From: Mesorhizobium sp. ORS 3324
Lineage (GTDB): Bacteria > Pseudomonadota > Alphaproteobacteria > Rhizobiales > Rhizobiaceae
Assembly: GCA_000824825.2 (NCBI GenBank)
Contig: LM655194.1
Span: 50,939 to 114,938, forward strand
Length of the DNA: 64,000 nt
Direction: 5' to 3'
The notes under the pieces were generated by a model. The model did not search any database and was not told the origin of the DNA. It worked only from the letters and a program-made list of their open reading frames with translations. Both the position numbers and the translations under genes were made by a program. This document shows, piece by piece, positions 1 to 64,000 of this stretch. Position 1 is the first letter of the stretch. Every line of letters starts with the position of its first letter.

Positions 1-20
1 CTTTTCCTGGAATTGCTTTT
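1..20. repeat. Partial copy of the AAAGCAATTCC-type dispersed palindrome, cut by the window edge
   Basis: The first 20 bases end in a TGGAATTGCTTTT run that matches the right end of the fuller copy at 1529-1580 (same orientation) and, inverted, the left end of the copy at 16171-16253. Only one arm lies inside the window. It abuts the stop codon of the DUF982 gene and is probably an intergenic dispersed repeat. Confidence 0.5.
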
Positions 21-324
21 ACGCCCTCGCCTCGCGAAACCCTCTCGCGCTGCCGCCGCGGTTGACCGGGAGCATCATATCCCTGGCGAGCAACCCGCTG
101 ACGCGACAGAACGCCATGAATGCCCGGCAGGCTTCCTCGGCGCCTGCCACGTCGACCGTCGCGCCGAAGCAGGCGTTGAAGGCCGCCTCATAGACCTTTC
201 CCTGCCGGCGCTTCGGCCAATCCTGCAGGAAATCGAGCGCCTGCTCGACGCTGTAGATCTCCTCGACCGGCAGGCCGGGCGCAGGCGTGATGCGGACCGG
301 CACCTCGAATTGCAGTCTGTCCAT
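19..324 (-). CDS. DUF982 domain-containing protein
   Basis: This 101-residue protein has the DUF982 pattern of rhizobial small proteins: an N-terminal 'VPVRI' strand, then 'SVEQALDFLQDWPKRRQGKVYEAAF' split by a conserved W-P, and a later 'ACRAFMAFCRVSGLL' helix. The ATG at 324 was chosen over the one at 357 because GGGAGA lies just upstream at a good spacing and homology starts at MDRLQFEVPV. The family has no established function. Copies are numerous in rhizobial genomes, often on plasmids or islands. It stands alone, divergent from map. The C-terminal end is arginine-rich and less typical. Confidence 0.7.
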   Translation of the reverse strand: MDRLQFEVPVRITPAPGLPVEEIYSVEQALDFLQDWPKRRQGKVYEAAFNACFGATVDVAGAEEACRAFMAFCRVSGLLARDMMLPVNRGGSARGFREARA

Positions 325-656
325 TCCCTGTCTCCCGAACTGGCGAAGTTGGAGCAATGCCGTTCGTTCAGAAAAATTGCTTTGGCCGGTTTTTGACGCA
401 GGAATGTGACCTCAGTGCGGTCGGCAGATAGAGGCCGGGTGCGGCGGATCGGCGCCCTCGTCGGACTCGCCCTGCCCCATGGAATGGGGAAGGGAAGCTT
501 TGCGATAGGCTTGGGGTGCCAACCTTGCGCCAACGAATATTCTCCGCAGCGGCCCGTTGACGGCACTTCGTCCTTGAACCTTGCGGCTTCCGGTGCCAAA
601 TCTGGAGGAAATTTCTGCATCGGCTCGCGTCAGGAGCCAACCCGCAAACGGACAAT
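325..656. other. Intergenic region without a recognisable gene
   Basis: These 332 bases separate the divergent DUF982 and map genes. Open frames here are short and lack family features. A small CCCC-ATGGAAT-GGGG inverted repeat sits near 477-491. A 'gcaatgccg...aaattgctttgg' stretch near 354-386 vaguely recalls the AATTGC repeat family. Both promoters must lie here, but no convincing -35/-10 pair could be picked by eye. Confidence 0.4.
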
Positions 657-1484
657 ATGGTTACCTATCTCGACGCCGCCACGGCCCCTTTGAGAAACAC
701 CGGCCAGATCCGCCTCTATGGCGAGGAAGGTTTTGCAGGCATGCGCAAGGCCTGCGACCTCACCGCGCGCTGCCTTGACGAGCTTGTGTCGATGGTGAAG
801 CCGGGTGTCACCACCGAGGCCATCGACCGCTTCGTCTTCGAGTTCGGCATGGACCACGGTGCATTGCCGGCGACGCTCAACTATCGAGGCTACACCAAGT
901 CGTCCTGCACCTCGATCAACCACGTCGTCTGCCACGGCATCCCCGACAACAAGCCGCTGAAGGACGGCGACATCGTCAACATCGACGTCACCTATATCCT
1001 CGACGGCTGGCACGGCGATTCCTCGCGCATGTATCCGGTGGGCACCATCAAGCGTGCAGCCGAGCGCCTGCTCGAGGTGACTTACGAATGCCTGATGCGC
1101 GGCATTGCCGCCATCAAGCCCGGCGCTCGCACCGGCGCGATCGGCGCCGCGATCCAGACCTATGCGGAGAGCGAGCGCTGTTCGGTGGTGCGCGACTTCT
1201 GCGGCCACGGTGTCGGCCAGCTTTTCCACGACGCGCCGAACATCCTGCACTACGGCGCCGCCAACGAGGGCGTCGAGATGCGGCCCGGCATGATCTTCAC
1301 CGTCGAGCCGATGATCAATCTCGGCCGGCCGCATGTGAAGGTGCTGTCGGACGGCTGGACGGCGGTGACTCGCGACCGTTCGCTTTCGGCGCAATACGAG
1401 CACACGATCGGCGTCACCGACACCGGCTGCGAGATCTTCACGCTGTCGCCGAAAAAGCTCGACCGGCCCGGTTTGCCGGGTTAG
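657..1484 (+). CDS. map: Type I methionine aminopeptidase
   Basis: Cytoplasmic metalloenzyme that removes the initiator methionine from nascent proteins. The 275 residues carry the five metal ligands of the family: D110 and D121 ('NIDVTYILDGWHGDSS'), H184 ('CGHGVGQLFHDAP'), E217 ('FTVEPMI') and E248 ('QYEHTI'). H93 in 'VVCHGIP' is the substrate-contacting histidine. Length fits the short bacterial type I form with no N-terminal zinc finger. The start is the first ATG in frame and the Shine-Dalgarno is weak. radC follows 132 bp downstream after a repeat, so cotranscription is uncertain. Confidence 0.97.
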   Translation: MVTYLDAATAPLRNTGQIRLYGEEGFAGMRKACDLTARCLDELVSMVKPGVTTEAIDRFVFEFGMDHGALPATLNYRGYTKSSCTSINHVVCHGIPDNKPLKDGDIVNIDVTYILDGWHGDSSRMYPVGTIKRAAERLLEVTYECLMRGIAAIKPGARTGAIGAAIQTYAESERCSVVRDFCGHGVGQLFHDAPNILHYGAANEGVEMRPGMIFTVEPMINLGRPHVKVLSDGWTAVTRDRSLSAQYEHTIGVTDTGCEIFTLSPKKLDRPGLPG

Positions 1485-1485
1485 C

Positions 1486-1515
1486 GCGGTTCATTCCTTC
1501 ACGGAAACGAACCGC
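1486..1515. terminator. Stem-loop just after map, possible terminator
   Basis: A GCGGTTC / GAACCGC inverted repeat starts two bases after the map stop, with partial inner pairing (TCC/GGA). It lacks a run of T afterwards, so it may be an mRNA 3'-end stabiliser or part of the neighbouring dispersed repeat rather than an intrinsic terminator. Confidence 0.4.
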
Positions 1516-1528
1516 TCTACCCTTTGCC

Positions 1529-1580
1529 GTGACGCAATTCCGAACCGAAACCGCTTCACTCTTTTCTTGGAATTGCTTTA
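1529..1580. repeat. AATTGC-type dispersed palindromic repeat, copy 2
   Basis: The GCAATTCC (1532-1539) and GGAATTGC (1569-1576) arms flank a core with 'CGGTTTCGG' on the opposite strand. The reverse complement aligns with the copy at 16171-16253 (AAAGCAATTCC, AGGAAAAG, GCGGTT, CCGGAATTGCG), and the right end matches bases 1-20. It lies between map and radC. Confidence 0.6.
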
Positions 1581-1616
1581 GTCTCCCGACCAAAGCCTGA
1601 AGGGGATGGGCGGGCC

Positions 1617-2378
1617 ATGGCGAATAACGAGGACGAGCGGGCATTTTTCTCGGAAGCCTGGGTCGAGCCGCCACAAAAGTCGCGGAAGAAGACTGTGGAA
1701 GCCGAGAAGCCGCATTACCACGGCCATCGCGACCGCCTGCGCGAACGCTTTGTCGCCGGCGGGCCGGATGCCCTGCCCGACTATGAACTGCTGGAGCTCC
1801 TGCTCTTCCGGCTGATCCCGCGCGTCGACACCAAGCCGATCGCCAAGGCGCTGATCGCCCGCTTCGGCTCGCTGGCCGAAGTGCTCGGCGCGCCGGCGTC
1901 GCTGCTCGAGGAAGTCAAAGGCATCGGGCCGGCGGTTGCAACCGATCTCAAGGTCGTCGCCGCGACCGCCCAGCGCATGGCGCGCGGCCAGGTGCAGGGC
2001 CGCGAGGTCCTGTCCAACTGGACGCAGCTTCTCGACTATTGCCGCTCCGCCATGGCCTTCGAGACCCGCGAGCAGTTCCGCATCCTGTTCCTCGACAGGA
2101 AGAACGGGCTGATCGCCGACGAGGTGCAGCAGACGGGCACCGTCGACCACACGCCCGTCTATCCGCGCGAGGTGGTGAAGCGCGCGCTCGAACTCTCCGC
2201 CAGCGCCATAATCCTGGTCCACAACCACCCATCCGGCGATCCGACGCCCTCGCGCGCCGACATCGAGATGACCAAGCAAATCATCGATACGGCCAAGCCC
2301 CTCGGCATCAGCGTACACGATCACATCATCATCGGCCGCAAGGGCAACGCCTCGATGAAGGGCCTGCTGCTGATCTGA
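1617..2378 (+). CDS. radC: RadC family JAB/MPN-domain protein
   Basis: The 253-residue protein has the two RadC parts. An N-terminal helical region of UPF0758 type includes a helix-hairpin-helix-like '[17 protein letters not shown]'. The C-terminal JAB1/MPN domain has the metal motif '[14 protein letters not shown]' and the preceding conserved 'DEVQQTGT' glutamate. The name reflects a historical link to DNA repair that has since been doubted; the biochemical role is unresolved. The start at 1617 (ATGGCGAATAAC) fits the upstream AAGGGG better than the overlapping ATG at 1606, which would be too close. Pairing with map is common in Rhizobiales. Confidence 0.93.
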
Positions 2379-2538
2379 CCCAGGCCGACGCCCGAAGGTG
2401 CGGCGTGAAGAGCAACGTCTTGCCCATCTCATAGTCGGCCAGACAGTCGGCTCTGGAATTTCAGCTGGAAATCGAGCATGATGCACCTTGGCATTGCCGA
2501 ATGCTTTGCGCTCCTTGGAATGCCGGGAGGAACGGGAC

Positions 2539-3417
2539 ATGGCCATTGTGCTTGTACTCGTTTTAATCGTCGTGGGCTCAGTGTTGTTCCACTTCCTGAG
2601 CCCATGGTGGTGGACGCCGATTGCCTCGAACTGGGACTATATCGACCACACCATCATCATCACCTTCTGGATCACCGGCATCGTCTTTGCCGCTGTCGTC
2701 CTCTTCATGGCTTATTGCGTCTTCCGCTTCCGGCATCGGGAAGGCAATCGCGCGGCATACGAACCGGAGAACAAGCGGCTCGAATCGTGGCTGATGATCG
2801 TCACCGCGGCCGGCGTCACCGCCTTGCTGGTCCCCGGCCTGTTCGTCTGGAGCCGCTTCGTCACCGTTCCAAGCGATGCGACCGCTATCGAGGTTGTCGC
2901 CCAGCAATGGCAGTGGAGCTTCCGCCTGCCGGGCAAGGACGGCAAGCTGGGCACCTCGGACACCCGCGACGTGACCGCTGACAACCCGCTAGGCGTCGCC
3001 CCCAAGGATCCCCACGGCCAGGACGACATCCTGGTCGAGGCCGCCGATCTGCATCTGCAGGTCGGCAAGCCGGTCAAGGTGCTGCTGCGTTCGATCGATG
3101 TCCTGCATGATTTCTACATCCCGGAATTTCGCGCCAAGATGGACATGATCCCTGGATCGGTCACCTATTTCTGGTTCACCCCAACCAGGACCGGAACCTT
3201 CCAGGTCCTGTGCGCCGAGCTGTGCGGCCAGGGACATCCGCTGATGCATGGCGTGGTCGTGGTCGACACCGAGCAGGACTATCTGGCCTGGCTCGGCCAG
3301 CAGCAGACCTTTGCGCAATTGTCGGCGCCCAAGCAGACAGGCTCGGCGAACCAACCGCCGGCAAAGACGTCCGGCTTGGACGTCGCGGCAAAACTCGAAA
3401 CGCTCGAGGCCCGCTGA
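2539..3417 (+). CDS. coxM: Cytochrome c oxidase subunit II (alternative aa3-type, CoxM-like)
   Basis: CuA-bearing electron entry subunit of a haem-copper oxidase, 292 residues. Hydrophobic segments lie at about 2-21, 40-60 and 86-103, followed by a periplasmic cupredoxin domain. All CuA ligands are present: H190 ('VLHDFYIPEF') and C225, E227, C229, H233, M236 ('CAELCGQGHPLM'). The aromatic 'QQWQWSF' electron-entry motif is intact. No haem-binding CXXCH follows, so this is not a caa3 fusion. The start at 2539 has GGGAGG at good spacing; an upstream in-frame ATG at 2488 lacks this. It leads a tightly spaced operon whose order (II, I, III-like, III, IV) recalls the alternative oxidase coxMNOP of Bradyrhizobium. 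Confidence 0.93.
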   Translation: MAIVLVLVLIVVGSVLFHFLSPWWWTPIASNWDYIDHTIIITFWITGIVFAAVVLFMAYCVFRFRHREGNRAAYEPENKRLESWLMIVTAAGVTALLVPGLFVWSRFVTVPSDATAIEVVAQQWQWSFRLPGKDGKLGTSDTRDVTADNPLGVAPKDPHGQDDILVEAADLHLQVGKPVKVLLRSIDVLHDFYIPEFRAKMDMIPGSVTYFWFTPTRTGTFQVLCAELCGQGHPLMHGVVVVDTEQDYLAWLGQQQTFAQLSAPKQTGSANQPPAKTSGLDVAAKLETLEAR

Positions 3418-3438
3418 ACAGGGCACGGAGGTGCTCCC

Positions 3439-5214
3439 ATGGTCGATGTCACACCCGCAGATGCCGTTCCACCCGCCGAAGTCGGGGAAGTGGAACTCTA
3501 CCATCCGCATAGCTGGTGGACGAAATACGTCTTCTCACAGGACGCGAAGGTTATCGCGGTCCAGTACTCGGCGACGGCAACGGCGATCGGCCTTGTGGCG
3601 CTGGTGCTGTCCTGGCTGATGCGCCTGCAACTCGGCTTTCCCGGCACGTTCGACTTCATCACTCCGCAGGCATACTACCAGTTCATCACCGTTCACGGCA
3701 TGATCATGGTGATCTACCTGCTCACCGCGCTCTTCCTCGGCGGCTTCGGCAACTACCTCATCCCGCTGATGGTCGGCGCCCGCGACATGGTCTTTCCCTA
3801 TGTCAACATGCTGAGCTACTGGGTCTACCTGCTCGCCGTGCTCGTTCTGGTGTCGAGCTTCTTTGCGCCGGGCGGACCGACCGGCGCCGGCTGGACGCTC
3901 TATCCGCCGCAGGCCATCATGTCCGGAACGCCGGGGGGCCAGGACTGGGGCATCATCCTGATGCTGTCTTCGCTCATCCTGTTCATCATCGGCTTCACCA
4001 TGGGCGGCCTGAACTATGTGGTGACGGTGCTGCAGGGCCGCACGCGCGGCATGACCTTGATGCGCCTGCCGCTCACCGTCTGGGGCATCTTCACCGCCAC
4101 GGTCATGGCGCTGCTCGCCTTCCCGGCGCTGTTCGTCGCCTGTGTGATGATGCTGCTTGACCGCCTGCTCGGCACCTCCTTCTTCATGCCGGCGCTCGTC
4201 GAGATGGGCGAGCAATCGCAGCACAATGGCGGCAGCCCGATCCTTTTTCAGCATCTGTTCTGGTTCTTCGGTCACCCGGAAGTCTACATCGTGGCCCTGC
4301 CGGCCTTCGGCATCGTGTCCGACCTGATCAGCACGCATGCGCGCAAGAACATCTTCGGCTATCGCATGATGGTGTGGGCGATCATAGCCATCGGCGCCCT
4401 GAGCTTCGTCGTCTGGGCGCACCACATGTATGTCAGCGGCATGAATCCCTATTTCGGCTTCTTCTTTGCCACCACGACCTTGATCATTGCCGTGCCGACG
4501 GCGATCAAGGTCTACAACTGGGTGCTGACCTTGTGGCGCGGCGACATCCACCTCACCATACCGATGCTTTTCGCGCTCGCCTTCATCGTCACCTTCATCA
4601 ATGGCGGGCTGACCGGGCTGTTCCTCGGCAATGTCGTCGTCGATGTGCCACTGTCGGACACGATGTTCGTCGTCGCCCATTTCCACATGGTCATGGGCGT
4701 CGCGCCGATCCTGGTGATCTTCGGGGCCATCTATCACTGGTACCCGAAGGTCACCGGACGGATGCTCGACGAGACGCTCGGCCGATTCCACTTCTGGGTA
4801 ACCTTCCTCGGCGCCTACCTGATCTTCTTCCCCATGCACTATCTCGGCCTGATGGGCGTTCCGCGGCGCTACGCGGAGCTGACCGACATGAACATCATGA
4901 CGGAATCGGCCCACCATCTGAACTCGTTCATCAGCATCATGGCCTTCATCGTCGGCTTCGCGCAGATGGTGTTCCTGTTCAATCTGATCTGGAGCATCCG
5001 CCATGGCCGCGAGGCCGGCGGCAACCCCTGGCGGGCAACGACGCTCGAGTGGCAGACACCCCAGACACCGCCGGCGCATGGCAATTTCGGCAAGGAGCTG
5101 CCGATCGTCTACCGCTGGGCCTACGACTACAGCGTGCCTGGGGCCAAGGAGGACTTCATCCCGCAGAACGTGCCGGGCTCCTTTGGCCTCGGCCCCTCCA
5201 GGGAGCCGGCATGA
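3439..5214 (+). CDS. coxN: Cytochrome c oxidase subunit I (CoxN-like)
   Basis: Catalytic subunit, 591 residues, with the 12-helix haem-copper oxidase core. Visible ligands are H86 and H416 for low-spin haem a, H414 for haem a3, and H279, H328 and H329 for CuB. Y283 in 'HPEVY' is the CuB-histidine cross-link tyrosine and E281 is the helix VI glutamate, which places it in the A1 oxygen-reductase class. GGAGG precedes the ATG, and the gene starts 21 bp after subunit II. Its last bases overlap the next gene as ATGA. The roughly 60-residue hydrophilic C-terminal extension is typical of this alternative branch. Confidence 0.97.
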   Translation: MVDVTPADAVPPAEVGEVELYHPHSWWTKYVFSQDAKVIAVQYSATATAIGLVALVLSWLMRLQLGFPGTFDFITPQAYYQFITVHGMIMVIYLLTALFLGGFGNYLIPLMVGARDMVFPYVNMLSYWVYLLAVLVLVSSFFAPGGPTGAGWTLYPPQAIMSGTPGGQDWGIILMLSSLILFIIGFTMGGLNYVVTVLQGRTRGMTLMRLPLTVWGIFTATVMALLAFPALFVACVMMLLDRLLGTSFFMPALVEMGEQSQHNGGSPILFQHLFWFFGHPEVYIVALPAFGIVSDLISTHARKNIFGYRMMVWAIIAIGALSFVVWAHHMYVSGMNPYFGFFFATTTLIIAVPTAIKVYNWVLTLWRGDIHLTIPMLFALAFIVTFINGGLTGLFLGNVVVDVPLSDTMFVVAHFHMVMGVAPILVIFGAIYHWYPKVTGRMLDETLGRFHFWVTFLGAYLIFFPMHYLGLMGVPRRYAELTDMNIMTESAHHLNSFISIMAFIVGFAQMVFLFNLIWSIRHGREAGGNPWRATTLEWQTPQTPPAHGNFGKELPIVYRWAYDYSVPGAKEDFIPQNVPGSFGLGPSREPA

Positions 5215-5915
5215 GCGTTATCATTGTCTTCCTGCTGGTGATCGCCGGCTTTGCCGGCTGGTGGCTTTCGCACCAGGGGCTGACAGCCAAGCCGTGGCTG
5301 GAGCAAGGCCTGGCCGGCGATCTCGTCGGCCTCGACCGGTCGGCGCTGCCCACCGCCAAGATCGGCCTCGGCGTCTTCCTCGCTGTCGTTGGCTGCCTGT
5401 TCTCGCTGTTCACCAGCGCCTATTTCATGCGCATGGGCCTGCCGGACTGGCGGCCGCTGCCGCTGCCGCGCCTGCTCTGGCTGAACACCGGCGTGCTGGC
5501 GCTGAGCAGTGTCGCGCTGCAATGCGCCGTGATCGCCGCGCGCAGAGGCCAGTTGGACATGGTGAGGCTCGGTCTTGCGACGGCCGGACTGACCGCCCTC
5601 GCCTTCGTGGCCGGCCAGTTGATAGCATGGCGGCAGCTAACCGAAGACGGCTACCTGCTGGCCTCCAACCCGGCCAACAGCTTCTTCTACCTGATCACCG
5701 GAATGCATGGCCTGCACATACTGGGCGGTCTGGTCGGCCTTGGCAGGACGAGCATCGGCGCCTGGAACGGAGCGCGGCCGGAGCGGCTTCGCCTCAGCGT
5801 CGAGCTCTGCGCCATGTACTGGCATTTCCTGCTTTTCGTCTGGCTGGCCATCTTTGCCCTGCTCGCCGGCTGGGCCGCGACGTTCATCGACATTTGCCGG
5901 CAATTGCTGACCTAG
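5211..5915 (+). CDS. coxO: Subunit III-like membrane protein of the alternative oxidase (CoxO-like)
   Basis: A 234-residue polytopic protein with about six to seven hydrophobic segments. It keeps subunit III hallmarks late in the sequence ('FFYLITGMHGLHILGG' and 'MYWHFLLFVWLAIFALL'), but its N-terminal half ('PWLEQGLAGDLVGLDRS') diverges from canonical CoxC. The ATG lies in an ATGA overlap with the subunit I stop, implying translational coupling. The next gene is also subunit III-like, so the operon encodes two COX3 homologues. Assignment of this one to the complex rests on synteny and the C-terminal signature. Confidence 0.85.
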   Translation: MSVIIVFLLVIAGFAGWWLSHQGLTAKPWLEQGLAGDLVGLDRSALPTAKIGLGVFLAVVGCLFSLFTSAYFMRMGLPDWRPLPLPRLLWLNTGVLALSSVALQCAVIAARRGQLDMVRLGLATAGLTALAFVAGQLIAWRQLTEDGYLLASNPANSFFYLITGMHGLHILGGLVGLGRTSIGAWNGARPERLRLSVELCAMYWHFLLFVWLAIFALLAGWAATFIDICRQLLT

Positions 5916-5925
5916 GAGGCAGGCG

Positions 5926-6639
5926 ATGGCTGAGACGACACATACCGGCCAGTTGAATCGCCCCGAGGGCTTGCGGGGAATCGCCGCCGACTGGGCCTCG
6001 GATCAGCGCGCGTTCAAGAACGTGTCCTGGGGCAAGGCCATGATGTGGATCTTCCTGCTCAGCGACACCTTCATCTTCGGCTGCTTCCTGCTCTCCTATA
6101 TGACCGCGCGCATGTCCACGCGGGTGCCCTGGCCGAACCCGAGCGAGGTCTTTGCCCTTCGCATCGGCGGTTCGGAGATCCCGCTGATCCTGATCGCCAT
6201 CATGACCTTCGTGCTGATCTCGAGCAGCGGAACCATGGCCATGGCGGTCAATTTCGGCTACCGCCGCGATCGCCGCAAAACCGCGATCCTGATGCTTTTG
6301 ACCGCCGCGCTCGGTGCAACCTTCGTCGGCATGCAGGCCTTCGAATGGACGAAGCTGATCACCGAAGGGGTGCGGCCCTGGGGCAATCCCTGGGGGGCCG
6401 CGCAGTTCGGCTCATGCTTTTTCATGATCACCGGCTTCCACGGCACCCATGTTACGATCGGGGTCATCTTCCTGATCATCTTGGCGCGAAAGGTCTGGCG
6501 CGGCGATTTCGACATCGGACGGCCCGGGTTTTTCACCAGTCGCCGGGGCCGTTACGAGAATGTCGAGATCATGGGACTCTACTGGCACTTCGTCGACCTG
6601 GTCTGGGTGTTCATCTTCGCCTTCTTCTATCTTTGGTGA
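5926..6639 (+). CDS. coxP: Cytochrome c oxidase subunit III (CoxP-like)
   Basis: A 237-residue inner-membrane haem-copper oxidase subunit III. Markers are 'MWIFLLSDTFIFGCFLLSY', 'MQAFEWTKLI', 'GSCFFMITGFHGTHVTIG' and the final 'VEIMGLYWHFVDLVWVFIF'. It begins 10 bp after the CoxO stop, with AGGAGG directly in front. Subunit III stabilises proton uptake and turnover of aa3 oxidases. The roughly 30-residue hydrophilic N-terminal tail is longer than in mitochondrial-type CoxC. Confidence 0.93.
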   Translation: MAETTHTGQLNRPEGLRGIAADWASDQRAFKNVSWGKAMMWIFLLSDTFIFGCFLLSYMTARMSTRVPWPNPSEVFALRIGGSEIPLILIAIMTFVLISSSGTMAMAVNFGYRRDRRKTAILMLLTAALGATFVGMQAFEWTKLITEGVRPWGNPWGAAQFGSCFFMITGFHGTHVTIGVIFLIILARKVWRGDFDIGRPGFFTSRRGRYENVEIMGLYWHFVDLVWVFIFAFFYLW

Positions 6640-6665
6640 GAGGCAGGCTTTGTTGAGAGGAAGAC

Positions 6666-7061
6666 ATGGCTGAAGCAACCGCAAACGGTCTCGGACAACA
6701 CGCACTGCACCCCGCCCATGATGTGGCGGCCGCCGTCATGAAGGCGGACACGCATCAGGAACACCCTATCAAGCTTTATCTGGTGGTCTGGGCGTGGCTG
6801 TTCATCTTGAGCACCTGCTCCTACCTGGTCGACTATTTCGGTCTGCATGGCTATCTCAGATGGTCGCTGATCCTGATCTTTATGATGCTCAAGGCAGGAC
6901 TGATCGTCGCCGTCTTCATGCACATGGCCTGGGAGCGGCTGGCGATGATGTATGCGATCATCCTGCCGCCGATATTGGTGCTGGTCTTCGTGACGATGAT
7001 GGTCTTCGAGGCCGACTATACGCTGCTGACCCGTATCGCGTTTTTCGGGCCCGGCCCCTGA
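6666..7061 (+). CDS. Prokaryotic cytochrome c oxidase subunit IV family protein
   Basis: The 131-residue protein has a soluble N-terminus rich in histidine (about residues 11-35) and three hydrophobic segments ('YLVVWAWLFILSTCSYLVDYF', 'SLILIFMMLKAGLIVAVFMHM', 'MMYAIILPPILVLVFVTMMVF'), the pattern of the COX4_pro/CyoD-like small subunit. GAGAGGAAGAC precedes the ATG. It closes the oxidase operon. The fourth subunit assists assembly and stability rather than catalysis. Confidence 0.85.
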   Translation: MAEATANGLGQHALHPAHDVAAAVMKADTHQEHPIKLYLVVWAWLFILSTCSYLVDYFGLHGYLRWSLILIFMMLKAGLIVAVFMHMAWERLAMMYAIILPPILVLVFVTMMVFEADYTLLTRIAFFGPGP

Positions 7062-7186
7062 CGCGCTGTTCGAACACAGCCGCAGCATAACCGGCTGGGA
7101 ACGGCGGGGCCGCCATGAAACCATCGGGCCGCCGGTCCATTTTAGTTTGGCGTGTGCGTCGTGAACTCAAGCAAAGGACGCGAAAA

Positions 7187-7660
7187 ATGACGATAGCAAA
7201 CAAACTGAGGGATTTTATCGACGGCAAGGGAATCCCGTACGATACCGTCGCGCATCATCGGACTGCCACCAGCAGGCAGGCCGCCATCGCAGCACATGTG
7301 CCCGGCAGCATCATGGCGAAGTCCGTGGTCGTCCACCACGAGCTCGGCTATGCGCTGGCCGTGGTCCCAAGCACCCACAGGATCGAACTCAGCAAGCTGC
7401 AGGACGTCATGGACAAGCGCCTCGGGCTCGCTTCCGAGGACGAAGTGGTATCGCTCTTCGATGATTGCGACATCGGCGCCATACCGCCGATCGGCGCGGC
7501 CTATGATGTGCCGGTCATCCTGGACGAAAGCCTTGGCGATGCCGCCGATATTTATTTCGAGGGCGGCGACCACAAGACGCTCGTGCATGTCAGCGGCAAG
7601 GATTTCCGCGACTTGACCACGGGTGCGCGTCAGGGGCGGTTCAGCCATCCGGCCTTCTGA
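7187..7660 (+). CDS. YbaK/prolyl-tRNA deacylase-domain protein
   Basis: The 157-residue protein has the aminoacyl-tRNA editing fold: 'PGSIMAKSVVVHHELGYALAVVPSTHRIELSKL' holds the conserved lysine, and 'GAIPPIGAAYDVPVILDESL' is the G-x-I-x-P-x-G signature. Members hydrolyse mischarged tRNA in trans. The final 'HVSGKDFRDLTTG' matches the family end. The ATG at 7187 follows AAGGAC; the frame also opens at 7115 but that extension is unlike the family. Which amino acid it edits cannot be read from the sequence. Confidence 0.85.
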   Translation: MTIANKLRDFIDGKGIPYDTVAHHRTATSRQAAIAAHVPGSIMAKSVVVHHELGYALAVVPSTHRIELSKLQDVMDKRLGLASEDEVVSLFDDCDIGAIPPIGAAYDVPVILDESLGDAADIYFEGGDHKTLVHVSGKDFRDLTTGARQGRFSHPAF

Positions 7661-7701
7661 GCGCGCCGGCATTGCCGCCGGTGCGCCGTGGCAAGGCTCG
7701 G

Positions 7702-8520
7702 TCAGTTCGCCGGTCTGCGGGCGGCCGGCGGCTCCACAACCTTGCGGTATAGATGCCAGGTGGAGTGGCCGAGGACAGGCAGCACGACCGCCAGTCCCGC
7801 GAACACGGGCAGCGAGCCGACTATCAGCCCAATGGCGACGACAAGTCCCCAGACGGCCATCACAATCGGGTTGGCCAGGACGACGCGCACCGAAGTATGG
7901 ATGGCTTCGTAGGCGCCGACGTCGCGATCGAGCAGCAGCGGGAAGGCGACCACGGTGGTGCACAACACGACCACGGCGAATGCAAACCCCAAGGCGTGGC
8001 CCAGCACGATCAGCGTCCAGCCACGTCCGGTGGCGAATATCTCAGCGATGAAGCTGGACAGCGACGCCGGCGGCTCGGGACCGAAAAGGTGCTCGTAGAA
8101 GAGCTTGGCCGTCAAAAGCCACGCGATGAAGATCGCAAACAGCATGATCCCGACCGCGGCGATGGCCGGCAGCGCCGGGGAGTTCCTGACTTCGAAAGCA
8201 TGGCTCCAGGATGCATCGAGCCCGGCTTCCCGCCTGCGGCTGATCTCGTAGAGACCGATCGCCGCGAATGGACCGATCAGCGCAAAGCCGGACACCAGCG
8301 GAAACAGCAGCGGCAGCGCGTTTGCGCCCGATGTCCAGGTGGCAAGCACCACGCCGACGAGCGGATAGATCATGCACAGAAACACGATGTGCGAGGGTTT
8401 GACCATGAAGTCGTCAACACCGCGCCTGAGCGCATCGAAAAGATCGGAAACGCCGATCTTTCTCACTCTGGTATGCTCCAGCGTTTCGCTGGCGCCTGCA
8501 ATCACGTGAAAGCTTGCCAT
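7702..8520 (-). CDS. DUF2189 domain-containing integral membrane protein
   Basis: A 272-residue protein with about six hydrophobic segments and the DUF2189 features: a soluble start 'VRKIGVSDLFDALRRGVDDF', 'PLLFPLVSGFALIGPFAAIGLYEISRRRE', and 'CTTVVAFPLLLDRDVGAYEAIHTSVR'. The ATG at 8520 is preferred to that at 8526 because GGAGG sits at correct distance only for the former. Function is unknown. It is often near cytochrome oxidase genes in alphaproteobacteria, as here, so a link to respiratory membranes is possible but inferred. It ends in a basic, proline-containing tail. Confidence 0.85.
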   Translation of the reverse strand: MASFHVIAGASETLEHTRVRKIGVSDLFDALRRGVDDFMVKPSHIVFLCMIYPLVGVVLATWTSGANALPLLFPLVSGFALIGPFAAIGLYEISRRREAGLDASWSHAFEVRNSPALPAIAAVGIMLFAIFIAWLLTAKLFYEHLFGPEPPASLSSFIAEIFATGRGWTLIVLGHALGFAFAVVVLCTTVVAFPLLLDRDVGAYEAIHTSVRVVLANPIVMAVWGLVVAIGLIVGSLPVFAGLAVVLPVLGHSTWHLYRKVVEPPAARRPAN

Positions 8521-8826
8521 GACCATTCCTCCAGACCAGGTCCGGCAAGGTCGCGGATTTCACGGTGCTACCGCTTGCATGGCTGGCCACGCAAACCGCG
8601 ACCTGCACCGGCAGCCAACATACTCCCTCGCGCCCGATTTGTCGTCGTTTCATTGGCACGGGTGCGGTGACCGGCCAGAGCTGCACGCTGGTTCCTGAGG
8701 TTTTTTTGCGGTATTCTTGTACAGCGCGGCGCGCCTCTTCGGGGCGTGCAGGACGCTGGACCACTTTGATTGGCGCTTGATCCTTCCCGTTTTTCGGGGT
8801 CATGCGCCCGGTCGAAGGCGAACGTC
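8521..8826. other. Intergenic region without a convincing gene
   Basis: These 306 bases lie upstream of the DUF2189 gene. A minus-strand frame opening at 8803 (MTPKNGKDQAPIKVVQRPAR...) has a protein-like charged start, but it soon turns into Cys/Trp-rich sequence and runs into the DUF2189 gene in another frame. It is at best the remnant of a small gene. No RNA structure with a clear tail was seen. Confidence 0.3.
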
Positions 8827-8907
8827 ATGGACACGCGGACGCTTCTCATACTCGGCCTTGGCATAGTCATTCTGCTGGTGTTGGGATTCTTTGCGCTGCC
8901 GGCGTGA
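8827..8907 (+). CDS. Putative 26-residue single-helix membrane microprotein
   Basis: ATG to TGA encodes MDTRTLLILGLGIVILLVLG followed by FFALPA: a short charged N-terminus, then one uninterrupted hydrophobic helix, the usual shape of membrane microproteins associated with oxidases or transporters. It is divergent from DUF2189 and lies between the oxidase region and a cytochrome c. The ribosome-binding site is weak (GAAGGCGAAC, 3-4 bp away). It is below usual gene-calling thresholds and could be chance. Confidence 0.35.
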   Translation: MDTRTLLILGLGIVILLVLGFFALPA

Positions 8908-8999
8908 CGGCGCCGGCGCGACACTGCAACAGCGCAATTGCCGGGCCGCCTTCGGTCGGGCGAGCCGGCGACCACCGACAGGGCCTGGAAAGGGCCCAC

Positions 9000-9380
9000 T
9001 TACTTGGAAAACTGTTTCAGGTAAGCGATGACGTTAGCTATGTCCTGATCGTTCTTGAGGCCGGGAAACGCCATCTTCGTCCCTTTGACCATGGCCCTGG
9101 GGTCGTGAAGATACTTTGTCAGCGTAGGCTCGTCCCATTTGATGCCGGATTTTCCGGCCTCGATCATGGCCGTGGAATAGGTGAAACCGGGATGCGTGCC
9201 CGCGGTGCGCCCGATGACGCCGTGCAGAGACGGGCCGACCTTATTCTGGTCCTGGTCGGCAATGTGGCAAACCTTGCACTTGGTGAACACCTTCTCGCCT
9301 GCGGCGGCATCCTGCGCCTGCGATGGGCTTGCGATGAAGATCGTGGCAGACGAGACGATGAAAAGCGCGATTGCACGCAT
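9000..9380 (-). CDS. Exported class I cytochrome c (c2/c550-like)
   Basis: A 126-residue periplasmic electron carrier. The signal peptide spans about residues 1-22 ('SPSQAQ/DAAAGEK'). Haem is attached at C35-x-x-C38-H39 ('CKVCH'), and the distal ligand is probably M103 in 'GTKMAFPGLK', inside the C-terminal 'DIANVIAYLKQF' helix typical of the c2/mitochondrial c family. GGGAGG precedes the ATG. It lies about 2 kb past the alternative oxidase operon, on the opposite strand. It could be that oxidase's electron donor, but this is only proximity. Confidence 0.9.
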   Translation of the reverse strand: MRAIALFIVSSATIFIASPSQAQDAAAGEKVFTKCKVCHIADQDQNKVGPSLHGVIGRTAGTHPGFTYSTAMIEAGKSGIKWDEPTLTKYLHDPRAMVKGTKMAFPGLKNDQDIANVIAYLKQFSK

Positions 9381-9554
9381 GGCATTTCCTCCCTGATCGT
9401 CGTTTGCGTCGGACGATCCGCACCACTCTAACTCCGCTGGCGCAGCCTGCAGCGTAGAGCGGAATATCCGCGTCCCTTCAGTGGGAATTGCGGCATCTAC
9501 ATACCACAGAATCGGCCCGATGGGTAGGAAAAGCCAGCTTTTGCGAAGGTTTGG

Positions 9555-9599
9555 GCATGTCGCCCAAAAGTGGGCAGCGGTTGTCGGAGAACGACATGC
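9555..9599. repeat. GCATGTCG-type dispersed palindrome (type B), copy 1
   Basis: The GCATGTCG / CGACATGC arms enclose 'CCCAAAAGTGGGCAGCGG'. Closely matching copies lie at 29966-30012 and 31752-31800, and a related family (type A) lies at 21111, 21225, 24408 and 25420. It is in the intergenic region between the cytochrome c gene and the gene ending at 9673. The rest of 9381-9672 shows nothing recognisable. Confidence 0.7.
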
Positions 9600-9672
9600 T
9601 TCGAAACGAAGACCTCAAGCGCGTCGCCTGAATCCGCTTCGACGCGACGCGCTTTGGGTCGTGTGCTGCCAG

Positions 9673-10209
9673 TCACGGCGGATCGGTATTGCAGCTTGCG
9701 GCCATCTGTCCGATCGCCTCGGACAGTCCGGCAAGTTCGAAATCGGCTTCGCCGCGTCCGGACAGCAGGCCGAAACGCCATGACAGCGTCAGCCGGTTCG
9801 CCGAAACCAGCCGCTTGATGCCGTCGTCCCCTTCCCTGACCAGCATTTTGCCGCGTGGGCCGACAGACCAGCTTTCATCGAATGTGCCGCTGCCATCGAC
9901 CATCACCGACATGGTGATCTTGCGGCTGGCGGAGACGGAATCGTTGAGCTGCAGCCATTCGCTCCAGCGCGGTTCGCCGTCGTGCCGACAGGCCAGCGTG
10001 AGCACCGGGCTGTAGCCCAGCGCGCCGCCTCCGGTGATCAGCTTGTTGGTGGCGTAGAGCGATGCCGTGACTTGGCCGTCGTTGCCGCCGACACGCCAAT
10101 TGCCGAGATCGGGCCCGGCATAAGCCGCGCCGCCGGCCGCAGCAAGCAAGAGCGTCGCGGCGACAACCACGTCTCTTATCTCGAACGCCAGCCCCACCGG
10201 TGCCTCCAA
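9673..10209 (-). CDS. Exported protein of unknown function
   Basis: The 178-residue product has a signal peptide ('VVVAATLLLAAAGGAAYA/GPDLG', cleavage near residue 31). The mature part is beta-rich, with 'GNWRVGGNDGQVTASLYATN', 'SPVLTLACRHDGEPRWSEWL' and a late cysteine ('ASCNT') that could pair with the earlier one. The alternation of W-x-V, L-x-C and repeated short strands resembles periplasmic IalB/VasI-like beta-sandwich proteins, but similarity is too weak to name it. It is downstream of tig on the same strand, beyond a strong terminator, so probably a separate unit. The ATG at 10209 has no strong ribosome-binding site. Confidence 0.65.
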   Translation of the reverse strand: MEAPVGLAFEIRDVVVAATLLLAAAGGAAYAGPDLGNWRVGGNDGQVTASLYATNKLITGGGALGYSPVLTLACRHDGEPRWSEWLQLNDSVSASRKITMSVMVDGSGTFDESWSVGPRGKMLVREGDDGIKRLVSANRLTLSWRFGLLSGRGEADFELAGLSEAIGQMAASCNTDPP

Positions 10210-10292
10210 AACGACCCTGCGAAATGCGATATCGCGCAGATAATCATCAACGTTCGGTATCGCCAGCGGTGGGCATTCAACTGAAGGCGGTT

Positions 10293-10312
10293 TTGTTGCC
10301 GCGCGGCAACAA
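10293..10312. repeat. Perfect 20-bp palindrome between tig and the exported protein gene
   Basis: TTGTTGCCGC followed directly by its reverse complement GCGGCAACAA. It lies about 85 bp upstream of the ATG at 10209 and just past the tig terminator. It could be an operator for the downstream gene or a second hairpin of the termination region. Confidence 0.5.
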
Positions 10313-10326
10313 CAAAGACGGCTACG

Positions 10327-10352
10327 AAAAAGGCCGCCCGAAGGCGGCCTTT
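10327..10352 (-). terminator. Intrinsic terminator of tig
   Basis: Read on the minus strand it is AAAGGCCGCC-TTCG-GGCGGCCTTTTT: a 10-bp perfect stem closed by a stable UUCG tetraloop and followed by T residues, 25 bp after the tig stop. Confidence 0.9.
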
Positions 10353-10376
10353 CGAAATCAGGTAGTCGAGCCGTTT

Positions 10377-11861
10377 TTACTCGCCGTCCTTGGCGGCCTT
10401 CTTCTTCGGCGCAGCCTTCTTCTTGGGCTCTTCCGCCTCGTCGGCAGCTTCGCTTGCCTTGGCCTCGGCCTTCTTCGACGCAGTCTTCTTCGCCGGCTTC
10501 GCCTTGGCCGTGGTCTCGGCCTCCTCGTCGTCAGCCATCAGCTCTTCCTTGCTGACCTTGACGTCGTCGACCGAGATTTGGCCGAGCAGGTAGTCGACGA
10601 CCTTCTCCTCGAACATCGGCGCCCGCAGCGAATTGATCGCTTCGGGATTGCTGCGGTAGAACTCGAAGGCTTCCTGCTGCTGGTTGGCCGGGAAACGGCG
10701 GACCTGCTCGAACAGGCCGCGCTGCAGCTCTTCGTCCGATACGGTGACGCCGGCCTTCTCGCCGATCTCGGCGAGAACCAGGCCGAGACGCACGCGGCGC
10801 TCAGCCAGACGCATATATTCGGCACGCGCCTCTTCTTCCGTCGTTTCCTCGTCGGCGAAGGTGCGGCCGGCGGCCTCGAGGTCGCGGTTGACCTGCGCCC
10901 AGATGTTGTTGAACTCTGCCTCGACGAGCTTCGAAGGCGCCTCGAAGGAATAGGCGGCATCGAGCTGGTCGAGCAGCTGGCGCTTCACCTTCTGGCGGGT
11001 CATCGAGCCGAACTGGTTCTCGATCTGGCCGCGTACGATATCGCGCAGGCGCTCGAGCGATTCCAGGCCGAGGTTCTTGGCGGTCTCGTCATTGATCTCG
11101 AGCTCGCCGGGCTTGGCCACTTCCTTGACGGTGACGTCGAAGGTGGCTTCCTTGCCGGCGAGATGCGCCGCCTGGTAGTTTTCGGGGAAGGTGACGGTGA
11201 TCTGCTTCTCCTCACCGGCCTTGGTGCCGATCAGCTGGTCCTCGAAGCCCGGAATGAACTCCTTCGAGCCGAGCACCAGCGGCTGGTCGGTGCCGGCGCC
11301 GCCGGCGAAAGCCTCGCCGCCGATCTTGCCGACATAGTCGATGCTCACACGGTCGCCTTCGGCGGCCTTGCCGTCCTTAGGCTCGTAGCTGCGCGCCGAT
11401 TCGGCAACCCGCTTGACCTGATCGTCGACTTCCGATTCCGGCACGTCGTAGACTTGGCGCTTCACCTTGATGTCGGAGAAATCCTTGATCTCGATCGCCG
11501 GGATGACCTCGTAGTTGAGGCGGAATTCGAAGTCGGCGCCGCCGGCCAGGATCTTCTCGGCCTCCTTCTCGTCCTCGGTCATGATCACTTCGGGCTGCAT
11601 GGCGGCCTTTTCGCCGCGGCCCGAGATGATCGAACGGGTCGAGTCGTTGAGTATCTCGTTGACGACCTCGGCCATGAACGACTTGCCGTACATCTTGCGC
11701 AGGTGCTGCACCGGCACCTTGCCCGGGCGGAAGCCGTTAATCCGCACCTTGTCGCGGGCATCGTTCAGCCGCGCCATCAGCTTGGCTTCCATGTCACCGG
11801 CCGGCACGGTGATCTTGATCTCGCGCTTGAGACCGGAGTTGAGCGTTTCGGTGACCTGCAT
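10377..11861 (-). CDS. tig: Trigger factor
   Basis: Ribosome-associated chaperone and peptidyl-prolyl isomerase, 494 residues. The N-terminal ribosome-binding signature is 'GFRPGKVP' (about 44-51). The FKBP-like domain follows ('[19 protein letters not shown]' to '[12 protein letters not shown]'), and then the long helical C-terminal domain. The last 50 residues are an Ala/Lys/Glu-rich tail ('[25 protein letters not shown]'), longer than in E. coli and typical of rhizobia. It is monocistronic with its own terminator. No clp gene lies nearby. Confidence 0.96.
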
Positions 11862-12224
11862 CCTAAAACCTTTGTTTTCACCAATGAGGCTGCCAAACGG
11901 TCCTTAGCCGTTCACAGCCTGCCGGATAATCTTGCCGGAAATGGCTTTCTGTACGGAACCCAGTGATTTGACCGCCAATGCGGCTCAAACTCTCCTGAAC
12001 TGCACTTCCCAAAATGTGAAGAAGTCTTTGTTTTTCCTACTTCTTTTTACATTCTGCAGAAGCGGATAGTCGCGTCCCGTCACATTCGACACGCCTTTTG
12101 TCACAGGCTAGGCTAATTTTCAACCATCTTCGCAATCAGGCGAATGAACGCCATTTTTCGACCCCAACCCGTCTGGACCTCGACATTGACAGAATGATGG
12201 CTACATGGGATGGCCCGAGGGAAC
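11862..12224. other. Region between tig and tRNA-Leu holding the tig promoter
   Basis: No gene is supported in these 363 bases. An AT-rich imperfect inverted repeat, AATGTGAAGAAGT (12013-12025) and ACTTCTTTTTACATT (12039-12053), stands out against the GC-rich background and probably marks the tig promoter or a regulatory site. A tRNA promoter must also lie near 12180-12220, but no clear boxes were picked. Confidence 0.4.
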
Positions 12225-12309
12225 GCGCATGTGGTGGAATTGGTAGACACAGCAGGTTTAGGTCCTGCCGCCGCAAGGTGTGGGGGTTCGAGTCCCTTCA
12301 TGCGCACCA
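12225..12309 (+). tRNA. tRNA-Leu (anticodon TAG)
   Basis: The acceptor arms GCGCATG and CATGCGC pair perfectly. The D-arm is 'TGGTGGAATTGGTAGACAC', the anticodon stem-loop CAGGTTTAGGTCCTG reads TAG, there is a long class II variable arm, and the T-arm is GGGGGTTCGAGTCCC. A discriminator A and an encoded CCA end it. It reads CUN leucine codons. No duplicated 3' tRNA segment is seen downstream, so it is not visibly used as an integration site here. Confidence 0.97.
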
Positions 12310-12489
12310 CCCTTCGCTCTTCGAGCTTCGGGTGGCAGGCCACCTGCAGATCCGGGGACAAGGGTCTTCTCCGAAGCCCTGCAAGGTGGCGCAAGCAAGT
12401 CACTCTACGCTCGCAGAGACAATCGCGCTTTTGCCTATCCGATGCACTTGAAATAGCCCGCTGACAGGTTCTTACTTGCAACAGGCAGG

Positions 12490-13551
12490 TTGGGGCTCTG
12501 TCAGGTTGTGCGCGCAGTTTCTCTAGTCCTCGGGGTTGGGTCAGTTGTCGCGGCGGCGACATGTCAGGTCGAGGCTTTAGAATACACTTCGGCTTCCTCT
12601 CCGGGCCGGCAGCCGATGCTTGTTGTCTCCGGTGAATTTGGCGCCAATGAACCCCTGAACGCTTTTAGCGACGCGGTTGTGAGCAGCGGGGCCAGGGTGA
12701 TCGTATTCAACTCCCCCGGCGGCAACGTCGGCAGTGCGATTCGGTTGGGGCGTATGATCCGCGCGGCAGGGTTGGATACGCTTCAGGTTCGCCAATTGCA
12801 GTGCGCTTCAGCTTGCTCACTGGCCTTCCTGGGTGGCGTCCACCGTATTGCCGAACCAGGTTCTATCGGCGTTCATAGGGCGTCCTTCAGACCGGCTGAC
12901 GGGATGTCCAACGAAGAAGCGCAGACCCGTATCCAGCTCGGAACGGCCGCAATCATATCCTATGTGGTCGAGATGGGAGTGGATCCCAAGCTGATGGAAT
13001 TGGCTTCGAGCTATGACAAGCAGGACATAAGATACCTATCGGCCAGCGAAATGGCAGAGTTGCACGTGACCAATGCCGCAGCGAACCAATCGGCCGCAGA
13101 TACTTCGCAGGTGTCAACGAGGCCAAATCCCGCCCCCGTGCCTGCTCCTGAACCCGACGACGCCAAGCAACGGCCGGAAAGCGTTGCGGTCGCCTTCGTC
13201 AGGGATCTCATCGAGCATCATGGCGACAACGACGATTTCGCTCTTGCTCAAGTTCAGGCGTCCTACGCTCCCACCGTCGACTATTATGGCAAGTTGACGA
13301 ACCTGAGCTCGATCGTTCAGGACAAGAGGAACTATTACCAGCGATGGCCCGAACGCGGATACAAAGTCCGCAATGACAGCATTATGGTCACCTGCGCCAA
13401 CGATCGCTGCATGGTTTCGGGCGTCTATGATTGGGTCGTGCGCAGCCCCTCGATACACAAGCAGGAAAAAGGCGTAGCAGACTTTAGCTATACGATTTCG
13501 ATCGGTCCCTATCCCAAAATCATCGCAGAGACAGGCAGTGTTCAGCGATAA
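12490..13551 (+). CDS. Exported ClpP/crotonase-fold protein (COG3904-like) with C-terminal NTF2-like region
   Basis: About 353 residues. After a signal-like hydrophobic stretch (residues 8-30), residues 45-175 carry a ClpP-like fold: 'VIVFNSPGGNVGSAIRLGRM' (oxyanion glycines) and 'QCASACSLAFLGGVHRIAEP', with S107 and H129 as candidate catalytic residues. C105 and C109 may form a disulfide. A proline-rich linker ('NPAPVPAPEPDD') leads to a second domain (about 225-353) with a possible NTF2/SnoaL-like fold. Family members are periplasmic and uncharacterised. The start is uncertain: TTG at 12490 or GTG at 12508 both give a signal peptide, and no ATG fits. It follows tRNA-Leu by 180 bp with no other gene between. 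Confidence 0.7.
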   Translation: MGLCQVVRAVSLVLGVGSVVAAATCQVEALEYTSASSPGRQPMLVVSGEFGANEPLNAFSDAVVSSGARVIVFNSPGGNVGSAIRLGRMIRAAGLDTLQVRQLQCASACSLAFLGGVHRIAEPGSIGVHRASFRPADGMSNEEAQTRIQLGTAAIISYVVEMGVDPKLMELASSYDKQDIRYLSASEMAELHVTNAAANQSAADTSQVSTRPNPAPVPAPEPDDAKQRPESVAVAFVRDLIEHHGDNDDFALAQVQASYAPTVDYYGKLTNLSSIVQDKRNYYQRWPERGYKVRNDSIMVTCANDRCMVSGVYDWVVRSPSIHKQEKGVADFSYTISIGPYPKIIAETGSVQR

Positions 13552-13604
13552 CCGGGGCTTTCGCTAAACACGGCCGCCGCGCTGACGCCAAGGCCCTGTA
13601 CACT

Positions 13605-14186
13605 CTAATAAAGCGGCTCCTCGAACAGCGTCTTGTCGCCGTCCATCAGCGCCTTGATCTGAGGCGTCCCATTGGCCGAGAGCGCAAGCTTGATGCCGAA
13701 TGGCCGCGCGCGCATATCGGTTTGGATCGCCATGCCCTCGCCTTCCGGCACATAGAAGCGGTCGATCCCATATTCAGGCGCGATCGTCGCTTCCGGATCA
13801 CGAAGCCCCCAGCCCTCGGCGACATGGCCGGCAATGTCTGCCTCATCCGCGCCTGCCGGTACCGGCGCCTGGCCGAACCACGCCGCCGTCGGCAGCCAGT
13901 AGTTGTCGGCGCCCTTTTTGAGCCGGACCACGATCGAGGTGTCGTCGCTGGAGAACTTGCCTTGCGGGATGTTGGCGATCAGCTTCACCGGGATCCGCGA
14001 TATGCTGTTGTTGACCGAAATATAGTCGCCGCGCAGGAGATCGCGCGGATCGACGGGCTGGACCTTCAGCAAAACCTCCTTGCCGTTGCGCAGGATCGCA
14101 GCGCGCCCGGCGATGATCCAGCCGAGGAAGCCGATCTGGACAAGCGCCAGCACCAGCGCCGAGACGATCAGTCTTTTGCCGCTCAT
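13605..14186 (-). CDS. GDYXXLXY domain-containing membrane-anchored protein
   Basis: The 193-residue protein has an N-terminal membrane anchor (residues 5-27) followed by a soluble domain. The signature is 'VDPRDLLRGDYISVNNSIS', and the C-terminus holds a family-typical 'EYGIDRFYVPEGEG'. The start overlaps the stop of the DUF2157 gene (ATGA, 14183-14186), a widespread pair in proteobacteria. The anchored domain probably faces the periplasm. Function is unknown. Confidence 0.85.
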   Translation of the reverse strand: MSGKRLIVSALVLALVQIGFLGWIIAGRAAILRNGKEVLLKVQPVDPRDLLRGDYISVNNSISRIPVKLIANIPQGKFSSDDTSIVVRLKKGADNYWLPTAAWFGQAPVPAGADEADIAGHVAEGWGLRDPEATIAPEYGIDRFYVPEGEGMAIQTDMRARPFGIKLALSANGTPQIKALMDGDKTLFEEPLY

Positions 14187-15298
14187 GCCGCAGCTCCTCC
14201 GGCGGACGCTCTCATGCGCTTTTCAATACGGATGATGACCAGCGCCAGGATGCCGAGCAGCACGGCAGCGGCAAGGAAGAAGCCGGCCGTATCGAGCATC
14301 GACTGCAAGGTGACGCTGTAGATGATGGCAAGCTCGAAGGCGAATCCGGCATAGGCCAGCCAGCGCAGCCCGCGGCTCTCTCGCCCCGCCAGCATGATCG
14401 CCGCGACGATGCCGGCCAATGCGACGATCGAGGCGACGGCAAAGCCGCTGTTGTAGGTGCTTTGATCCGCCAGCTCGAACTGGATGATCGCCAAGCCCGT
14501 CAGGAAGCCGAGCAGCGCGTGCAACGGCAGCCGGCCGCCGAGCTGCAGGACCCTGTCGACCGGCCCGGCCGCAAAGACGCCGGCGGCGAACAGCGCGGCC
14601 GAGCCCGCCACCACGGGAACAGCGACCCGCAGCGTGTTGTGGTCGAGAGCCAGAAGGACAAGATAGAAGATCAGCGAAAGGACGATGAAATGGCGGGCCG
14701 GCCGGCTGCGCGTCCAGAACGAGGTCGCGAACAGAACGATCGCCATGGCAACGAAGAAATGCGGAATTCCGGCGTGCCAGTAGTAACCGAACCCTTTCAT
14801 GAACAACCAGCCGTCGGCGATGCCGACCGCCGCCACTGTGAGCGGACTGGAACGCAGCGCGACGGCCGCCAGCGCCGTGCCGGCGCCCCAGGTCACCAGC
14901 GCCGAAGCCTCGTCGCCCGACAGGTGATACATCTGGCCGATCAGCGCGATCGATCCGGCGAAGGCCGCGGCGGCGACGATCCATAGCGCCTCGCCGATCG
15001 CGGCATGGTCGCGTGTCTTCAAAACAGCCCCGCCGACATAGCCGCCGAGGATGACGGCAAACAGCGCCGCCACGCGCGCCAGCCGCGGAATGACCTCCCA
15101 GTTGGCGGCGACGAAGATCAGTATCGCGGCGCCAAACAGAAGCGCAGCCATCATCGCCAGGATCGAGCCGAAGCTCAGTGACGCTCGTTCATTGGCGGCC
15201 ACATCGCGCGTCAATGCTTCGGCGGTCGCCGCATCGATCAGGCCAGCACCCCGCCAGCGGGCGATATCCGCCCTTACCCTCGCCGTATAGCCCGCCAT
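14183..15298 (-). CDS. DUF2157 domain-containing polytopic membrane protein
   Basis: A 371-residue protein. A short cytoplasmic N-terminal segment ('ADIARWRGAGLIDAATAEAL') defines DUF2157, and about ten hydrophobic segments follow, including 'ILAMMAALLFGAAILIFVAANW' and 'GQMYHLSGDE' between helices. GGGGGAAGC precedes the ATG. It is translationally coupled to the GDYXXLXY gene, and the two probably act together in the inner membrane. No biochemical role is established. Confidence 0.88.
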   Translation of the reverse strand: MAGYTARVRADIARWRGAGLIDAATAEALTRDVAANERASLSFGSILAMMAALLFGAAILIFVAANWEVIPRLARVAALFAVILGGYVGGAVLKTRDHAAIGEALWIVAAAAFAGSIALIGQMYHLSGDEASALVTWGAGTALAAVALRSSPLTVAAVGIADGWLFMKGFGYYWHAGIPHFFVAMAIVLFATSFWTRSRPARHFIVLSLIFYLVLLALDHNTLRVAVPVVAGSAALFAAGVFAAGPVDRVLQLGGRLPLHALLGFLTGLAIIQFELADQSTYNSGFAVASIVALAGIVAAIMLAGRESRGLRWLAYAGFAFELAIIYSVTLQSMLDTAGFFLAAAVLLGILALVIIRIEKRMRASAGGAAA

Positions 15299-15533
15299 GC
15301 GCTTCCCCCGAGCCTGGTCATTTTTTTAGCCGCGGGGCCCAAACTATTGACGCAGCGGCATTTTCCGTTTCGGTCTTCTTTGTGTCGCAAGCGTGAATGG
15401 CCGTTAATGTTGCATTGCACAATTTGCATTGCTGCCATGCGCCAATGGCACTTTTAAACCGATATAACCCCACCTATTTTCTGTTCGTACACAAACGGAA
15501 ATGATCCGAACTAAAGACGAAACGAGCACTACC

Positions 15534-15674
15534 ATGAACCTGATCCGTAACTACCGCAACTGGCGCCGCTACCGGGAAACCGTTTCCGAGCTGAGCCGCC
15601 TGTCGAACCGTGAACTGACCGACCTCGGCATCAGCCGCAGCGACATTCACTACGTCGCCCGCAAGGCGGTCTAA
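15534..15674 (+). CDS. DUF1127 small arginine-rich protein, copy A
   Basis: A 46-residue basic protein, starting MNLIRNYRNWRRYRETVSEL and carrying the DUF1127 core 'LSRLSNRELTDLGISRSDI'. It is a near duplicate of the next gene. In Rhodobacter sphaeroides a DUF1127 protein (CcaF1) encoded directly upstream of anti-SD hairpin sRNAs binds RNA and affects sRNA stability. The same arrangement here makes a similar role likely by analogy. The ribosome-binding site is poor (AAGACGAAACG). The 235 bp upstream contain an AT-rich 'TTTTAAACCGATATAAC' stretch near 15452-15468 that may be the promoter. Confidence 0.9.
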   Translation: MNLIRNYRNWRRYRETVSELSRLSNRELTDLGISRSDIHYVARKAV

Positions 15675-15724
15675 TCCGCTTCGGACCGCGAATGGTCCGA
15701 ACCAGTTTTTGAAAGAGTAAGACA

Positions 15725-15865
15725 ATGAACCTGATCCGCAGCTACCGTAACTGGCGCGTTTATCGCGAGACGGTTTCCGAGCTCGGTCGGCTTTCGAACC
15801 GTCAGCTCCATGATCTCGGCATCGTTCGCGACGAGATCAAGATGATCGCCCGCAAGGCGGTTTGA
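15725..15865 (+). CDS. DUF1127 small arginine-rich protein, copy B
   Basis: A 46-residue paralogue of the preceding gene: MNLIRSYRNWRVYRETVSEL, then 'GRLSNRQLHDLGIVRDEI' and the same 'ARKAV' end. It differs most in the C-terminal helix (KM versus YV). GAAAGAG precedes the ATG. It ends 3 bases before the first anti-SD hairpin unit, so gene and sRNAs are probably cotranscribed and processed apart. Confidence 0.9.
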   Translation: MNLIRSYRNWRVYRETVSELGRLSNRQLHDLGIVRDEIKMIARKAV

Positions 15866-15868
15866 TAG

Positions 15869-15990
15869 GGAATTTCGCCAGGGTCGACCTCCTCCCCGAC
15901 CCTGACGGATACGGTCAACCTTTACCTCCTCCCAAAGGTTGACCACCGAAACGGCGCCCGCCGGACCTCCTCCCCCGGCGGGCGTTGTTC
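15869..15990 (+). ncRNA. Anti-Shine-Dalgarno (CCUCCUCCC-loop) small RNA, unit 1
   Basis: Three consecutive perfect hairpins each present the identical loop ACCTCCTCCC: stems 15879-15886/15897-15904 (8 bp), 15913-15923/15934-15944 (11 bp) and 15955-15964/15975-15984 (10 bp, very GC-rich). The unit begins with GGAATTTCG and its third hairpin is followed by TTGTT, a weak terminator tail. The loop complements ribosome-binding sites (GGGAGGAGG), the defining trait of the 'cuckoo'/CcsR sRNA family of alphaproteobacteria, which occurs with DUF1127 genes as here. Family naming rests on loop, architecture and context. Processing ends are inferred. Confidence 0.85.
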
Positions 15991-16018
15991 AGAAGCGAAC
16001 GAAGTTCGTCTTCCAGGG

Positions 16019-16044
16019 CTTTCGCCCCCTCTAAAAAGCGAAAG
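16019..16044 (+). other. Spacer stem-loop between the two sRNA units
   Basis: The CTTTCGC (16019-16025) / GCGAAAG (16038-16044) arms enclose CCCCCTCTAAAAA. It is preceded by a tight CGAAC-GAA-GTTCG hairpin at 15996-16008. It separates the two anti-SD units and could serve as a processing site or weak terminator. Confidence 0.4.
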
Positions 16045-16170
16045 GAATTTCGTCAAAGCCGACCTCCTCCCCGGCGATGACGAATAGGGTCGATCTTCAC
16101 CTCCTCCCGGAGATCGACCAACAAAACGACACCCGCCGGACCTCCTCCCCCGGCGGGTGTTGTTGTTTTC
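16044..16170 (+). ncRNA. Anti-Shine-Dalgarno (CCUCCUCCC-loop) small RNA, unit 2
   Basis: A second copy exactly 175 bp after unit 1, with loops in the same register (16062, 16099 and 16140). Stem 1 is CGTC..GCCG / CGGC..GACG (16051-16082, internal bulges), stem 2 is 16088-16098/16109-16119, and stem 3 is 16129-16139/16150-16160. Stem 3 is followed by TGTTGTTTTC and acts as an intrinsic terminator. Compared with unit 1 the loops are invariant, while stem 2 shows three two-sided changes (T-A to C-G, C-G to T-A, A-T to G-C) and stem 3 one, so pairing has been preserved by selection. Confidence 0.88.
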
Positions 16171-16253
16171 AAAGCAATTCCAGGAAAAGTGTGCGGCGGT
16201 TGGGCTCGGCGACTTCGCCGTAGCTTTCCATCCGGAATTGCGTAAAACAAATA
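16171..16253. repeat. AATTGC-type dispersed palindromic repeat, copy 3
   Basis: AAAGCAATTCCAGGAAAAGT through CCGGAATTGCGTAAAACAAA, in the orientation opposite to the copies at 1-20 and 1529-1580. An internal GGCGACTTCGCC hairpin makes this copy longer. It lies between the sRNA array and trmFO and may contain the trmFO promoter end. Confidence 0.6.
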
Positions 16254-16326
16254 GCAAGGCAGGCTTCCCGCATCACGTCCGCACGGGCAATTGCATTCGC
16301 CGCGCCAAGCGATTATTTCGGCGCTC

Positions 16327-17736
16327 ATGAGCAACAATCCCGTACACGTCATCGGCGGCGGCCTCGCCGGCTCCGAGGCCGCATGGCAGATCGCGCAAGC
16401 CGGCGTTCCGGTCGTGCTGCATGAGATGCGCCCGGTGCGCGGTACCGACGCGCACAAGACCGACGGGCTGGCCGAGCTCGTCTGCTCCAACTCGTTCCGC
16501 TCGGACGATGCCGAGACCAACGCGGTCGGCCTGCTGCATGCCGAAATGCGGCTTGCCGGCTCGCTGATCATGAGCGCCGGCGACGCGCATCAGGTCCCGG
16601 CCGGCGGAGCGCTGGCCGTCGATCGCGATGGCTTTTCCGATGCGGTAACAAGGAAGATCGAGGCGCATCCGCTGATCACCGTCCAGCGCGAGGAAGTGCC
16701 AGGATTGCCCCCGGCGGAGTGGGACCAGGCAATCATCGCCACCGGGCCGCTGACGGCGCCTTCTCTGGCGCAGTCCATCGCCGAAGCCACAGGCGCGGAT
16801 GCGCTCGCCTTCTTCGACGCCATCGCGCCGATCGTACATTTCGACACGATCGACATGAACACCTGCTGGTACCAGTCGCGCTACGACAAGGTCGGCCCAG
16901 GCGGCACCGGCAAGGACTACATAAACTGCCCGATGGACAAGGAGCAGTATCTCGCCTTCGTGGCGGCGCTGCTGGAGGGCCAAAAAACCGAGTTCAAGCA
17001 GTGGGAAGGCACGCCCTATTTCGACGGCTGCTTGCCGATCGAGGTGATGGCCGAGCGCGGCGTCGAGACGCTGCGCTACGGGCCGATGAAGCCGATGGGC
17101 CTTACCAACGTCCACAATCCGTCGGTCAAGGCCTATGCGGTGGTGCAGCTTCGCCAGGACAATGCGCTGGGCACGCTCTACAACATGGTCGGTTTCCAGA
17201 CCAAGCTGAAGCATGCCGAGCAGGTGCGCATCTTCCGCACCATTCCGGGGCTGGAAAACGCCGAGTTCGCCCGCCTCGGCGGCCTGCACCGCAACACCTA
17301 TATCAACTCGCCGACGCTGCTCGATCCTTCGCTGCAGCTCAAATCGCGGCCGGGCCTGCGCTTTGCCGGCCAGATCACCGGCTGCGAGGGCTATGTCGAA
17401 AGCGCCGCGATCGGCCTGCTCGCAGGCCGCTTCGCCGCAGCCGAGCGGCTCGGCCAGCCAGCTTCGCTGCCGCCGCCGACGACCGCCTTCGGCGCGCTGC
17501 TCAACCACATCACCGGCGGCCATATCGTGTCGGACGACGAGCCCGGAAAACGCTCCTTCCAGCCGATGAACGTCAATTTCGGCCTATTTCCGCCGGTGGA
17601 GGCGCCAAAGAATGAAGGCAAACGCCTGCGCGGCAAGGACAAGACCGTCGCCAAGCGCCGGGCGATCACGGCAAGAGCGCTGGCCGATTGCCGCGCATGG
17701 TTGGGCCTGCCGGCGCAGGCTGAGGCCGCGGAATAA
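16327..17736 (+). CDS. trmFO: FADH2-dependent tRNA (uracil-54-C5)-methyltransferase
   Basis: Folate- and FAD-dependent enzyme making m5U54 (ribothymidine) in the tRNA T-loop, using methylenetetrahydrofolate instead of SAM. The 469-residue protein opens with the dinucleotide-binding '[18 protein letters not shown]' and the TrmFO-specific '[14 protein letters not shown]' and 'CSNSFRSDD'. It continues with '[11 protein letters not shown]' and '[12 protein letters not shown]' and ends with the conserved 'HITGGH' and 'MNVNFGLFP'. The ATG at 16327 begins family homology; a frame extending to 16291 does not. It is monocistronic. Confidence 0.96.
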
Positions 17737-17762
17737 ACTTTTCGGTTTCGATTGGACGGCCC

Positions 17763-17793
17763 ATATAAAGTAGGATATCATCCTATTTTATAT
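17763..17793. promoter_or_regulatory. 31-bp palindrome in the toxin-antitoxin promoter, probable operator
   Basis: ATATAAA-G-TAGGAT-ATC-ATCCTA-T-TTTATAT: 14 of 15 arm positions are complementary around a 3-bp centre. It ends 15 bp before the antitoxin ATG and covers the AT-rich likely -10 region, the expected position for autorepression by a ribbon-helix-helix antitoxin. Confidence 0.75.
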
Positions 17794-17808
17794 TCACGGA
17801 GAGATATC

Positions 17809-18111
17809 ATGGACTCCGCCGAGAAACTCTCCATCACCGTCACGCCAGCTATGGCGCGCATGATCCGCGAGAAGGTCGAGGACGGCTCGTTCGGATCAGC
17901 AAGTGAAGTCGTCCGCGCCGCACTCCGCGCCTTCCAACGCGAGGAGGAAGAGCATGCCGAGCGCATCGCGTCGATCAGGGCGCGGGTGAAGGCTTCGCTC
18001 GAGGACAAGAGGCCTGCCGTTCCGCTTGACGAAGCGATAGACAGGGTAAAGAGCCGGATTTCGCAACTGGCGCGGGACAATAGTGATCCAGCGTCTCGCC
18101 GTCGTTCTTAG
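17809..18111 (+). CDS. ParD-like type II antitoxin (ribbon-helix-helix)
   Basis: A 100-residue protein whose N-terminal 45 residues match the CopG/ParD ribbon-helix-helix domain: strand 'EKLSITVTPAMARMI', then 'GSFGSASEVVRAALRAFQREE'. A charged helix follows ('EEEEHAERIASIRARVKASLED') that would wrap the toxin. CACGGAGAG precedes the ATG at 17809. The toxin start lies inside its 3' end (29-bp overlap), so the two are coupled. It probably represses its own promoter through the palindrome at 17763-17793. Confidence 0.85.
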   Translation: MDSAEKLSITVTPAMARMIREKVEDGSFGSASEVVRAALRAFQREEEEHAERIASIRARVKASLEDKRPAVPLDEAIDRVKSRISQLARDNSDPASRRRS

Positions 18112-18406
18112 CGAAGCGGCCATATCCGATCTCGATACTATTGCCCTCTACATTTTGGAAAGTAGCGGAAGCGACAGTGTTGCCACGAGCTTCGTTGATC
18201 GCATCAAGGACCGCTGTCACAGCATCGGCAATGCGCCTCGCGGCGGACGTCCGCGCGATGACATTGTGCCCGGACTAAGAATGGTCCCGTTCGAACACTC
18301 CGCTGTCATTGCCTATGTCGTCGAAAGCAATATCGTGCGCATCGTCAACGTCTTCTATGGCGGGCGCGACTACGAAACTTTGATGCGAGGCGGCGAACCG
18401 TCTTAA
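18083..18406 (+). CDS. RelE/ParE superfamily toxin
   Basis: A 107-residue protein with a GTG start, overlapping the antitoxin gene. The ParE pattern is visible: 'LSEAAISDLDTIALYILESSG', 'ATSFVDRIKDRCHSIGNAPRGG', 'GLRMVPFEHSAVIAYVVESNIVRIVNVFYGGRDYE'. ParE members usually poison gyrase and RelE members cleave mRNA. The R-x-x-P-F and 'VFYGGRDYE' ending is ParE-like, but the target cannot be decided from sequence. The frame is complete, so the module appears functional. Confidence 0.85.
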   Translation: MIQRLAVVLSEAAISDLDTIALYILESSGSDSVATSFVDRIKDRCHSIGNAPRGGRPRDDIVPGLRMVPFEHSAVIAYVVESNIVRIVNVFYGGRDYETLMRGGEPS

Positions 18407-18414
18407 CAGAATAG

Positions 18415-19362
18415 CTACTGCGCCGGCTCGGCACCCGCCGGCAGTCCTGGCTTCGCTGCCTCACCCGGATTTCGCCTGACATAGGCCGCCTTCAGCGTTT
18501 CCGACGTGTCGCGCGAGCCGTCATGGCTCCAGCCTGGCGGCTGGATGAGATAGTTGCAACGCTGGCGAAGCGTCAGCCCCGGCATGGCCGCATCCCTGAA
18601 CATGCCGATCCACTCGTGGAACGCCACCTTCAGCGGATTGAACGTGCCGATGTTCTTGACGATGCCGTAGCGCGGCCGGTCCTCCTCCAGTTCCCCGACG
18701 AAGGTGCCGAACATGCGGTCCCAGATGATCAGCGTGCCGGCGAAGTTCGCGTCGAGATAGCGCGGATTGGTGGCGTGGTGGACGCGGTGGTGCGAGGGCG
18801 TGTTGAAGATGAATTCGAACCAACCCCACATCTTGCCGATCGCCTCGGTGTGGATCCAGAACTGCCAGACCAGGTTGAAGCCGAAGACGAAGGCGATCAC
18901 CGCCGGATGGAAGCCGAGCAGCACCAGCGGCGCCTGCAGGATGAAGGTGAAGGTGAAGAGGCCGGTCCAGCTTTGCCTCAGCGCCGTCGAGAGATTGTAG
19001 TGCTGGCTGGAATGGTGGTTGACGTGCTCAGCCCAGACCCAGCGCACCCGATGCGCGATGCGGTGATAGACGTAGTAGCGCAGGTCATCGAGCAGGAAGG
19101 CGGCGACGAACACCCAGACCGACAGGCCGAGATTGAAGAAGCGGAACTGCCAGAGCCACAGCAGCGCCCAGTAGGACACTACGCCGAGCAGCAGCCCGGC
19201 GACGACGTTGCCGGTCCCCATCATCAGGCTGGTCAGCGTGTCGCGCGTCTCGAACGATCCCTTGGCGCGGCCCGTGCGCACAAGCCAGAGCTCGATCAGG
19301 ATCGCCGCGACGAAGAACGGGATGGCAAGCTGCGTGACCTGGGGAAAATTGTAGTCGTCCAT
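18415..19362 (-). CDS. Sterol desaturase / fatty acid hydroxylase family protein
   Basis: A 315-residue membrane di-iron oxygenase. It has four to five hydrophobic segments and the three histidine clusters H100-R-I-A-H104, H113-V-N-H116-H117 and H191-H192-R-V-H195-H196. Family members hydroxylate or desaturate lipids (sterols, fatty acids, carotenoids, alkylglycerols). The substrate is unknown. The start at 19362 overlaps the stop of the upstream gene (TGATG), indicating coupling. The C-terminal 60 residues are soluble and proline/alanine-rich. It is convergent with the toxin gene, leaving only 8 bp between stops. Confidence 0.9.
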   Translation of the reverse strand: MDDYNFPQVTQLAIPFFVAAILIELWLVRTGRAKGSFETRDTLTSLMMGTGNVVAGLLLGVVSYWALLWLWQFRFFNLGLSVWVFVAAFLLDDLRYYVYHRIAHRVRWVWAEHVNHHSSQHYNLSTALRQSWTGLFTFTFILQAPLVLLGFHPAVIAFVFGFNLVWQFWIHTEAIGKMWGWFEFIFNTPSHHRVHHATNPRYLDANFAGTLIIWDRMFGTFVGELEEDRPRYGIVKNIGTFNPLKVAFHEWIGMFRDAAMPGLTLRQRCNYLIQPPGWSHDGSRDTSETLKAAYVRRNPGEAAKPGLPAGAEPAQ

Positions 19363-19787
19363 CACGCCGCCTTTCGAATCTGATCGTGGTTCTGCAGCGC
19401 CGCTGCCACGGCCCGTGCGTCGGCTTCGTCGGCGAAGGCAAACTTGCCGCCTTTCCAGGTGAAGTCGTTCAGCCGCAGCGACACCACGTTGCCTTCCCTC
19501 GTGAGCGCCAGACTGTCCTGCGGTGTGACGATGCGGGTCAGGAAACAGTCGCCAATGCTCTGGACGATGCCGCAACGTTGCGGGCCGACGTCGAGAAACG
19601 CGGCATGCCTGTCCGCGGCCAGCCTGACCGTGCCAGGCTTCTCGTCCGGAAAATCCTCGGCGAAACGCGCGAGCGCGTGATCGGCGCCGGCAAGCGTTGC
19701 GGTTATCGTGCCGCCGGTGAAGTGCACGGCCGTGACCGACAGCGCGATACCGACCGGGACGATGACGACCAGGACAGGCAGGCTCAT
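19362..19787 (-). CDS. Membrane-anchored or exported protein of unknown function
   Basis: 141 residues with an N-terminal hydrophobic segment ('LPVLVVIVPVGIALSVTAVHF', residues 3-23) that could be an uncleaved anchor. The soluble part contains 'EKPGTVRLAADRHAAFLDVG', two cysteines ('GIVQSIGDCFLTR' and 'PQRCGIV') and an Ala-rich end. GGAGGAGA precedes the ATG. It is directly coupled to the fatty acid hydroxylase gene, suggesting a joint role in lipid modification, but no family is recognised. Confidence 0.7.
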   Translation of the reverse strand: MSLPVLVVIVPVGIALSVTAVHFTGGTITATLAGADHALARFAEDFPDEKPGTVRLAADRHAAFLDVGPQRCGIVQSIGDCFLTRIVTPQDSLALTREGNVVSLRLNDFTWKGGKFAFADEADARAVAAALQNHDQIRKAA

Positions 19788-19864
19788 GTGAAGATGTCTC
19801 CTCCGGCGGCCCGCTCTTCTTTAGCGGCGAGTCCAGCCGACACCTAGCATGGTTGACGTTTACG

Positions 19865-20713
19865 TCAAAGGGCCGCCCAGCCCCGCATGGCATGACGCAA
19901 GAGCAGCCAGTGCCGGCGCAACATCGAGAGCGTCGCGGTGTTCTTCAGCGGCGACCGACCCGCCTTTTCCATCTTGTCGAGATAGGCGCGCGTCAGCGCG
20001 AGCGGCAGGAAGGCCGGGCGCAGTGACACGGGGAGTGCCGGTGCGCCCTTCTCGAAAGCGCCGAGATGCTCCCGCGCCAGCGCGATCATCGCGGCTACCG
20101 CCCGCTCGGCGCCGGCTCCGCCATCGCCTTTGACGAACTCATCCGGCGAGGAGCCCGCGGCCGCCAATATATCGGCCGGCACATAGCATTGGCCGCGCCG
20201 ACGATGCAGCGGCAACAAGAGCAGCAGGCCGGTGATCGCCTGCGCGCAGCCCGCCCGGCCCGCCAGCTCGGCAAAGTGTGGTGCTGTTGACGGATCGAGC
20301 ACCATCGCCGCAAGCTGGATGAGTGCTGCGGCCGTCTCGCCGCAATAGCCTTCGAGGTCGGTCCGCGATGGCATCGGATCGTCATAGAGATCGAAGATGC
20401 GCGCTTCGAGCATGTTCTCGAAAGCGGCCTTCGGCAGATGGTTGGCGGCAATCGCCGCCCTCAACGCATCGGCGGTCGGATGGCCTGTTTCCGCTTCGCC
20501 TTCGGCCATGATGACGTCGCGCCACCACTGCAGCCTGACCTCGCCCGGCAGCGGCTCATGAATACGGTCGCGCACGCTAGCGACCTCGACGTTGAAACCG
20601 TAAAGCGCAAGCAGCGCATCGCGTTTGTCGGCGGGCGCATAAAGCGCCGAGAGATAGCGGTCAGGATCGGCGGCGCGCACCGCGTCCATGACGATGGTTG
20701 AGGTGCCGGTCAT
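19865..20713 (-). CDS. Squalene/phytoene synthase-family protein, NDUFAF6-like
   Basis: A 282-residue all-alpha prenyltransferase-fold protein. The catalytic aspartate-rich motifs of true squalene synthases are not intact: the first region reads 'FNVEVASVRDRIHEP' and the second 'YCGETAAALIQLAAM'. This degenerate form matches the NDUFAF6 (C8orf38) type, a mitochondrial complex I assembly factor, and alphaproteobacterial relatives annotated only as phytoene synthase. The gene directly abuts (stop 20714, start 20713) an Mth938/NDUFAF3-like gene, which supports the complex I-associated reading over carotenoid or hopanoid synthesis. Function in bacteria is inferred. Confidence 0.85.
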   Translation of the reverse strand: MTGTSTIVMDAVRAADPDRYLSALYAPADKRDALLALYGFNVEVASVRDRIHEPLPGEVRLQWWRDVIMAEGEAETGHPTADALRAAIAANHLPKAAFENMLEARIFDLYDDPMPSRTDLEGYCGETAAALIQLAAMVLDPSTAPHFAELAGRAGCAQAITGLLLLLPLHRRRGQCYVPADILAAAGSSPDEFVKGDGGAGAERAVAAMIALAREHLGAFEKGAPALPVSLRPAFLPLALTRAYLDKMEKAGRSPLKNTATLSMLRRHWLLLRHAMRGWAAL

Positions 20714-21103
20714 TCAATCGACGGCGATCAGCGCTGCGGCCACGGCGCGGTCCTCGGCCAGCAGCACATTGTAGGTGCGCACGGCCGCGCCTGTCGACAT
20801 CGGGTCGGCCGATATGCCCGCCTCCTTGAATGCCGTGCGCAACGCCGCCGGCAGCGGCCGCAAATCCTTGCCGGTGCCGACCAGCAGGATCTCTATCCTG
20901 TCGGCCTCGGCGAACAGCTTGCCGAAGTCCGCCACCTTCAGCGCCAGCGGATCGGCCGGCTCCCAGCCATGGATGCCGGACGGCAGGCACAGAAGCGAGC
21001 CGCGATGCGACATGTCGGCAAAGCGGAAGCCGCCATTGCCATAGGCCTCGATCGGCGCCTTGCCGGGGAAATGCGCCTCGCGGATGATGATGCCTTTGGC
21101 CAT
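20714..21103 (-). CDS. Mth938/NDUFAF3-like domain protein
   Basis: A 129-residue single-domain protein of the Mth938/AAMDC fold: 'GFRFADMSHRGSLLCLPSGI', 'FAEADRIEILLVGTGKDLRPLPAALRTAF' and 'STGAAVRTYNVLLAEDRAVAAALI'. The human relative NDUFAF3 is a complex I assembly factor. The position between secDF and the NDUFAF6-like gene is a conserved alphaproteobacterial arrangement. The ATG at 21103 follows a type A palindrome by only a few bases, so the repeat occupies its leader or the intergenic part of the operon. Confidence 0.88.
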   Translation of the reverse strand: MAKGIIIREAHFPGKAPIEAYGNGGFRFADMSHRGSLLCLPSGIHGWEPADPLALKVADFGKLFAEADRIEILLVGTGKDLRPLPAALRTAFKEAGISADPMSTGAAVRTYNVLLAEDRAVAAALIAVD

Positions 21104-21110
21104 GGGTCTA

Positions 21111-21159
21111 GAGCATGATGCCGAAAAGTGTGGAGCGGTTTTCGGACGACATCATGCTC
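21111..21159. repeat. GAGCATGAT-type dispersed palindrome (type A), copy 1
   Basis: The GAGCATGATG / CATCATGCTC arms enclose 'CCGAAAAGTG' and 'GGAGCGGTTTTCGG', the latter also pairing internally (CCGAAAA/TTTTCGG). It is the first of three palindromes packed between secDF and the Mth938-like gene. Confidence 0.8.
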
Positions 21160-21173
21160 TATCTCTTTGATTG

Positions 21174-21223
21174 AGAGCCGGATTCAGATTTCAGGTCGAC
21201 TCGACCTGAAATCATCCGGCTCT
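21174..21223. repeat. 50-bp near-perfect palindrome between two type A repeats
   Basis: Outer arms AGAGCCGGAT / ATCCGGCTCT and inner arms ATTTCAGGTCGA / TCGACCTGAAAT are separated by a single central base, with a short unpaired stretch between the arm sets. It is distinct from the flanking type A copies. As RNA it would form a long hairpin in the secDF leader. Confidence 0.75.
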
Positions 21224-21224
21224 A

Positions 21225-21273
21225 GAGCATGATCCCGACAAGTGGGAACCGGTTTTCGGAAAAGATCATGCTC
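21225..21273. repeat. GAGCATGAT-type dispersed palindrome (type A), copy 2
   Basis: The GAGCATGATC / GATCATGCTC arms enclose 'CCGACAAGTGGGAACCGG' and TTTTCGGAAAA. The flanking CTCCAACAAAAG recurs after the degenerate copy near 24408-24466, so the repeat unit extends beyond the palindrome. Confidence 0.8.
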
Positions 21274-21331
21274 CAACAAAAGATCAGATCAGGATGACGG
21301 TTCAACGAAACGCCATCCTGGTCTAGCGGCG

Positions 21332-23878
21332 TCAGGTCGCCACGGCCTTGCCGTTCGCCGGCTTCGCCTCTTCGGTCGCGGCCTGCGGCCTGAGCTTGAA
21401 GAGGATCAGCAACGGCGCGGCGATGAAGATCGACGAATAGGTGCCGAACACCACGCCGAACAGCATGGCCAGCGTGAAAGAGCGGATCACCTCGCCGCCG
21501 AACAGCACCAGCGCCAAGAGCGCCAGCGATGTCGTGACCGACGTCAGCGTGGTTCTGGACAGCGTCTCGTTGATGGCGTTGTTCAAGAGCTGCGGCAGCG
21601 GCATCTTCTTGTATCTTCTGAGATCCTCGCGGACGCGGTCATAGACGACGATGGTGTCGTTCAGCGAATAGCCGATGATCGTCAGGATCGCCGCCAGCGA
21701 CGACTGGTTGAACTCCAACCCCGAGATGACGAAGAAGCCGATCGTCATCACCACGTCGTGGACGGTCGCCACGATGGCGCCGACCGCGAACTGCCATTCG
21801 AAGCGGAACCAGACATAGAGCAGGATACCGACCAGCGCGATCAGCATGGCGATCGTGCCTTGCTTGGCCAGCTCGCCGGAAACCGTCGGTCCCACCACTT
21901 CGACGCGGCGGAAATTATATTGATCCTGCAGCTCTCCCCTCACCTTGTCGATGACGGTCTGCTCGGCGTTCTCGCCGGCCCCCTGCGTTCCGACGCGGAT
22001 CAACACGTCATTCGGCGCGCCGAACTGCTGCACCTGGATTTCGCCGATGTTGAGTTCCGACAGCCTGCTGCGGATGTCACCGAGATTGGCGTCGCCCTGC
22101 TTGGACTGCACCTCGATAATCGACCCGCCCTTGAAGTCGATGCCGTAGTTGATGCCAAGCGTCAGGAATCCGACAACCGAGAGGATGGACAACGTGCTTG
22201 AAAGCGCAAAGGTCCAGCGGCGGATGCCCATGAACGGGATCTTGGTTCCCGGCGGGATGAAGGTGACCGGCGCCCGCGGCAATTCCTTCGGCCGGGCGCG
22301 GCGCAGCCAGATCGCCACCAACATTCGCGTGAAGGTGAAAGCGGTGAAGACCGTGGTCAGGATGCCGATGGCGTAGGTGATGGCGAAGCCCTTGACCGGA
22401 CCGGTGCCTAGCCAGAACAGCACCACCGTCGCGATCAGCGAGGTGACGTTGGAGTCGACGATGGTCGCCAGCGCCTTGGAGAAACCGGTGTCGATCGCCT
22501 GGATGACGGAGCGGCCGTTTCGTCGTTCTTCGCGAATACGCTCATAGATCAGAACGTTGGAGTCCACCGCCATGCCGATGGTGAGCACGATACCCGCGAT
22601 ACCCGGCAAGGTGAGCGTGGCGCCGAGCAGCGACAGCGCCCCCACGATCATGGCCACGTGCACGGCAAGCGCGATATTGGCGAGGAAGCCGAGGAAACCG
22701 TAAGCGACGAACATGAAGGCAACGACGAGGATCGAGCCGATCACGCCCGCGACCTTGCCGGCATGGATGGAGTCCTGGCCGAGCCCAGGACCGACAGTCC
22801 GCTCCTCGATGATGGTCAGTTTTGCCGGCAAGGCGCCGGCGCGCAGCAGCACGGCGAGGTCGTTGGCGCTCTCGGCCGTGAAGTTGCCCGAAATCTGCCC
22901 CGTGCCGCCAAGGATAGGTTCGCGGATGACGGGCGCCGAGATGACCTGATTGTCGAGCACGATCGCGAAAGGTTTGCCGACATTCTGCTGGGTCGCTTGG
23001 CCGAACCGGGTGGCCCCGCGAGAATTGAACGTGAACGAAACCACCGGCTCATTGGTCTGTGAGTTATAAGTCGGCGTCGCATTCGAAAGGTCCTCGCCCG
23101 ACACGATCACGCGGTTCTCGACCAGATAGGGAACCGGCGGATCGTCCTGCGAATAGAGGACCGAGTCGCCTGCCGGCGGGCGACCCTTCATCGCGTCCTG
23201 AACCGGCATCGACGTGTCGACCATCTGGAACGTCAGCTTGGCGGTCTGGCCGATAATGTCCTTAAGCCGCTGCGGATTCTGGAGGCCGGGCACCTGAACA
23301 AGGATGCGATCGTCACCCTGCCGCTGCACGATCGGCTCGGTGGTGCCAAGCGCATTGACGCGTCGTTCGACGACTTCGATCGCCTGCGACAAAGCCGTCG
23401 AGGTCCGGTACTTGAGGCCGGCGTCTGTGACAGTGAATTTCAGCAGCCCAGGCTCCGAATCGTCCAGTGTCATCGACTGGACGGAGCCGCCGGCGAATAA
23501 ACTGGCGTTTATCGGGTTTGTGATCGGTTTCAGCGCGGCCTTGGCCGCATCGACCTGGCTCTGGTCGTTGATGCGCACCTGAACGGTGCGACCGGTACCC
23601 GAAAGGCCGGTATAGTTGATCTTGGCGTCCCGCAGCAGCGTCCTGATCTCGTCGCGCGTCGACTCCAATTGGTCTTTGATCAGATCGTTCTGATCCATCT
23701 GGAGCAGGATGTGCGAGCCGCCCTGGAGGTCGAGGCCGAGGGTCATCTGCCGTTTCGGCACCCAGTTCGGCAGTTGCGCCAGCATGCTGGCCGGGAAAAG
23801 ATTGGGCGCGGCGAGGATCACTGTGGCGGCCACGGCCAGCCAGATCAGGATCATCTTCAGGCGCGAGAAATAGAGCAT
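21332..23878 (-). CDS. secDF: Protein translocase subunit SecDF (natural fusion)
   Basis: An 848-residue fusion of SecD and SecF, each with six helices and a large periplasmic domain. It uses the proton gradient to help complete Sec-dependent export. The SecD part (about 1-525) has the N-terminal helix, 'GLDLQGGSHILLQM', and helix IV 'GMAVDSNVLIYERIREE'. The SecF part (about 545-830) has 'FGINYGIDFKGG'-like 'LGINYGIDFKGGSIIEVQ' and 'GYSLNDTIVVYDRVREDL'. The conserved aspartates in both intramembrane motifs are present. It lies 55 bp after yajC in the same direction. Fused SecDF is usual in many Rhizobiales. Confidence 0.96.
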   Translation of the reverse strand: MLYFSRLKMILIWLAVAATVILAAPNLFPASMLAQLPNWVPKRQMTLGLDLQGGSHILLQMDQNDLIKDQLESTRDEIRTLLRDAKINYTGLSGTGRTVQVRINDQSQVDAAKAALKPITNPINASLFAGGSVQSMTLDDSEPGLLKFTVTDAGLKYRTSTALSQAIEVVERRVNALGTTEPIVQRQGDDRILVQVPGLQNPQRLKDIIGQTAKLTFQMVDTSMPVQDAMKGRPPAGDSVLYSQDDPPVPYLVENRVIVSGEDLSNATPTYNSQTNEPVVSFTFNSRGATRFGQATQQNVGKPFAIVLDNQVISAPVIREPILGGTGQISGNFTAESANDLAVLLRAGALPAKLTIIEERTVGPGLGQDSIHAGKVAGVIGSILVVAFMFVAYGFLGFLANIALAVHVAMIVGALSLLGATLTLPGIAGIVLTIGMAVDSNVLIYERIREERRNGRSVIQAIDTGFSKALATIVDSNVTSLIATVVLFWLGTGPVKGFAITYAIGILTTVFTAFTFTRMLVAIWLRRARPKELPRAPVTFIPPGTKIPFMGIRRWTFALSSTLSILSVVGFLTLGINYGIDFKGGSIIEVQSKQGDANLGDIRSRLSELNIGEIQVQQFGAPNDVLIRVGTQGAGENAEQTVIDKVRGELQDQYNFRRVEVVGPTVSGELAKQGTIAMLIALVGILLYVWFRFEWQFAVGAIVATVHDVVMTIGFFVISGLEFNQSSLAAILTIIGYSLNDTIVVYDRVREDLRRYKKMPLPQLLNNAINETLSRTTLTSVTTSLALLALVLFGGEVIRSFTLAMLFGVVFGTYSSIFIAAPLLILFKLRPQAATEEAKPANGKAVAT

Positions 23879-23933
23879 TCGTTCTTATCCGTTCAGGCAT
23901 ACAAGCGGCAGCGTTCCGCCAACGAGGTGAGGA

Positions 23934-24275
23934 TTACTTCTTGGCGTTCTGGTTCGCTACCGGCTCGCCCTTGACGCGCACATCCGAGATCGTCGAGCGC
24001 AATGCCGTGACCTTGGTTCCGCCGCCAAGGTCGATCTCCAGCTCATTGTCGTCGATCACCTTGGTCACCTTGCCGACGAAGCCGCCGCCGGTCACCACCG
24101 TGTCGCCACGGCGCACCGCAGCCAGCATTTCCTGACGCTTCTTCAGCTGCGCGCGCTGCGGCCGGATGATCAGAAAATACATGATCACGAAAATGAGGAC
24201 AAACGGCAAAATGCTGATGAACATATCGGGCGAGGTGCCGACGCCTTGGGCGTATGCCGGTGTGACGAACATCAA
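23934..24275 (-). CDS. yajC: Preprotein translocase subunit YajC
   Basis: A 113-residue single-span inner-membrane protein. A hydrophobic helix ('MFISILPFVLIFVIMYFLIIRPQ') is followed by the signature 'RPQRAQLKKRQEMLAAVRRGDTVVTGGGFVGKV' and a small beta domain. CAGGAG precedes the ATG. It is first in the secDF operon and binds the SecDF-YidC accessory complex. Confidence 0.95.
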   Translation of the reverse strand: MMFVTPAYAQGVGTSPDMFISILPFVLIFVIMYFLIIRPQRAQLKKRQEMLAAVRRGDTVVTGGGFVGKVTKVIDDNELEIDLGGGTKVTALRSTISDVRVKGEPVANQNAKK

Positions 24276-24407
24276 GAAACTCCTGGGTGGTGAAATACCG
24301 CCGCGGCGGCCCCGCGAAAATTTGGGCGGAATATAGTCGGTAAAGTTGCCAATGCAACTGCGCGCCCGGGCGAATCCGTTGCTTTTCCAGCCGTTTGGCG
24401 CGTGCTA

Positions 24408-24466
24408 GAGCGTCGCAGCCGGAAGCGGCTCGAAGCCTGCCGAAAAGATCATGCTCCAACAAAAGC
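24408..24466. repeat. Degenerate type A palindrome, copy 3
   Basis: The left half is eroded (CTAGAGCGTCGCAGCCGGAA), while the right half keeps CCGAAAAGATCATGCTCC and the trailing AACAAAAG seen at 21255-21280. It sits in the divergent yajC / DUF815 intergenic region. Confidence 0.55.
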
Positions 24467-24539
24467 TTGGGGCTGGTTCTTGCAGCGGCGCCATAAAGCT
24501 TTATCCGCGTGCTGAAATGCCAGAACGAAAAGACCCGAA

Positions 24540-25412
24540 ATGACCGACAGCCTCGATGTCTTGAACAAGAAGCTTGACCGCCTGATCGAGGCGGTCTCCC
24601 GCCTCGCCCCGCCGCCTGTGCCGGAGACGGACCTTGCTGTGGCCGACTGCTTCGTCTGGCAAGCCGAGCCGGGCTTCCTGGAGCCGGTGCGCAAGGTCAA
24701 CCGCGTCGACATCGGCCTGATCCGCGGCGTCGACCGCGTCCGCGACATCCTGCTCGACAACACCGAGCGCTTTGCCTCCGGCTTTGCCGCCAACAACGTG
24801 CTGCTCTGGGGCGCGCGCGGCATGGGCAAGTCATCGCTGGTCAAGGCCGTGCATGCCAGGGTCAATGCCTCCGACAAACTCGACCAGCCTCTGAAGCTGA
24901 TCGAGATCCACCGCGAGGATATCGACACGCTGCCCAAGCTGATGGGACTGCTGAAGGCCGCGCCCTACCGCTTCATCCTGTTTTGTGACGACCTTTCCTT
25001 CGACCATGACGACACCTCCTACAAGTCGCTCAAGGCGGCGCTAGAAGGCGGCGTCGAGGGCCGGCCGGCCAATGTCATCTTCTACGCCACGTCGAACCGG
25101 CGGCATCTGCTGCCGCGCGACATGATCGACAATGAGCGCTCGACCGCCATCAATCCGTCGGAAGCGGTGGAAGAAAAGGTCTCGCTGTCCGACCGCTTCG
25201 GGCTGTGGCTCGGCTTCCACAAATGCTCGCAGGACGAATATCTCGACATGATCGACGGCTATGTCCGCTACCACGGCCTCACCATCGACCCCGAAACATT
25301 GCGCGCCGAGGCGCTGGAATGGGCGACGACACGCGGCAGCCGCTCCGGCCGCGTCGCTTGGCAGTTCACGCAGGACCTTGCCGGCCGGCTCGGCAAGCCG
25401 CTGAAGGACTGA
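24540..25412 (+). CDS. DUF815 family AAA+ ATPase
   Basis: A 290-residue P-loop protein. An N-terminal coiled region ('DVLNKKLDRLIEAVSRL') leads into an AAA+ core. The Walker A motif is 'GARGMGKSSLVKA' (91-103) and the Walker B is 'RFILFCDDLSF'. A sensor-type 'VIFYATSNRRHLLPR' and the family 'SLSDRFGLWLGFHKC' follow. DUF815 proteins have unknown function. Here the gene stands between the sec and nlpD clusters, convergent with nlpD. The weak AAAAGA ribosome-binding site fits the only sensible ATG. Confidence 0.88.
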   Translation: MTDSLDVLNKKLDRLIEAVSRLAPPPVPETDLAVADCFVWQAEPGFLEPVRKVNRVDIGLIRGVDRVRDILLDNTERFASGFAANNVLLWGARGMGKSSLVKAVHARVNASDKLDQPLKLIEIHREDIDTLPKLMGLLKAAPYRFILFCDDLSFDHDDTSYKSLKAALEGGVEGRPANVIFYATSNRRHLLPRDMIDNERSTAINPSEAVEEKVSLSDRFGLWLGFHKCSQDEYLDMIDGYVRYHGLTIDPETLRAEALEWATTRGSRSGRVAWQFTQDLAGRLGKPLKD

Positions 25413-25419
25413 CCGCAAC

Positions 25420-25465
25420 CATGATCCCGAAAAGTGGAAGCCGGTTTTCGGACGAGATCATGCTC
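25420..25465. repeat. Type A dispersed palindrome, copy 4
   Basis: The CATGATC / GATCATG arms enclose CCGAAAAGTGGAAGCCGG and TTTTCGGACGA. It begins 8 bp after the DUF815 stop and may double as a transcript end for that gene. Confidence 0.75.
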
Positions 25466-25479
25466 AAACAAAACAACCG

Positions 25480-25507
25480 AAAAAGCCCGCCCCTAGCGGA
25501 GCGGGCT
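25480..25507 (-). terminator. Intrinsic terminator downstream of the nlpD-like gene
   Basis: On the minus strand AGCCCGC and GCGGGCT arms enclose a 10-base loop and are followed by TTTTTCGG. A second hairpin (GCGGGCC / GGCCCGC, 25515-25544) lies between it and the gene's stop. Together they close the long minus-strand block that begins near 41.8 kb. Confidence 0.75.
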
Positions 25508-25557
25508 GAAGCCGGCGGGCCGGACTGGAGGTCAGGCGGCCCGCAATTGTTCTTATT

Positions 25558-27096
25558 CTATTCGAGATAGCCGGCCGGATCGACCGGGGCCGAATTCTTG
25601 CGCACCTCGAAGTGCAGCTTCGGTGCGTCCGTCGTGCCGCTCATGCCGGACAGTGCGATTTCCTGGCCGCGCTTGACCTTCTGGCCGCGCTGCACCTCGA
25701 TCGAGCTGGCATGGCCGTAGACGGTGACCAGCCCGTTCTCGTGGCGCACCAGGACGGTGTTGCCGAATTCCTTGAGGCCGTCACCGGCATAGATGACGAC
25801 GCCATTCTCGGCAGCCTTGATCGGCGTGCCTTCCGGCACCGCGATATCGACGCCATCCTTGCCGGCGCCGAAGCCGGAGATGACGCGGCCGCGCACCGGC
25901 CAGCGCATCTTGCCGATGCCTGTCGCGTCCGGCGCCACCGCGTCCTCGTCCTCGGCCTGCTGGATGACCTTGGCGTCCTTCTTCGGCGGTGTGTAGGAAG
26001 CGAGCGTCTGCGACGGCGTGGTCTTTGCCGGCGGCTGCGTGGTCGCCGTCGTCACCGGATCGACGGTCGGCTTGGCCGCGACTGCCGGCTTGGCAGCGGC
26101 GACAGCGACAGTGCCGCCGGCCGGAACCTTGAGCGTTTGGCCGATCTTCAACAGGCCGTCCTTCATGCCGTTGGCCTGCTTGAGCGCCGTAGCGCTGACG
26201 CCGGTCTTCCGGGCGATCGAGGACAGGGAGTCGCCCTGCTGCACGGTATAGGTGCCGCCGGCGCTGGCAGGCTTTGCCTGCGCGGAAGCCATCTGCGGCG
26301 CAGCCTTGGCGTTCTTCGAGCCGCTGGCGGCAGCCGACGCATCGACCTGCGCGGCCGACTTGCCGTCCTTGAGCTTCGGCTGCTGCGGCAGCACGGCTAC
26401 CTTCTCCGGCGCGCCGGCAGGCTGCTTCGGCGTGTTGGCGGGCTTGGCGTTGTCGGCAACTTTCGGCCCGGTCTTGCTGGAATAGGCGTAGGCAGGGATG
26501 ACGATCTTCTGGCCGGTCCTGATGCCCTTGCTGGCGTCGAGCCCATTGACCTTGATGATCGCATCGGCCGGTACATGATATTGCCGCGCCAGGCCGGAAA
26601 TCGTCTCGCCTTCCCTCACCACGATCTCTGTGGCGTGCGGCGCGGCGCTTGCGTTGCGCACGGCATCGGGCTCGGCGGTCTTGAACGGCTTCGCGGCCGG
26701 CGCGACGGTGGCGGTGGTCGTCTTGTCGAGATGCGGTGCCGCGGGGGCAAGAGCCGGAGCCGAGGCGGTGCGCATCGGCTTGACTGGCGCGGCGGCCGGC
26801 GCCGAGGGAGGCGGCAGCTGCTGTGAGGTCACCGGCTCGAGGCTGGAGCGGCTCACCGACTGGGTGTGGCTGCCGTCGACCGGCGCGGGCGCGACCGTAT
26901 CGCCCGGATACGGTTGATCGACATTCTGCTTGTTGATGATGGCGCGCTGGTTGTTGGTGGACGAGGTGAAGACATCGTCGACACCGTTGAAGCGCATTGC
27001 CTGCGAGCTGCACCCGGCGGCAGCGCCGGCGATCATGAGGACGGCGCAGCCACGCGCCAGATTGCGTCCGTTAGCCTTCAAAACACTGAATTGCAT
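25558..27096 (-). CDS. nlpD: LysM and LytM (M23) domain lipoprotein, NlpD-like amidase activator
   Basis: 512 residues. The signal ends in a lipobox ('MIAGAAAGC', Cys near residue 29). Two LysM peptidoglycan-binding domains lie at about 155-205 and 280-330, joined by Ala/Pro/Lys-rich linkers. A C-terminal LytM/M23 domain occupies about 395-512. The M23 zinc site is degenerate: the first HxxxD motif reads 'GKDGVDIAV' without its histidine, and the HxH motif reads 'KLHFEVR'. This is as in E. coli NlpD/EnvC, which activate amidases instead of cutting peptidoglycan. The surE-pcm-nlpD order equals that of E. coli. The ATG at 27096 is preferred over GTG at 27111. Confidence 0.9.
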   Translation of the reverse strand: MQFSVLKANGRNLARGCAVLMIAGAAAGCSSQAMRFNGVDDVFTSSTNNQRAIINKQNVDQPYPGDTVAPAPVDGSHTQSVSRSSLEPVTSQQLPPPSAPAAAPVKPMRTASAPALAPAAPHLDKTTTATVAPAAKPFKTAEPDAVRNASAAPHATEIVVREGETISGLARQYHVPADAIIKVNGLDASKGIRTGQKIVIPAYAYSSKTGPKVADNAKPANTPKQPAGAPEKVAVLPQQPKLKDGKSAAQVDASAAASGSKNAKAAPQMASAQAKPASAGGTYTVQQGDSLSSIARKTGVSATALKQANGMKDGLLKIGQTLKVPAGGTVAVAAAKPAVAAKPTVDPVTTATTQPPAKTTPSQTLASYTPPKKDAKVIQQAEDEDAVAPDATGIGKMRWPVRGRVISGFGAGKDGVDIAVPEGTPIKAAENGVVIYAGDGLKEFGNTVLVRHENGLVTVYGHASSIEVQRGQKVKRGQEIALSGMSGTTDAPKLHFEVRKNSAPVDPAGYLE

Positions 27097-27233
27097 CGCA
27101 CTAACCCGCACAGACCCGGTACAAACTGGTCCTGATTAAAGCGCGTTAATGTTACTGGGCGGTTAACCCATTAGAATCCGTCGAAAATTTTCTTAAAATA
27201 TTGGAGGAAATTTTGGCGGAGCCGTTGGCGCCG

Positions 27234-27881
27234 CTATATCACCGCGGCGACGCTTCGCAGGATCGGTTGCAACCTCACCATGCCGATATCCTCCCGCTCG
27301 AAGCGGCTGCCGACCTTGGTGAGCTTGGCCAGCACCTGCTCGCCCTCCTCCGGACCGATCGGCGCGATGACGATGCCGCCGCTCGACAACTGGTCGAGCA
27401 GGAAGCGCGGCAGGCTGTCGAAGGCCGCCCAGGCCAGGATGCGATCGAACGGCCCTTCATTGGGCAGGCCATTGGAGCCGTCGGCCTGGCGCGCGATGAC
27501 ATTGCTGATGCCGAGCGCCTCGAAGCGCTGCTTTGCCTGCTCGGTCAAGGTCTTGTAGCGGTCGACGGTGACGACGCGCGCGGCCAGCCTGGACGTCACG
27601 GCAGCGGTGTAGCCCGATCCAGTGCCGATCTCGAGCACGCGGTTGCCAGGCTCGATGGCTAAAGCCGCGATCACCGCCGCCTGCAGGTCCGCGCCCTCGA
27701 TCGCCTCGCCGCATTCGATCGGCAGCATGCCCTCCGACCAGGCGATCGAATGGAACTGCGCCGACAGGAAGCCGCGCCGCGGCGTCGCCTCGAAAGCGGC
27801 GATCAGCGGCTTCGGCGCCGTGCCTCTGCCGCGCAGGCGAAGCAGGAAAGCGGCAAAACCTTCGCGATCTTCGGTGTTCAT
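27234..27881 (-). CDS. pcm: Protein-L-isoaspartate O-methyltransferase
   Basis: A 215-residue SAM-dependent repair methyltransferase. The SAM motif I is '[19 protein letters not shown]', preceded by the substrate-binding '[21 protein letters not shown]' (the usual 'ISQPxxxA' position is altered here), and '[17 protein letters not shown]' follows. It methylates isoaspartyl residues in damaged proteins. It overlaps surE by 4 bp (ATGA). A second Pcm-family gene lies at 53859. Confidence 0.92.
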
Positions 27882-28636
27882 GACAGCGCCTTGGTCAGCT
27901 GGTCGCGGAGTTCATGAGCGGTGAGGTCGAGCTGCAGCGGCGTCACCGACACCAGCCGGTTGCGCAGCGCGTAAAGGTCGGTGCCTTTCTTGCCCTCGAC
28001 CGGCTCGCGGCCGAAGCGCAACCAGTAATAAGGCAGGCCGCGTCCGTCGCGGCGCTCGTCGACCCACAGGCTGTGCACGAGCTTGCCCTGGGCGGTGACG
28101 ACCGTGCCTTCGATTTCGTCGGGGGCGCAGTTCGGGAAATTGACGTTGAGCAGAACGCCTTCCGGCAGCGGCGTCGCGATCAGCTTTTCGAGCAGCGCCG
28201 GTGCCAGCGCCTCCGTCGTCTCGTAAGGCACGACGCGATCCTCGCCGACATAGGAATAGGCCTGGCTGACCGCGATCGAGCGGATGCCCAGCAGCGCGCC
28301 TTCCATGGCGCCGGCGACGGTGCCCGAATAGGTGACGTCATCGGCAATGTTGGCGCCGGAATTGACGCCCGACAGGATGAGGTCCGGCGGCCCGGGCAGG
28401 ATCTTCTTCGTGCCCATGATGACGCAGTCGGTCGGCGTGCCGCGCACGGCAAAGTGCCTCTCGCCGACCGTCCTCAACCGCAGTGGCTCGGAAATCGACA
28501 GCGAATGCGCGTAACCGGACTGGTCCTGCTCCGGCGCCACCACCCAGACGTCATCCGACAGCGTGCGGGCGATGCGTTCGAGCGACGCCAGCCCCTCGGC
28601 GTGGATGCCGTCATCGTTGGTCAGCAGGATGCGCAT
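27878..28636 (-). CDS. surE: 5'/3'-nucleotidase SurE
   Basis: A 252-residue survival protein and nucleotidase/exopolyphosphatase. The N-terminal '[16 protein letters not shown]' holds the metal-binding aspartates, and '[28 protein letters not shown]' is the family core. The ATG at 28636 begins exactly at the motif. It lies 4 bp after the serS stop and overlaps pcm. Confidence 0.95.
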
Positions 28637-28640
28637 GAAC

Positions 28641-29945
28641 TCATTTCGATTCGATCTTGGTGAGACCACCCATGTAAGGCCGCAGCACTTCAGGAATGGT
28701 TACGCTGCCGTCCTCATTCTGATAGTTTTCCATGACGGCGATGAGAGCGCGGCCGACCGCCGTGCCCGAGCCGTTGAGCGTGTGGACGAAGCGGTTGCCC
28801 TTGCCGTCCTTGTCCTTGTAGCGGGCATCCATGCGCCTGGCCTGGAAATCGCCGCAGACCGAGCAGGACGAGATTTCGCGATAGGCGTTCTGTCCCGGCA
28901 GCCAGACCTCGATGTCATAGGTCTTGCGCGCGCCGAAGCCCATGTCGCCGGTGCAGAGCGTCACCGTGCGGAACGGCAGGCCGAGCCGCTTCAGCACCTC
29001 TTCGGCGCACTCCGTCATGCGCTCATGCTCGGCCAGCGAGCTTTCCTGGTCGGTGACCGACACCAGCTCGACCTTGTAGAACTGGTGCTGGCGCAGCATG
29101 CCGCGCGTGTCGCGGCCGGCCGAGCCCGCTTCCGAGCGGAAGCATGGCGTCAGCGCCGTGTAGCGCAGCGGCAGCTTCTCATGCGGCGTGATCTCCTCGC
29201 GCACCAGGTTGGTGAGCGGCACTTCCGCCGTCGGGATCAGGCCCAGGCGTCCATCTCCATGCGGGGTGAAGAACAGGTCCAGCTCGAATTTCGGCAATTG
29301 GTTGGTGCCGAAGAGAACTTCGTCGCGCACCATCAGCGGCGGCTGGATCTCCTCATAGCCATGCTCGGTGGTATGCAGGTCGATCATGAACTGGCCGATC
29401 GCCCGCTCCATACGAGCGAGCTGGCTCTTCAGCACAGTAAAGCGCGAGCCGGACAGTTTCGCCGCCCGCTCGAAATCCATCATGCCGAGCGCTTCGCCGA
29501 TCTCGAAATGCTCCTTCACCCAGTTCGGGCGCGTCGGCACCTCGCCGACGGTGCGCTTGACGACATTGTCGTGCTCGTCCTTGCCGACGGGCACGTCGTC
29601 GAGCGGCACGTTGGGTATGACCGCAAGCGCGTCGTTCAGCGCCTTGTCGAGCTCGCGCTCGCGCGCCTCGCCGTTCTGGATGAACGCCTTGATGTCGCCG
29701 ACCTCGGCCTTGAGCTTCTCGGCAAGCGCGTTATCGCCCGAACGCATGGCGTTGCCGATCTCCTTCGAGGCGGCGTTGCGGCGCTCCTGCTTGACCTGCA
29801 GCTCGCTGAGATGCGCACGGCGTGCTTCATCCCTGGCGATCAGCTCGTCGACGGTGGACTGCGCGTCGCCGGCCGACCAGGAGCGCTTCACCAGCGCATC
29901 GACAAGGGCCTTCGGGTTTTCGCGAATCCATTTGATGTCAAGCAT
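28641..29945 (-). CDS. serS: Seryl-tRNA synthetase
   Basis: A 434-residue class II synthetase. The N-terminal tRNA-binding coiled coil (about 30-105, rich in E/K/A) is followed by the catalytic core with '[24 protein letters not shown]' (motif 2), '[19 protein letters not shown]' and the motif 3 '[20 protein letters not shown]'. The ATG at 29945 ([10 protein letters not shown]) is the family start. The 5' side carries a type B palindrome. Confidence 0.97.
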
Positions 29946-29965
29946 GGTTGATCCGTCCTCAAGCA

Positions 29966-30012
29966 AGCATGTCGCCCAAAAGTGCGCAGCGGTTTTGGGA
30001 CAACGACATGCT
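29966..30012. repeat. Type B dispersed palindrome, copy 2
   Basis: The AGCATGTCG / CGACATGCT arms enclose CCCAAAAGTGCGCAGCGG and TTTTGGGA, with inner pairing CCCAAAA/TTTTGGG. It is almost identical to the copy at 31752-31800 and lies just upstream of serS. Confidence 0.8.
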
Positions 30013-30023
30013 CAAATAAAACC

Positions 30024-30055
30024 GAAACGCATCGCTTGGTAGGGCGATGCGTTTC
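30024..30055. terminator. 12-bp perfect stem-loop between tatC and serS, probable terminator
   Basis: GAAACGCATCGC and GCGATGCGTTTC enclose an 8-base loop. Read on the minus strand it is followed by GGTTTTATTT, so it can terminate tatABC transcription 95 bp after the tatC stop. The motif may itself be a dispersed repeat. Confidence 0.6.
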
Positions 30056-30150
30056 AATTCGAGGGCGTAAACCGCATCCTTGATCGATGCAAGACGGGCG
30101 CGCGGCGCCAGCTATGTTTTTCCGGCTTTCGCCTAGCCTGACGTTGAAGA

Positions 30151-31014
30151 CTAGCCTGGCGTCGAATCCGGCGTCTTCTCGGCTACTGGTTTTCCACTCT
30201 CTCGCCGTTCGCGCGCCAAGCGGTCACGCTCCTGGCTGCGCTCGATCATGCGCGAAGACCAGATAGCGACCTCGTAGAGCAGGATGGTCGGAATGGCGAG
30301 ACCACACTGGCTCATTGGGTCCGGCGGCGTCAGCACCGCCGCAACGACGAAGGAAAGGACGATCGCCCATTTGCGCTTTTCGGCCAGAGCCTGCGAGGAC
30401 AGCAAGCCGACGCGCGTCAGCAGGCTGGTCACCACCGGCAGTTGGAACACCAGACCGAAGGAGAAGATCAGCGTCATGATCAGGCTGAGATATTCCGACA
30501 CCTTCGGCAGCAGGGATATCTGCACCTGGTCGTTGGTGCCGACCTGCTGCATGGCGAGGAAGAACCACATCACCATCGGGGTGAAGAAGAAATAGACCAG
30601 CGAGGCGCCCATCAGGAACAGGATGGGCGACGCGATCAGGAACGGCAGGAAGGCCTTGCGCTCGTTCTTGTAGAGGCCCGGCGCGATGAATTTGTAGATT
30701 TGCGTGGCGATCAGCGGAAAGGCGATCACCATGCCGCCGAACATGGCAAGCTTCACCTGGGTGAAGAAGAACTCCTGCGGCGCGGTGTAGATCAGCTCGA
30801 CCTTGTGCGGGTCGAGCCCCGCCCATTGCGTCGCCCATTTGAACGGGACGACCAAGAGGTTGAACAACCGCTTGGCGAAGAAGAAGCAGACGAGGAAGGC
30901 GACGAAGAAGCCGCCCAACGACCATATCAGGCGCCGGCGCAATTCGATGAGGTGCTCGATCAGCGGCGCCGACGATTTCTCGATCTCGTCTCTTTCCTGA
31001 TCCGAAACGCTCAC
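30151..31014 (-). CDS. tatC: Sec-independent protein translocase TatC
   Basis: A 287-residue six-helix receptor for twin-arginine signal peptides. Markers: 'PLIEHLIELRRRLIWSL' (cytoplasmic N-terminus with the conserved E-L-R-R/K-R/L), 'PQEFFFTQVKLAMFGGMVIAFPL' and 'FIAPGLYKNERKAFLPF'. The C-terminal tail is charged and slightly extended. It overlaps tatB by 4 bp (ATGA). Confidence 0.96.
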   Translation of the reverse strand: MSVSDQERDEIEKSSAPLIEHLIELRRRLIWSLGGFFVAFLVCFFFAKRLFNLLVVPFKWATQWAGLDPHKVELIYTAPQEFFFTQVKLAMFGGMVIAFPLIATQIYKFIAPGLYKNERKAFLPFLIASPILFLMGASLVYFFFTPMVMWFFLAMQQVGTNDQVQISLLPKVSEYLSLIMTLIFSFGLVFQLPVVTSLLTRVGLLSSQALAEKRKWAIVLSFVVAAVLTPPDPMSQCGLAIPTILLYEVAIWSSRMIERSQERDRLARERRESGKPVAEKTPDSTPG

Positions 31015-31733
31015 TTGGCGGCTCCCGCCGTCTTCTTGACGTCGGCGGCCTTTTTCGCGGCCGGCTTCTTTGCCGCCGCGGGCTTGGCCTCAGCCTTGGG
31101 CGCGGCCTTAATGGCAGGCGCGGCCTTTGCCGCCGCCGGCGCGGACTTTGCCGGGGCTTTCGCCGCAGAAGCCTTGGCCGATGCCGCTTTCGCCGCTGCA
31201 CCGGCCGTCTTCGTCTTCGATGCGGCCGCCTTTTTCGCCGGCTTGGCAGGCGTGGCGGTCTCCGCAACTGGCGCGGTCACGGACGCGTCGGTCATGGCCG
31301 GGAAGATCGGCGCGGCAGGTGCCGCCTCCGGTCCGCTGATGCCGGGCATCTCCGTCGCGCCGTTCTTCAGCGGCTCGACCGCCTGCGGCGTCGTTGCATC
31401 GGACGGTGCCTGATCGGAAGCCGGCTTGGGCTTCATCATCGTATCGACGCCGGCCCGCACATCGGCCGCCGCCTGCTCGAACGGATTGAGCTGCTTACGA
31501 ACTTCCGTCATCGGGTTGAGGCCGCGAAGGCTGTCGATGGAACTCTTGACGTCGTCGAGTTCGGCTTCCTTCAGGGCGTCGTTGAACTGCTTCTGGAAGT
31601 CGCCCGCCATGGCACGCAATTTGGCCGCGGTGCGGCCAAAGGTGCGCAACATGTTAGGCAAGTCCTTCGGGCCGACGACCACGATCATCACGACCGCGAT
31701 CACCAGCAGTTCGCTCCAGCCGACTTCGAACAT
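31011..31733 (-). CDS. tatB: Sec-independent protein translocase TatB
   Basis: 240 residues. The N-terminal hydrophobic helix and hinge ('MFEVGWSELLVIAVVMIVVVGPKDLP') are diagnostic, with the following amphipathic helix 'RTFGRTAAKLRAMAGDFQKQF'. The C-terminal half is a low-complexity Ala/Lys/Pro tail ('AKKAAASKTKTAGAAAKAAS'), longer than in E. coli and usual in rhizobia. With TatC it forms the Tat substrate receptor. Confidence 0.95.
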   Translation of the reverse strand: MFEVGWSELLVIAVVMIVVVGPKDLPNMLRTFGRTAAKLRAMAGDFQKQFNDALKEAELDDVKSSIDSLRGLNPMTEVRKQLNPFEQAAADVRAGVDTMMKPKPASDQAPSDATTPQAVEPLKNGATEMPGISGPEAAPAAPIFPAMTDASVTAPVAETATPAKPAKKAAASKTKTAGAAAKAASAKASAAKAPAKSAPAAAKAAPAIKAAPKAEAKPAAAKKPAAKKAADVKKTAGAAK

Positions 31734-31751
31734 GGCAATCTATTCCAACGA

Positions 31752-31800
31752 GAGCATGCCGCCCAAAAGTGCCAAGCGGTTTTGGGACAACGACATGCTC
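31752..31800. repeat. Type B dispersed palindrome, copy 3
   Basis: The GAGCATG / CATGCTC arms enclose CCGCCCAAAAGTGCCAAGCGG and TTTTGGGACAACGA. It is inserted between tatA and tatB inside an otherwise tight operon. Confidence 0.8.
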
Positions 31801-31816
31801 AAAGCAACAACCGGGC

Positions 31817-32035
31817 TCAGCTCTTGCTGACCTTTTCCTTGCCCGGCGAAACGGTCTCGTCGGCGCGATGCTCGACGGTGCGCTTGTCGTCGATGTCGTC
31901 CTCAGCCATGCCCTTCTTGAAGCTCTTGATGCCCTTGGCCATGTCGCCCATCAGCTCGGGGATCTTGCCCCGGCCGAACACTAGAAGCACGATGACCAGA
32001 ACGATCAGCCAGTGCCATATCGATAGTGAACCCAT
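31817..32035 (-). CDS. tatA: Sec-independent protein translocase TatA
   Basis: A 72-residue pore-forming Tat subunit: a membrane helix with glycine-rich hinge ('[27 protein letters not shown]'), an amphipathic helix '[11 protein letters not shown]', then an acidic and basic tail. It heads the tatABC set, downstream of scpAB in the same direction, a common Rhizobiales order. Confidence 0.95.
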
Positions 32036-32213
32036 AACAATCTCTCTCGAACGTTTCCCTCGGCGATGATCTATGCGTTTTCGCTCGGGGATTCAAACAC
32101 AACTGCAATGAAGTTGATAAAATGGCTAGCCGATGTCACGCACTTTCGACGTGAGCGCCTTGCTACGAATCCGCGCAGCCTCTCCCATAGACCGTTCACG
32201 CCAGGCTCTGCGG

Positions 32214-32969
32214 TCACTCTTCCGTGACGCGCGGGGTGAGCAATCCGAGTTCCTCGAGGTCGATGTCGGTCAGCGCGTCCTCGTCCTCGGCCAAAACCTC
32301 CGGATCGGCCGGCGGCACCGGTATCGAGAAATTGGACGGCATGCGTGTCGACAACAACCCGGCCCCTTTGAGCTCTTCCATGCCAGGCAGGTCTCGGATT
32401 TCCTCCAGCGCAAAGTGATCGAGGAAGGCGTCGGTCGTGCCGTAGGTCACCGGCCGGCCAGGTGTGCGGCGCCGGCCGCGCATCCTGACCCACTCCGTTT
32501 CCAGCAGCGTGTCGATCGTACCCTTGGAAGTCTCGACGCCCCTGATGTCCTCGATCTCGGCGCGCGTCACCGGCTGGTGGTAAGCGATGATTGCCAGCAC
32601 CTCCAGCGCCGCGCGCGAGAGCTTGCGCTGCTGGACGGAGTCGCGGCTCATCAGGAAAGCCAGATCGCCGGCGGTGCGGAACGCCCAGGCATCGCCGACC
32701 CGCACCAGGTTGACGCCGCGCTTGGCATAGATCTCCTGCAGATCAGCCATTGCCCCTGCGATGTTGACGCCCTCGGGCAGGCGTGCCGCCAGTTGCCTTT
32801 CGCTCACCGGTTCGGCGCTGGCGAAGATGATCGCCTCGGCCATACGCACGGCTTCCGACAGCTGCAGCCGCTCGGCGGCGTTCGCGATGGAACCCTGTTC
32901 GGCCATCTCGTCCTCAGGCTCGTCCTCGACCTTGAACGGGATGACCGAAGCGTTGGCGCGCTCGCTCAT
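32214..32969 (-). CDS. scpB: Segregation and condensation protein B
   Basis: A 251-residue winged-helix partner of the SMC-ScpA condensin. Markers: 'AEAIIFASAEPVSERQLAARLP', 'GDAWAFRTAGDLAFLM', 'LSRAALEVLAIIAYHQPVTRAEIEDIRGVETSKGTIDTLLE' and 'GRPVTYGTTDAFLDHFAL'. The start at 32969 overlaps the scpA stop (ATGA). A 30-residue acidic N-terminal extension precedes the domain, and the tail is acidic. Confidence 0.95.
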   Translation of the reverse strand: MSERANASVIPFKVEDEPEDEMAEQGSIANAAERLQLSEAVRMAEAIIFASAEPVSERQLAARLPEGVNIAGAMADLQEIYAKRGVNLVRVGDAWAFRTAGDLAFLMSRDSVQQRKLSRAALEVLAIIAYHQPVTRAEIEDIRGVETSKGTIDTLLETEWVRMRGRRRTPGRPVTYGTTDAFLDHFALEEIRDLPGMEELKGAGLLSTRMPSNFSIPVPPADPEVLAEDEDALTDIDLEELGLLTPRVTEE

Positions 32970-33808
32970 GATACCACCTCGACTGCCTTGACCGCTTGTG
33001 CGCGCCCGCGCAGGTAGATCGGCGCGAAAACCTGATCCTGCCGCACCTCCAGCTTGCCCTCGCGCACCATTTCGAGCGTCGCGGCGAAGGAGCTCGCCAC
33101 CGCAGTGCGCTTCTCTTCCGGCGCCGCCAGATACCGGATCAGGAAGCTGTCGAGCGCCGTCCAGTCGCCGACCGTCCCGACCAGCCGCGCCAGCACTTCG
33201 CGCGCGTCCTTCAAGGACCATACGGAGCGCCGGACGATCGTCACGTTGTTGATAGCCTGCCGCTGGCGCTGCTGCGCATAGGCGGTCAGGAGGTCGTAGA
33301 GCGAGGCCGAATAGGCATTGCGCTTCTCGACGATGACCATTTCAGGCATGCCGCGCGCGAAGACATCGCGGCCAAGCCGGTTGCGGTTGACCAGCCGCGC
33401 CGCCGCGTCGCGCATCGCTTCCAGCCGCTTGAGCCGGAACTGCAGCACAGCCGCCAGTTCCTCGCCGCTCTCGCCCTCTTCGCCCGGCTGCTTCGGGATC
33501 AGAAGCTTCGACTTGAGGAAGGCAAGCCATGCCGCCATCACCAGATAGTCGGCCGCAAGCTCGAGCCTCAGCGCCCTCACCTTCTCGATGAAGGCGAGAT
33601 ACTGCTCGGCAAGCGCCAGGATCGAGATGCGTGCCAGATCGACCTTCTGGTTGCGCGCAAGATGCAGCAGAAGATCGAGCGGGCCTTCGAAGCCGGCGAC
33701 GTCGACCACCAGCGACGGATCGCCCGTCAGGCGTGAATCGTCGTTCTCGGCCCACAGACGGTCCATCGGTGCGGCCTTCGCGGCCTTGCTGTCCAATGTC
33801 TCCGCCAC
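32966..33808 (-). CDS. scpA: Segregation and condensation protein A
   Basis: The 280-residue kleisin subunit. The N-terminal family motif is 'VVDVAGFEGPLDLLLHLARNQKVDL', followed by 'YLAFIEKVRALRLELAADYLVMAAWLAFLKSKLLIP'. The C-terminal winged-helix part 'AATLEMVREGKLEVRQDQVFAPIYLRGR' binds the SMC head. Overlap with scpB assures stoichiometric expression. Confidence 0.96.
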   Translation of the reverse strand: MAETLDSKAAKAAPMDRLWAENDDSRLTGDPSLVVDVAGFEGPLDLLLHLARNQKVDLARISILALAEQYLAFIEKVRALRLELAADYLVMAAWLAFLKSKLLIPKQPGEEGESGEELAAVLQFRLKRLEAMRDAAARLVNRNRLGRDVFARGMPEMVIVEKRNAYSASLYDLLTAYAQQRQRQAINNVTIVRRSVWSLKDAREVLARLVGTVGDWTALDSFLIRYLAAPEEKRTAVASSFAATLEMVREGKLEVRQDQVFAPIYLRGRAQAVKAVEVVS

Positions 33809-33829
33809 TTGCTTTTCTTTCCCTTCGGT

Positions 33830-34849
33830 TCAGGCCACCGCTTGGAAATAGGTGGCGAATTCCGCGCGTATGGCGCTCTCGTCGGCGACGTCGCGGTCCT
33901 TTATATAGGTCAGTGCCCGCTCCGCTCTCGCCAGGGACTTGCCTTCAAGCGCCGTCGTGCGCGACGCGATGCCGGACATTTCCTCGAAAACGCCGTTGCA
34001 GTGAAGGACGAGATCGCAGCCGGCCGCAAGGATCGCGGCCGCCTTTGTCGGGAAATCCCCAGAAAGTGCCTTCATCGAGGTATCGTCGCTCATCAGCAGC
34101 CCGTCGAAGCCGATCTCACCGCGGATCACCTCGTTGACAACCTTGGCCGAGGTTGTCGCCGGATTGTCCGGGTCGATCGCGCTGTAGACGACATGCGCCG
34201 TCATCGCCATCGGCAGTTGGTTGAGCGCCTTGAACGGGGCGAAATCATGCCGCCGCAGCTCTTCGAGCGGCGTGTCGACCGTCGGCAGCGCGAAATGCGT
34301 ATCGGCAAAGGCGCGGCCGTGACCGGGAATATGCTTCATGACCGGCAGCATGCCGCCCGACATCAAGCCCTCGGCCGAGGCCCGGCCAAGCTCGATCACG
34401 GCACTGGGCTCCATGCCGTAGGCGCGCGCGCCGATCACGTCGCTGGCGCCCTCGATGGGAACGTCGAGCACCGGCAGGCAGTCAGCGGTGATGCCGTGGC
34501 GCAGGAGATCGAAGGCGTGCAGCCGCGCCAGGAGCCAGGCCGCGCGGCGCCCCGCTTCACGATCGTCGCGCCAAAGCGCACCGAGAGCGCCGCCGGCGGG
34601 GTAGTTCGGCGCCAGCGGCGGCCGCAGGCGCTGCACCCGGCCGCCCTCTTGGTCGATGAAGACCGGAGCATCCGGGCGCCCGACGCAGTCGCGCATCGAG
34701 GCGACCAGGTCGCGGATCTGCTCTGTCTCACCGACGTTGCGGGCAAACAGGATGAAGCCCCATGGCCGCTCATCGCGATAGAAGCTGATTTCCTCTTCCG
34801 TGAGGGATTTCCCGGCGCAGCCGAGGATCATGGATTTTGATTCGCTCAT
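33830..34849 (-). CDS. nagZ: Beta-N-acetylhexosaminidase (GH3)
   Basis: A 339-residue cytoplasmic peptidoglycan-recycling enzyme that removes GlcNAc from anhydro-muropeptides. The catalytic loop 'MKHIPGHGRAFADTH' (His/Asp dyad) and the nucleophile motif 'GLLMSDDTSM' are intact. 'FIDQEGGRVQRL' is the substrate-binding signature. The ATG at 34849 begins MSESKSMILG. It lies between the SPOR protein and scpA, the standard alphaproteobacterial order. Confidence 0.95.
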   Translation of the reverse strand: MSESKSMILGCAGKSLTEEEISFYRDERPWGFILFARNVGETEQIRDLVASMRDCVGRPDAPVFIDQEGGRVQRLRPPLAPNYPAGGALGALWRDDREAGRRAAWLLARLHAFDLLRHGITADCLPVLDVPIEGASDVIGARAYGMEPSAVIELGRASAEGLMSGGMLPVMKHIPGHGRAFADTHFALPTVDTPLEELRRHDFAPFKALNQLPMAMTAHVVYSAIDPDNPATTSAKVVNEVIRGEIGFDGLLMSDDTSMKALSGDFPTKAAAILAAGCDLVLHCNGVFEEMSGIASRTTALEGKSLARAERALTYIKDRDVADESAIRAEFATYFQAVA

Positions 34850-34933
34850 GAATGGAACCTTAAAGCTTTGGCCAGGCAATGGGAATCACCCCTGCCCGCT
34901 GGCGCCTGCAAGCCGGGAATCGTCCACAACGAA

Positions 34934-34965
34934 AAGCCGGCGCGGCCTTGCGGCGACGCCGGCTT
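34934..34965 (-). terminator. Stem-loop after the SPOR protein gene, probable terminator
   Basis: On the minus strand AAGCCGGCG and CGCCGGCTT pair around 14 bases and are followed by TTC. It lies 17 bp past the SPOR gene stop and 85 bp before nagZ, so it may attenuate rather than fully separate the two. The T tract is short. Confidence 0.5.
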
Positions 34966-34981
34966 GGCACATTTGAGACGA

Positions 34982-37900
34982 TCAGCGCGAGACGAAGCAG
35001 GTGCCGCCGGCCGCCTTGTAGCTGGTGCACAGGTTGATCGCATCATTGCGCGACTGCGCCGGAACGCGGACGCGGTAGAAGGTGCCTTTGCCGGCGATCT
35101 CCGCCTTGACGATGTTGGCGGTGCGCCCGGCAAGCACGCTGCCGTAGCGGCGCTGCAGGTCCTGGTAGGTTGACTGGGCGCTTTCAACTGTCGGCTGCGA
35201 GGCGACCTGCATCGACCAAGAACCGCCGCCTGCCGCCGCCGGATCGATGGAGGCGACCTTGTCGGGCTTGACCTCGCCGACGATGTCGACCGGCTGATCG
35301 GACGGACGCGGCGGCGCCACCGGCACCTTCGCCGGGGTGTTGGCCGACTGGGCCTTGGCTTCGGGCTTCGGCGCCGCGGCGGGCTTCGCTGCCGCGGCAG
35401 GCTTGGCGGCATCGCCCTGGTTATCACCGCCCTGATCGGCAGCCTGGTCGGTGGCCGGCGTGACGGTACCCGTCGGCTGGACATCGCCCTGCCCGGCGGC
35501 AGCGACGTGCTGCGGCGCCGGATCGGCCGGCTCGGTCGCTGCGACTTGCGGCGCCGGAGCCGGGTCCTCGCGCGCAACCAGCGAGCCGTCAGGCTTCACT
35601 GTCATGGTCTTCACCTTGCGCGGCGCCACGGCGACGACATCGTTGTTGGTCCCCTTGTCGGCTTCCTGCAACACCTGGGCGATGCGGTCTTCCGATTTCG
35701 GAGCCGGAGCGGCCGGCTGTGGGCTTGCTGGCGCGGCGGTGGCCTGCGCACTGCGCGGCGCAACTGCGTCCGCACCTGGCGCCACCGCGTCCGGACCAGG
35801 CGCTGCTGCCTTCAGGCCCGGCGCTGCTGCGTCGGCATTGCCGACTGCGTCGGTGCCCGGCGCTGCGTCGGTGTCGTCCGGCGAAAGATCGACGACGCGG
35901 CTCTGCGGCGGTTCCTTGGACGCCACGTCGATCGGCTCCTCGGTGTTGGTCACCAGCTTCTGCTGCACTGGTTCAGCGGGCTTGGCCGCGCCGCCCTTGG
36001 CCACTGCATCGTAGACCTTGTTGTCCTGGTTCGGCACCACGGCGCCGCCCGGATTTTCCGGCTTGACCTTGATCGGCTTATTGTCGGCCTTGACGATCAC
36101 GGGTGCCTCGCTGCCCCCCTTGCCGCCGAAGGAGAAGGCAAGCGCGCCGAGACCGCCGGCAATCACCGCGGCGCCGACGAGAGCGGCAACCATGAAGCCA
36201 CGGCCGCGCGGCTTCACGGACTCGCGCTCGGCAAGGCCGGGCACTGTCATCGCCTCGTCGAGTTCGGGATCATAGTCAAGTTCGTCTACGGCGAAGTCGT
36301 CTGCCTGCGAGACCCGCTGGCTGCCGGGCAAATCGTCGGCATCAAATTGGCTTGCGGCCGCGGCATAGGACAGCGCCGCCGGTGCAGCGGTCGTCTCGGC
36401 ACGCAGCTCGCGGCGATCATAGCCGGTCTTGAATCCGGCATTGTAGGATTCGTCGTCATAGCCCCGGCTCTGCACCGGCGCCTGAGCGATCTCGGTTGCG
36501 TTCATCTCGCTAAGCAGGCCCGCAAACTCGGCATCGAGATCGTCATAGGCGGGCGCCGCCGGCTGATCCTCCTCGAAGCTCAGCTCCGGGATGTCGAGAT
36601 CGTCGGCCAGCGCCACCACGCGCTCCGGCACGTCGACCGTCTCGACATCAGGCATTTCTTCCTGCTGGCGAGACTGCGGCGCCGGAACTGGCCTGGCATA
36701 GGCGGAATAGTCCTTCGCTGGCTCTTCACGATAGGCGGGAGCCGACATCTGCGGCGCCGCCTTGGCGTATGCGGAATAATCCTTGACTGGCTCGTCGCGA
36801 TAGGCAGGGGCCTCCGTCTGCGGCGGCATAGCCGCCGACTGCGTCGCGAACGACGCCTGGACCGGTGCGGCGACGGGAGTCACGCGGCTCCACGACTTGG
36901 ACGGTTCGGCGGGCGCGACCGGCGCGTCCATCTCGATGCCCTTGGCGAAGGCGGCGTCGAACGCCTCGTCATCGAAATCGATGCTGGGTTCGGCATCCTG
37001 TTCGGAAACCGGGCCTTCGAAGCCCTGCCGGTCGAGTTCGTCGGCGAGCAGCGCATCGAGATCGGCATCGGCGGGCTGGGCGGTCTGCTCGTTGAGGACA
37101 GGCTCATGCTCGTCGAGGTGCCAATCGAGGTCATCAGCCACGCCAGCCCTCTGCTCAGTGTGGCCGGCCGGCTGCACGACCGGTTGCGGTGCCGGAGTGG
37201 GTTCCTTGGCAAGCGGAATGGGGGCGACTGGGACGGAAGTAACTGGAGCCGGCGCGACCGGAATAGGCCGCGCGGTCATGGCGCCGAGCAGCGCGTTGAG
37301 TTCGTCCTCCAGGCTGCGCTCGCCGGCAGTTGCCGCCGGTTTTGCCGGCTCGACCCCCGCAACCGGCGCCGATACGACCGGAGCAGGTTCCGAGAACGAA
37401 GGCTCAGCCGTGGCAACGGGCTCGACGGCGGGAGCTTCCGGTTTTTCGGCAAGGGCATCGCCAAAATTGAGGTCGAAATCGTCTTCGAAGTCCTGATCGG
37501 CCGCGGCCTGATGATCGGCAACGGGTTCAGGATCGACCGCCGGAGCTTCCGGCTCCTCGGCAAGAGCAGCACGGAAGCTGAGCTCGAAATCGTCTTCGAG
37601 CACCTGTTCGGCCGCGGCCTCAGGCTCGGCGACGGGTTCGGGATCGAAGGCGGGCTCGGAACCGGCGGCGAAATGCGCAGCCTCAACAGGCGCCTCGACC
37701 GCTGGCGGCTGCTCGTTCTCGACAGCCGAAGGCTGCTCGTGCTCGACAGCCGAAGGCTGCTCGTGCTCGACAGCCGAAGGCTGCTGGTCGTCGACCGACA
37801 GTTCCTGTTCTAAAATCAGGTCCTGCGGCTGATCGCGATCCATGTCGGCATCGGCCGTTACCTGATCGAGCTGGCTGTCGAAATCTTCGTCAGCGATTGG

Positions 37901-38641
37901 CTGGTCGGCGGCGGTTTGAGCCTCGATCGGCTGAACGTCGGCAGCTTCGGGACGCTGCTCGATCTCACGATCATCGAACACCAGCTCGTCCTCGAGCGAC
38001 ATCTCGACGGCATTGTCGAGATCGGCATCGAATGCCGCCTCGGCCTCAGACTCTGCCACAACGGGCTCGACAGCCGCAGGCTCGACGGCGGCAACGGCGC
38101 CATGACCGGTATCGGCCTCATGATGGTCAGGCTGGAAATCCTGATCCAGCGAGGCAGCCATTTCCTGATCGATGGGAAAGTCGTCCTCCAGTGGGGAGAC
38201 TTCCAGGGAATTCGCGAGTGCCTTGTCGAAGTCGTCGTCGAAGGCTACATCGGCAACCGGCTCCGGCGCACGGGGCGCGGCAAAGTGGGCGTGATCGGCC
38301 GCGTCGTCAAAGACGAAATCCTGCTCGAAGGACGCGGCAAGCTCGTCGTCGGAGGCGGCAGTATTGGCGGCCCCGTAAGCCGGTGCGGGCTGGGCGGACC
38401 GTTGCGCGACCGGTTCGCGTTCCGCGGCAACGTCGAATTCGCCCATCAGCTCCTTTTCGAGGTCGATGTCGAAGTCGGCCTCATCCGCAGCCTGGCTGGC
38501 GGGCGCAGCCTTTGCGGCCACCGGCGTCTGCGGCCTGACCGGCTGGCGCGGGTCGAAACCCATGATCCTGGTCAGTTCCGCGAACGGATCGTCTTCGGCG
38601 ATGTTGTTTTCGACTACTTTCAGCGGGGTTCTGTCTGCCAT
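34982..38641 (-). CDS. Large SPOR-domain membrane protein with acidic repetitive cytoplasmic region
   Basis: 1219 residues. Residues 1 to about 810 are acidic, low complexity and probably cytoplasmic, with many 'FDDDFDKAL'/'LEDDFELSF'-type modules. They include a tandem octapeptide block (QPSAVEHE-type units near 285-315) and two longer copies of an E-D-D-F-x-L-x-F ... E-A-P-A-V unit. A single membrane helix follows ('GFMVAALVGAAVIAGGLGAL', about 815-837), then a Pro/Ala-rich periplasmic linker and a C-terminal SPOR domain (about 1140-1219) ending in 'YKAAGGTCFVSR'. SPOR domains bind denuded septal glycan, so a division-site role is likely. It lies between argS and nagZ, as in other Rhizobiales. 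Confidence 0.9.
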   Translation of the reverse strand: MADRTPLKVVENNIAEDDPFAELTRIMGFDPRQPVRPQTPVAAKAAPASQAADEADFDIDLEKELMGEFDVAAEREPVAQRSAQPAPAYGAANTAASDDELAASFEQDFVFDDAADHAHFAAPRAPEPVADVAFDDDFDKALANSLEVSPLEDDFPIDQEMAASLDQDFQPDHHEADTGHGAVAAVEPAAVEPVVAESEAEAAFDADLDNAVEMSLEDELVFDDREIEQRPEAADVQPIEAQTAADQPIADEDFDSQLDQVTADADMDRDQPQDLILEQELSVDDQQPSAVEHEQPSAVEHEQPSAVENEQPPAVEAPVEAAHFAAGSEPAFDPEPVAEPEAAAEQVLEDDFELSFRAALAEEPEAPAVDPEPVADHQAAADQDFEDDFDLNFGDALAEKPEAPAVEPVATAEPSFSEPAPVVSAPVAGVEPAKPAATAGERSLEDELNALLGAMTARPIPVAPAPVTSVPVAPIPLAKEPTPAPQPVVQPAGHTEQRAGVADDLDWHLDEHEPVLNEQTAQPADADLDALLADELDRQGFEGPVSEQDAEPSIDFDDEAFDAAFAKGIEMDAPVAPAEPSKSWSRVTPVAAPVQASFATQSAAMPPQTEAPAYRDEPVKDYSAYAKAAPQMSAPAYREEPAKDYSAYARPVPAPQSRQQEEMPDVETVDVPERVVALADDLDIPELSFEEDQPAAPAYDDLDAEFAGLLSEMNATEIAQAPVQSRGYDDESYNAGFKTGYDRRELRAETTAAPAALSYAAAASQFDADDLPGSQRVSQADDFAVDELDYDPELDEAMTVPGLAERESVKPRGRGFMVAALVGAAVIAGGLGALAFSFGGKGGSEAPVIVKADNKPIKVKPENPGGAVVPNQDNKVYDAVAKGGAAKPAEPVQQKLVTNTEEPIDVASKEPPQSRVVDLSPDDTDAAPGTDAVGNADAAAPGLKAAAPGPDAVAPGADAVAPRSAQATAAPASPQPAAPAPKSEDRIAQVLQEADKGTNNDVVAVAPRKVKTMTVKPDGSLVAREDPAPAPQVAATEPADPAPQHVAAAGQGDVQPTGTVTPATDQAADQGGDNQGDAAKPAAAAKPAAAPKPEAKAQSANTPAKVPVAPPRPSDQPVDIVGEVKPDKVASIDPAAAGGGSWSMQVASQPTVESAQSTYQDLQRRYGSVLAGRTANIVKAEIAGKGTFYRVRVPAQSRNDAINLCTSYKAAGGTCFVSR
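37711..37782. repeat. Three tandem 24-bp units inside the SPOR protein gene
   Basis: Units begin at 37711, 37735 and 37759. The last two are identical (GCTCGTGCTCGACAGCCGAA then GGCT), and the first differs by one base (GTTC). They encode octapeptides of QPSAVEHE type on the minus strand. Partly decayed units flank both ends (37687-37710 and from 37783). Length can change by slippage without a frameshift. Confidence 0.85.
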
Positions 38642-38744
38642 TATAGTTCCCGAACTCGCACACAGTCGGACGCCATGGACGTCGCGCAGGGTTGGCCCTT
38701 ACCAGCGCAATGTGGGCAAAAGGTGACAGGTTTTTTAGTCAAAC

Positions 38745-40502
38745 CTAACGCATTTCGGTAGGCGCATCAGCTCCTATCAGCGTCAGGCCGGACGTCAAAA
38801 CATCCGAAACAGCCTGCACCAGCCCTAGTCTGGCATACGTCAATTGTGGGTCGTTAACCTTAACAAAACGTAAGTCTCGGTTGTCCGTGCCCCGATTCCA
38901 GTGTGCGTGGAAGGCGGAAGCCAGATCGTAGAGGTAGAATGCCAGCCGATGCGGCTCCAGCGCAAGGGCCGCGGATTCGATCAGCCGTGGATATTCAGCC
39001 AGCTTCCGGATCAGGCCGATTTCGCCCTCATCCGTCAGCGACGCAACCGAGGCCACGAGCCGGTTGCGGTCGAAATTCGCCTCGCCCAGTTGCTCGCTCG
39101 CCTGCCGGAACACCGAGTGGCAGCGCGCCGAGGCGTATTGGACGTAGAACACCGGATTGTCCTTGGACTGCTCCGTGACCTTGGCGAAGTCGAAATCGAG
39201 CGGCGCGTCGTTCTTCCTGTAGAGCATCATGAAGCGGATCGGGTCGCGGCCGACCTCCTCCACCACGTCGCGCAGCGTGACGAAATCGCCGGACCGCTTC
39301 GACATCCGGACCGGCTCGCCGTCGCGGAACAGCTTCACCAGCTGGCAGAGCAGAACCGTGAGCTTGACCTCGTCGCCGGCGATCGCGCGCGCCAGCGCTT
39401 CGAGCCGCTTGACATAGCCGCCATGGTCGGCGCCAAGCACGTAGATGAGATCGACGAAGCCGCGCTCGACCTTGTCCTTGAGATAGGCGACGTCGGCGGC
39501 GAAATAGGTGAACGACCCGTCGGACTTGACCAGCGGCCGGTCCATGTCGTCGCCGACGGCGGTCGAGCGGAACAGCGTCTGCTCGCGGTCTTCCCAATCC
39601 TCCGGCTTCTCGCCCTTCGGCGGCGGCAGCTTGCCCTTGTAGATATGGCCCTTGAGCGTCAGGTCTGCGATCGCCGAGCGGATCTTCTTGGCGTTGTCGG
39701 CATGCAGCGTGCGCTCGGAGAAGAACACGTCGTGATGCACGTTGAGCAGCGCCAGATCCTCGCGGATCATCGCCATCATCGCGTCGACGGTGCGATCCTT
39801 GACGATCGCCAGCGCCTCGTCTTCCGGCATCTCCAGCAGGCCGAGGCCGAACTCCTCGGCCAGCCCCTGGCCGACGGGGATCAGATAGTCGCCCGGATAG
39901 AGGCCCGGCGGGATCTCGCCAATGGCCTCGCCGAGCGCCTCGCGGTAGCGCAGCATGGCCGAGCGTCCAAGCACGTCGATCTGCGAGCCGGCGTCGTTGA
40001 TGACATATTCCTTGGTCACGTCGTAGCCGGCGAAGGCCATCAGATTGGCGAGCGTGTCGCCGACGACGGCGCCGCGGCAATGGCCGACATGCATCGGGCC
40101 GGTCGGATTGGCCGAGACATATTCGACATTGGCCTTGCGGCCGCCGCCGATCTTCGAGCGGCCATAGTTGCGGCCCTCCCCGAGCAGCGCGGCAAGATGC
40201 GCCTGCCAGAAGCCGTCCTTCAGCCTGAGATTGACGAAGCCCGGTCCGGCGACGGTGGCCGAGGCGATATCGGCATCGGCGCGCAGCGCCTCGGTCAGCT
40301 TCTCGGCCAGCGCGCGCGGGTTCTGTCCGGTGGGCTTGGCCAGCACCATCGCCGCATTGGTGGCAAGGTCACCGTGGCTCGCGTCGCGCGGCGGCTCGAC
40401 CGCGATGCGTGACAGGTCGAGCGCTCCGCCATCCTTGTCTTTCAGGTCAAGGGCTTCGACAGCTTTTACGATCCGCGCGTTGAAATCGGCGAAGATATTC
40501 AT
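38745..40502 (-). CDS. argS: Arginyl-tRNA synthetase
   Basis: A 585-residue class I synthetase. The N-terminal Add-1 tRNA-recognition domain has '[15 protein letters not shown]', the HIGH-type motif is in '[19 protein letters not shown]', the KMSKS position reads '[15 protein letters not shown]', and the C-terminal anticodon-binding '[13 protein letters not shown]' is present. The ATG at 40502 ([10 protein letters not shown]) is the family start. It lies between dgt and the SPOR gene. Confidence 0.97.
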
Positions 40503-40564
40503 TGGGTGTGCTCTGGGCTTTAAAGAGGCATTCGGCTGCTTGGCCGGCAAAATCGTGGCTCGCC

Positions 40565-41782
40565 CTAGCTCAAATCGGGCGTATGGTCAAACAATCGCCT
40601 GTGCTCCTTGAGTGCATAAGTATCGGTCATACCGGCCAGGAAATCGGCGACGCTGCGCGCCTTGATGCGATCTTGCGCCCGGTCGAGCCCTTCGCGCCAG
40701 CCGTCCGGCATGGCGCGCGGATCGGCAAAATAGACATCGAACAGGTCGCGGACGATCTGTTCGGCGTCGGCGCGCACGCGCATCACCTCGGCATGCCGGT
40801 AAAGATGCTTGTAGAGGAAAGCCTTCAATTCCTTCTCGGCTGCGGCCATGCCGGCAGAGAAGGTCACCATCGTCTCGCCCGCCGCCCTCACCGCGTCGGC
40901 GCTGTCCGGCTTGAGGCGTTCGATGTTGGCTTTGGTCGATGTGATGACATCCTCGACCATCAACGTGATCTGCCGGCGCATCAGCTCGTGGCCGGTGCGA
41001 ACGTCATCGAGCTGCGGATAGCGGGCGCGCACGTCCTTCAGGATCGAGCCCGGCAGGCCGACATCCTCCAGCATCTCCAGCGTCAGGAAGCCGGAGCGCA
41101 GGCCGTCGTCGATGTCATGGCTGTTGTAGGCGATGTCGTCGGCGATCGCAGCGCACTGCGCCTCGATGCCGGCGAAGCGGTCGAGCTCGAGGTCGTGCAG
41201 CTCGGAGTAATCGCGGATCGCCTGCGGCACCGGACCCTTGAGCCCCTTCCCGCTTGCGTCGGTCAGTGGCCCGTTGTGCTTGACCAGCCCCTCCAGCGTC
41301 TCCCAGGTGAGGTTCAGCCCGTCGAACTCGGCGTAGCGCCGCTCGAGCCGCGTGACGACGCGCAGCGATTGCGCGTTGTGGTCGAAGCCGCCCCAGGCGG
41401 CCATCTTCTCGTTAAGCGCCTCCTCGCCGGTATGGCCGAAAGGCGTGTGGCCGAAATCGTGCACAAGGGCGACCGCCTCCGCCAGATCCTCGTCGCCGCG
41501 CAGCGCGCGCGCCAGGGCGCGGGCGATCTGCGCCACCTCGATCGAATGCGTCAGCCTGGTGCGGTAGTGATCGCCCTCATGCGCGACGAACACCTGCGTC
41601 TTGTGCTTCAGCCGGCGAAAGGCGGTGGAGTGGATGATGCGGTCGCGGTCGCGCTGGAACGGCGTGCGGGTCGGGCTTTCGGGCTCGTCGAACAGGCGCC
41701 CGCGCGAATGCGCCGGGTCGCTGGCATAGGCAGCGCGCGGCCGGTAGCCGAATCCGATATCGCCTAGAGCATCCTTGCCCAT
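40565..41782 (-). CDS. dgt: Deoxyguanosinetriphosphate triphosphohydrolase-like protein
   Basis: A 405-residue HD-domain protein. Motifs: '[21 protein letters not shown]', '[20 protein letters not shown]' (HD pair and nearby His) and '[19 protein letters not shown]'. It converts dNTPs to deoxynucleosides and triphosphate. This short form is the usual alphaproteobacterial dGTPase-like type. GGTGGGTGA precedes the ATG. It is the first gene of the long minus-strand block and is divergent from the IscA-like gene with 70 bp between starts. Confidence 0.93.
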
Positions 41783-41852
41783 TCACCCACCAGTTGACTT
41801 GGCCCCCGCCGCTTCATACCTATCATGGGAAACCGAAAGCAAGGTGACGCCG

Positions 41853-42200
41853 ATGGGCGCGGATGCCAAGACTGCCATGAAGGTCGAGATGACCGACGCC
41901 GCCGCGAAGCGGATCGCCAAGATCCTCTCCGCCGAGCCCAGCAAGACCGCCTTGCGCGTTGCCGTCGAAGGCGGCGGCTGTTCCGGCTTTTCCTACAAGT
42001 TCGATCTGGTCGAAGCTGCGAACGACGACGACGTGGCCATCGAGAAAGATGGTGCGACGATCCTGATCGACGACCTCTCGCTGGTCTATATGGGCGGCTC
42101 GGTGATCGACTTCGTCGACGATCTGATGGGCCAGTCCTTCCAGATCAGGAACCCGAACGCCGTCGCCTCGTGCGGCTGCGGCACCAGCTTCTCCATCTGA
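41853..42200 (+). CDS. erpA: IscA/ErpA-type iron-sulfur cluster carrier (HesB family)
   Basis: A 115-residue A-type carrier with the three cluster cysteines, one in 'EGGGCSGFSYKFDL' and two in 'ASCGCGTSFSI' at the end. It delivers iron-sulfur clusters to apoproteins. AAGGTG precedes the ATG at 41853. Whether it is the essential ErpA or an IscA paralogue cannot be decided alone, but the dgt-divergent context is that of alphaproteobacterial erpA. Confidence 0.88.
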   Translation: MGADAKTAMKVEMTDAAAKRIAKILSAEPSKTALRVAVEGGGCSGFSYKFDLVEAANDDDVAIEKDGATILIDDLSLVYMGGSVIDFVDDLMGQSFQIRNPNAVASCGCGTSFSI

Positions 42201-42208
42201 CAGATACG

Positions 42209-42601
42209 ATGCCGGCGATCGGCGCGGTCCGCCAGGTCGCGCTGTCGGCGGGGCGCGATCTCGATGCGACGCTAGCCTTTTGGCAGGGCGTTCTCGGCAT
42301 GAGCGTGCATGCGCGCTACGACCCGCCGGGCATTGCCTTCATCATCGCGAGCGGCGTGCGGCTGTTCTTCGGCGACGGCGTGCCGCCCGGCACGGTCTAT
42401 CTCGACATTGCCGGCCTCGAGGCCTTCCATGCCGAGGCGAAATCCGCCGGTATTCCCTTCACCGCGCCGCCTGCGCTTGTCCATCGCGACACCGAGGGCC
42501 GTTTCGGTCCGGCGGGGGAAAGCGAATGGATGGCCTTTCTAAAGGACCCCGCAGGCAATACGATCGGCCTGGTCGAGCGCCTTGCGCCGGAACAGCTTTG
42601 A
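42209..42601 (+). CDS. VOC (glyoxalase/bleomycin-resistance) family protein
   Basis: A 130-residue protein with two beta-alpha-beta-beta-beta modules: 'VRQVALSAGRDLDATLAFWQGVLGMSVHARYD' and 'TVYLDIAGLEAFHAEAKSAGIPF' to 'EWMAFLKDPAGNTIGLVERL'. The last motif includes the family D-P-x-G-N with its terminal glutamate as metal ligand. The first ligand position is alanine or valine rather than His, so metal binding may be incomplete. Reaction unknown. It starts 8 bp after erpA and ends 7 bp before xth, so the three form an operon. Confidence 0.85.
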   Translation: MPAIGAVRQVALSAGRDLDATLAFWQGVLGMSVHARYDPPGIAFIIASGVRLFFGDGVPPGTVYLDIAGLEAFHAEAKSAGIPFTAPPALVHRDTEGRFGPAGESEWMAFLKDPAGNTIGLVERLAPEQL

Positions 42602-42608
42602 GGTCCCC

Positions 42609-43403
42609 ATGAAGATCGTCACCTGGAACATCAACGGCGTTCGCGCCCGCATCGGCAACCTGACCCATTGGCTGACCGAGAGCGCGCCGGACATCGTCTG
42701 CCTGCAGGAGATCAAGACCCTCGACGAGCAGTTCCCGCGCGCCGAGGTCGAGGCGCTTGGCTATAATGTCGAGACCAACGGCCAGAAGAGCTTCAACGGC
42801 GTCGCCCTCCTGTCGAAGCTTCCCTTCGACGAGGTCAATCGCGGCCTGCCGGGCGACGACGCCGACGACCACGCACGCTTCATCGAAGGCGTCTTCTCGA
42901 CCGACAAGGGGGCGCTGCGCGTCGCCTCGCTTTACCTGCCGAACGGCAATCCGGTCGATGACGAGCGGAAGTTCTCCTACAAGCTGGCATGGATGGCGCG
43001 GCTCGAGCGCTGGGCGGTCGAGCGCCTCAGGCTCGAGGAGGCGCTGGTGCTGGCCGGCGACTACAATGTTATCCCCGAGCCCGCCGACGCCAGGTTCCCC
43101 GAGAACTGGCGGGGCGACGCGCTGTTCCAGCCGGAGACGCGGCAAGCCTTCCGCCGCCTCAAGAACCTCGGCTTTACCGAGGCCGTGCGCGCCGTCACAG
43201 ACTCGTCCGACGTCTACACCTTCTGGGATTATCAGGCAGGCGCCTGGCAGAAGAACAATGGCATCCGCATCGACCATTTGTTGCTGTCGCCAGAGGCCGC
43301 CAACCGCTTTTCCTCGGCCTCGGTGGAGAAGCATGTGCGCGCCTGGGAGAAACCCTCCGACCATGTCCCTGTGGCGATCGATCTCAGCTTGCAACCGGCC
43401 TGA
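42609..43403 (+). CDS. xth: Exodeoxyribonuclease III
   Basis: A 264-residue EEP-family AP endonuclease and 3'-exonuclease of base excision repair. Motifs: 'MKIVTWNINGVRARI' (Asn), 'DIVCLQEIKTLDEQFP' (catalytic Glu), 'LVLAGDYNVIPEP' (Asp-Tyr-Asn), 'GIRIDHLLLSP' and 'EKPSDHVPVAIDL' (Asp-His). The ATG at 42609 starts exactly at the first motif and follows GAGG. It is third in the erpA-VOC-xth operon. Confidence 0.95.
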   Translation: MKIVTWNINGVRARIGNLTHWLTESAPDIVCLQEIKTLDEQFPRAEVEALGYNVETNGQKSFNGVALLSKLPFDEVNRGLPGDDADDHARFIEGVFSTDKGALRVASLYLPNGNPVDDERKFSYKLAWMARLERWAVERLRLEEALVLAGDYNVIPEPADARFPENWRGDALFQPETRQAFRRLKNLGFTEAVRAVTDSSDVYTFWDYQAGAWQKNNGIRIDHLLLSPEAANRFSSASVEKHVRAWEKPSDHVPVAIDLSLQPA

Positions 43404-43483
43404 AGAAGCTGTTCAGGTAACTCTCGCAGAACCCTGATATCGCCACAAATCGCGCGTTTGATGCGAATCGTTGCGGGGGTTCG

Positions 43484-43777
43484 ATGACGATCCGATTTGT
43501 TCTTTGCCCGATCGGCCTTGCGCTGGCGTTTGCCGCGCCGGCGCCGGCGCTCGCGGCCCAGGCCTGCCTTGCCAACGGCAAATCCTTCAAGGTCGGTGAG
43601 ACGGCCTGCCTGACCGTTGCCGGCGAAAGTCACCTTGCGCGCTGTGACATGGTTCTCAACAACACCTCCTGGACAAAGGTCAATGACACTTGTCCCGGCG
43701 AGAAGCAGGCGCCGAAACTGCACTCCATCTCGACGCCGGGGCCGAGCACGGTTCCGACGGAACCAACCGAAAACTGA
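43484..43777 (+). CDS. Small exported protein of unknown function
   Basis: A 97-residue product with a clear signal peptide ('FVLCPIGLALAFAAPAPALA/AQ'). The mature part has four cysteines ('ACLANGKSF', 'TACLTVAG', 'RCDMVLNNTSW', 'DTCPG') in a pattern suggesting two disulfides, then a Pro/Thr-rich tail. GGGGG precedes the ATG. No family is recognised; similar small Cys-containing secreted proteins occur in rhizobia. It is 80 bp after xth and convergent with exoR. Confidence 0.7.
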   Translation: MTIRFVLCPIGLALAFAAPAPALAAQACLANGKSFKVGETACLTVAGESHLARCDMVLNNTSWTKVNDTCPGEKQAPKLHSISTPGPSTVPTEPTEN

Positions 43778-43792
43778 GGCGGAAGCCGCCGC

Positions 43793-44623
43793 TTACTGGT
43801 CGCCGTTGTTGCCCTTGGTCAGGATGTCGTCGGCCAGCGAAATCGCCGTGCGGCGGTCGGCCTCGCCGGCGGCGGCGAAGGCTTCTTCCTGCATGCTGCG
43901 GATCCAGGGCTGATCGGCCGGCGGAGCGCGCTCGAGCGCGGCCGTCATCATCGCCAGGCCGCGCACGACCTTGCCGCTCTGGAACAACAGGTTGCCGAGC
44001 GTCGCCTGGGCGCCGGCATGGCCTTTTTCTGCCGCGAGCTGCAGCCAGCGTCCGGCCTGCTTGACGCTGGCCTTCACGCCGCCCTCGCCCTTCAGGAACA
44101 TCTGGCCGATCTCGAACTGGGCGTTCGGATTGCGGTAGTTGGCGGCGGCGCGCATGTAATATTCCTGCGCCGCGACCTCGTTTTCCGTCACCGGGCTGCC
44201 CGGTATGCCTTTGCGCAGATAGTCGCCGAGCGCGACAAGCGCATCCGAGACGTAGCTTTCCTCCGGCGAGCCCGGCTCGACATCCTGGTCGACGATCTCC
44301 GAGAAGAACTTGAAGGCCGCATAGTCGTCGCGCGCCACGCCGTCGCCCTCGGCATACATGCGCGCAAGCTTCCAGGTGGCGCCGATCTGGCCGTTCTCGG
44401 CGGCATATTTATAGGCTTCGACCGCCTGGTCCTTGTGGCCTTTCTTGTAGGCGGAGAAGCCGAACTGGAACACCGCCCACGGGCTCGACTGCGGCTTCAC
44501 GCCGGTCTTGTCGTCGAACACCTTGTCGTCGAAGGCCATGGCCTGCCCGACGGCGCCCAAGGTCGCAACCGCGACCAGTGCCGGCAAGACAAATGACCTC
44601 AACGCCTCAAATGTCCGCATAGC
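43793..44623 (-). CDS. exoR: ExoR, periplasmic Sel1-repeat regulator of exopolysaccharide synthesis
   Basis: A 276-residue exported protein. The signal peptide ends near '[11 protein letters not shown]'. The mature protein consists of Sel1/TPR-like repeats ('[31 protein letters not shown]' and '[29 protein letters not shown]'). Length, repeat order and the end '[25 protein letters not shown]' match rhizobial ExoR, which binds the periplasmic face of the ExoS sensor and holds the ExoS-ChvI system off. Loss releases succinoglycan production and represses flagella in Sinorhizobium. The start overlaps the ilvD stop by 17 bp. Confidence 0.9.
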
Positions 44624-46328
44624 AGTGTGTTTCTTTCGCAGCACCCGGATGGGTGACCGCGCCGTCGCGGGCCGACCCTACGGTCTGCGCATATTTCCAG
44701 ATCGCGCCGGACTGATAGTCGGTCCTGCGCGCCTTCCACTTCTTCGCCCTTGCCGCGAGTTCCGCATCCGACAGCGCCACCTCGATCGTGCCTTTCACGG
44801 CGTCGATCGAGATCACATCGCCGTCCTTGACGAGCCCGATCGGCCCGCCGACATCTGCCTCCGGCCCGACATGGCCGATGCAGAAGCCGCGCGTGGCACC
44901 GGAGAAACGCCCGTCGGTGATCAACGCAACCTTGCCGCCCACGCCCTGGCCATAGAGCGCCGCCGTTGTCGACAGCATCTCGCGCATGCCAGGACCACCG
45001 CGCGGTCCTTCATAGCGGATGACGAGGACCTCGCCTTCCCGGTAGTTGCGCTGCGTGACCGCTTCGAAGCACTCCTCTTCCGAATCGAAGCAGCGCGCGG
45101 GACCCGAGAATTTCAGTTCCGACATGCCGGCGACCTTCACGATCGCGCCTTCGGGGGCAAGGTTTCCCTTCAAGCCCACGACGCCGCCCGTCCTGGTTAT
45201 TGGCCGATTGGCTGGACGGACCACATCCTGGCTTTCGTTCCAGGAAACGTGCTCCATGTTTTCGGCCAAAGTGCGGCCGGTGACGGTCATGCAGTCGCCG
45301 TGCAGATAGCCATGGTCGAGCAGCGTTTTCATCAGGAGCGGAATGCCGCCGGCCTCGAACATGTCCTTGGCGACATATTTGCCGCCGGGCTTGAGATCGG
45401 CGATGTAGGGCGTCTTCTCGAAGATCGCCGCCACGTCGAAGAGATCGAACTTGATGCCGGCCTCATGCGCGATTGCCGGCAGGTGCAGCGCCGCGTTGGT
45501 CGAGCCGCCGGTGGCCGACACGACCGTCGCGGCATTCTCCAGTGCCTTGCGCGTGACGATGTCGCGCGGCCGGATGTTTTTAGCGATGAGCTCCATGATC
45601 TTTTCGCCGGAGGCGAAATTGAAGCGGTCGCGCATCTCGTAGGGCGCCGGCGCGCCGCAGGAATAGGGCAAGGCGAGCCCTATCGCTTCGGCGACGGTCG
45701 CCATCGTGTTGGCCGTGAACTGGGCGCCGCAGGAGCCCGCCGAAGGACAAGCCGCCTGCTCGATCTCGAGCAGCTCGTCATCGCCGATCGTGCCGACCGA
45801 ATGCTGGCCGACCGCCTCGAACACGTCTTGCACGGTGATCTGCCGGCCGCGATAGCTGCCGGGCAGGATCGAGCCGCCATAGATGAAGATCGACGGCACG
45901 TTGAGGCGCACCATCGCCATCATCATGCCGGGCAGCGACTTGTCGCAGCCGGCAAGCCCGACCAGCGCATCGTAGCAATGGCCGCGCATGGTGAGCTCGA
46001 CCGAATCGGCGATCACCTCGCGCGACACCAGCGACGACTTCATGCCCTGGTGGCCCATGGCGATGCCGTCGGTGACGGTGATGGTGCAGAATTCGCGCGG
46101 CGTGCCGTTGGCGGCGGCCACGCCCTTCTTCACCACCTGAGCCTGGCGCATCAGCGAGATGTTGCAGGGTGCGGCCTCGTTCCAGCAGCTGGCGACGCCG
46201 ACCAGCGGCTGCGCGATCTCGGCCGCCGACAATCCCATGGCGTAAAGGTACGAGCGATGCGGCGCGCGCGCCGGACCTTCGGTCACGTAGCGGCTGGGCA
46301 GCTTGGCCTTGGATATAACCCTGTCCAT
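44607..46328 (-). CDS. ilvD: Dihydroxy-acid dehydratase
   Basis: A 573-residue iron-sulfur enzyme of branched-chain amino acid synthesis, converting 2,3-dihydroxy acids to 2-keto acids. Cluster cysteines are seen in '[18 protein letters not shown]' and '[19 protein letters not shown]', with a third earlier in '[15 protein letters not shown]'. '[19 protein letters not shown]' is the C-terminal signature. The ATG at 46328 ([10 protein letters not shown]) is preferred over an upstream one at 46364. It overlaps exoR. The 46329-46572 stretch upstream shows no riboswitch or leader-peptide pattern. Confidence 0.95.
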
Positions 46329-46572
46329 ACTCGTCCTTGCCGCCCCCGATGCGGCCTGCCCCATCGCCGGGCCAACCTGGCACGCATCCCGAGACCTATT
46401 CGAGTTGCTCCGGGTTTATGGCGGGAAATGGGCAGTTCCCTCGGCCTGACTTCTAGCGCAGGGGTTGTTCATAAACTGTTGCTGAATCGTCACAATCGTG
46501 AAGGGCGCGGGTTGTGACGCGACCTTGCAACATCGGGTCGGCCAATCGGGCCAGACTATTGATTGCGCGATG

Positions 46573-46600
46573 AAAAAAAGGCCGGGCAGCCCCCGGCCTT
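46573..46600 (-). terminator. Intrinsic terminator of the FadL-type porin gene
   Basis: On the minus strand GGCCGGG and CCCGGCC arms around a 5-base loop are followed by TTTTTTT. It lies 25 bp after the porin stop and also insulates ilvD's upstream region. Confidence 0.92.
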
Positions 46601-46622
46601 TCTCTCCTGAATTTGCAGAAAC

Positions 46623-47867
46623 TTAGAACTTGATCTTGAGGCCACCCGAAATCGCCGTGACCAGATCGTTACCGAAGTCGTAGCTGGCGTCGGTACCAGC
46701 CACGTATCCGTTCTCTCCGGCCACCGTCCCGGAATGGCCGCTGGTCATGACGCCGATCACGCCGGCCAGACGAACTTCGATATTCGGCTTCGGCGTATAG
46801 GCGACGCCGCCACCAACCGTCCAGGTGTCGGTCTGCGAGCCGTAACCATGCGAGGTGCCGCGATCCCACGAAAGCTGGCCGGCGGCGCTCCACTGATCGT
46901 TGAACTTATGGCCGATACCGCCGGAAACCGTCCAGCCGTCACGATACATCAGATCCAGAGAGGTCACTTGGGCTGAATGAGCGCCATCGCCCGTGATGCA
47001 CAGGGCAGCAGGAGTACCCACCGCGCAAATCGGAACGCTCTGCAGCACGCTCCAATTGACCCATTTGATCGAACCGAAGGCGAGCCATCCAGGCGCGATC
47101 CCCGACTGCAATTTCAATTCGACCACGTCGGGCATGTACTGCGTTGAGCCGTAGATCGGGAAGGCGGGGACGCCAACATTCGTCAAATCCAGCGTGCCCG
47201 AGATATTGTCGAGCTTGACCTTCGAATTGTAGACGAGGCTCGCGCGCAACGCGATGTCAGGAATTTCATAGGCGATGCCTGCACGCCAGCCCCAGCCGCT
47301 GCTCTTCAGATCGACGCGACCAGTACCCCCGAAGTCGGGCACCAGCGGTGATACCAAGTCTTCTTTGAAGCCGTAGACCTTCTGGTAGAACACACCGCCG
47401 ATGAAGCGAAGCTGGCCTTTGCCGGCATCCATCTTGTAGGAGCAGGTGGCCGCATAGTTGTCGCTTTTGATGTCGGTTTCCATGTTGGAATAGGCGCCAT
47501 TCCATCTCCCCGGCGCCGTATGTGCGCCCCAAGGCTGCGAATAGTCGACCATGCAGTCGACGCCTTGGACGACTTGGATCTTCGCGCCGATGCGAGGCAC
47601 CCAGTAGTCCTCGCTATCCTTGGCGGAACTCATACCTGTCAACACAATCGGGTTGCCAGAGGTGTCAACCGCATTCTTGAGTTTGCGGTTCGGCATAACG
47701 AAAGTCGCTTCAGCCTCTGTCGCAAAAGGCGCTGGATCGAACAGTAGGTCGATGTCGTAGCCGCCGCGTTCGATACCGCCGGCATGCGCCGGGTGCATCG
47801 CCGCGCCGACCAAGGCGATCGAAAAGCACCCTGCCCCCAGCAGCGCTTTCAGACGCAAAAAGTTCAT
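46623..47867 (-). CDS. OmpP1/FadL family outer-membrane transporter
   Basis: A 414-residue outer-membrane beta-barrel. Signal peptide: residues 1 to about 29 ('FSIALVGAAMHPAHA/GG'). The mature start 'GGIERGGYDIDLLFDP' is the plug-like N-terminus of the family, amphipathic strands follow, and the last residue is Phe ('GLKIKF'), as required for BAM assembly. Four internal cysteines ('VDCMVDY', 'AATCSYKM', 'PICAVG', 'ALCITG') are unusual for a porin and might form loop disulfides. FadL members take up long-chain fatty acids or other hydrophobic compounds; the ligand here is unknown. GGGGAGGG precedes the ATG. Confidence 0.9.
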   Translation of the reverse strand: MNFLRLKALLGAGCFSIALVGAAMHPAHAGGIERGGYDIDLLFDPAPFATEAEATFVMPNRKLKNAVDTSGNPIVLTGMSSAKDSEDYWVPRIGAKIQVVQGVDCMVDYSQPWGAHTAPGRWNGAYSNMETDIKSDNYAATCSYKMDAGKGQLRFIGGVFYQKVYGFKEDLVSPLVPDFGGTGRVDLKSSGWGWRAGIAYEIPDIALRASLVYNSKVKLDNISGTLDLTNVGVPAFPIYGSTQYMPDVVELKLQSGIAPGWLAFGSIKWVNWSVLQSVPICAVGTPAALCITGDGAHSAQVTSLDLMYRDGWTVSGGIGHKFNDQWSAAGQLSWDRGTSHGYGSQTDTWTVGGGVAYTPKPNIEVRLAGVIGVMTSGHSGTVAGENGYVAGTDASYDFGNDLVTAISGGLKIKF

Positions 47868-48092
47868 GGAATCCCTCCCCAAAATACGCGGGATCAAGCT
47901 AGAGCCAATTCGGGTCAATGGCGCAACCGCGAATCCAATTGCTGTACGCGTACATCTTGACAGCACGTATTTTCGCCATGCTTCCCAGCCGCGAAATCGA
48001 GCCCAATCGCGGCTTATCAGGCATCGAATGGCAGGAAAAAGCTGCCAAAACCTTTCAAAACGGCCCAAAAACGGGTTATTTGCGGAGAAATA

Positions 48093-48126
48093 GGCCCCAT
48101 TGTTACATTATGGCAACAATGGGGCC
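48093..48126. repeat. 12-bp perfect inverted repeat between the porin gene and valS
   Basis: GGCCCCATTGTT and AACAATGGGGCC are separated by ten bases (ACATTATGGC). It lies 226 bp upstream of the porin start and 102 bp past the valS stop, within 360 bases (47868-48227) that otherwise hold no gene. The T tract after it on the minus strand is poor (TATTTCTC), so it may be a valS transcript end, a distal operator or a repeat. Confidence 0.5.
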
Positions 48127-48227
48127 AAAAGTTTCCGTTTACGTCAAAATTAACGCAACGGCAGGCCCACATCCGGGTGAGATGACGCTTCGGAAAGCGG
48201 CCCCTGAGCGAGCCCGAATCTTGCCGT

Positions 48228-51011
48228 TCAGCCGGCGTCGCGGACCCTCGTCAGAGCGACCGAAAGCTTCTCTTGCGCCTCGCGATATTCGGCGAGTTTT
48301 TCGCGCTCGGCCTCGACCACCTCTTCCGGCGCATTGGCGACGAACTTCTCGTTCGAAAGCTTCTTGTGCAGGCGGGCGATCTCCTCGGTCACCTTGGCCA
48401 GTTCCTTCTGCAGCCGCGCGGCCTCGGCCTGAAGGTCGATCAGGCTGCCGAGCGGCAGGCTGACGGTCGCCTCGTTGACGACGATCTGGGCCGAGCCCTT
48501 GGGCGGCGCATCGACCAGCGCGATATTGCCGACGCGCGCCAGCCGCTTGATGGCCTGGGCGTGACGCTCCAGCCTTTCCTGCGTGAGGGCATTGGCGCCG
48601 ATCACCATCAGCGGCGCGATGGCCGCCGGCGGCACGTTCATCTCCGAGCGCACCGAGCGGATGCCCGAGACGAGCTCGACCAGCCAGTTGATGTCGGCAG
48701 CCGCTTCCGTGTCCTCGAAATCGGGCGACGGCCAGGCGGCGTGGCAAAGCAGCGAGGAACGCTCCTTGCCCTCGCCCGCCGTCTGCGCCCAGAGTTCCTC
48801 GGTCATGAACGGCATCATCGGATGCAGGAGCTTGTAGATCTCGTCCAGCACGAAAGCGACGCAGGCCCGGCTCTCCGCCTTGGCCGCCTCGTCGGTGCCC
48901 ATGAACACCGGCTTCAGCAGTTCCAGATACCAATCGCAGAACAGGTTCCAGACGAAGCGGTAGGCCGCGCCCGCCGCCTCGTTGAAGCGGTAGGTGGTGA
49001 TGCCCTCGGTGACCGCGCGCGCCGCCCGCGTCAGCTCGGTCAGGATCCAGCGGTTGACCGCGAGCTTGGCATCATGGAGCCAGAAATCGTCGTTCCTGGC
49101 GACCTCGTTCATTTCGGCAAAGCGCGTCGCGTTCCAGAGCTTGGTGCCGAAATTGCGGTAGCCGGCAATGCGCGCCGGGTCGAGCTTCACGTCGCGTCCC
49201 TGCGCCGCCATCACGGTCAAGGTGAAACGCAGCGCATCGGCGCCGTATTCGTCGATCAGCTCGAGCGGGTCGATGACGTTGCCTTTCGACTTCGACATCT
49301 TCTGCCCGTTCTTGTCGCGCACCAGCGCGTGGACATAGACCGTGTGGAACGGCTCCTCGTCCATGAAATGCAGGCCCATCATCATCATGCGGGCCACCCA
49401 GAAGAAGATGATGTCGAAGCCGGTCACCAGCACATCGGTCTGGTAGTAGGTCTTCAGCTCCGGCGTCTGGTCGGGCCAGCCGAGCGTCGAGAACGGCCAC
49501 AGCGCCGAGGAGAACCAGGTGTCGAGAACGTCCTCGTCGCGGGTCAGAATCTCGCCGGGCTTGAAATTCTCCAGCTTGTCCTCGACCCAGGCCTTCCACG
49601 GCCCTTCCAGCGCCAGATAGTATTCGACCGCCGCGGCAAGCGCCTCTTCCTCGGTCTTCTCCACGAAGACGCGCCCGTCCGGCCCATACCAGGCCGGAAT
49701 CTGGTGGCCCCACCACAGCTGCCGCGAGATGCACCAGGGCTGGATGTTCTCCATCCAGTCGAAATAGGTCTTTTCCCAGTTCTTCGGCACGAAGCGGGTA
49801 GCGCCCTCGCGCACCGAGGCGATTGCCGGCTTCGCGAGCTCCGCCGCGTTGACGTACCACTGGTCGGTCAGGAACGGCTCGATCGGCACGCCGCCGCGGT
49901 CGCCATGCGGCACGGCGTGCCGATGCGGCTCGACCTTTTCCAGGAAGCCGCCGGCTTCCATCAGCTCCACGACCTTCTTGCGCGCGGCGAAGCGGTCGAG
50001 CCCGTCGAGCTCGTCCCAGACGGCCTGGCGCTCCGGCGTCACCTCGAGACCGGCGAGGAAGTCCTCATTGTCCTTGAGCTTGACCGCGGCTTCGACCGTC
50101 AGGATGTTGATCGCCGGCAGCTTGTGGCGCTTGCCGACCTCGAAATCGTTGAAGTCATGCGCCGGCGTGATCTTGACCGCGCCGGAGCCCTTTTCCGGGT
50201 CCGAATACTCGTCCGCCACCACCGGTATCCTGCGGCCGACGATCGGCAGGATGACGTTCTTGCCGACCAGGTCGCGGAACCGCTCATCATCGGGGTGGAC
50301 CGCCACCGCCGTGTCGCCGAGCATGGTCTCGGGTCGCGTCGTCGCGACGGTGATGAATGTCTTCGGATTCTCGGGGTCGAACGCGACGCCTTCGACCGGG
50401 TAGCGGAAATGCCAGAGATTGCCGTTGACCTCATGCTGCTCGACCTCGAGGTCGGAGATGGCCGTCAAAAGCTTCGGATCCCAGTTCACAAGGCGCTTGT
50501 CCTTGTAGATCAGGCCCTCCTTGTAGAGGGTGACGAACACCTCCAGCACCGCCTTGGACAGGCCATCGTCCATGGTGAAGCGCTCTCGGCTCCAGTCGGC
50601 CGAGGCACCAAGCCGCTTGAGCTGGTTGAGGATCGCGCCGCCGGATTCGGCCTTCCACTCCCAGACCCTTTCGATGAATTCCTCGCGCGTCAGGTCGCGC
50701 CGGTGTATCTGCCTTTCCATCAGTTGGCGTTCGACCACCATCTGCGTGGCGATGCCGGCATGGTCCATGCCGGGCTGCCAGAGCACGTTCTTGCCGCGCA
50801 TGCGTTCGAACCGCACCAGTATGTCCTGCAGCGTGTTGTTGAGCGCATGGCCCATATGCAGCGAGCCGGTGACGTTCGGCGGCGGGATGACGACGGTGAA
50901 GGCCTCCGCCCCTTCCTCCGCGCCGGCGCCGGCGCGAAACGCGTCGGCCTCTTCCCAGATTTTGGCGATCTTGGGCTCGACGGTCTTGGCGTCGTAGGTT
51001 TTATCAAGCAT
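48228..51011 (-). CDS. valS: Valyl-tRNA synthetase
   Basis: A 927-residue class I synthetase. The HIGH motif is 'PPNVTGSLHMGHALNNT', KMSKS is 'GQKMSKSKGNVIDPLE', and the CP1 editing domain has 'VATTRPETMLGDTAVAVHP'. The C-terminal coiled coil ('LQAEAARLQKELAKVTEEIARLHKKL') binds tRNA. The ATG at 51011 (MLDKTYDAK) fits the family start. It is followed by no gene on this strand within 360 bp. Confidence 0.97.
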   Translation of the reverse strand: MLDKTYDAKTVEPKIAKIWEEADAFRAGAGAEEGAEAFTVVIPPPNVTGSLHMGHALNNTLQDILVRFERMRGKNVLWQPGMDHAGIATQMVVERQLMERQIHRRDLTREEFIERVWEWKAESGGAILNQLKRLGASADWSRERFTMDDGLSKAVLEVFVTLYKEGLIYKDKRLVNWDPKLLTAISDLEVEQHEVNGNLWHFRYPVEGVAFDPENPKTFITVATTRPETMLGDTAVAVHPDDERFRDLVGKNVILPIVGRRIPVVADEYSDPEKGSGAVKITPAHDFNDFEVGKRHKLPAINILTVEAAVKLKDNEDFLAGLEVTPERQAVWDELDGLDRFAARKKVVELMEAGGFLEKVEPHRHAVPHGDRGGVPIEPFLTDQWYVNAAELAKPAIASVREGATRFVPKNWEKTYFDWMENIQPWCISRQLWWGHQIPAWYGPDGRVFVEKTEEEALAAAVEYYLALEGPWKAWVEDKLENFKPGEILTRDEDVLDTWFSSALWPFSTLGWPDQTPELKTYYQTDVLVTGFDIIFFWVARMMMMGLHFMDEEPFHTVYVHALVRDKNGQKMSKSKGNVIDPLELIDEYGADALRFTLTVMAAQGRDVKLDPARIAGYRNFGTKLWNATRFAEMNEVARNDDFWLHDAKLAVNRWILTELTRAARAVTEGITTYRFNEAAGAAYRFVWNLFCDWYLELLKPVFMGTDEAAKAESRACVAFVLDEIYKLLHPMMPFMTEELWAQTAGEGKERSSLLCHAAWPSPDFEDTEAAADINWLVELVSGIRSVRSEMNVPPAAIAPLMVIGANALTQERLERHAQAIKRLARVGNIALVDAPPKGSAQIVVNEATVSLPLGSLIDLQAEAARLQKELAKVTEEIARLHKKLSNEKFVANAPEEVVEAEREKLAEYREAQEKLSVALTRVRDAG

Positions 51012-51228
51012 GGAGGAAGTCCGAACTGTCGGGAACAAGCGTCCGGTGTAAATCGGAAGCTCCGGGCCAAGTCAACCGCGAGAAGGATAGGCTCGCCTTT
51101 CGGAGAATAGGCCTGCCTTGAGCGACGGCAATCCCACCGCTCATCGTCGAACTAACTTTTCGCTGCATTCGCCCGAAACGGAAGCACCGCCCGACGGCGG
51201 CGCATCTACCCGGGCCAGTCGGGCGAAA

Positions 51229-52044
51229 TCACTGCGCGCCGCGCGCCACGCGCTCGATCTCCTCGCGCACCAGCCGTTCGACCAGTGTCGGCAGGTTGTT
51301 GTCGAGCCAGTCCTGCAGCATCGGCCGCAGCATCTCCTCGGCCATCTCGTCGAAGGTCTTCTTGCTGCGGCTGGCGAAGGCATCGGAAAGCTCTCCGAAC
51401 GCCGCCGCGACCTGACGGCCCGCATGCTCGGACAGGATCGCCGGCCGCGCCGCTGGCATATCTGGTGAGGACGAGTTGAAAGCCTTGCCGGGTGCAGCGG
51501 GTTCTACAGCCGGCGAAGCAAGATCCTCCTCGTCGATCGTGACTTCGGGCGCCACTTCCGGCGGGCGGGTCGTCGCCTTAGCCTTGACGGAACTTCCGCC
51601 CACGGCAGCGATCTCGCGCCGCCAATCGGCGACGATGGTATCTGCGCTTTGCGGCGCGCTTGCCGTCGCGGCCGGCGCGTCGGTCACTCTCGCTCCAACT
51701 TCGGCCAAAGTCGCGGGAGCCGGCGTGGCAGGCGCGGGCGCCGTCTTCACCGGTTCGAGACGCGCCTCTGCGCGCGCGGCCACGGGATCGGAAGCCGCGA
51801 GTCCGGCCTGTATCTCCGCTAGCGTCACCGGCTTCCTCGGCGCGGATTCCGCACTGAGCTCGGAACGGAAGGCATCAACTTCGGCTGTCGGCGCCACCGG
51901 CGACGGCTGGAGGTCCTGGCGCACGTCGCCGGCATCGGCCGCCGGCTGCTTGCGGCCGGTGTCGCTGTCCTCGATGATCCTTCGGATGGAAGCCAGTATC
52001 TCTTCCATGGAAGGTTCGCGCTGTGCGCTGCTTGCCGTCGCCAT
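51229..52044 (-). CDS. popZ: PopZ-like polar organizing protein (DUF2497)
   Basis: 271 residues with the three-part PopZ layout. A short N-terminal helix ('SMEEILASIRRIIEDSD') binds client proteins, a long Pro/Ala/Glu-rich disordered linker follows (about 30-190), and a C-terminal helical region self-assembles ('FDEMAEEMLRPMLQDWLDNNLPTLVERLVREEIERVA'). In Caulobacter PopZ builds polar condensates that anchor ParB-parS. The location between tolC and valS is conserved in alphaproteobacteria and supports orthology. The ATG at 52044 precedes the N-terminal motif by 13 residues. Confidence 0.9.
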   Translation of the reverse strand: MATASSAQREPSMEEILASIRRIIEDSDTGRKQPAADAGDVRQDLQPSPVAPTAEVDAFRSELSAESAPRKPVTLAEIQAGLAASDPVAARAEARLEPVKTAPAPATPAPATLAEVGARVTDAPAATASAPQSADTIVADWRREIAAVGGSSVKAKATTRPPEVAPEVTIDEEDLASPAVEPAAPGKAFNSSSPDMPAARPAILSEHAGRQVAAAFGELSDAFASRSKKTFDEMAEEMLRPMLQDWLDNNLPTLVERLVREEIERVARGAQ

Positions 52045-52228
52045 TGTCACATCCGCCGCCCTTGTGACCTGTTCAAGATTTGCCGTCCCGGCCCGGCCGG
52101 AATTCGAATCAACGGCAATAGGGTAACCGACCGATCGCCATCCGAGAATCCCCAATCTGGGGAGACGTTGGATTTCAACAGATTAGCAGGCGCTGCCGCC
52201 GACAGACGACCGGCCGGTTCTCCGACGC

Positions 52229-52265
52229 AAAAACGCCGCGCATCCAACGGACGCGCGGCGTTTTT
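52229..52265 (-). terminator. Intrinsic terminator of tolC
   Basis: On the minus strand AAAAACGCCGCGC and GCGCGGCGTTTTT pair perfectly (13 bp) around 11 bases, 17 bp past the tolC stop. It is symmetric, so it could work on both strands. Confidence 0.9.
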
Positions 52266-52281
52266 GGAACCTTAGGAAAGG

Positions 52282-53676
52282 TCAGCGGCCGTCAGGCGTG
52301 CGCAGCCCGATCCACTTGTCCTTGACGGCGTTGTAGTGCTCTTCCGGCCTGTATTTCGTGACCGCCAGGCCGAGCCGGTCGACCGACAGGCGGCCGATCG
52401 CCGACAGGATGGCGTAGCTTGCCACGACGACGTCGCGCTCGGAGCTGGCCTGGTTGATCTTGGCGGTGATGACGGCGTTCTGCGCGTTGAGCACGTCGAG
52501 CGTGGTGCGCTGGCCGACATTGCGTTCCTCGATGACGCCGTTGAGCGCCAATTGCGCGGCGGCGATCACCTGCCTGTTGGCATCCACGTTTTCGCGCGCG
52601 GCGGTATATTGAGTCCACGCCGAAGCCACAGCCTGGCGCACCTTGTCGCGGTTGACGTCGACCTCGATGCGGGCCTCGCTAAGCGATTCCTTCGATTGGC
52701 GAACCAGCGCCGAGGTGCGGCCACCCGAATAGATCGGCACGGTAAGCGTTGCGCCGATATTGGCCGAATTGGTGGTCCCTTCGGACCCCGCCGACGCAAA
52801 AGTGCCCGGCGACGTGTTGCGGTACTGGCTCGAAACCCCAGCACTGGCGGTAAGCTGCGGCAGAAGCGCCCCTTCGGCGGACTTCACCGAAAACGCCGCG
52901 GCATCGACGAGATGCTCGGTGGCAAGGATGGCCGGATGCTCCGCAGCGGCAATGGTGAAGGCCGAATCGAGGCTCGCCGGCAGCAGCTTTCCAACCGGCG
53001 CGGCAGCCTTGAGCTTGCCCGGCTCGTCGCCGACAATCTGGTGGTAGGTCGCAGCGCTCGCCAGCGCCGTCGCGCGGGCGGAGGCGAGCTGCGCCACCGC
53101 CGTCGCTCGCGAGGCATCGGCCTGCGCGACGTCGGTGCGGGTGCCCTCGCCGACCTCGAAGCGCGACCGCGCGGCGCGCGCCTGCTCGGTTAGGAACTGC
53201 AGGTTCTGTTCGGTCAGCGCCGCGATCTGGCGATCGCGAATCACGTCCATATAGGCGCTTGCCGCGTTGAACAGGATGTTCTCTTCCGTGTTGCGCAGGC
53301 TTTCTTGCGAGGCGCGGACCTGCGCTTCGGCGGCGGCGACATTGTTCTTGGTCTGAAAGCCGTCGAACAGCATCTGGTCGATTTCGACCCCGAAGTTGCC
53401 TGTCGTTATGTTTAAGGTTTTACCCAGGTTGTTGTTATGGCTGCTTGTGTAGTCGATGCTAGCCGACCCCTTGACCGTCGGCCGGTACCCCGACTTGGCG
53501 ATGGCAACCCCCTCGTCGGTGACACGGGTGCCGGCCCGGGCGGAATTCAGCTGGGAGTTGTATTGATAGGCCTTGGCGAGAGCGCCGGTGATGGTTTCGG
53601 CCGATGCGGCCAGCGGCGAAAGCGCGGTCGCGGAAATGAGCGTGGCTGCTAGAAAAGTCTTGTGTAGGGGCGGCAC
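52282..53676 (-). CDS. tolC: TolC family outer-membrane channel protein
   Basis: A 464-residue outer-membrane exit duct for type I secretion and efflux pumps. Signal peptide: 'FLAATLISATALSPLAASA/ET'. Two OEP repeats are seen: 'ENILFNAASAYMDVIRDRQIAALTEQNL' and 'DKVRQAVASAWTQYTAARENVDANRQVI', with 'VPIYSGGRTSALVRQSKESL' between. The start is GTG at 53676, preceded by GAGGG at a good distance. It lies between the pcm2 and popZ genes, and no transporter or adaptor gene adjoins it, as expected for a shared TolC. Confidence 0.95.
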   Translation of the reverse strand: MPPLHKTFLAATLISATALSPLAASAETITGALAKAYQYNSQLNSARAGTRVTDEGVAIAKSGYRPTVKGSASIDYTSSHNNNLGKTLNITTGNFGVEIDQMLFDGFQTKNNVAAAEAQVRASQESLRNTEENILFNAASAYMDVIRDRQIAALTEQNLQFLTEQARAARSRFEVGEGTRTDVAQADASRATAVAQLASARATALASAATYHQIVGDEPGKLKAAAPVGKLLPASLDSAFTIAAAEHPAILATEHLVDAAAFSVKSAEGALLPQLTASAGVSSQYRNTSPGTFASAGSEGTTNSANIGATLTVPIYSGGRTSALVRQSKESLSEARIEVDVNRDKVRQAVASAWTQYTAARENVDANRQVIAAAQLALNGVIEERNVGQRTTLDVLNAQNAVITAKINQASSERDVVVASYAILSAIGRLSVDRLGLAVTKYRPEEHYNAVKDKWIGLRTPDGR

Positions 53677-53858
53677 GTATTATCCCTCATTCGTTTGCAT
53701 GGGAACCACGCCACGCAGCCTTTCCTTCCGGATCAGCCCGCGTCGCGTGTTTATCGTTCCCCCGCTGACTGCCCCCGAAAATGCCCGTGAAGCAAATCAG
53801 CAACGATTGTTCAGGCGCAAGCGATCACGACAGCGCCTTCGCTGCAAGGCAAAACCGC

Positions 53859-54533
53859 TTAAAATTCGAACGCATGGATACGTTCGAAGCCCGGTAGTGG
53901 CTTAATTGCCGCATTAAATGCGCGTCTGCCGGTTACAACCCCCCCGGCCTTGAAAAACAAACGGGCAACGCCGGAGTTCCCCTGCCCTTCGACGGCGACG
54001 AGACGGCCTTCCTCCGCAAGCTGGTCGAGCAATGCCGCCGGCACCTCCTCGACGCTGCCGCCAATGAAGATGACGTCGTAGGGCGCCTTGGCGGCATGAC
54101 CTTGCGGCAAGGGTCCGGTGACCACAGTCACGTTCTGGCAGCCCAGTGTCGAAAGCGTCGACCTCGCCGCCTCCGCCAGGACCGGGTCGCTTTCCAGCGC
54201 AACCACCGATTTTGCGATTCGGGAAAGCAGGGCGGTCGAATAGCCGGTGCCGCAGCCGACATCGAGCACAGAGTCGCTGTCGCGGATTTCCGCCAGTTGC
54301 AAAAGCTTGGCGAGCGGCGACGGTTCCATCAGATAGCGGGCGCCGCCGCCATTGACGCCGCCTGAAATGCGGATGTCCACGTCGATATAGGCCAGGTCCC
54401 GCTGCCCGGCGCCGACAAAGGCCTCGCGCGGCACGGCAAGCATGGCCTCGATGAGCGGCGCGCTGGTCACGTCGGTGGTGCGGATCTGGCCATCGACCAT
54501 CTTCACGCGGCGTTCGGAGAAATCAGCGTTCAT
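53859..54533 (-). CDS. Protein-L-isoaspartate methyltransferase family protein (second copy)
   Basis: A 224-residue SAM methyltransferase. The N-terminal 'MVDGQIRTTDVTSAPLIEAMLAVPREAFVG' is typical of the alphaproteobacterial Pcm-like family found upstream of tolC. SAM motif I is 'VLDVGCGTGYSTALLSRIA' and a post-motif is 'PYDVIFIGGSVEEVPAALLDQL'. It differs clearly from the pcm in the surE operon. Whether it repairs isoaspartate or has another substrate is open. The ATG is at 54533. Confidence 0.88.
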   Translation of the reverse strand: MNADFSERRVKMVDGQIRTTDVTSAPLIEAMLAVPREAFVGAGQRDLAYIDVDIRISGGVNGGGARYLMEPSPLAKLLQLAEIRDSDSVLDVGCGTGYSTALLSRIAKSVVALESDPVLAEAARSTLSTLGCQNVTVVTGPLPQGHAAKAPYDVIFIGGSVEEVPAALLDQLAEEGRLVAVEGQGNSGVARLFFKAGGVVTGRRAFNAAIKPLPGFERIHAFEF

Positions 54534-54623
54534 GTCCCAACCAATCCGCTCCCGCGCTGGATGCGCGGTCAAAATTCGACTGGAACGTTGGCTCCAGCAC
54601 GATGGCGCCGGAGCCCGGGCATC

Positions 54624-54697
54624 TGGAGGCCTCGCCCGGAATCGAACCGGGGTGCAAGGATTTGCAGTCCTCTGCGTAACCACTCCGCCACGAGGCC
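54624..54697 (-). tRNA. tRNA-Cys (anticodon GCA)
   Basis: Read on the minus strand: acceptor GGCCTCG / CGAGGCC, D-arm 'TGGCGGAGTGGTTACGCA', anticodon stem-loop AGGACTGCAAATCCT with GCA, T-arm CCCGGTTCGATTCCGGG, discriminator T and an encoded CCA. The U discriminator is the known identity element for cysteine. Confidence 0.97.
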
Positions 54698-54871
54698 TCA
54701 CAATGCTCCCGGCGTTCCGAGCGAACTCATTATGTTGGCGGTGAAGGGTCGTCAAGCGCCGGAAAGTCATTCCCGACGCTTTCCCAAGCGTCATCCGAAA
54801 CAGTGGTTGCCAATCGCTTGTTGCCTAATTCGACAGTGCCGCTGAGCTTGCCGGACCAGCCGGGAAAGCCC

Positions 54872-55132
54872 TCAGTCCGGCCGGCGCCGGCGTCTCCACC
54901 AGACAACAAAGCGCCGCCTGTGGCGGCGCACCATCGCGAATTCGTAGGACAGGACCAGCAAGCCCAGCGGAACCATCCAGAAGCCGAGAATCGGCAGGAA
55001 GCCCAGGATGCCGCCAATGGTAAGCAGCACGCCGATCGCGATCCGCGATCCCCGCGAGCGCGGCATGGTGAAGTCGCGGCCGAAGACCGTGATCTTCCGC
55101 GCCGGTGCATTGTCGTCGTCAGCAGCCGTCAT
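54872..55132 (-). CDS. Small PGPGW-type membrane protein
   Basis: 86 residues: a polar N-terminus ('ARKITVFGRDFTMPRSRGSR'), two close hydrophobic segments ('IAIGVLLTIGGILGFLPILGFWMVPLGLLVLSY') with the Pro-Gly-rich turn that defines the putative transmembrane PGPGW family, and a strongly basic tail ('RRHRRRFVVWWRRRRRPD'). Function unknown. It stands alone between two tRNA genes. Confidence 0.75.
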   Translation of the reverse strand: MTAADDDNAPARKITVFGRDFTMPRSRGSRIAIGVLLTIGGILGFLPILGFWMVPLGLLVLSYEFAMVRRHRRRFVVWWRRRRRPD

Positions 55133-55344
55133 TCAAAACCAGATCCCATCTGCGGCGAAGCGTTCGGTACCAAAGGCAATAACCGATCGCTTTGTTCCGC
55201 GCGGTGTGAAACCGTTCATATGTGGGCACGCCGAAACCATGCCACAAATGGCCGCACGAAAAACTGCAGAAAAATTCCGAATTGCTGCTTTGCAAAGCCG
55301 AAAGGTGTTTGCTATAGGCTCCGCCACTCACGTCAGAGCGCTGT

Positions 55345-55419
55345 TCCCCGGTAGCTCAGTGGTAGAGCAACCGGCTGTTAACCGGTTGGTCGCTGGTTCG
55401 AATCCGGCCCGGGGAGCCA
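55345..55419 (+). tRNA. tRNA-Asn (anticodon GTT)
   Basis: Acceptor TCCCCGG / CCGGGGA, D-arm TAGCTCAGTGGTAGAGCA, anticodon arm CCGGCTGTTAACCGG with GTT, T-arm CTGGTTCGAATCCGG, discriminator G and an encoded CCA. Confidence 0.97.
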
Positions 55420-55471
55420 CATCTTCTACACCAGAGCGCAAGTGCCCCCGACAGCCATCGTGCCGTAGCGA

Positions 55472-55948
55472 TCAGGCCTGCTCTTCCGCATCTCCATTGC
55501 CTTCGAGCTTGCTGCGCAGCGCCGTCATAACACTGTGCGTCGTCTTGATATCCCCGACCTTAAGCCCTTCCGAGAGCTCGTTGACCCAAGGCGCCTGCAG
55601 GCGCATGGCGGCCTCATAGGTCTGCTTCCCCTTGTCGGTCAGAACGACAAGCTGAGCCCGCCGGTGGTGCGGGTTGGGCTGGAACGCGACAAGCCCCTCC
55701 TTTTCCAGATCGTTGACGATGCGCTGAATGTTCTGGCGGTGGGCTCCCATATCGCGCGCCAGCCAGGCGACCGGCTGCGGCCTGTCCGCCGCAACGATGG
55801 TGCCAAGGATCTGCCAGCGGGCGCTCGTCAGACCGAGCCCGGCGACCAGCCTGTCGCCGGCAGCGATCATCCTGTTGCTCAGGCTGAACAGCTCGAGAAT
55901 GAGATCGGTCAAGGCAGTTCCAGCCGGGGTTCGCTTGGCCTCGCGCAT
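55472..55948 (-). CDS. MarR family transcriptional regulator
   Basis: A 158-residue winged-helix dimer: 'LGLTSARWQILGTIVAADRPQPVAWLARDMGAHRQNIQRIVNDLEKEGLVAFQPNPHHRRAQLVVLTDKG' spans the DNA-binding domain, with the wing 'PHHRRAQLVVL'. GAGGACAA precedes the ATG. It is divergent from a monooxygenase-fold gene, and a palindrome lies in the shared promoter, so it probably represses both. The effector cannot be told. Confidence 0.9.
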   Translation of the reverse strand: MREAKRTPAGTALTDLILELFSLSNRMIAAGDRLVAGLGLTSARWQILGTIVAADRPQPVAWLARDMGAHRQNIQRIVNDLEKEGLVAFQPNPHHRRAQLVVLTDKGKQTYEAAMRLQAPWVNELSEGLKVGDIKTTHSVMTALRSKLEGNGDAEEQA

Positions 55949-55967
55949 TTGTCCTCATATGTCCTTA

Positions 55968-55996
55968 TTGACATCATGTTGTCAATTGTTTAGTCT
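55968..55996 (+). promoter_or_regulatory. Promoter of the monooxygenase-fold gene overlapped by a palindromic operator
   Basis: TTGACA (55968-55973), 17 bp, then TAGTCT (55991-55996) make a near-consensus sigma-70 promoter with a leader of about 40 bases to the ATG at 56045. The palindrome TTGACA-TCATGT-TGTCAA (55968-55985) covers the -35 box and spacer, an ideal position for MarR repression. It is also 20 bp from the marR start codon. Confidence 0.65.
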
Positions 55997-56044
55997 GCAT
56001 CATACCAGATGGACATCATATCACCATATCGAACGGAGCCTGCG

Positions 56045-56413
56045 ATGTCGCTGCTGCGCCCAATGGATCCTGCTTTTCCGATAGAACGTCAGCTCGGTGT
56101 CGATGCCTCACCCGTCGTGCTCGTGAACGTCTTTACGCTCGACATGGCGGACGAACAGACCTTCCTGCGGGTCTGGCAGGACGATGCAGGCTTCATGAAG
56201 CGCCAGCCGGGCTTCGTCTCGACCCAGCTTCACCGCGCGATCGGCGAAAGCCCGACCTATCTCAACTATGCGGTATGGGAAACGACGGCCGACTTCCGGG
56301 CTGCATTCTCACATCCAGATTTCATCGCCAAGCTCTCGGCCTATCCGTCCTCGGCGGTTGCTACCCCGCACCTGTTTCAGAAGGTCGCGGTGCCGGGCAT
56401 CTGCGTCGCATAG
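56045..56413 (+). CDS. Antibiotic biosynthesis monooxygenase (ABM) domain protein
   Basis: A 122-residue ferredoxin-like-fold protein: 'ASPVVLVNVFTLDMADEQTFLRVWQDDAGFMKRQPGFVSTQLHRAIGESPTYLNYAVWETTADFRAAF' is the ABM core. Members are cofactor-free monooxygenases acting on quinones and polyketides, or simple stress proteins. ACGGAGC precedes the ATG at 56045; an earlier ATG at 56009 is closer to the promoter and less likely. MarR control suggests response to an aromatic or oxidative signal (inferred). Confidence 0.82.
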   Translation: MSLLRPMDPAFPIERQLGVDASPVVLVNVFTLDMADEQTFLRVWQDDAGFMKRQPGFVSTQLHRAIGESPTYLNYAVWETTADFRAAFSHPDFIAKLSAYPSSAVATPHLFQKVAVPGICVA

Positions 56414-56441
56414 CCCGCGCTCGCGGAAAGGCAGCACGATC

Positions 56442-56888
56442 ATGCTGAAGATCATCCATCCGGTAGCCGGCGCGCTCGCGCTCCTCACGATCGGGACCTT
56501 CTGGCTCTCGACGGCGCTCAGCGAGTTGCTTGCGTCGGAGGCAACGGTTAGTGCCGTCAAGACGGCTATACCTTGGGGCTTCCTCGTGCTGATCCCGGCG
56601 CTGGCGGCGGCGGGAGGTTCGGGCTTGGCACTGGCCGAGGGACGGCGAGCCGGCCTGATCGGCGCCAAGCTCAAGCGTATGCCGTGGATCGCTGCCAACG
56701 GCCTCCTGGTTCTCGTCCCATCCGCGCTGTTCCTCGCCTCGAAGGCGCGAGCCGCCGAGTTCGATCCCCTGTTCTATTCGGTGCAGGCACTGGAACTGGT
56801 CGCGGGGGCAGCCAACATCACGTTGCTCGGCCTCAACATGCGTGACGGTCTTAAGATCAAAGGCTGGCTTCGCCTGCGCCCGGCATGA
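56442..56888 (+). CDS. Four-helix membrane protein of unknown function
   Basis: 148 residues with four hydrophobic segments ('PVAGALALLTIGTFWLSTAL', 'WGFLVLIPALAAAGGSGLAL', 'ANGLLVLVPSALFLASKARA', 'LVAGAANITLLGLNMRDGL'). Conserved-looking charges lie in loops. It starts 28 bp after the ABM gene with GGAAAGG in front, so the two form an operon under MarR control. The fold resembles DoxX/DUF-type small quinone-linked membrane proteins only loosely. Confidence 0.75.
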   Translation: MLKIIHPVAGALALLTIGTFWLSTALSELLASEATVSAVKTAIPWGFLVLIPALAAAGGSGLALAEGRRAGLIGAKLKRMPWIAANGLLVLVPSALFLASKARAAEFDPLFYSVQALELVAGAANITLLGLNMRDGLKIKGWLRLRPA

Positions 56889-56922
56889 TTATCCGGTGAC
56901 AAGGCACGAGCTTGCAGGGAGT

Positions 56923-57828
56923 TTATTGCCGGGTCGCCTTGGTCCGACGGCTACCTTTATCCACGTACATCGCCTCGTCCGCCTCGGCTATCAAATCGTC
57001 GATCGATTTCACCGTTTCCGTTGTTGGATTGTGGTGGGCGAAGCCCAAACTGAGGGCCAGCGCCGGCTCCCCCGCCGATTCGCGATTGTGATCTTCCACT
57101 GCGCTCGTGAGGCGGTGACGCAGAAGTTCGACGGCTGCCCCGTCGACGCCATCCGTCATCGCGATAAACTCGTCGCCGCCGATTCTGGCGATCACATCGG
57201 ATACCCGGAAAACGGAACGCAGAACCCCCGCGGTCCTGATCAACGCCCGGTCACCGACCTCGTGGCCAAAACGATCATTGATGCGCTTCATGCCGTCCAG
57301 ATCGACGAAGGTCACCACCAGCCCCGTTCCGGCCCTGACGGCGCGCTTCACCACCTCTCTGGCGAGCATTGCGAAGCCACGACGGTTGTGGAGGCCGGTA
57401 AGGTCGTCGACGAGCGACAGATCCCTTATCTGCAGCACCATTCTATGGCGCTCCCGGGCATAGCGGATGGCGCGAACAATTTGCTGCCCGTCGATTTGCC
57501 CTTTGACGAGATAATCCTGCGCACCGTCGCGAACCGCTTGAATTGCCGATCCTTCGTCGTTGAGACCTGTCAGCACGATAACCGGGACGTCTGGGGCGGT
57601 CGCCTGAAACCGCCGAAGCGTATCCAAACCCGTGCTGTCGGGAAGAGACAAATCGAGCAATACGAGATCGAAGCTTTGATCGGCGAACTGCTCGAGGCCA
57701 TGGGCCAACCGATTCACCTCAGAGATCACGAAGCTCGTACCGCTGCCGTCCGCGAGCAGTTCCCGGATCAGCCGAGCATCACCGGGATTGTCCTCAACGA
57801 GGAGGATGTTTAACGGGCTTTCGCTCAA
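56923..57828 (-). CDS. Response regulator with GGDEF domain (diguanylate cyclase)
   Basis: 301 residues. The receiver domain spans 5-125, with phosphoacceptor D59 ('LVLLDLSLP'). The GGDEF domain spans about 135-300, with the intact active site G217-G-D-E-F221 and the inhibitory I-site R208-V-S-D211 five residues before it. It should make c-di-GMP with product inhibition when phosphorylated. The start is TTG at 57828, preceded by GGAG at 9 bp and 6 bp after the stop of the upstream regulator. The N-terminus ('[15 protein letters not shown]') is nearly identical to that of the upstream regulator, indicating duplication. Confidence 0.9.
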   Translation of the reverse strand: MSESPLNILLVEDNPGDARLIRELLADGSGTSFVISEVNRLAHGLEQFADQSFDLVLLDLSLPDSTGLDTLRRFQATAPDVPVIVLTGLNDEGSAIQAVRDGAQDYLVKGQIDGQQIVRAIRYARERHRMVLQIRDLSLVDDLTGLHNRRGFAMLAREVVKRAVRAGTGLVVTFVDLDGMKRINDRFGHEVGDRALIRTAGVLRSVFRVSDVIARIGGDEFIAMTDGVDGAAVELLRHRLTSAVEDHNRESAGEPALALSLGFAHHNPTTETVKSIDDLIAEADEAMYVDKGSRRTKATRQ

Positions 57829-57834
57829 CTCGCA

Positions 57835-58281
57835 TTACTCCGGCGGCAGCTTCACAATCGAGAGCCAGAAGTTCTCGATCCCCCGTACCACGCGTACGAA
57901 TTCATCCAGGTCCACGGGCTTGGTGATGTAACAATTGGCATGCAGGTTGTAGCTGGTCAGGATATCTTTCTCGGCCTGCGAAGTGGTCAGCACCGCAACC
58001 GGGATACGTCGCAAGTTTTCATCGGCCTTGATTTCGGCGAGAACCTGACGGCCGTCCATTCGGGGCAGATTGAGATCAAGCAGGATCAGGTCAGGACGTG
58101 GCGCGTCGGCGTAGCGCCCTTCCCGCCGCAGCAACGACATGGCCTCGACTCCGTCCTGCACGACGTTGAGTTCATTGCGCACCTTTGCGTCTCGCAACGC
58201 CTCGATCGTGAGCCGAGCGTCGCCTGGATTGTCCTCGACGAGGAGGATGTTGATGGCGCGTTCAGTCGAGCTGATGTTCAT
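57835..58281 (-). CDS. Single-domain response regulator (Rcp1/CheY-like)
   Basis: A 148-residue receiver with phosphoacceptor D69 ('[13 protein letters not shown]'), the acidic pocket '[10 protein letters not shown]', switch Thr in '[13 protein letters not shown]' and Lys in '[12 protein letters not shown]'. The long beta4-alpha4 pattern is of the Rcp1 type that pairs with bacteriophytochrome-like kinases. It overlaps the kinase gene by 4 bp (ATGA) and is presumably that kinase's first target. Confidence 0.93.
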
Positions 58282-60254
58282 ACCGGATCCATTTGAGGTG
58301 GCGAAGACGTTGAAGCCAACTTCCGTGCCTGGTTGGTGTCCTCTGTATCCCGGCAGGGAAGCGTGAAGAAGAAGGTCGAGCCATGGTTGACCTCAGACTC
58401 GACCCAAATTCGGCCGCCGTGGCGTTCGACGACTTTCTTGCAAATGGCAAGACCGATGCCGGTCCCCGGATATTCGGCCCGCGTGTGCAAGCGCTTGAAA
58501 ACGGCGAAAAGCTGCTCGATGTACCTGGCATCAATGCCGATGCCATTGTCCGCGATCGAGAATAGCCATTCCCTGCCATCTAGCCGGACCGCGATCTCGA
58601 TTTCCGGGACGCGCTCGCCACGGAACTTGATGGCGTTGCCGATCAGGTTTTGGAACAGTTGAACCAGCTGGAATCGATCGGCATCGATTTTCGGCAGTTC
58701 GGACTTTCGGATGATTGCGCCGCTCTCGATCAGTGCCGCTTTGAGGTTCGTCAAGGCACGCTCGACCACAAGGTTGCAATCGATCGCCTCGAACGCGTTG
58801 CCCTGCGTGCTGACACGTGAGTAGACCAGCAGGTCGTTGATCAATGCCTGCATCCGTGCAGCGCCATCCACGGCGAAATGGATGAACTCGTCGGCATCGG
58901 CATCCAACCTTCCCTTGTAACGTCTGCCAAGCAGTTGGGTATAACTTGCCACCATTCGCAGCGGCTCCTGCAAGTCGTGCGAGGCGACATAGGCGAAGCG
59001 CTCCAGCTCGATGTTTGATCGGGCCAACTCGCTTGCCCTGAGGTCAAGCTCGCGCGTCTTTTCGGCAACACGCTGCTCCAAGGTGGCGGCGTGCGCGTGC
59101 AGCTCGGATTCCCGGCTTTTGAGCGCGGTCGTCATGCGATTGAAGGCACGCGCCAAACGACCGAGCTCGTCGCTCGAAGACTCGGGCAGCACCACATCCC
59201 GCTCGCCAGCCTCGACTCGTCTGGCGCCCGCCTCGATGCGCCGGATGGGGTTGGTAATGGTTCGCGACAACAATCCCGACGCTGCCGATGCGACGAGCAA
59301 AAGCAGGCCACCGGCGATCGCGAGGCTCTGGCCGAGTTGATAAACTGGGGCGAAGGCTTCGGCCTTGTCGAGCTTTGTGATGAGACACAAACCAAACTTC
59401 GGCATCCAGCGATAAACGGTGATCGCCGGAACGCCGCGGTAGTCATTCGACAGATCCAGCCCATCATTGTGGTCGAGGCAGAGCCGGGCCGCCACGCTCT
59501 GGTCCGCGGTAACGGTGCTCGCGTCGGCGTCGGTCAGCAGGCGCGGTCTGTTGACAAACTGCTTATGCGTGTCGATCAAGTATGCTTCGTCGGTCGCGCG
59601 CAGCCCCGCCCGACGATCGACGGTGCTAGCCAAACTCTCCGTTCCGAGACGGGCGACCAGAACGGCAACAAGTGCACCGTTGCGGGCACGAAGCGGCGTG
59701 GACAAGAACGGTGACAACAGGGTGAGGTTCCTTGAACGATCCGGCACCAGGTAGAGGCCGGCGCGGATCTTGCCATTGGTGAAATAAGGCTCACCCACGC
59801 CCTGGCGGCGACGATCGGTGGGATCCGTCGCCGTCAGGACCCGGCCCGATTTCGGTTCCATCACAAAAAGGGCGACAAAGTCCTGGCCCTCTCCGGTGCG
59901 CGCTGCAAGATCGTCGCGGAAGTCAGCCCAATCGTCAGGCATCGCATCCGCGGGAAGACCGGCAAGCTTGCTGAAGTCGTCGACAATGTGGGGCGATTCG
60001 CTGAGCCCGCGCAGCTCGCTCAGCTGCCCGTCGAGCCATGACCCGATCGCGGCCTGTTTTTCCAGCGCTCGCGATTGGACCTCGGCAACAACGCTGCTCT
60101 CCAGCGCCGCCCTGCCCTGGTCGAAGGCCAGCCATCCGGTTGCGCCGAGAAGAATTGCAGCGAAGAGCGCAAAAAGCAGGGTAAGCTTTTGTGAAATCCC
60201 AAGCCGCAAGAGCCAAGAGGCTTCTTGCGGATCTACATGCGATCGGATGGTCAT
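58278..60254 (-). CDS. Membrane sensor histidine kinase (Cache-HAMP-HisKA-HATPase)
   Basis: 658 residues. Membrane helix 1 is '[21 protein letters not shown]' (about 25-45), followed by a periplasmic sensor region of dCache type (about 46-305). Helix 2 is '[20 protein letters not shown]', then HAMP ('[20 protein letters not shown]'), a coiled coil and HisKA with H426 ('[14 protein letters not shown]'). HATPase N and G boxes are '[13 protein letters not shown]' and 'IADNGIGID', '[19 protein letters not shown]'. The family with '[10 protein letters not shown]' lacks a usual transmitter-receiver link and signals to Rcp1-like regulators. It overlaps both neighbours by ATGA. Confidence 0.92.
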
Positions 60255-61174
60255 TCTGCACTCGGCCGCGCGCGGCGGCGAAGCCGCAGCAAACCGATCC
60301 CCAACCAGGCGAAAGCCACTGCTATCAGGGCAGCGGGCAACCAGATCTTCGCCGCCAATATGCGCAGTCGGACCGAACTCGCCGCACCGAACAGGTCGGC
60401 CTTGGACTGCGCGGAATACCTAGCCTGCCAGACACTAAAGTCGCCTATCGACTTCCCCGTGGCTGGATCGACGAAAAAGCTGTGGCCGTTATCCGTCATG
60501 TCGACGAGGGTACCTGAGACGGGCTCGACCCACAGAAAGCCTTCGCCGTCGGTCCGGACCCTGAAGCGCTCGGGTACGTCGGGAAAATAATCATAGGTCT
60601 TGGTCTCATCGAGGTCCGCAATCGTGAAGCGGTACACTGCGAGCGTCAGACCATCGACCATCTCATTGCGATCGAAGGCCAGGTGTCGTGGACCGCCGTA
60701 GTAGGGGTCCCAGACCTCATCAGCGACACTCGTCAGCTGCGGCGGAAACATGAATTGCCCGCTGCGGCTAAGGTCGCCGTAGCCCGCCACATTCTGCCGG
60801 GTCTTGCGATCGACGCCGTAAAGGCCGGTGGTCTGATAGTTGACCTCCCCGGTGTCGGTCGTCCAATCGATATGGCTCTGGACGATAGCAACGTCGCCGG
60901 TGGCGCTCAGCACCTGGTCGACACGACGGCCCTTCTGGTGGAACGCGGAGAAGGGCGCATCCGGTGCTTGCCGAAAGCGGCTGTCCGATTCGAGTATGAT
61001 GCTATTGGTATAGTCAGCCGGCAGCTTCTCGAAGGCTGGTCCAAGGCTCAATCGAACAATCGCTGCGGCAGCGATCAAGAGCATTGGTGGCGCAAGAACC
61101 CACAGGAAAGGTATCGAGCGCCGCGCCTGCGGCGCATTCGCCATCGCCGATGCATGTGGAGCATCAGCTCCCAT
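60251..61174 (-). CDS. DUF3068-like membrane-anchored extracytoplasmic protein
   Basis: 307 residues. An N-terminal membrane helix ('IPFLWVLAPPMLLIAAAAIVRLSL', about 20-43) precedes an extracytoplasmic beta-rich domain (about 45-265) with 'TGLYGVDRKTRQN', 'RHLAFDRNEMVDGLTLAVYRF' and 'GTLVDMTDNGHSFFVDPATG'. A second helix follows ('IWLPAALIAVAFAWLGIGLLRL', about 275-297) and a basic tail. The arrangement is that of DUF3068, best known from actinobacteria. The stop overlaps the kinase start (ATGA), so it may be a co-sensor. GGAGC precedes the ATG at 61174. Confidence 0.78.
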   Translation of the reverse strand: MGADAPHASAMANAPQARRSIPFLWVLAPPMLLIAAAAIVRLSLGPAFEKLPADYTNSIILESDSRFRQAPDAPFSAFHQKGRRVDQVLSATGDVAIVQSHIDWTTDTGEVNYQTTGLYGVDRKTRQNVAGYGDLSRSGQFMFPPQLTSVADEVWDPYYGGPRHLAFDRNEMVDGLTLAVYRFTIADLDETKTYDYFPDVPERFRVRTDGEGFLWVEPVSGTLVDMTDNGHSFFVDPATGKSIGDFSVWQARYSAQSKADLFGAASSVRLRILAAKIWLPAALIAVAFAWLGIGLLRLRRRARPSAE

Positions 61175-61383
61175 CGTTGCTCCCTTGGCTCGCCAACGGC
61201 AATCGGGTTGCGGCACGGATCGCTCCTATGCCGACCAGTATTCCATGCATACGTTCAGTCTATTCGCGAGCGATTCTAAGCTAACTGCTTCCCACGGGGC
61301 GATCAAGATCAAGGATCTATTGCCCCTTGCGGATTCTCTCATCTTATCTGCAGTATAGCTAATATTTACTTGCGGCTCCGCCC

Positions 61384-62004
61384 TCAAGCATCAGATGGTC
61401 CAGTGCAACGGGACTTCAGCCATGTTCTGGACGGTCCGCTCCTGTAGCGGCTGTCGGCGCGTTTCGAAATGACGCCATTGAGCCCTTCCTGCTCGATGGC
61501 GCGAAACATCGCCAGCGCGTCACCCTCAAAATGCTCACTGTATTGGATCTTGCCGACGCCAGGCTCAACCAGTTGCCGCAGCGCTTGCTTGCGCTGCAGC
61601 AAGGGCAAGGCGGCAAGATTGCGACCGTCGAGATGGAGGATGTCGAACGCGACGAACACCAGCCGGCTCGGCTCGTTCCAGATCGCGGCTTCCAGTTCAG
61701 GGGAATCGGTCGTGCCCCGCTCGGCTGACACAATAACCTCGCCGTCGAGAATGGCGGCCCGGCATGGCAGTTCGACCGCTAGGGCGATGGGCCAGTATTT
61801 TGTCGTCCAGTCCTTGCCGTTCTTGCTGTAGAGACGCACGCCGGCCTTATCGATGATGATCTCAGTCCGGTAGCCGTCGAGCTCGGCCTCATGAACCCAC
61901 CCCTCACCTTCGGGCGGCTGCTCGACAGGAGTTGGCATCTGCGGCGGGATGAATTCCAGTCGTCCGCCATCGACCTTGGCACGCTTACTCAATGACGCCA
62001 CCAT
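61384..62004 (-). pseudogene. Decayed LigD-type ATP-dependent DNA ligase adenylation domain
   Basis: About 206 residues align with the ligase domain of LigD: 'MPTPVEQPPEGEGWVHEAELDGYR', 'AAILDGEVIVS', 'LVFVAFDILHLDGRNL' and 'EGLNGVISKRADSRYRSG'. Two defects stand out. The nucleophilic lysine of the KxDGxR motif is glutamate ('EAELDGYR', GAG for AAG). The frame also ends right after 'TWLKSRC', so the C-terminal OB domain is absent. Self-adenylation is therefore impossible. It is probably a remnant; a binding-only protein is the alternative. ATG at 62004 or GTG at 62034 could start it. No ku gene is near. Confidence 0.75.
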
Positions 62005-62285
62005 CTTTGCCGGACAGGATGGCGCGATCGGCACAGGCGGACCGATATTCCCCCCAACTTGGAAACCTGCCGCCTGTGCCGAGCCCCCGCTAAGCCGTCA
62101 CGAACATCTACGGATAACGTCGAATTGTCGTTATCTTCGCATCCAAATACTTGTCCGGGCGTACATATCTCAATATCGGCGCGACATAACTTTGTGCCGT
62201 CTCGGAGGGCTCATGCTATTTTGGGTTGCCGCCAGGGCCATTGCCGCCTGATAGCCAAGAGCATCAATCGCCGGCGACGCCCTGC

Positions 62286-63464
62286 TCAGCTTCCGAGCGC
62301 CTTGAGCCAGGCTTCAAAGGAAGAGGCCTTCTCGTGCTCGCCAGGCGAAATAGAGTGGCCGGGGCGAGGCAGTACCATTGTCCTGCGGCCTTCGCGGGGG
62401 CTGTAACCGAATTCCTTGCTGAATGCTCGGCTGAAGTTTGCCGCTGAACTGAACCCGAAGGCTTCCGCAATTTCAACAATGCGTCGGCTGTCCCCCGGAT
62501 CGCTAAGCGCAAGATGGGCTGCCAGAAGTCGGCGACTTTGAATGTAATGGAGCACACCGCCGCTCGGTTCGAACAACTGATAGAGGCGAGATCGCGAGAC
62601 GCCGAGCGCCCGGCACATCGAATCCGGTGTCAGACGAGCCGCCTCCAGATTGTTCTGGACGTATCGACGCGCTCGCTCCATTAGCGCGACACTCGTCAGT
62701 TGTTCGGCCGCCGCGGCATGTTCCGCCGGCGGCGCAAGGCAGGCAACGATCATGCTGCGTGTTGCATGTACGATGCGGGGCAGATCTTCCGCCGTGAGAT
62801 TGCGCAGTCTTGTTACGATGCTGTTGAGGTAATCGATCAAAAGGTTAGCAAAGTTGCCGGACAGAATTGAGTTGTTGTTTGCGTCGAGGATCCCCGCCGC
62901 TTCGGCGAACAAATCGCGCGGCAAATAGAGAAAGAGACTTTCAGATTCCGTTGTCCTGCCGCGGAACGGGTAGCCAAGCGATCTGATCTCCAATTTACCC
63001 GGCTGGCCCTCCGCGACGCGACGATCGACCTCCGTCCATGACCGGCCAGTATGTGGCAAGACGACGTACCAGTGATCGATCGAGCTGGATCTAAGCTTCG
63101 CGGCAGAACGCGTATAACTGTGCGCCGGCGCGCGCTGTTCAACGATCAGCATGCCACCAAGATTCCAAGCCGTGTGGTCGGCGGGAAAGCCGTCGTCCAG
63201 CGATTTGTTATCCGGCAGCTTGACCTCAACAAGCGGTGCCACGTGCGCTTGCCAAGCGGCAAATTGATCCTGTGGTGCGAGGTCGAGCGTTGAAAAGGAC
63301 AACGGTTCCAGCGCCGGCGCGAGTGGTGAAGCGGCCTCGTTGTCAGGTTGAACGTCGCGTGGCCAACGGCGTCGCTCACGCTCCGGCGCGTGCCCAGCAT
63401 GCGCCTCGTCTTGCCTCTTAGCGTCGATCGCGCGTGGTGCCATATCCGAATCCGGTATGCCCAT
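62286..63464 (-). CDS. AraC family transcriptional regulator
   Basis: About 392 residues. An AraC-binding-like domain ('LSFSTLDLAPQDQFAAWQAHVAPLVEV' to 'RSLGYPFRGRTTESESLFLYLP') is followed by two C-terminal helix-turn-helices: 'MCRALGVSRSRLYQLFEPSGGVLHYIQSRRLLAAHLAL' and 'RRIVEIAEAFGFSSAANFSRAFSKEFGYSPRE'. The start is unsettled: GTG at 63527 or ATG at 63464 or 63443 all precede a 50-70 residue charged, disordered leader. 63464 has GAGGGC in front. No obvious target gene adjoins. The 250 bases downstream (62035-62285) hold nothing recognisable. Confidence 0.85.
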   Translation of the reverse strand: MGIPDSDMAPRAIDAKRQDEAHAGHAPERERRRWPRDVQPDNEAASPLAPALEPLSFSTLDLAPQDQFAAWQAHVAPLVEVKLPDNKSLDDGFPADHTAWNLGGMLIVEQRAPAHSYTRSAAKLRSSSIDHWYVVLPHTGRSWTEVDRRVAEGQPGKLEIRSLGYPFRGRTTESESLFLYLPRDLFAEAAGILDANNNSILSGNFANLLIDYLNSIVTRLRNLTAEDLPRIVHATRSMIVACLAPPAEHAAAAEQLTSVALMERARRYVQNNLEAARLTPDSMCRALGVSRSRLYQLFEPSGGVLHYIQSRRLLAAHLALSDPGDSRRIVEIAEAFGFSSAANFSRAFSKEFGYSPREGRRTMVLPRPGHSISPGEHEKASSFEAWLKALGS

Positions 63465-63647
63465 GCCCTCGCAATCATGTGGTGTATCCCGGCATCTGGC
63501 AAGCCTGTCGGCCGCATCGTCGATCACGCTGGATTACAGTAAGAAATGCATCCCGAGATAAGTTTCTGGATGCGACGATAACGACACTCTTCAGACCGGC
63601 GCGTATAGAATCCGGTATCGTGAAAGCGATGTTGAGGAGACCACGAA

Positions 63648-63950
63648 ATGAACGAAAAGCTCAAAGGAGAAGCGCGCCGCAAGATAATCCTTGACGGATA
63701 CGTTAATAACGAACCATTGAAGGATATTGCGGCAAAGCTCGGATGCTCGCTGGCAAGCTTGAAAGTCAGCGCCAGCAAACTCGGTTGCACTAGAACCCCG
63801 AAAGAGGCGGCCGATTTTCGGCGCGGCTTTCGTATACCGGAAAACAAGCGACAAGATTATTACCAGCTGATGACCTCGGGGCAATACAGATCTCGGGAGT
63901 GCGCGCAGATTTTGGGACTATTGGCAACACAATCACAAGATGCGAATTAA
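63648..63950 (+). CDS. Small HTH-like protein of unknown function
   Basis: A 100-residue protein. Residues 5-45 look like a homeodomain-type/resolvase-type helix-turn-helix ('RRKIILDGYVNNEPLKDIAAKLGCSLASLKVSASKLGC'), and the second half is basic and polar ('FRRGFRIPENKRQDYYQLM'). TGAGGAG precedes the ATG, so translation is plausible. It is less GC-rich than the rest of the window, and the sequence after it (63946-63990) is very AT-rich with TTAATATTAG and CTATTAATAA runs, suggesting acquired DNA or a region boundary. No specific family is recognised. Confidence 0.65.
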   Translation: MNEKLKGEARRKIILDGYVNNEPLKDIAAKLGCSLASLKVSASKLGCTRTPKEAADFRRGFRIPENKRQDYYQLMTSGQYRSRECAQILGLLATQSQDAN

Positions 63951-64000
63951 TATTAGTGGATAGCTATTAATAATATATTCGCTCAGGCCTCAGTGGCAAA

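Follow-up and report, generated by a model that had tools for sequence, protein, structure and literature searches.

Paired DUF1127 genes and tandem ar14/cuckoo units in a probable operon behind a candidate LsrB/VtlR box in Mesorhizobium

In a 64-kb stretch of Mesorhizobium DNA (the window, as the whole analysed stretch is called here), two DUF1127 genes and two ar14/cuckoo RNA units, whose six hairpins share one anti-Shine-Dalgarno (anti-SD) loop, probably form a single operon. We consider it probable that this locus produces an LsrB-activated DUF1127 mRNA of a CIN1-type operon, the 3' part of which is processed into anti-SD sRNAs. Such an arrangement suggests that DUF1127 small proteins and anti-SD sRNAs, which have been described separately as LsrB/VtlR targets, are united in one operon, and would open a simple genetic route to asking whether the DUF1127 proteins act on the RNAs made together with them.

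Both DUF1127 genes encode 46 amino acids and lie on the forward strand at 15534..15674 and 15725..15865 (stop codons included), matching PF06568 with 62.4 and 55.2 bits. A DUF2157 membrane protein gene precedes them on the reverse strand (14183-15298), and the array is followed on the forward strand by what we take to be a trmFO-like gene starting near 16327. The hairpins span 15874-16164 on the forward strand, each with the loop ACCTCCTCCC. In unit 1 (whole match 15870..15990), folding and unit alignment place hairpin 1 at 15874..15909 (loop 15887-15896), hairpin 2 at 15913..15944 (loop 15924-15933) and hairpin 3, whose tail is not U-rich, at 15950..15989 (loop 15965-15974). A spacer that folds into small hairpins and carries no LsrB/VtlR box (15991..16043) leads to unit 2 (16044..16165), where hairpin 1 folds at 16049..16084 (loop 16062-16071), hairpin 2 at 16088..16119 (loop 16099-16108) and hairpin 3 with its U-rich tail at 16125..16172 (loop 16140-16149, 3' arm ending at 16164). 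The earlier note had described six same-loop hairpins in two units with a 175-bp period, and exact positions, repeat and fold agree with that description. CCTCCTCCC occurs exactly at 15888, 15925, 15966, 16063, 16100 and 16141 of the forward strand and is confined to the array in a search of both strands of the window (six copies against 0.58 expected; none of 100 shuffles reached six), and the direct repeat measures 121 nt with a spacing of 175 bp and 83% identity. Folding of the 313-nt array yields -148.4 kcal/mol (z -9.6, equalled by none of 100 shuffles), with all six loops left unpaired as a 10-nt ACCUCCUCCC; the DUF1127 coding part folds no better than its shuffles (z -0.75). The loop sequence fits what we take to be the anti-SD of the organism; a pattern search for the 16S 3' end gave no match.

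Both units are full-length members of Rfam family ar14 (RF02344, model positions 1-123), with 93.1 and 92.5 bits against a cut-off of 58.8. Each unit has three hairpins with an unpaired CCUCCUCCC, the three loops by which ar14/cuckoo RNAs are defined (PMC10746234, PMC3927594), and the conserved loop, variable stems and number of adjacent hairpins agree with the definition of cuckoo RNAs as 2-4 neighbouring hairpins per RNA with conserved loop and variable stems (PMC4504443, PMC3927594). The two short PF06568 genes directly 5' of the RNA units correspond to the CIN1 locus, in which a DUF1127 gene is followed by cuckoo-type RNAs, as in ccaF1-CcsR1-4 (PMC10253847). The RF02344 matches and PF06568 genes therefore bear out the kinship with cuckoo/CcsR RNAs beside DUF1127 genes that had been proposed; the accompanying suggestion of an undescribed variant mostly fails, as the units belong to an established family, the locus type already bears the name CIN1, and the layout is widespread in the genus (see below).

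Differences from the described systems are nevertheless present. NfeR1/Smr14C2 (Sinorhizobium meliloti, ar14) shares the three CCUCCUCCC hairpins, the model match and an LsrB-type motif upstream, but descriptions present it as a lone sRNA transcribed from a promoter of its own, whereas the two units here come after a DUF1127 pair, seemingly under one promoter. The cuckoo/CIN1 loci SmelA075 and SmelA099 (Reinkensmeier and co-workers) resemble the array in their variable module number, identical loop, variable stems and short DUF1127 proteins, and differ from it in that here the DUF1127 genes are paired and followed by two or three complete three-hairpin units. In Rhodobacter sphaeroides, ccaF1-CcsR1-4 likewise combines a DUF1127 gene, tandem homologous sRNAs, a terminator and one front promoter, but has a single DUF1127 gene of 71 aa, four sRNAs and an RpoHI/RpoHII promoter instead of LsrB. 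Neither a paired-DUF1127 operon with tandem ar14 units nor an LsrB box before one was found described in the accessible text of openly licensed PMC papers, and the cuckoo-family tables of 2015 may already include Mesorhizobium examples. An identification of the array with MH_s15 of M. huakuii is unsupported, this RNA being described, in the text available, with poly A/U in loop and tail (PMC5596092).

The ar14 family was detected in all 61 genomes of the genus searched (60 above cut-off) and in 117 of 121 genomes of the family (111 above cut-off); the window's genome has seven matches, five above cut-off, two of which are the array. The 30 top-scoring matches, from 30 different genomes out of the 61 searched, were fetched, and the layout DUF1127-DUF1127-(unit)x2-3 was present in every one of these best 30 loci as well as in the window. 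Among the matches listed for the other 30 genus genomes, 27 genomes have at least two ar14 matches within a few hundred bases of one contig, and G006, G023 and G050 have no neighbouring ones. The window, these 30 covariance-model loci and six loop-pattern loci made up the 37 genus rows compared below (36 distinct, L136 being identical to L036). As the last six, named Mesorhizobium loci, were kept because they carried a DUF1127 array, the unselected figure for the layout is 30/30. Eight of the 14 Mesorhizobium-titled loci among the matches listed were set aside (L056, L057, L060, L071, L092, L110, L119, L145); they are other ar14 copies, single units whose fetched stretch contains no DUF1127 gene. 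Further loci among the matches listed have units before DUF1127, DUF1127 with one unit, or units alone.

Changes in the stems point to selection on the RNA structure. Comparison of the two units of the window shows, in stem 2, three base pairs with both partners replaced and a single wobble and, in stem 3, one such double replacement together with a G.T to A.T change; the double replacements and the wobble are as previously claimed. Stem 1 is imperfect, with one mismatch in unit 1 and two in unit 2, which had gone unmentioned. Over 50 aligned units, our own pick from 176 distinct units (79 from the genus, 97 others), both sides changed in 35 of 38 pairs. Paired cells reached 85.7%, compared with 72.2% in shuffles (0/500 reaching the true value), a test inflated by relatedness, and at most 51.3% when the structure was slid, a comparison that favours the true version in that the imposed structure is that of the window's unit 1, itself one alignment row; neither control is clean alone. 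The firmest part of the test is the number of double-change cells, 257 against at most 67 in the slid versions. Taken with the unit-to-unit changes, this covariation upholds the view that the structure is under selection. Loop invariance is by construction in most rows from outside the genus, which were excised by exact loops; in the genus rows the first loop was an exact anchor and up to one mismatch was accepted in the others. With that tolerance, no loop of the first units deviates and their flanks vary. The proposal that loops are invariant and stems covary holds in the genus for all loops except that of the last-unit hairpin 3, which was altered in 6 of 37 rows (L009, L012, L022, L025, L037, L074) beside a nearly fixed stem, a pattern that fits a hairpin maintained chiefly as a terminator.

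The tails behind the last stems follow the same division. Within 12 nt past the stem, internal units have on average 4.6 T (range 3-8, n=50) and last units 8.2 (range 6-10, n=34), so transcription likely ends at the last unit, and the U-rich tails likewise make it likely that the last hairpin doubles as the array terminator, as had been supposed. Unit 2 hairpin 3 was not listed on the forward strand by a terminator-like scan with a loop limit of 8 (the loop here is 10). That all hairpins serve mainly as a 3'-UTR stabiliser or terminator of the DUF1127 mRNA, without a role in trans, would be consistent with the strong stems and with this terminal hairpin, yet for the array as a whole it appears highly improbable: the other genus loops are constant in a search that accepted one mismatch and their stems covary, the opposite of what a pure stabiliser would need, and the loops of NfeR1 work in trans (PMC10746234).

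The same rows record the history of the array. On the unrooted tree, from which the supports of the unit clades were read (midpoint rooting gave 0.0 for first and 0.681 for last units), first units form one clade (37/37 tips, support 0.971), all 34 last units fall within a clade of 35 (support 0.978) that also includes unit 2 of L020, and middle units mostly form a third clade (11/13, support 0.995); DUF1127 genes 1 and 2 form separate clades of 32 tips each (support 1.0). We reject the idea that the two units arose by recent duplication, given this separation of first from last units and of the two DUF1127 genes. Because first and last units are separate lineages, the array is, to judge from these trees, ancestral and comprised two or more units by the time of the ancestor, which would make tandem ar14 units a position-specific genus trait. 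Three complete units are present in 13 of the 37 rows and two in 21; L022, L025 and L074 have one complete unit and a second with a shortened third loop. In the inter-unit spacer of L036, the hairpin AAGCGAACGAAGTTCGTCTTC is itself in tandem, in about three copies.

Upstream of the operon, at 15416..15438 of the forward strand, motif matching revealed a fused box TGCA-N6-GCAT-N3-TG-N3-T (TGCACAATTTGCATTGCTGCCAT), the only one in the window against 0.04 expected and a candidate LsrB/VtlR operator. Its two motifs overlap on GCAT: TGCA-N6-GCAT is the LsrB-type site upstream of NfeR1 (PMC10746234) and GCAT-N3-TG-N3-T the VtlR box (PMC7486931), and the window matches the Brucella motif of PMC12595884 at 12 of 15 positions. 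The fused box was found 5' of DUF1127-1 in 37/37 genus rows (36 distinct), with its TGCA at -109 to -120 from the ATG and a 26-nt core identical in 32 of them, and neither the LsrB nor the VtlR motif was found in any of the 51 inter-unit stretches of the genus, which together argue for one operon with one promoter. A putative promoter (15451..15479, forward strand; -35 CTTTTA, 17 nt, -10 CTATTT), with conserved CTTTTAAA and CCTAT in its footprint, would place the transcription start near 15486, about 63 nt after the box, similar to the NfeR1 box at -72 to -60; a generic sigma-70 scan of 15300-16350 gave no promoter-like site. The NtrC motif reported for NfeR1, TGC-N11-GCA, is absent in the window and overlaps the LsrB-type box in other rows.

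It has also to be considered that each ar14 unit is an independent sRNA with its own promoter and that the proximity of DUF1127 is incidental. Many DUF1127-less ar14 units elsewhere do have a VtlR-like box, the start of which mostly lies 55-67 nt ahead of a reference point, itself 18 nt 5' of loop 1, and in other genera such a box accompanies the second tandem units of L161, L164, L167 and L172 and both full units of L159. For the array we regard this explanation as improbable, given that the inter-unit stretches of the genus are free of both motifs, that the conserved promoter-like region sits upstream of DUF1127-1, and that the distance from the DUF1127-2 stop to loop 1 is 19-24 nt in nearly all genus rows (37 in L029). 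Among the matches listed, Rhizobiales-type rows from outside the genus carry either motif in 14 of 25 cases with DUF1127 directly in front and in 63 of 101 without it (62 of 100 when L040, a slice artefact, is left out), figures that count rows, some loci giving two and L054 none; rows from outside Alphaproteobacteria carry neither (0/10), and random 260-nt pieces match the single motifs in 3.1% and 3.6% of cases, roughly 7% for either.

The fused box points to LsrB as the candidate regulator, and LsrB binding at the box is inferred from motif resemblance. In the window's genome trxB is followed by a LysR gene, an arrangement that has been reported for lsrB of Rhizobiales (PMC11975290); NCBIfam gave no model above cut-off for its product, which by gene context is the putative LsrB. 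LsrB activates NfeR1 in Sinorhizobium (PMC10746234), and VtlR activates DUF1127 genes and AbcR2 in Brucella (PMC12595884) as well as small-protein genes (PMC7486931). DUF1127 and ar14, both target classes of LsrB/VtlR, appear to share one operon here; the known small targets (Brucella DUF1127 genes, atu1667, AbcR2/AbcR1) are similar in the DUF1127 gene with a GCAT-N3-TG-N3-T box, but are, in the sources available, single genes or sRNAs. The array may be switched on by a redox-responsive regulator. Of two ar15/AbcR genes, one has GCAT-N3-TG-N3-T at -61 and the other no box. The 6.58-Mb genome contains two strict fused boxes (none in the reversed control) and nine relaxed ones (one in the control), and one of the three relaxed sites examined precedes a third DUF1127 gene. 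Of the 12 DUF1127 profile matches in the genome, nine lack a box in the 350 nt upstream. The second strict box (in L210, region 1272-1625) lies beside a minus-strand DUF1127-like frame of 54 aa (22.3 bits, below the cut-off of 23.3) and is flanked on its other side by a plus-strand stretch that ends in the terminator-like GGCCGGCTTTTTTT; no Rfam family exceeded its cut-off in this region. In L199, around 1385-1632, a single loop-less DUF1127 gene has TGCA-N6-GCAT and CCTATTT upstream, as in the operon of the window.

In the working of the locus that we favour, the LysR-type activator LsrB (VtlR) would bind the fused box and a single transcript would start at about 15486 and end in the U-rich terminator near 16172, with read-through past unit 1 into unit 2 expected because unit-1 hairpin 3 has no U-rich tail. 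The 3' part would be cut, probably by RNase E, into three-hairpin sRNAs, by analogy with ccaF1 and CcsR1-4, which are made as one transcript and processed by RNase E (PMC10253847, PMC8625941). The open ACCUCCUCCC loops, six per transcript given two units, would pair with Shine-Dalgarno regions of mRNAs and block their translation, as for NfeR1, the three loops of which redundantly silence ntrB (PMC10746234). GGAGG is absent ahead of both DUF1127 starts, and self-silencing of the DUF1127 mRNA by the array is therefore improbable. Perfect 9-nt complements near a start codon (GGGAGGAGG-N3-9-ATG) number nine in the genome and four in the reversed control; they include an ABC ATPase, GutM and a LacI-type gene, and the excess is too weak for target claims. 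In S. meliloti only one of six ar14 copies was reliably detected (PMC7143759), hence the copy here could be silent. A terminator-like hairpin between the DUF1127 genes (15680..15701, forward strand, from the terminator-like scan) could uncouple the parts of the operon; it was found in all 32 genus stretches folded, out of 37 rows, and its preservation throughout, with TTTT in only 21 of the 32, suggests that it may instead be a processing or stability element. A DUF1127 attenuation of S. meliloti (PMC12218461) was set aside as a parallel, as it concerns a uORF mechanism.

The part played by the DUF1127 proteins as RNA partners is contested. The earlier note had cast them as RNA-binding partners, which is in line with RNA binding by CcaF1 (PMC10253847, PMC12501420) but not with the Agrobacterium and E. 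coli proteins, described as acting via PhoR, or with Salmonella YjiS, for which RNA binding was not seen according to the accessible text of the same source (PMC12501420). In the operon they might act in sRNA maturation or by a PhoR route. RNA binding by CcaF1 would also be consistent with CU-rich loops that bind protein, either DUF1127 or an RNA chaperone, and not mRNA, the array being then a protein sponge, and in a Loktanella MAG a single DUF1127 gene is followed by as many as 14 loops. We consider a sponge very improbable, in that the loops fit the anti-SD, ar14 pairing with mRNA has been demonstrated (PMC10746234) and for many ar14 copies the fetched locus contains no DUF1127 gene; silencing of mRNAs by the loops is the reading retained.

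A wider and rather unlikely possibility is that DUF1127 genes with anti-SD arrays act as a translation brake, tunable by dosage, within a LysR-type stress regulon that Alphaproteobacteria have in common, with 6-14 SD-binding loops per transcript. If so, one LysR-controlled transcript would provide both the small protein and the loops, and the gain of units would tune array length. Among the matches listed, TGCA-N6-GCAT lies upstream of Rhodobacterales-type arrays in 19 of 21 rows; LsrB is reported from Rhizobiales only and said to be absent in Rhodobacterales in the accessible text of PMC11975290, so that these boxes would imply an older regulator. For L113 and L042, the two cases searched, the divergent neighbour is an Mrp/NUBPL-type ATPase and not a LysR gene. 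Two copies of the palindrome, 39-40 bp apart, occur in 11 of the Rhodobacterales-type rows among the matches listed (L113, L047, L090, L064, L093, L140, L130, L041, L078, L042, L133). Arrays of this type consist, among the matches listed, of one DUF1127 gene and up to 14 hairpins, the longest being that of L133 (MAG, Loktanella sp.), with 14 anti-SD loops.
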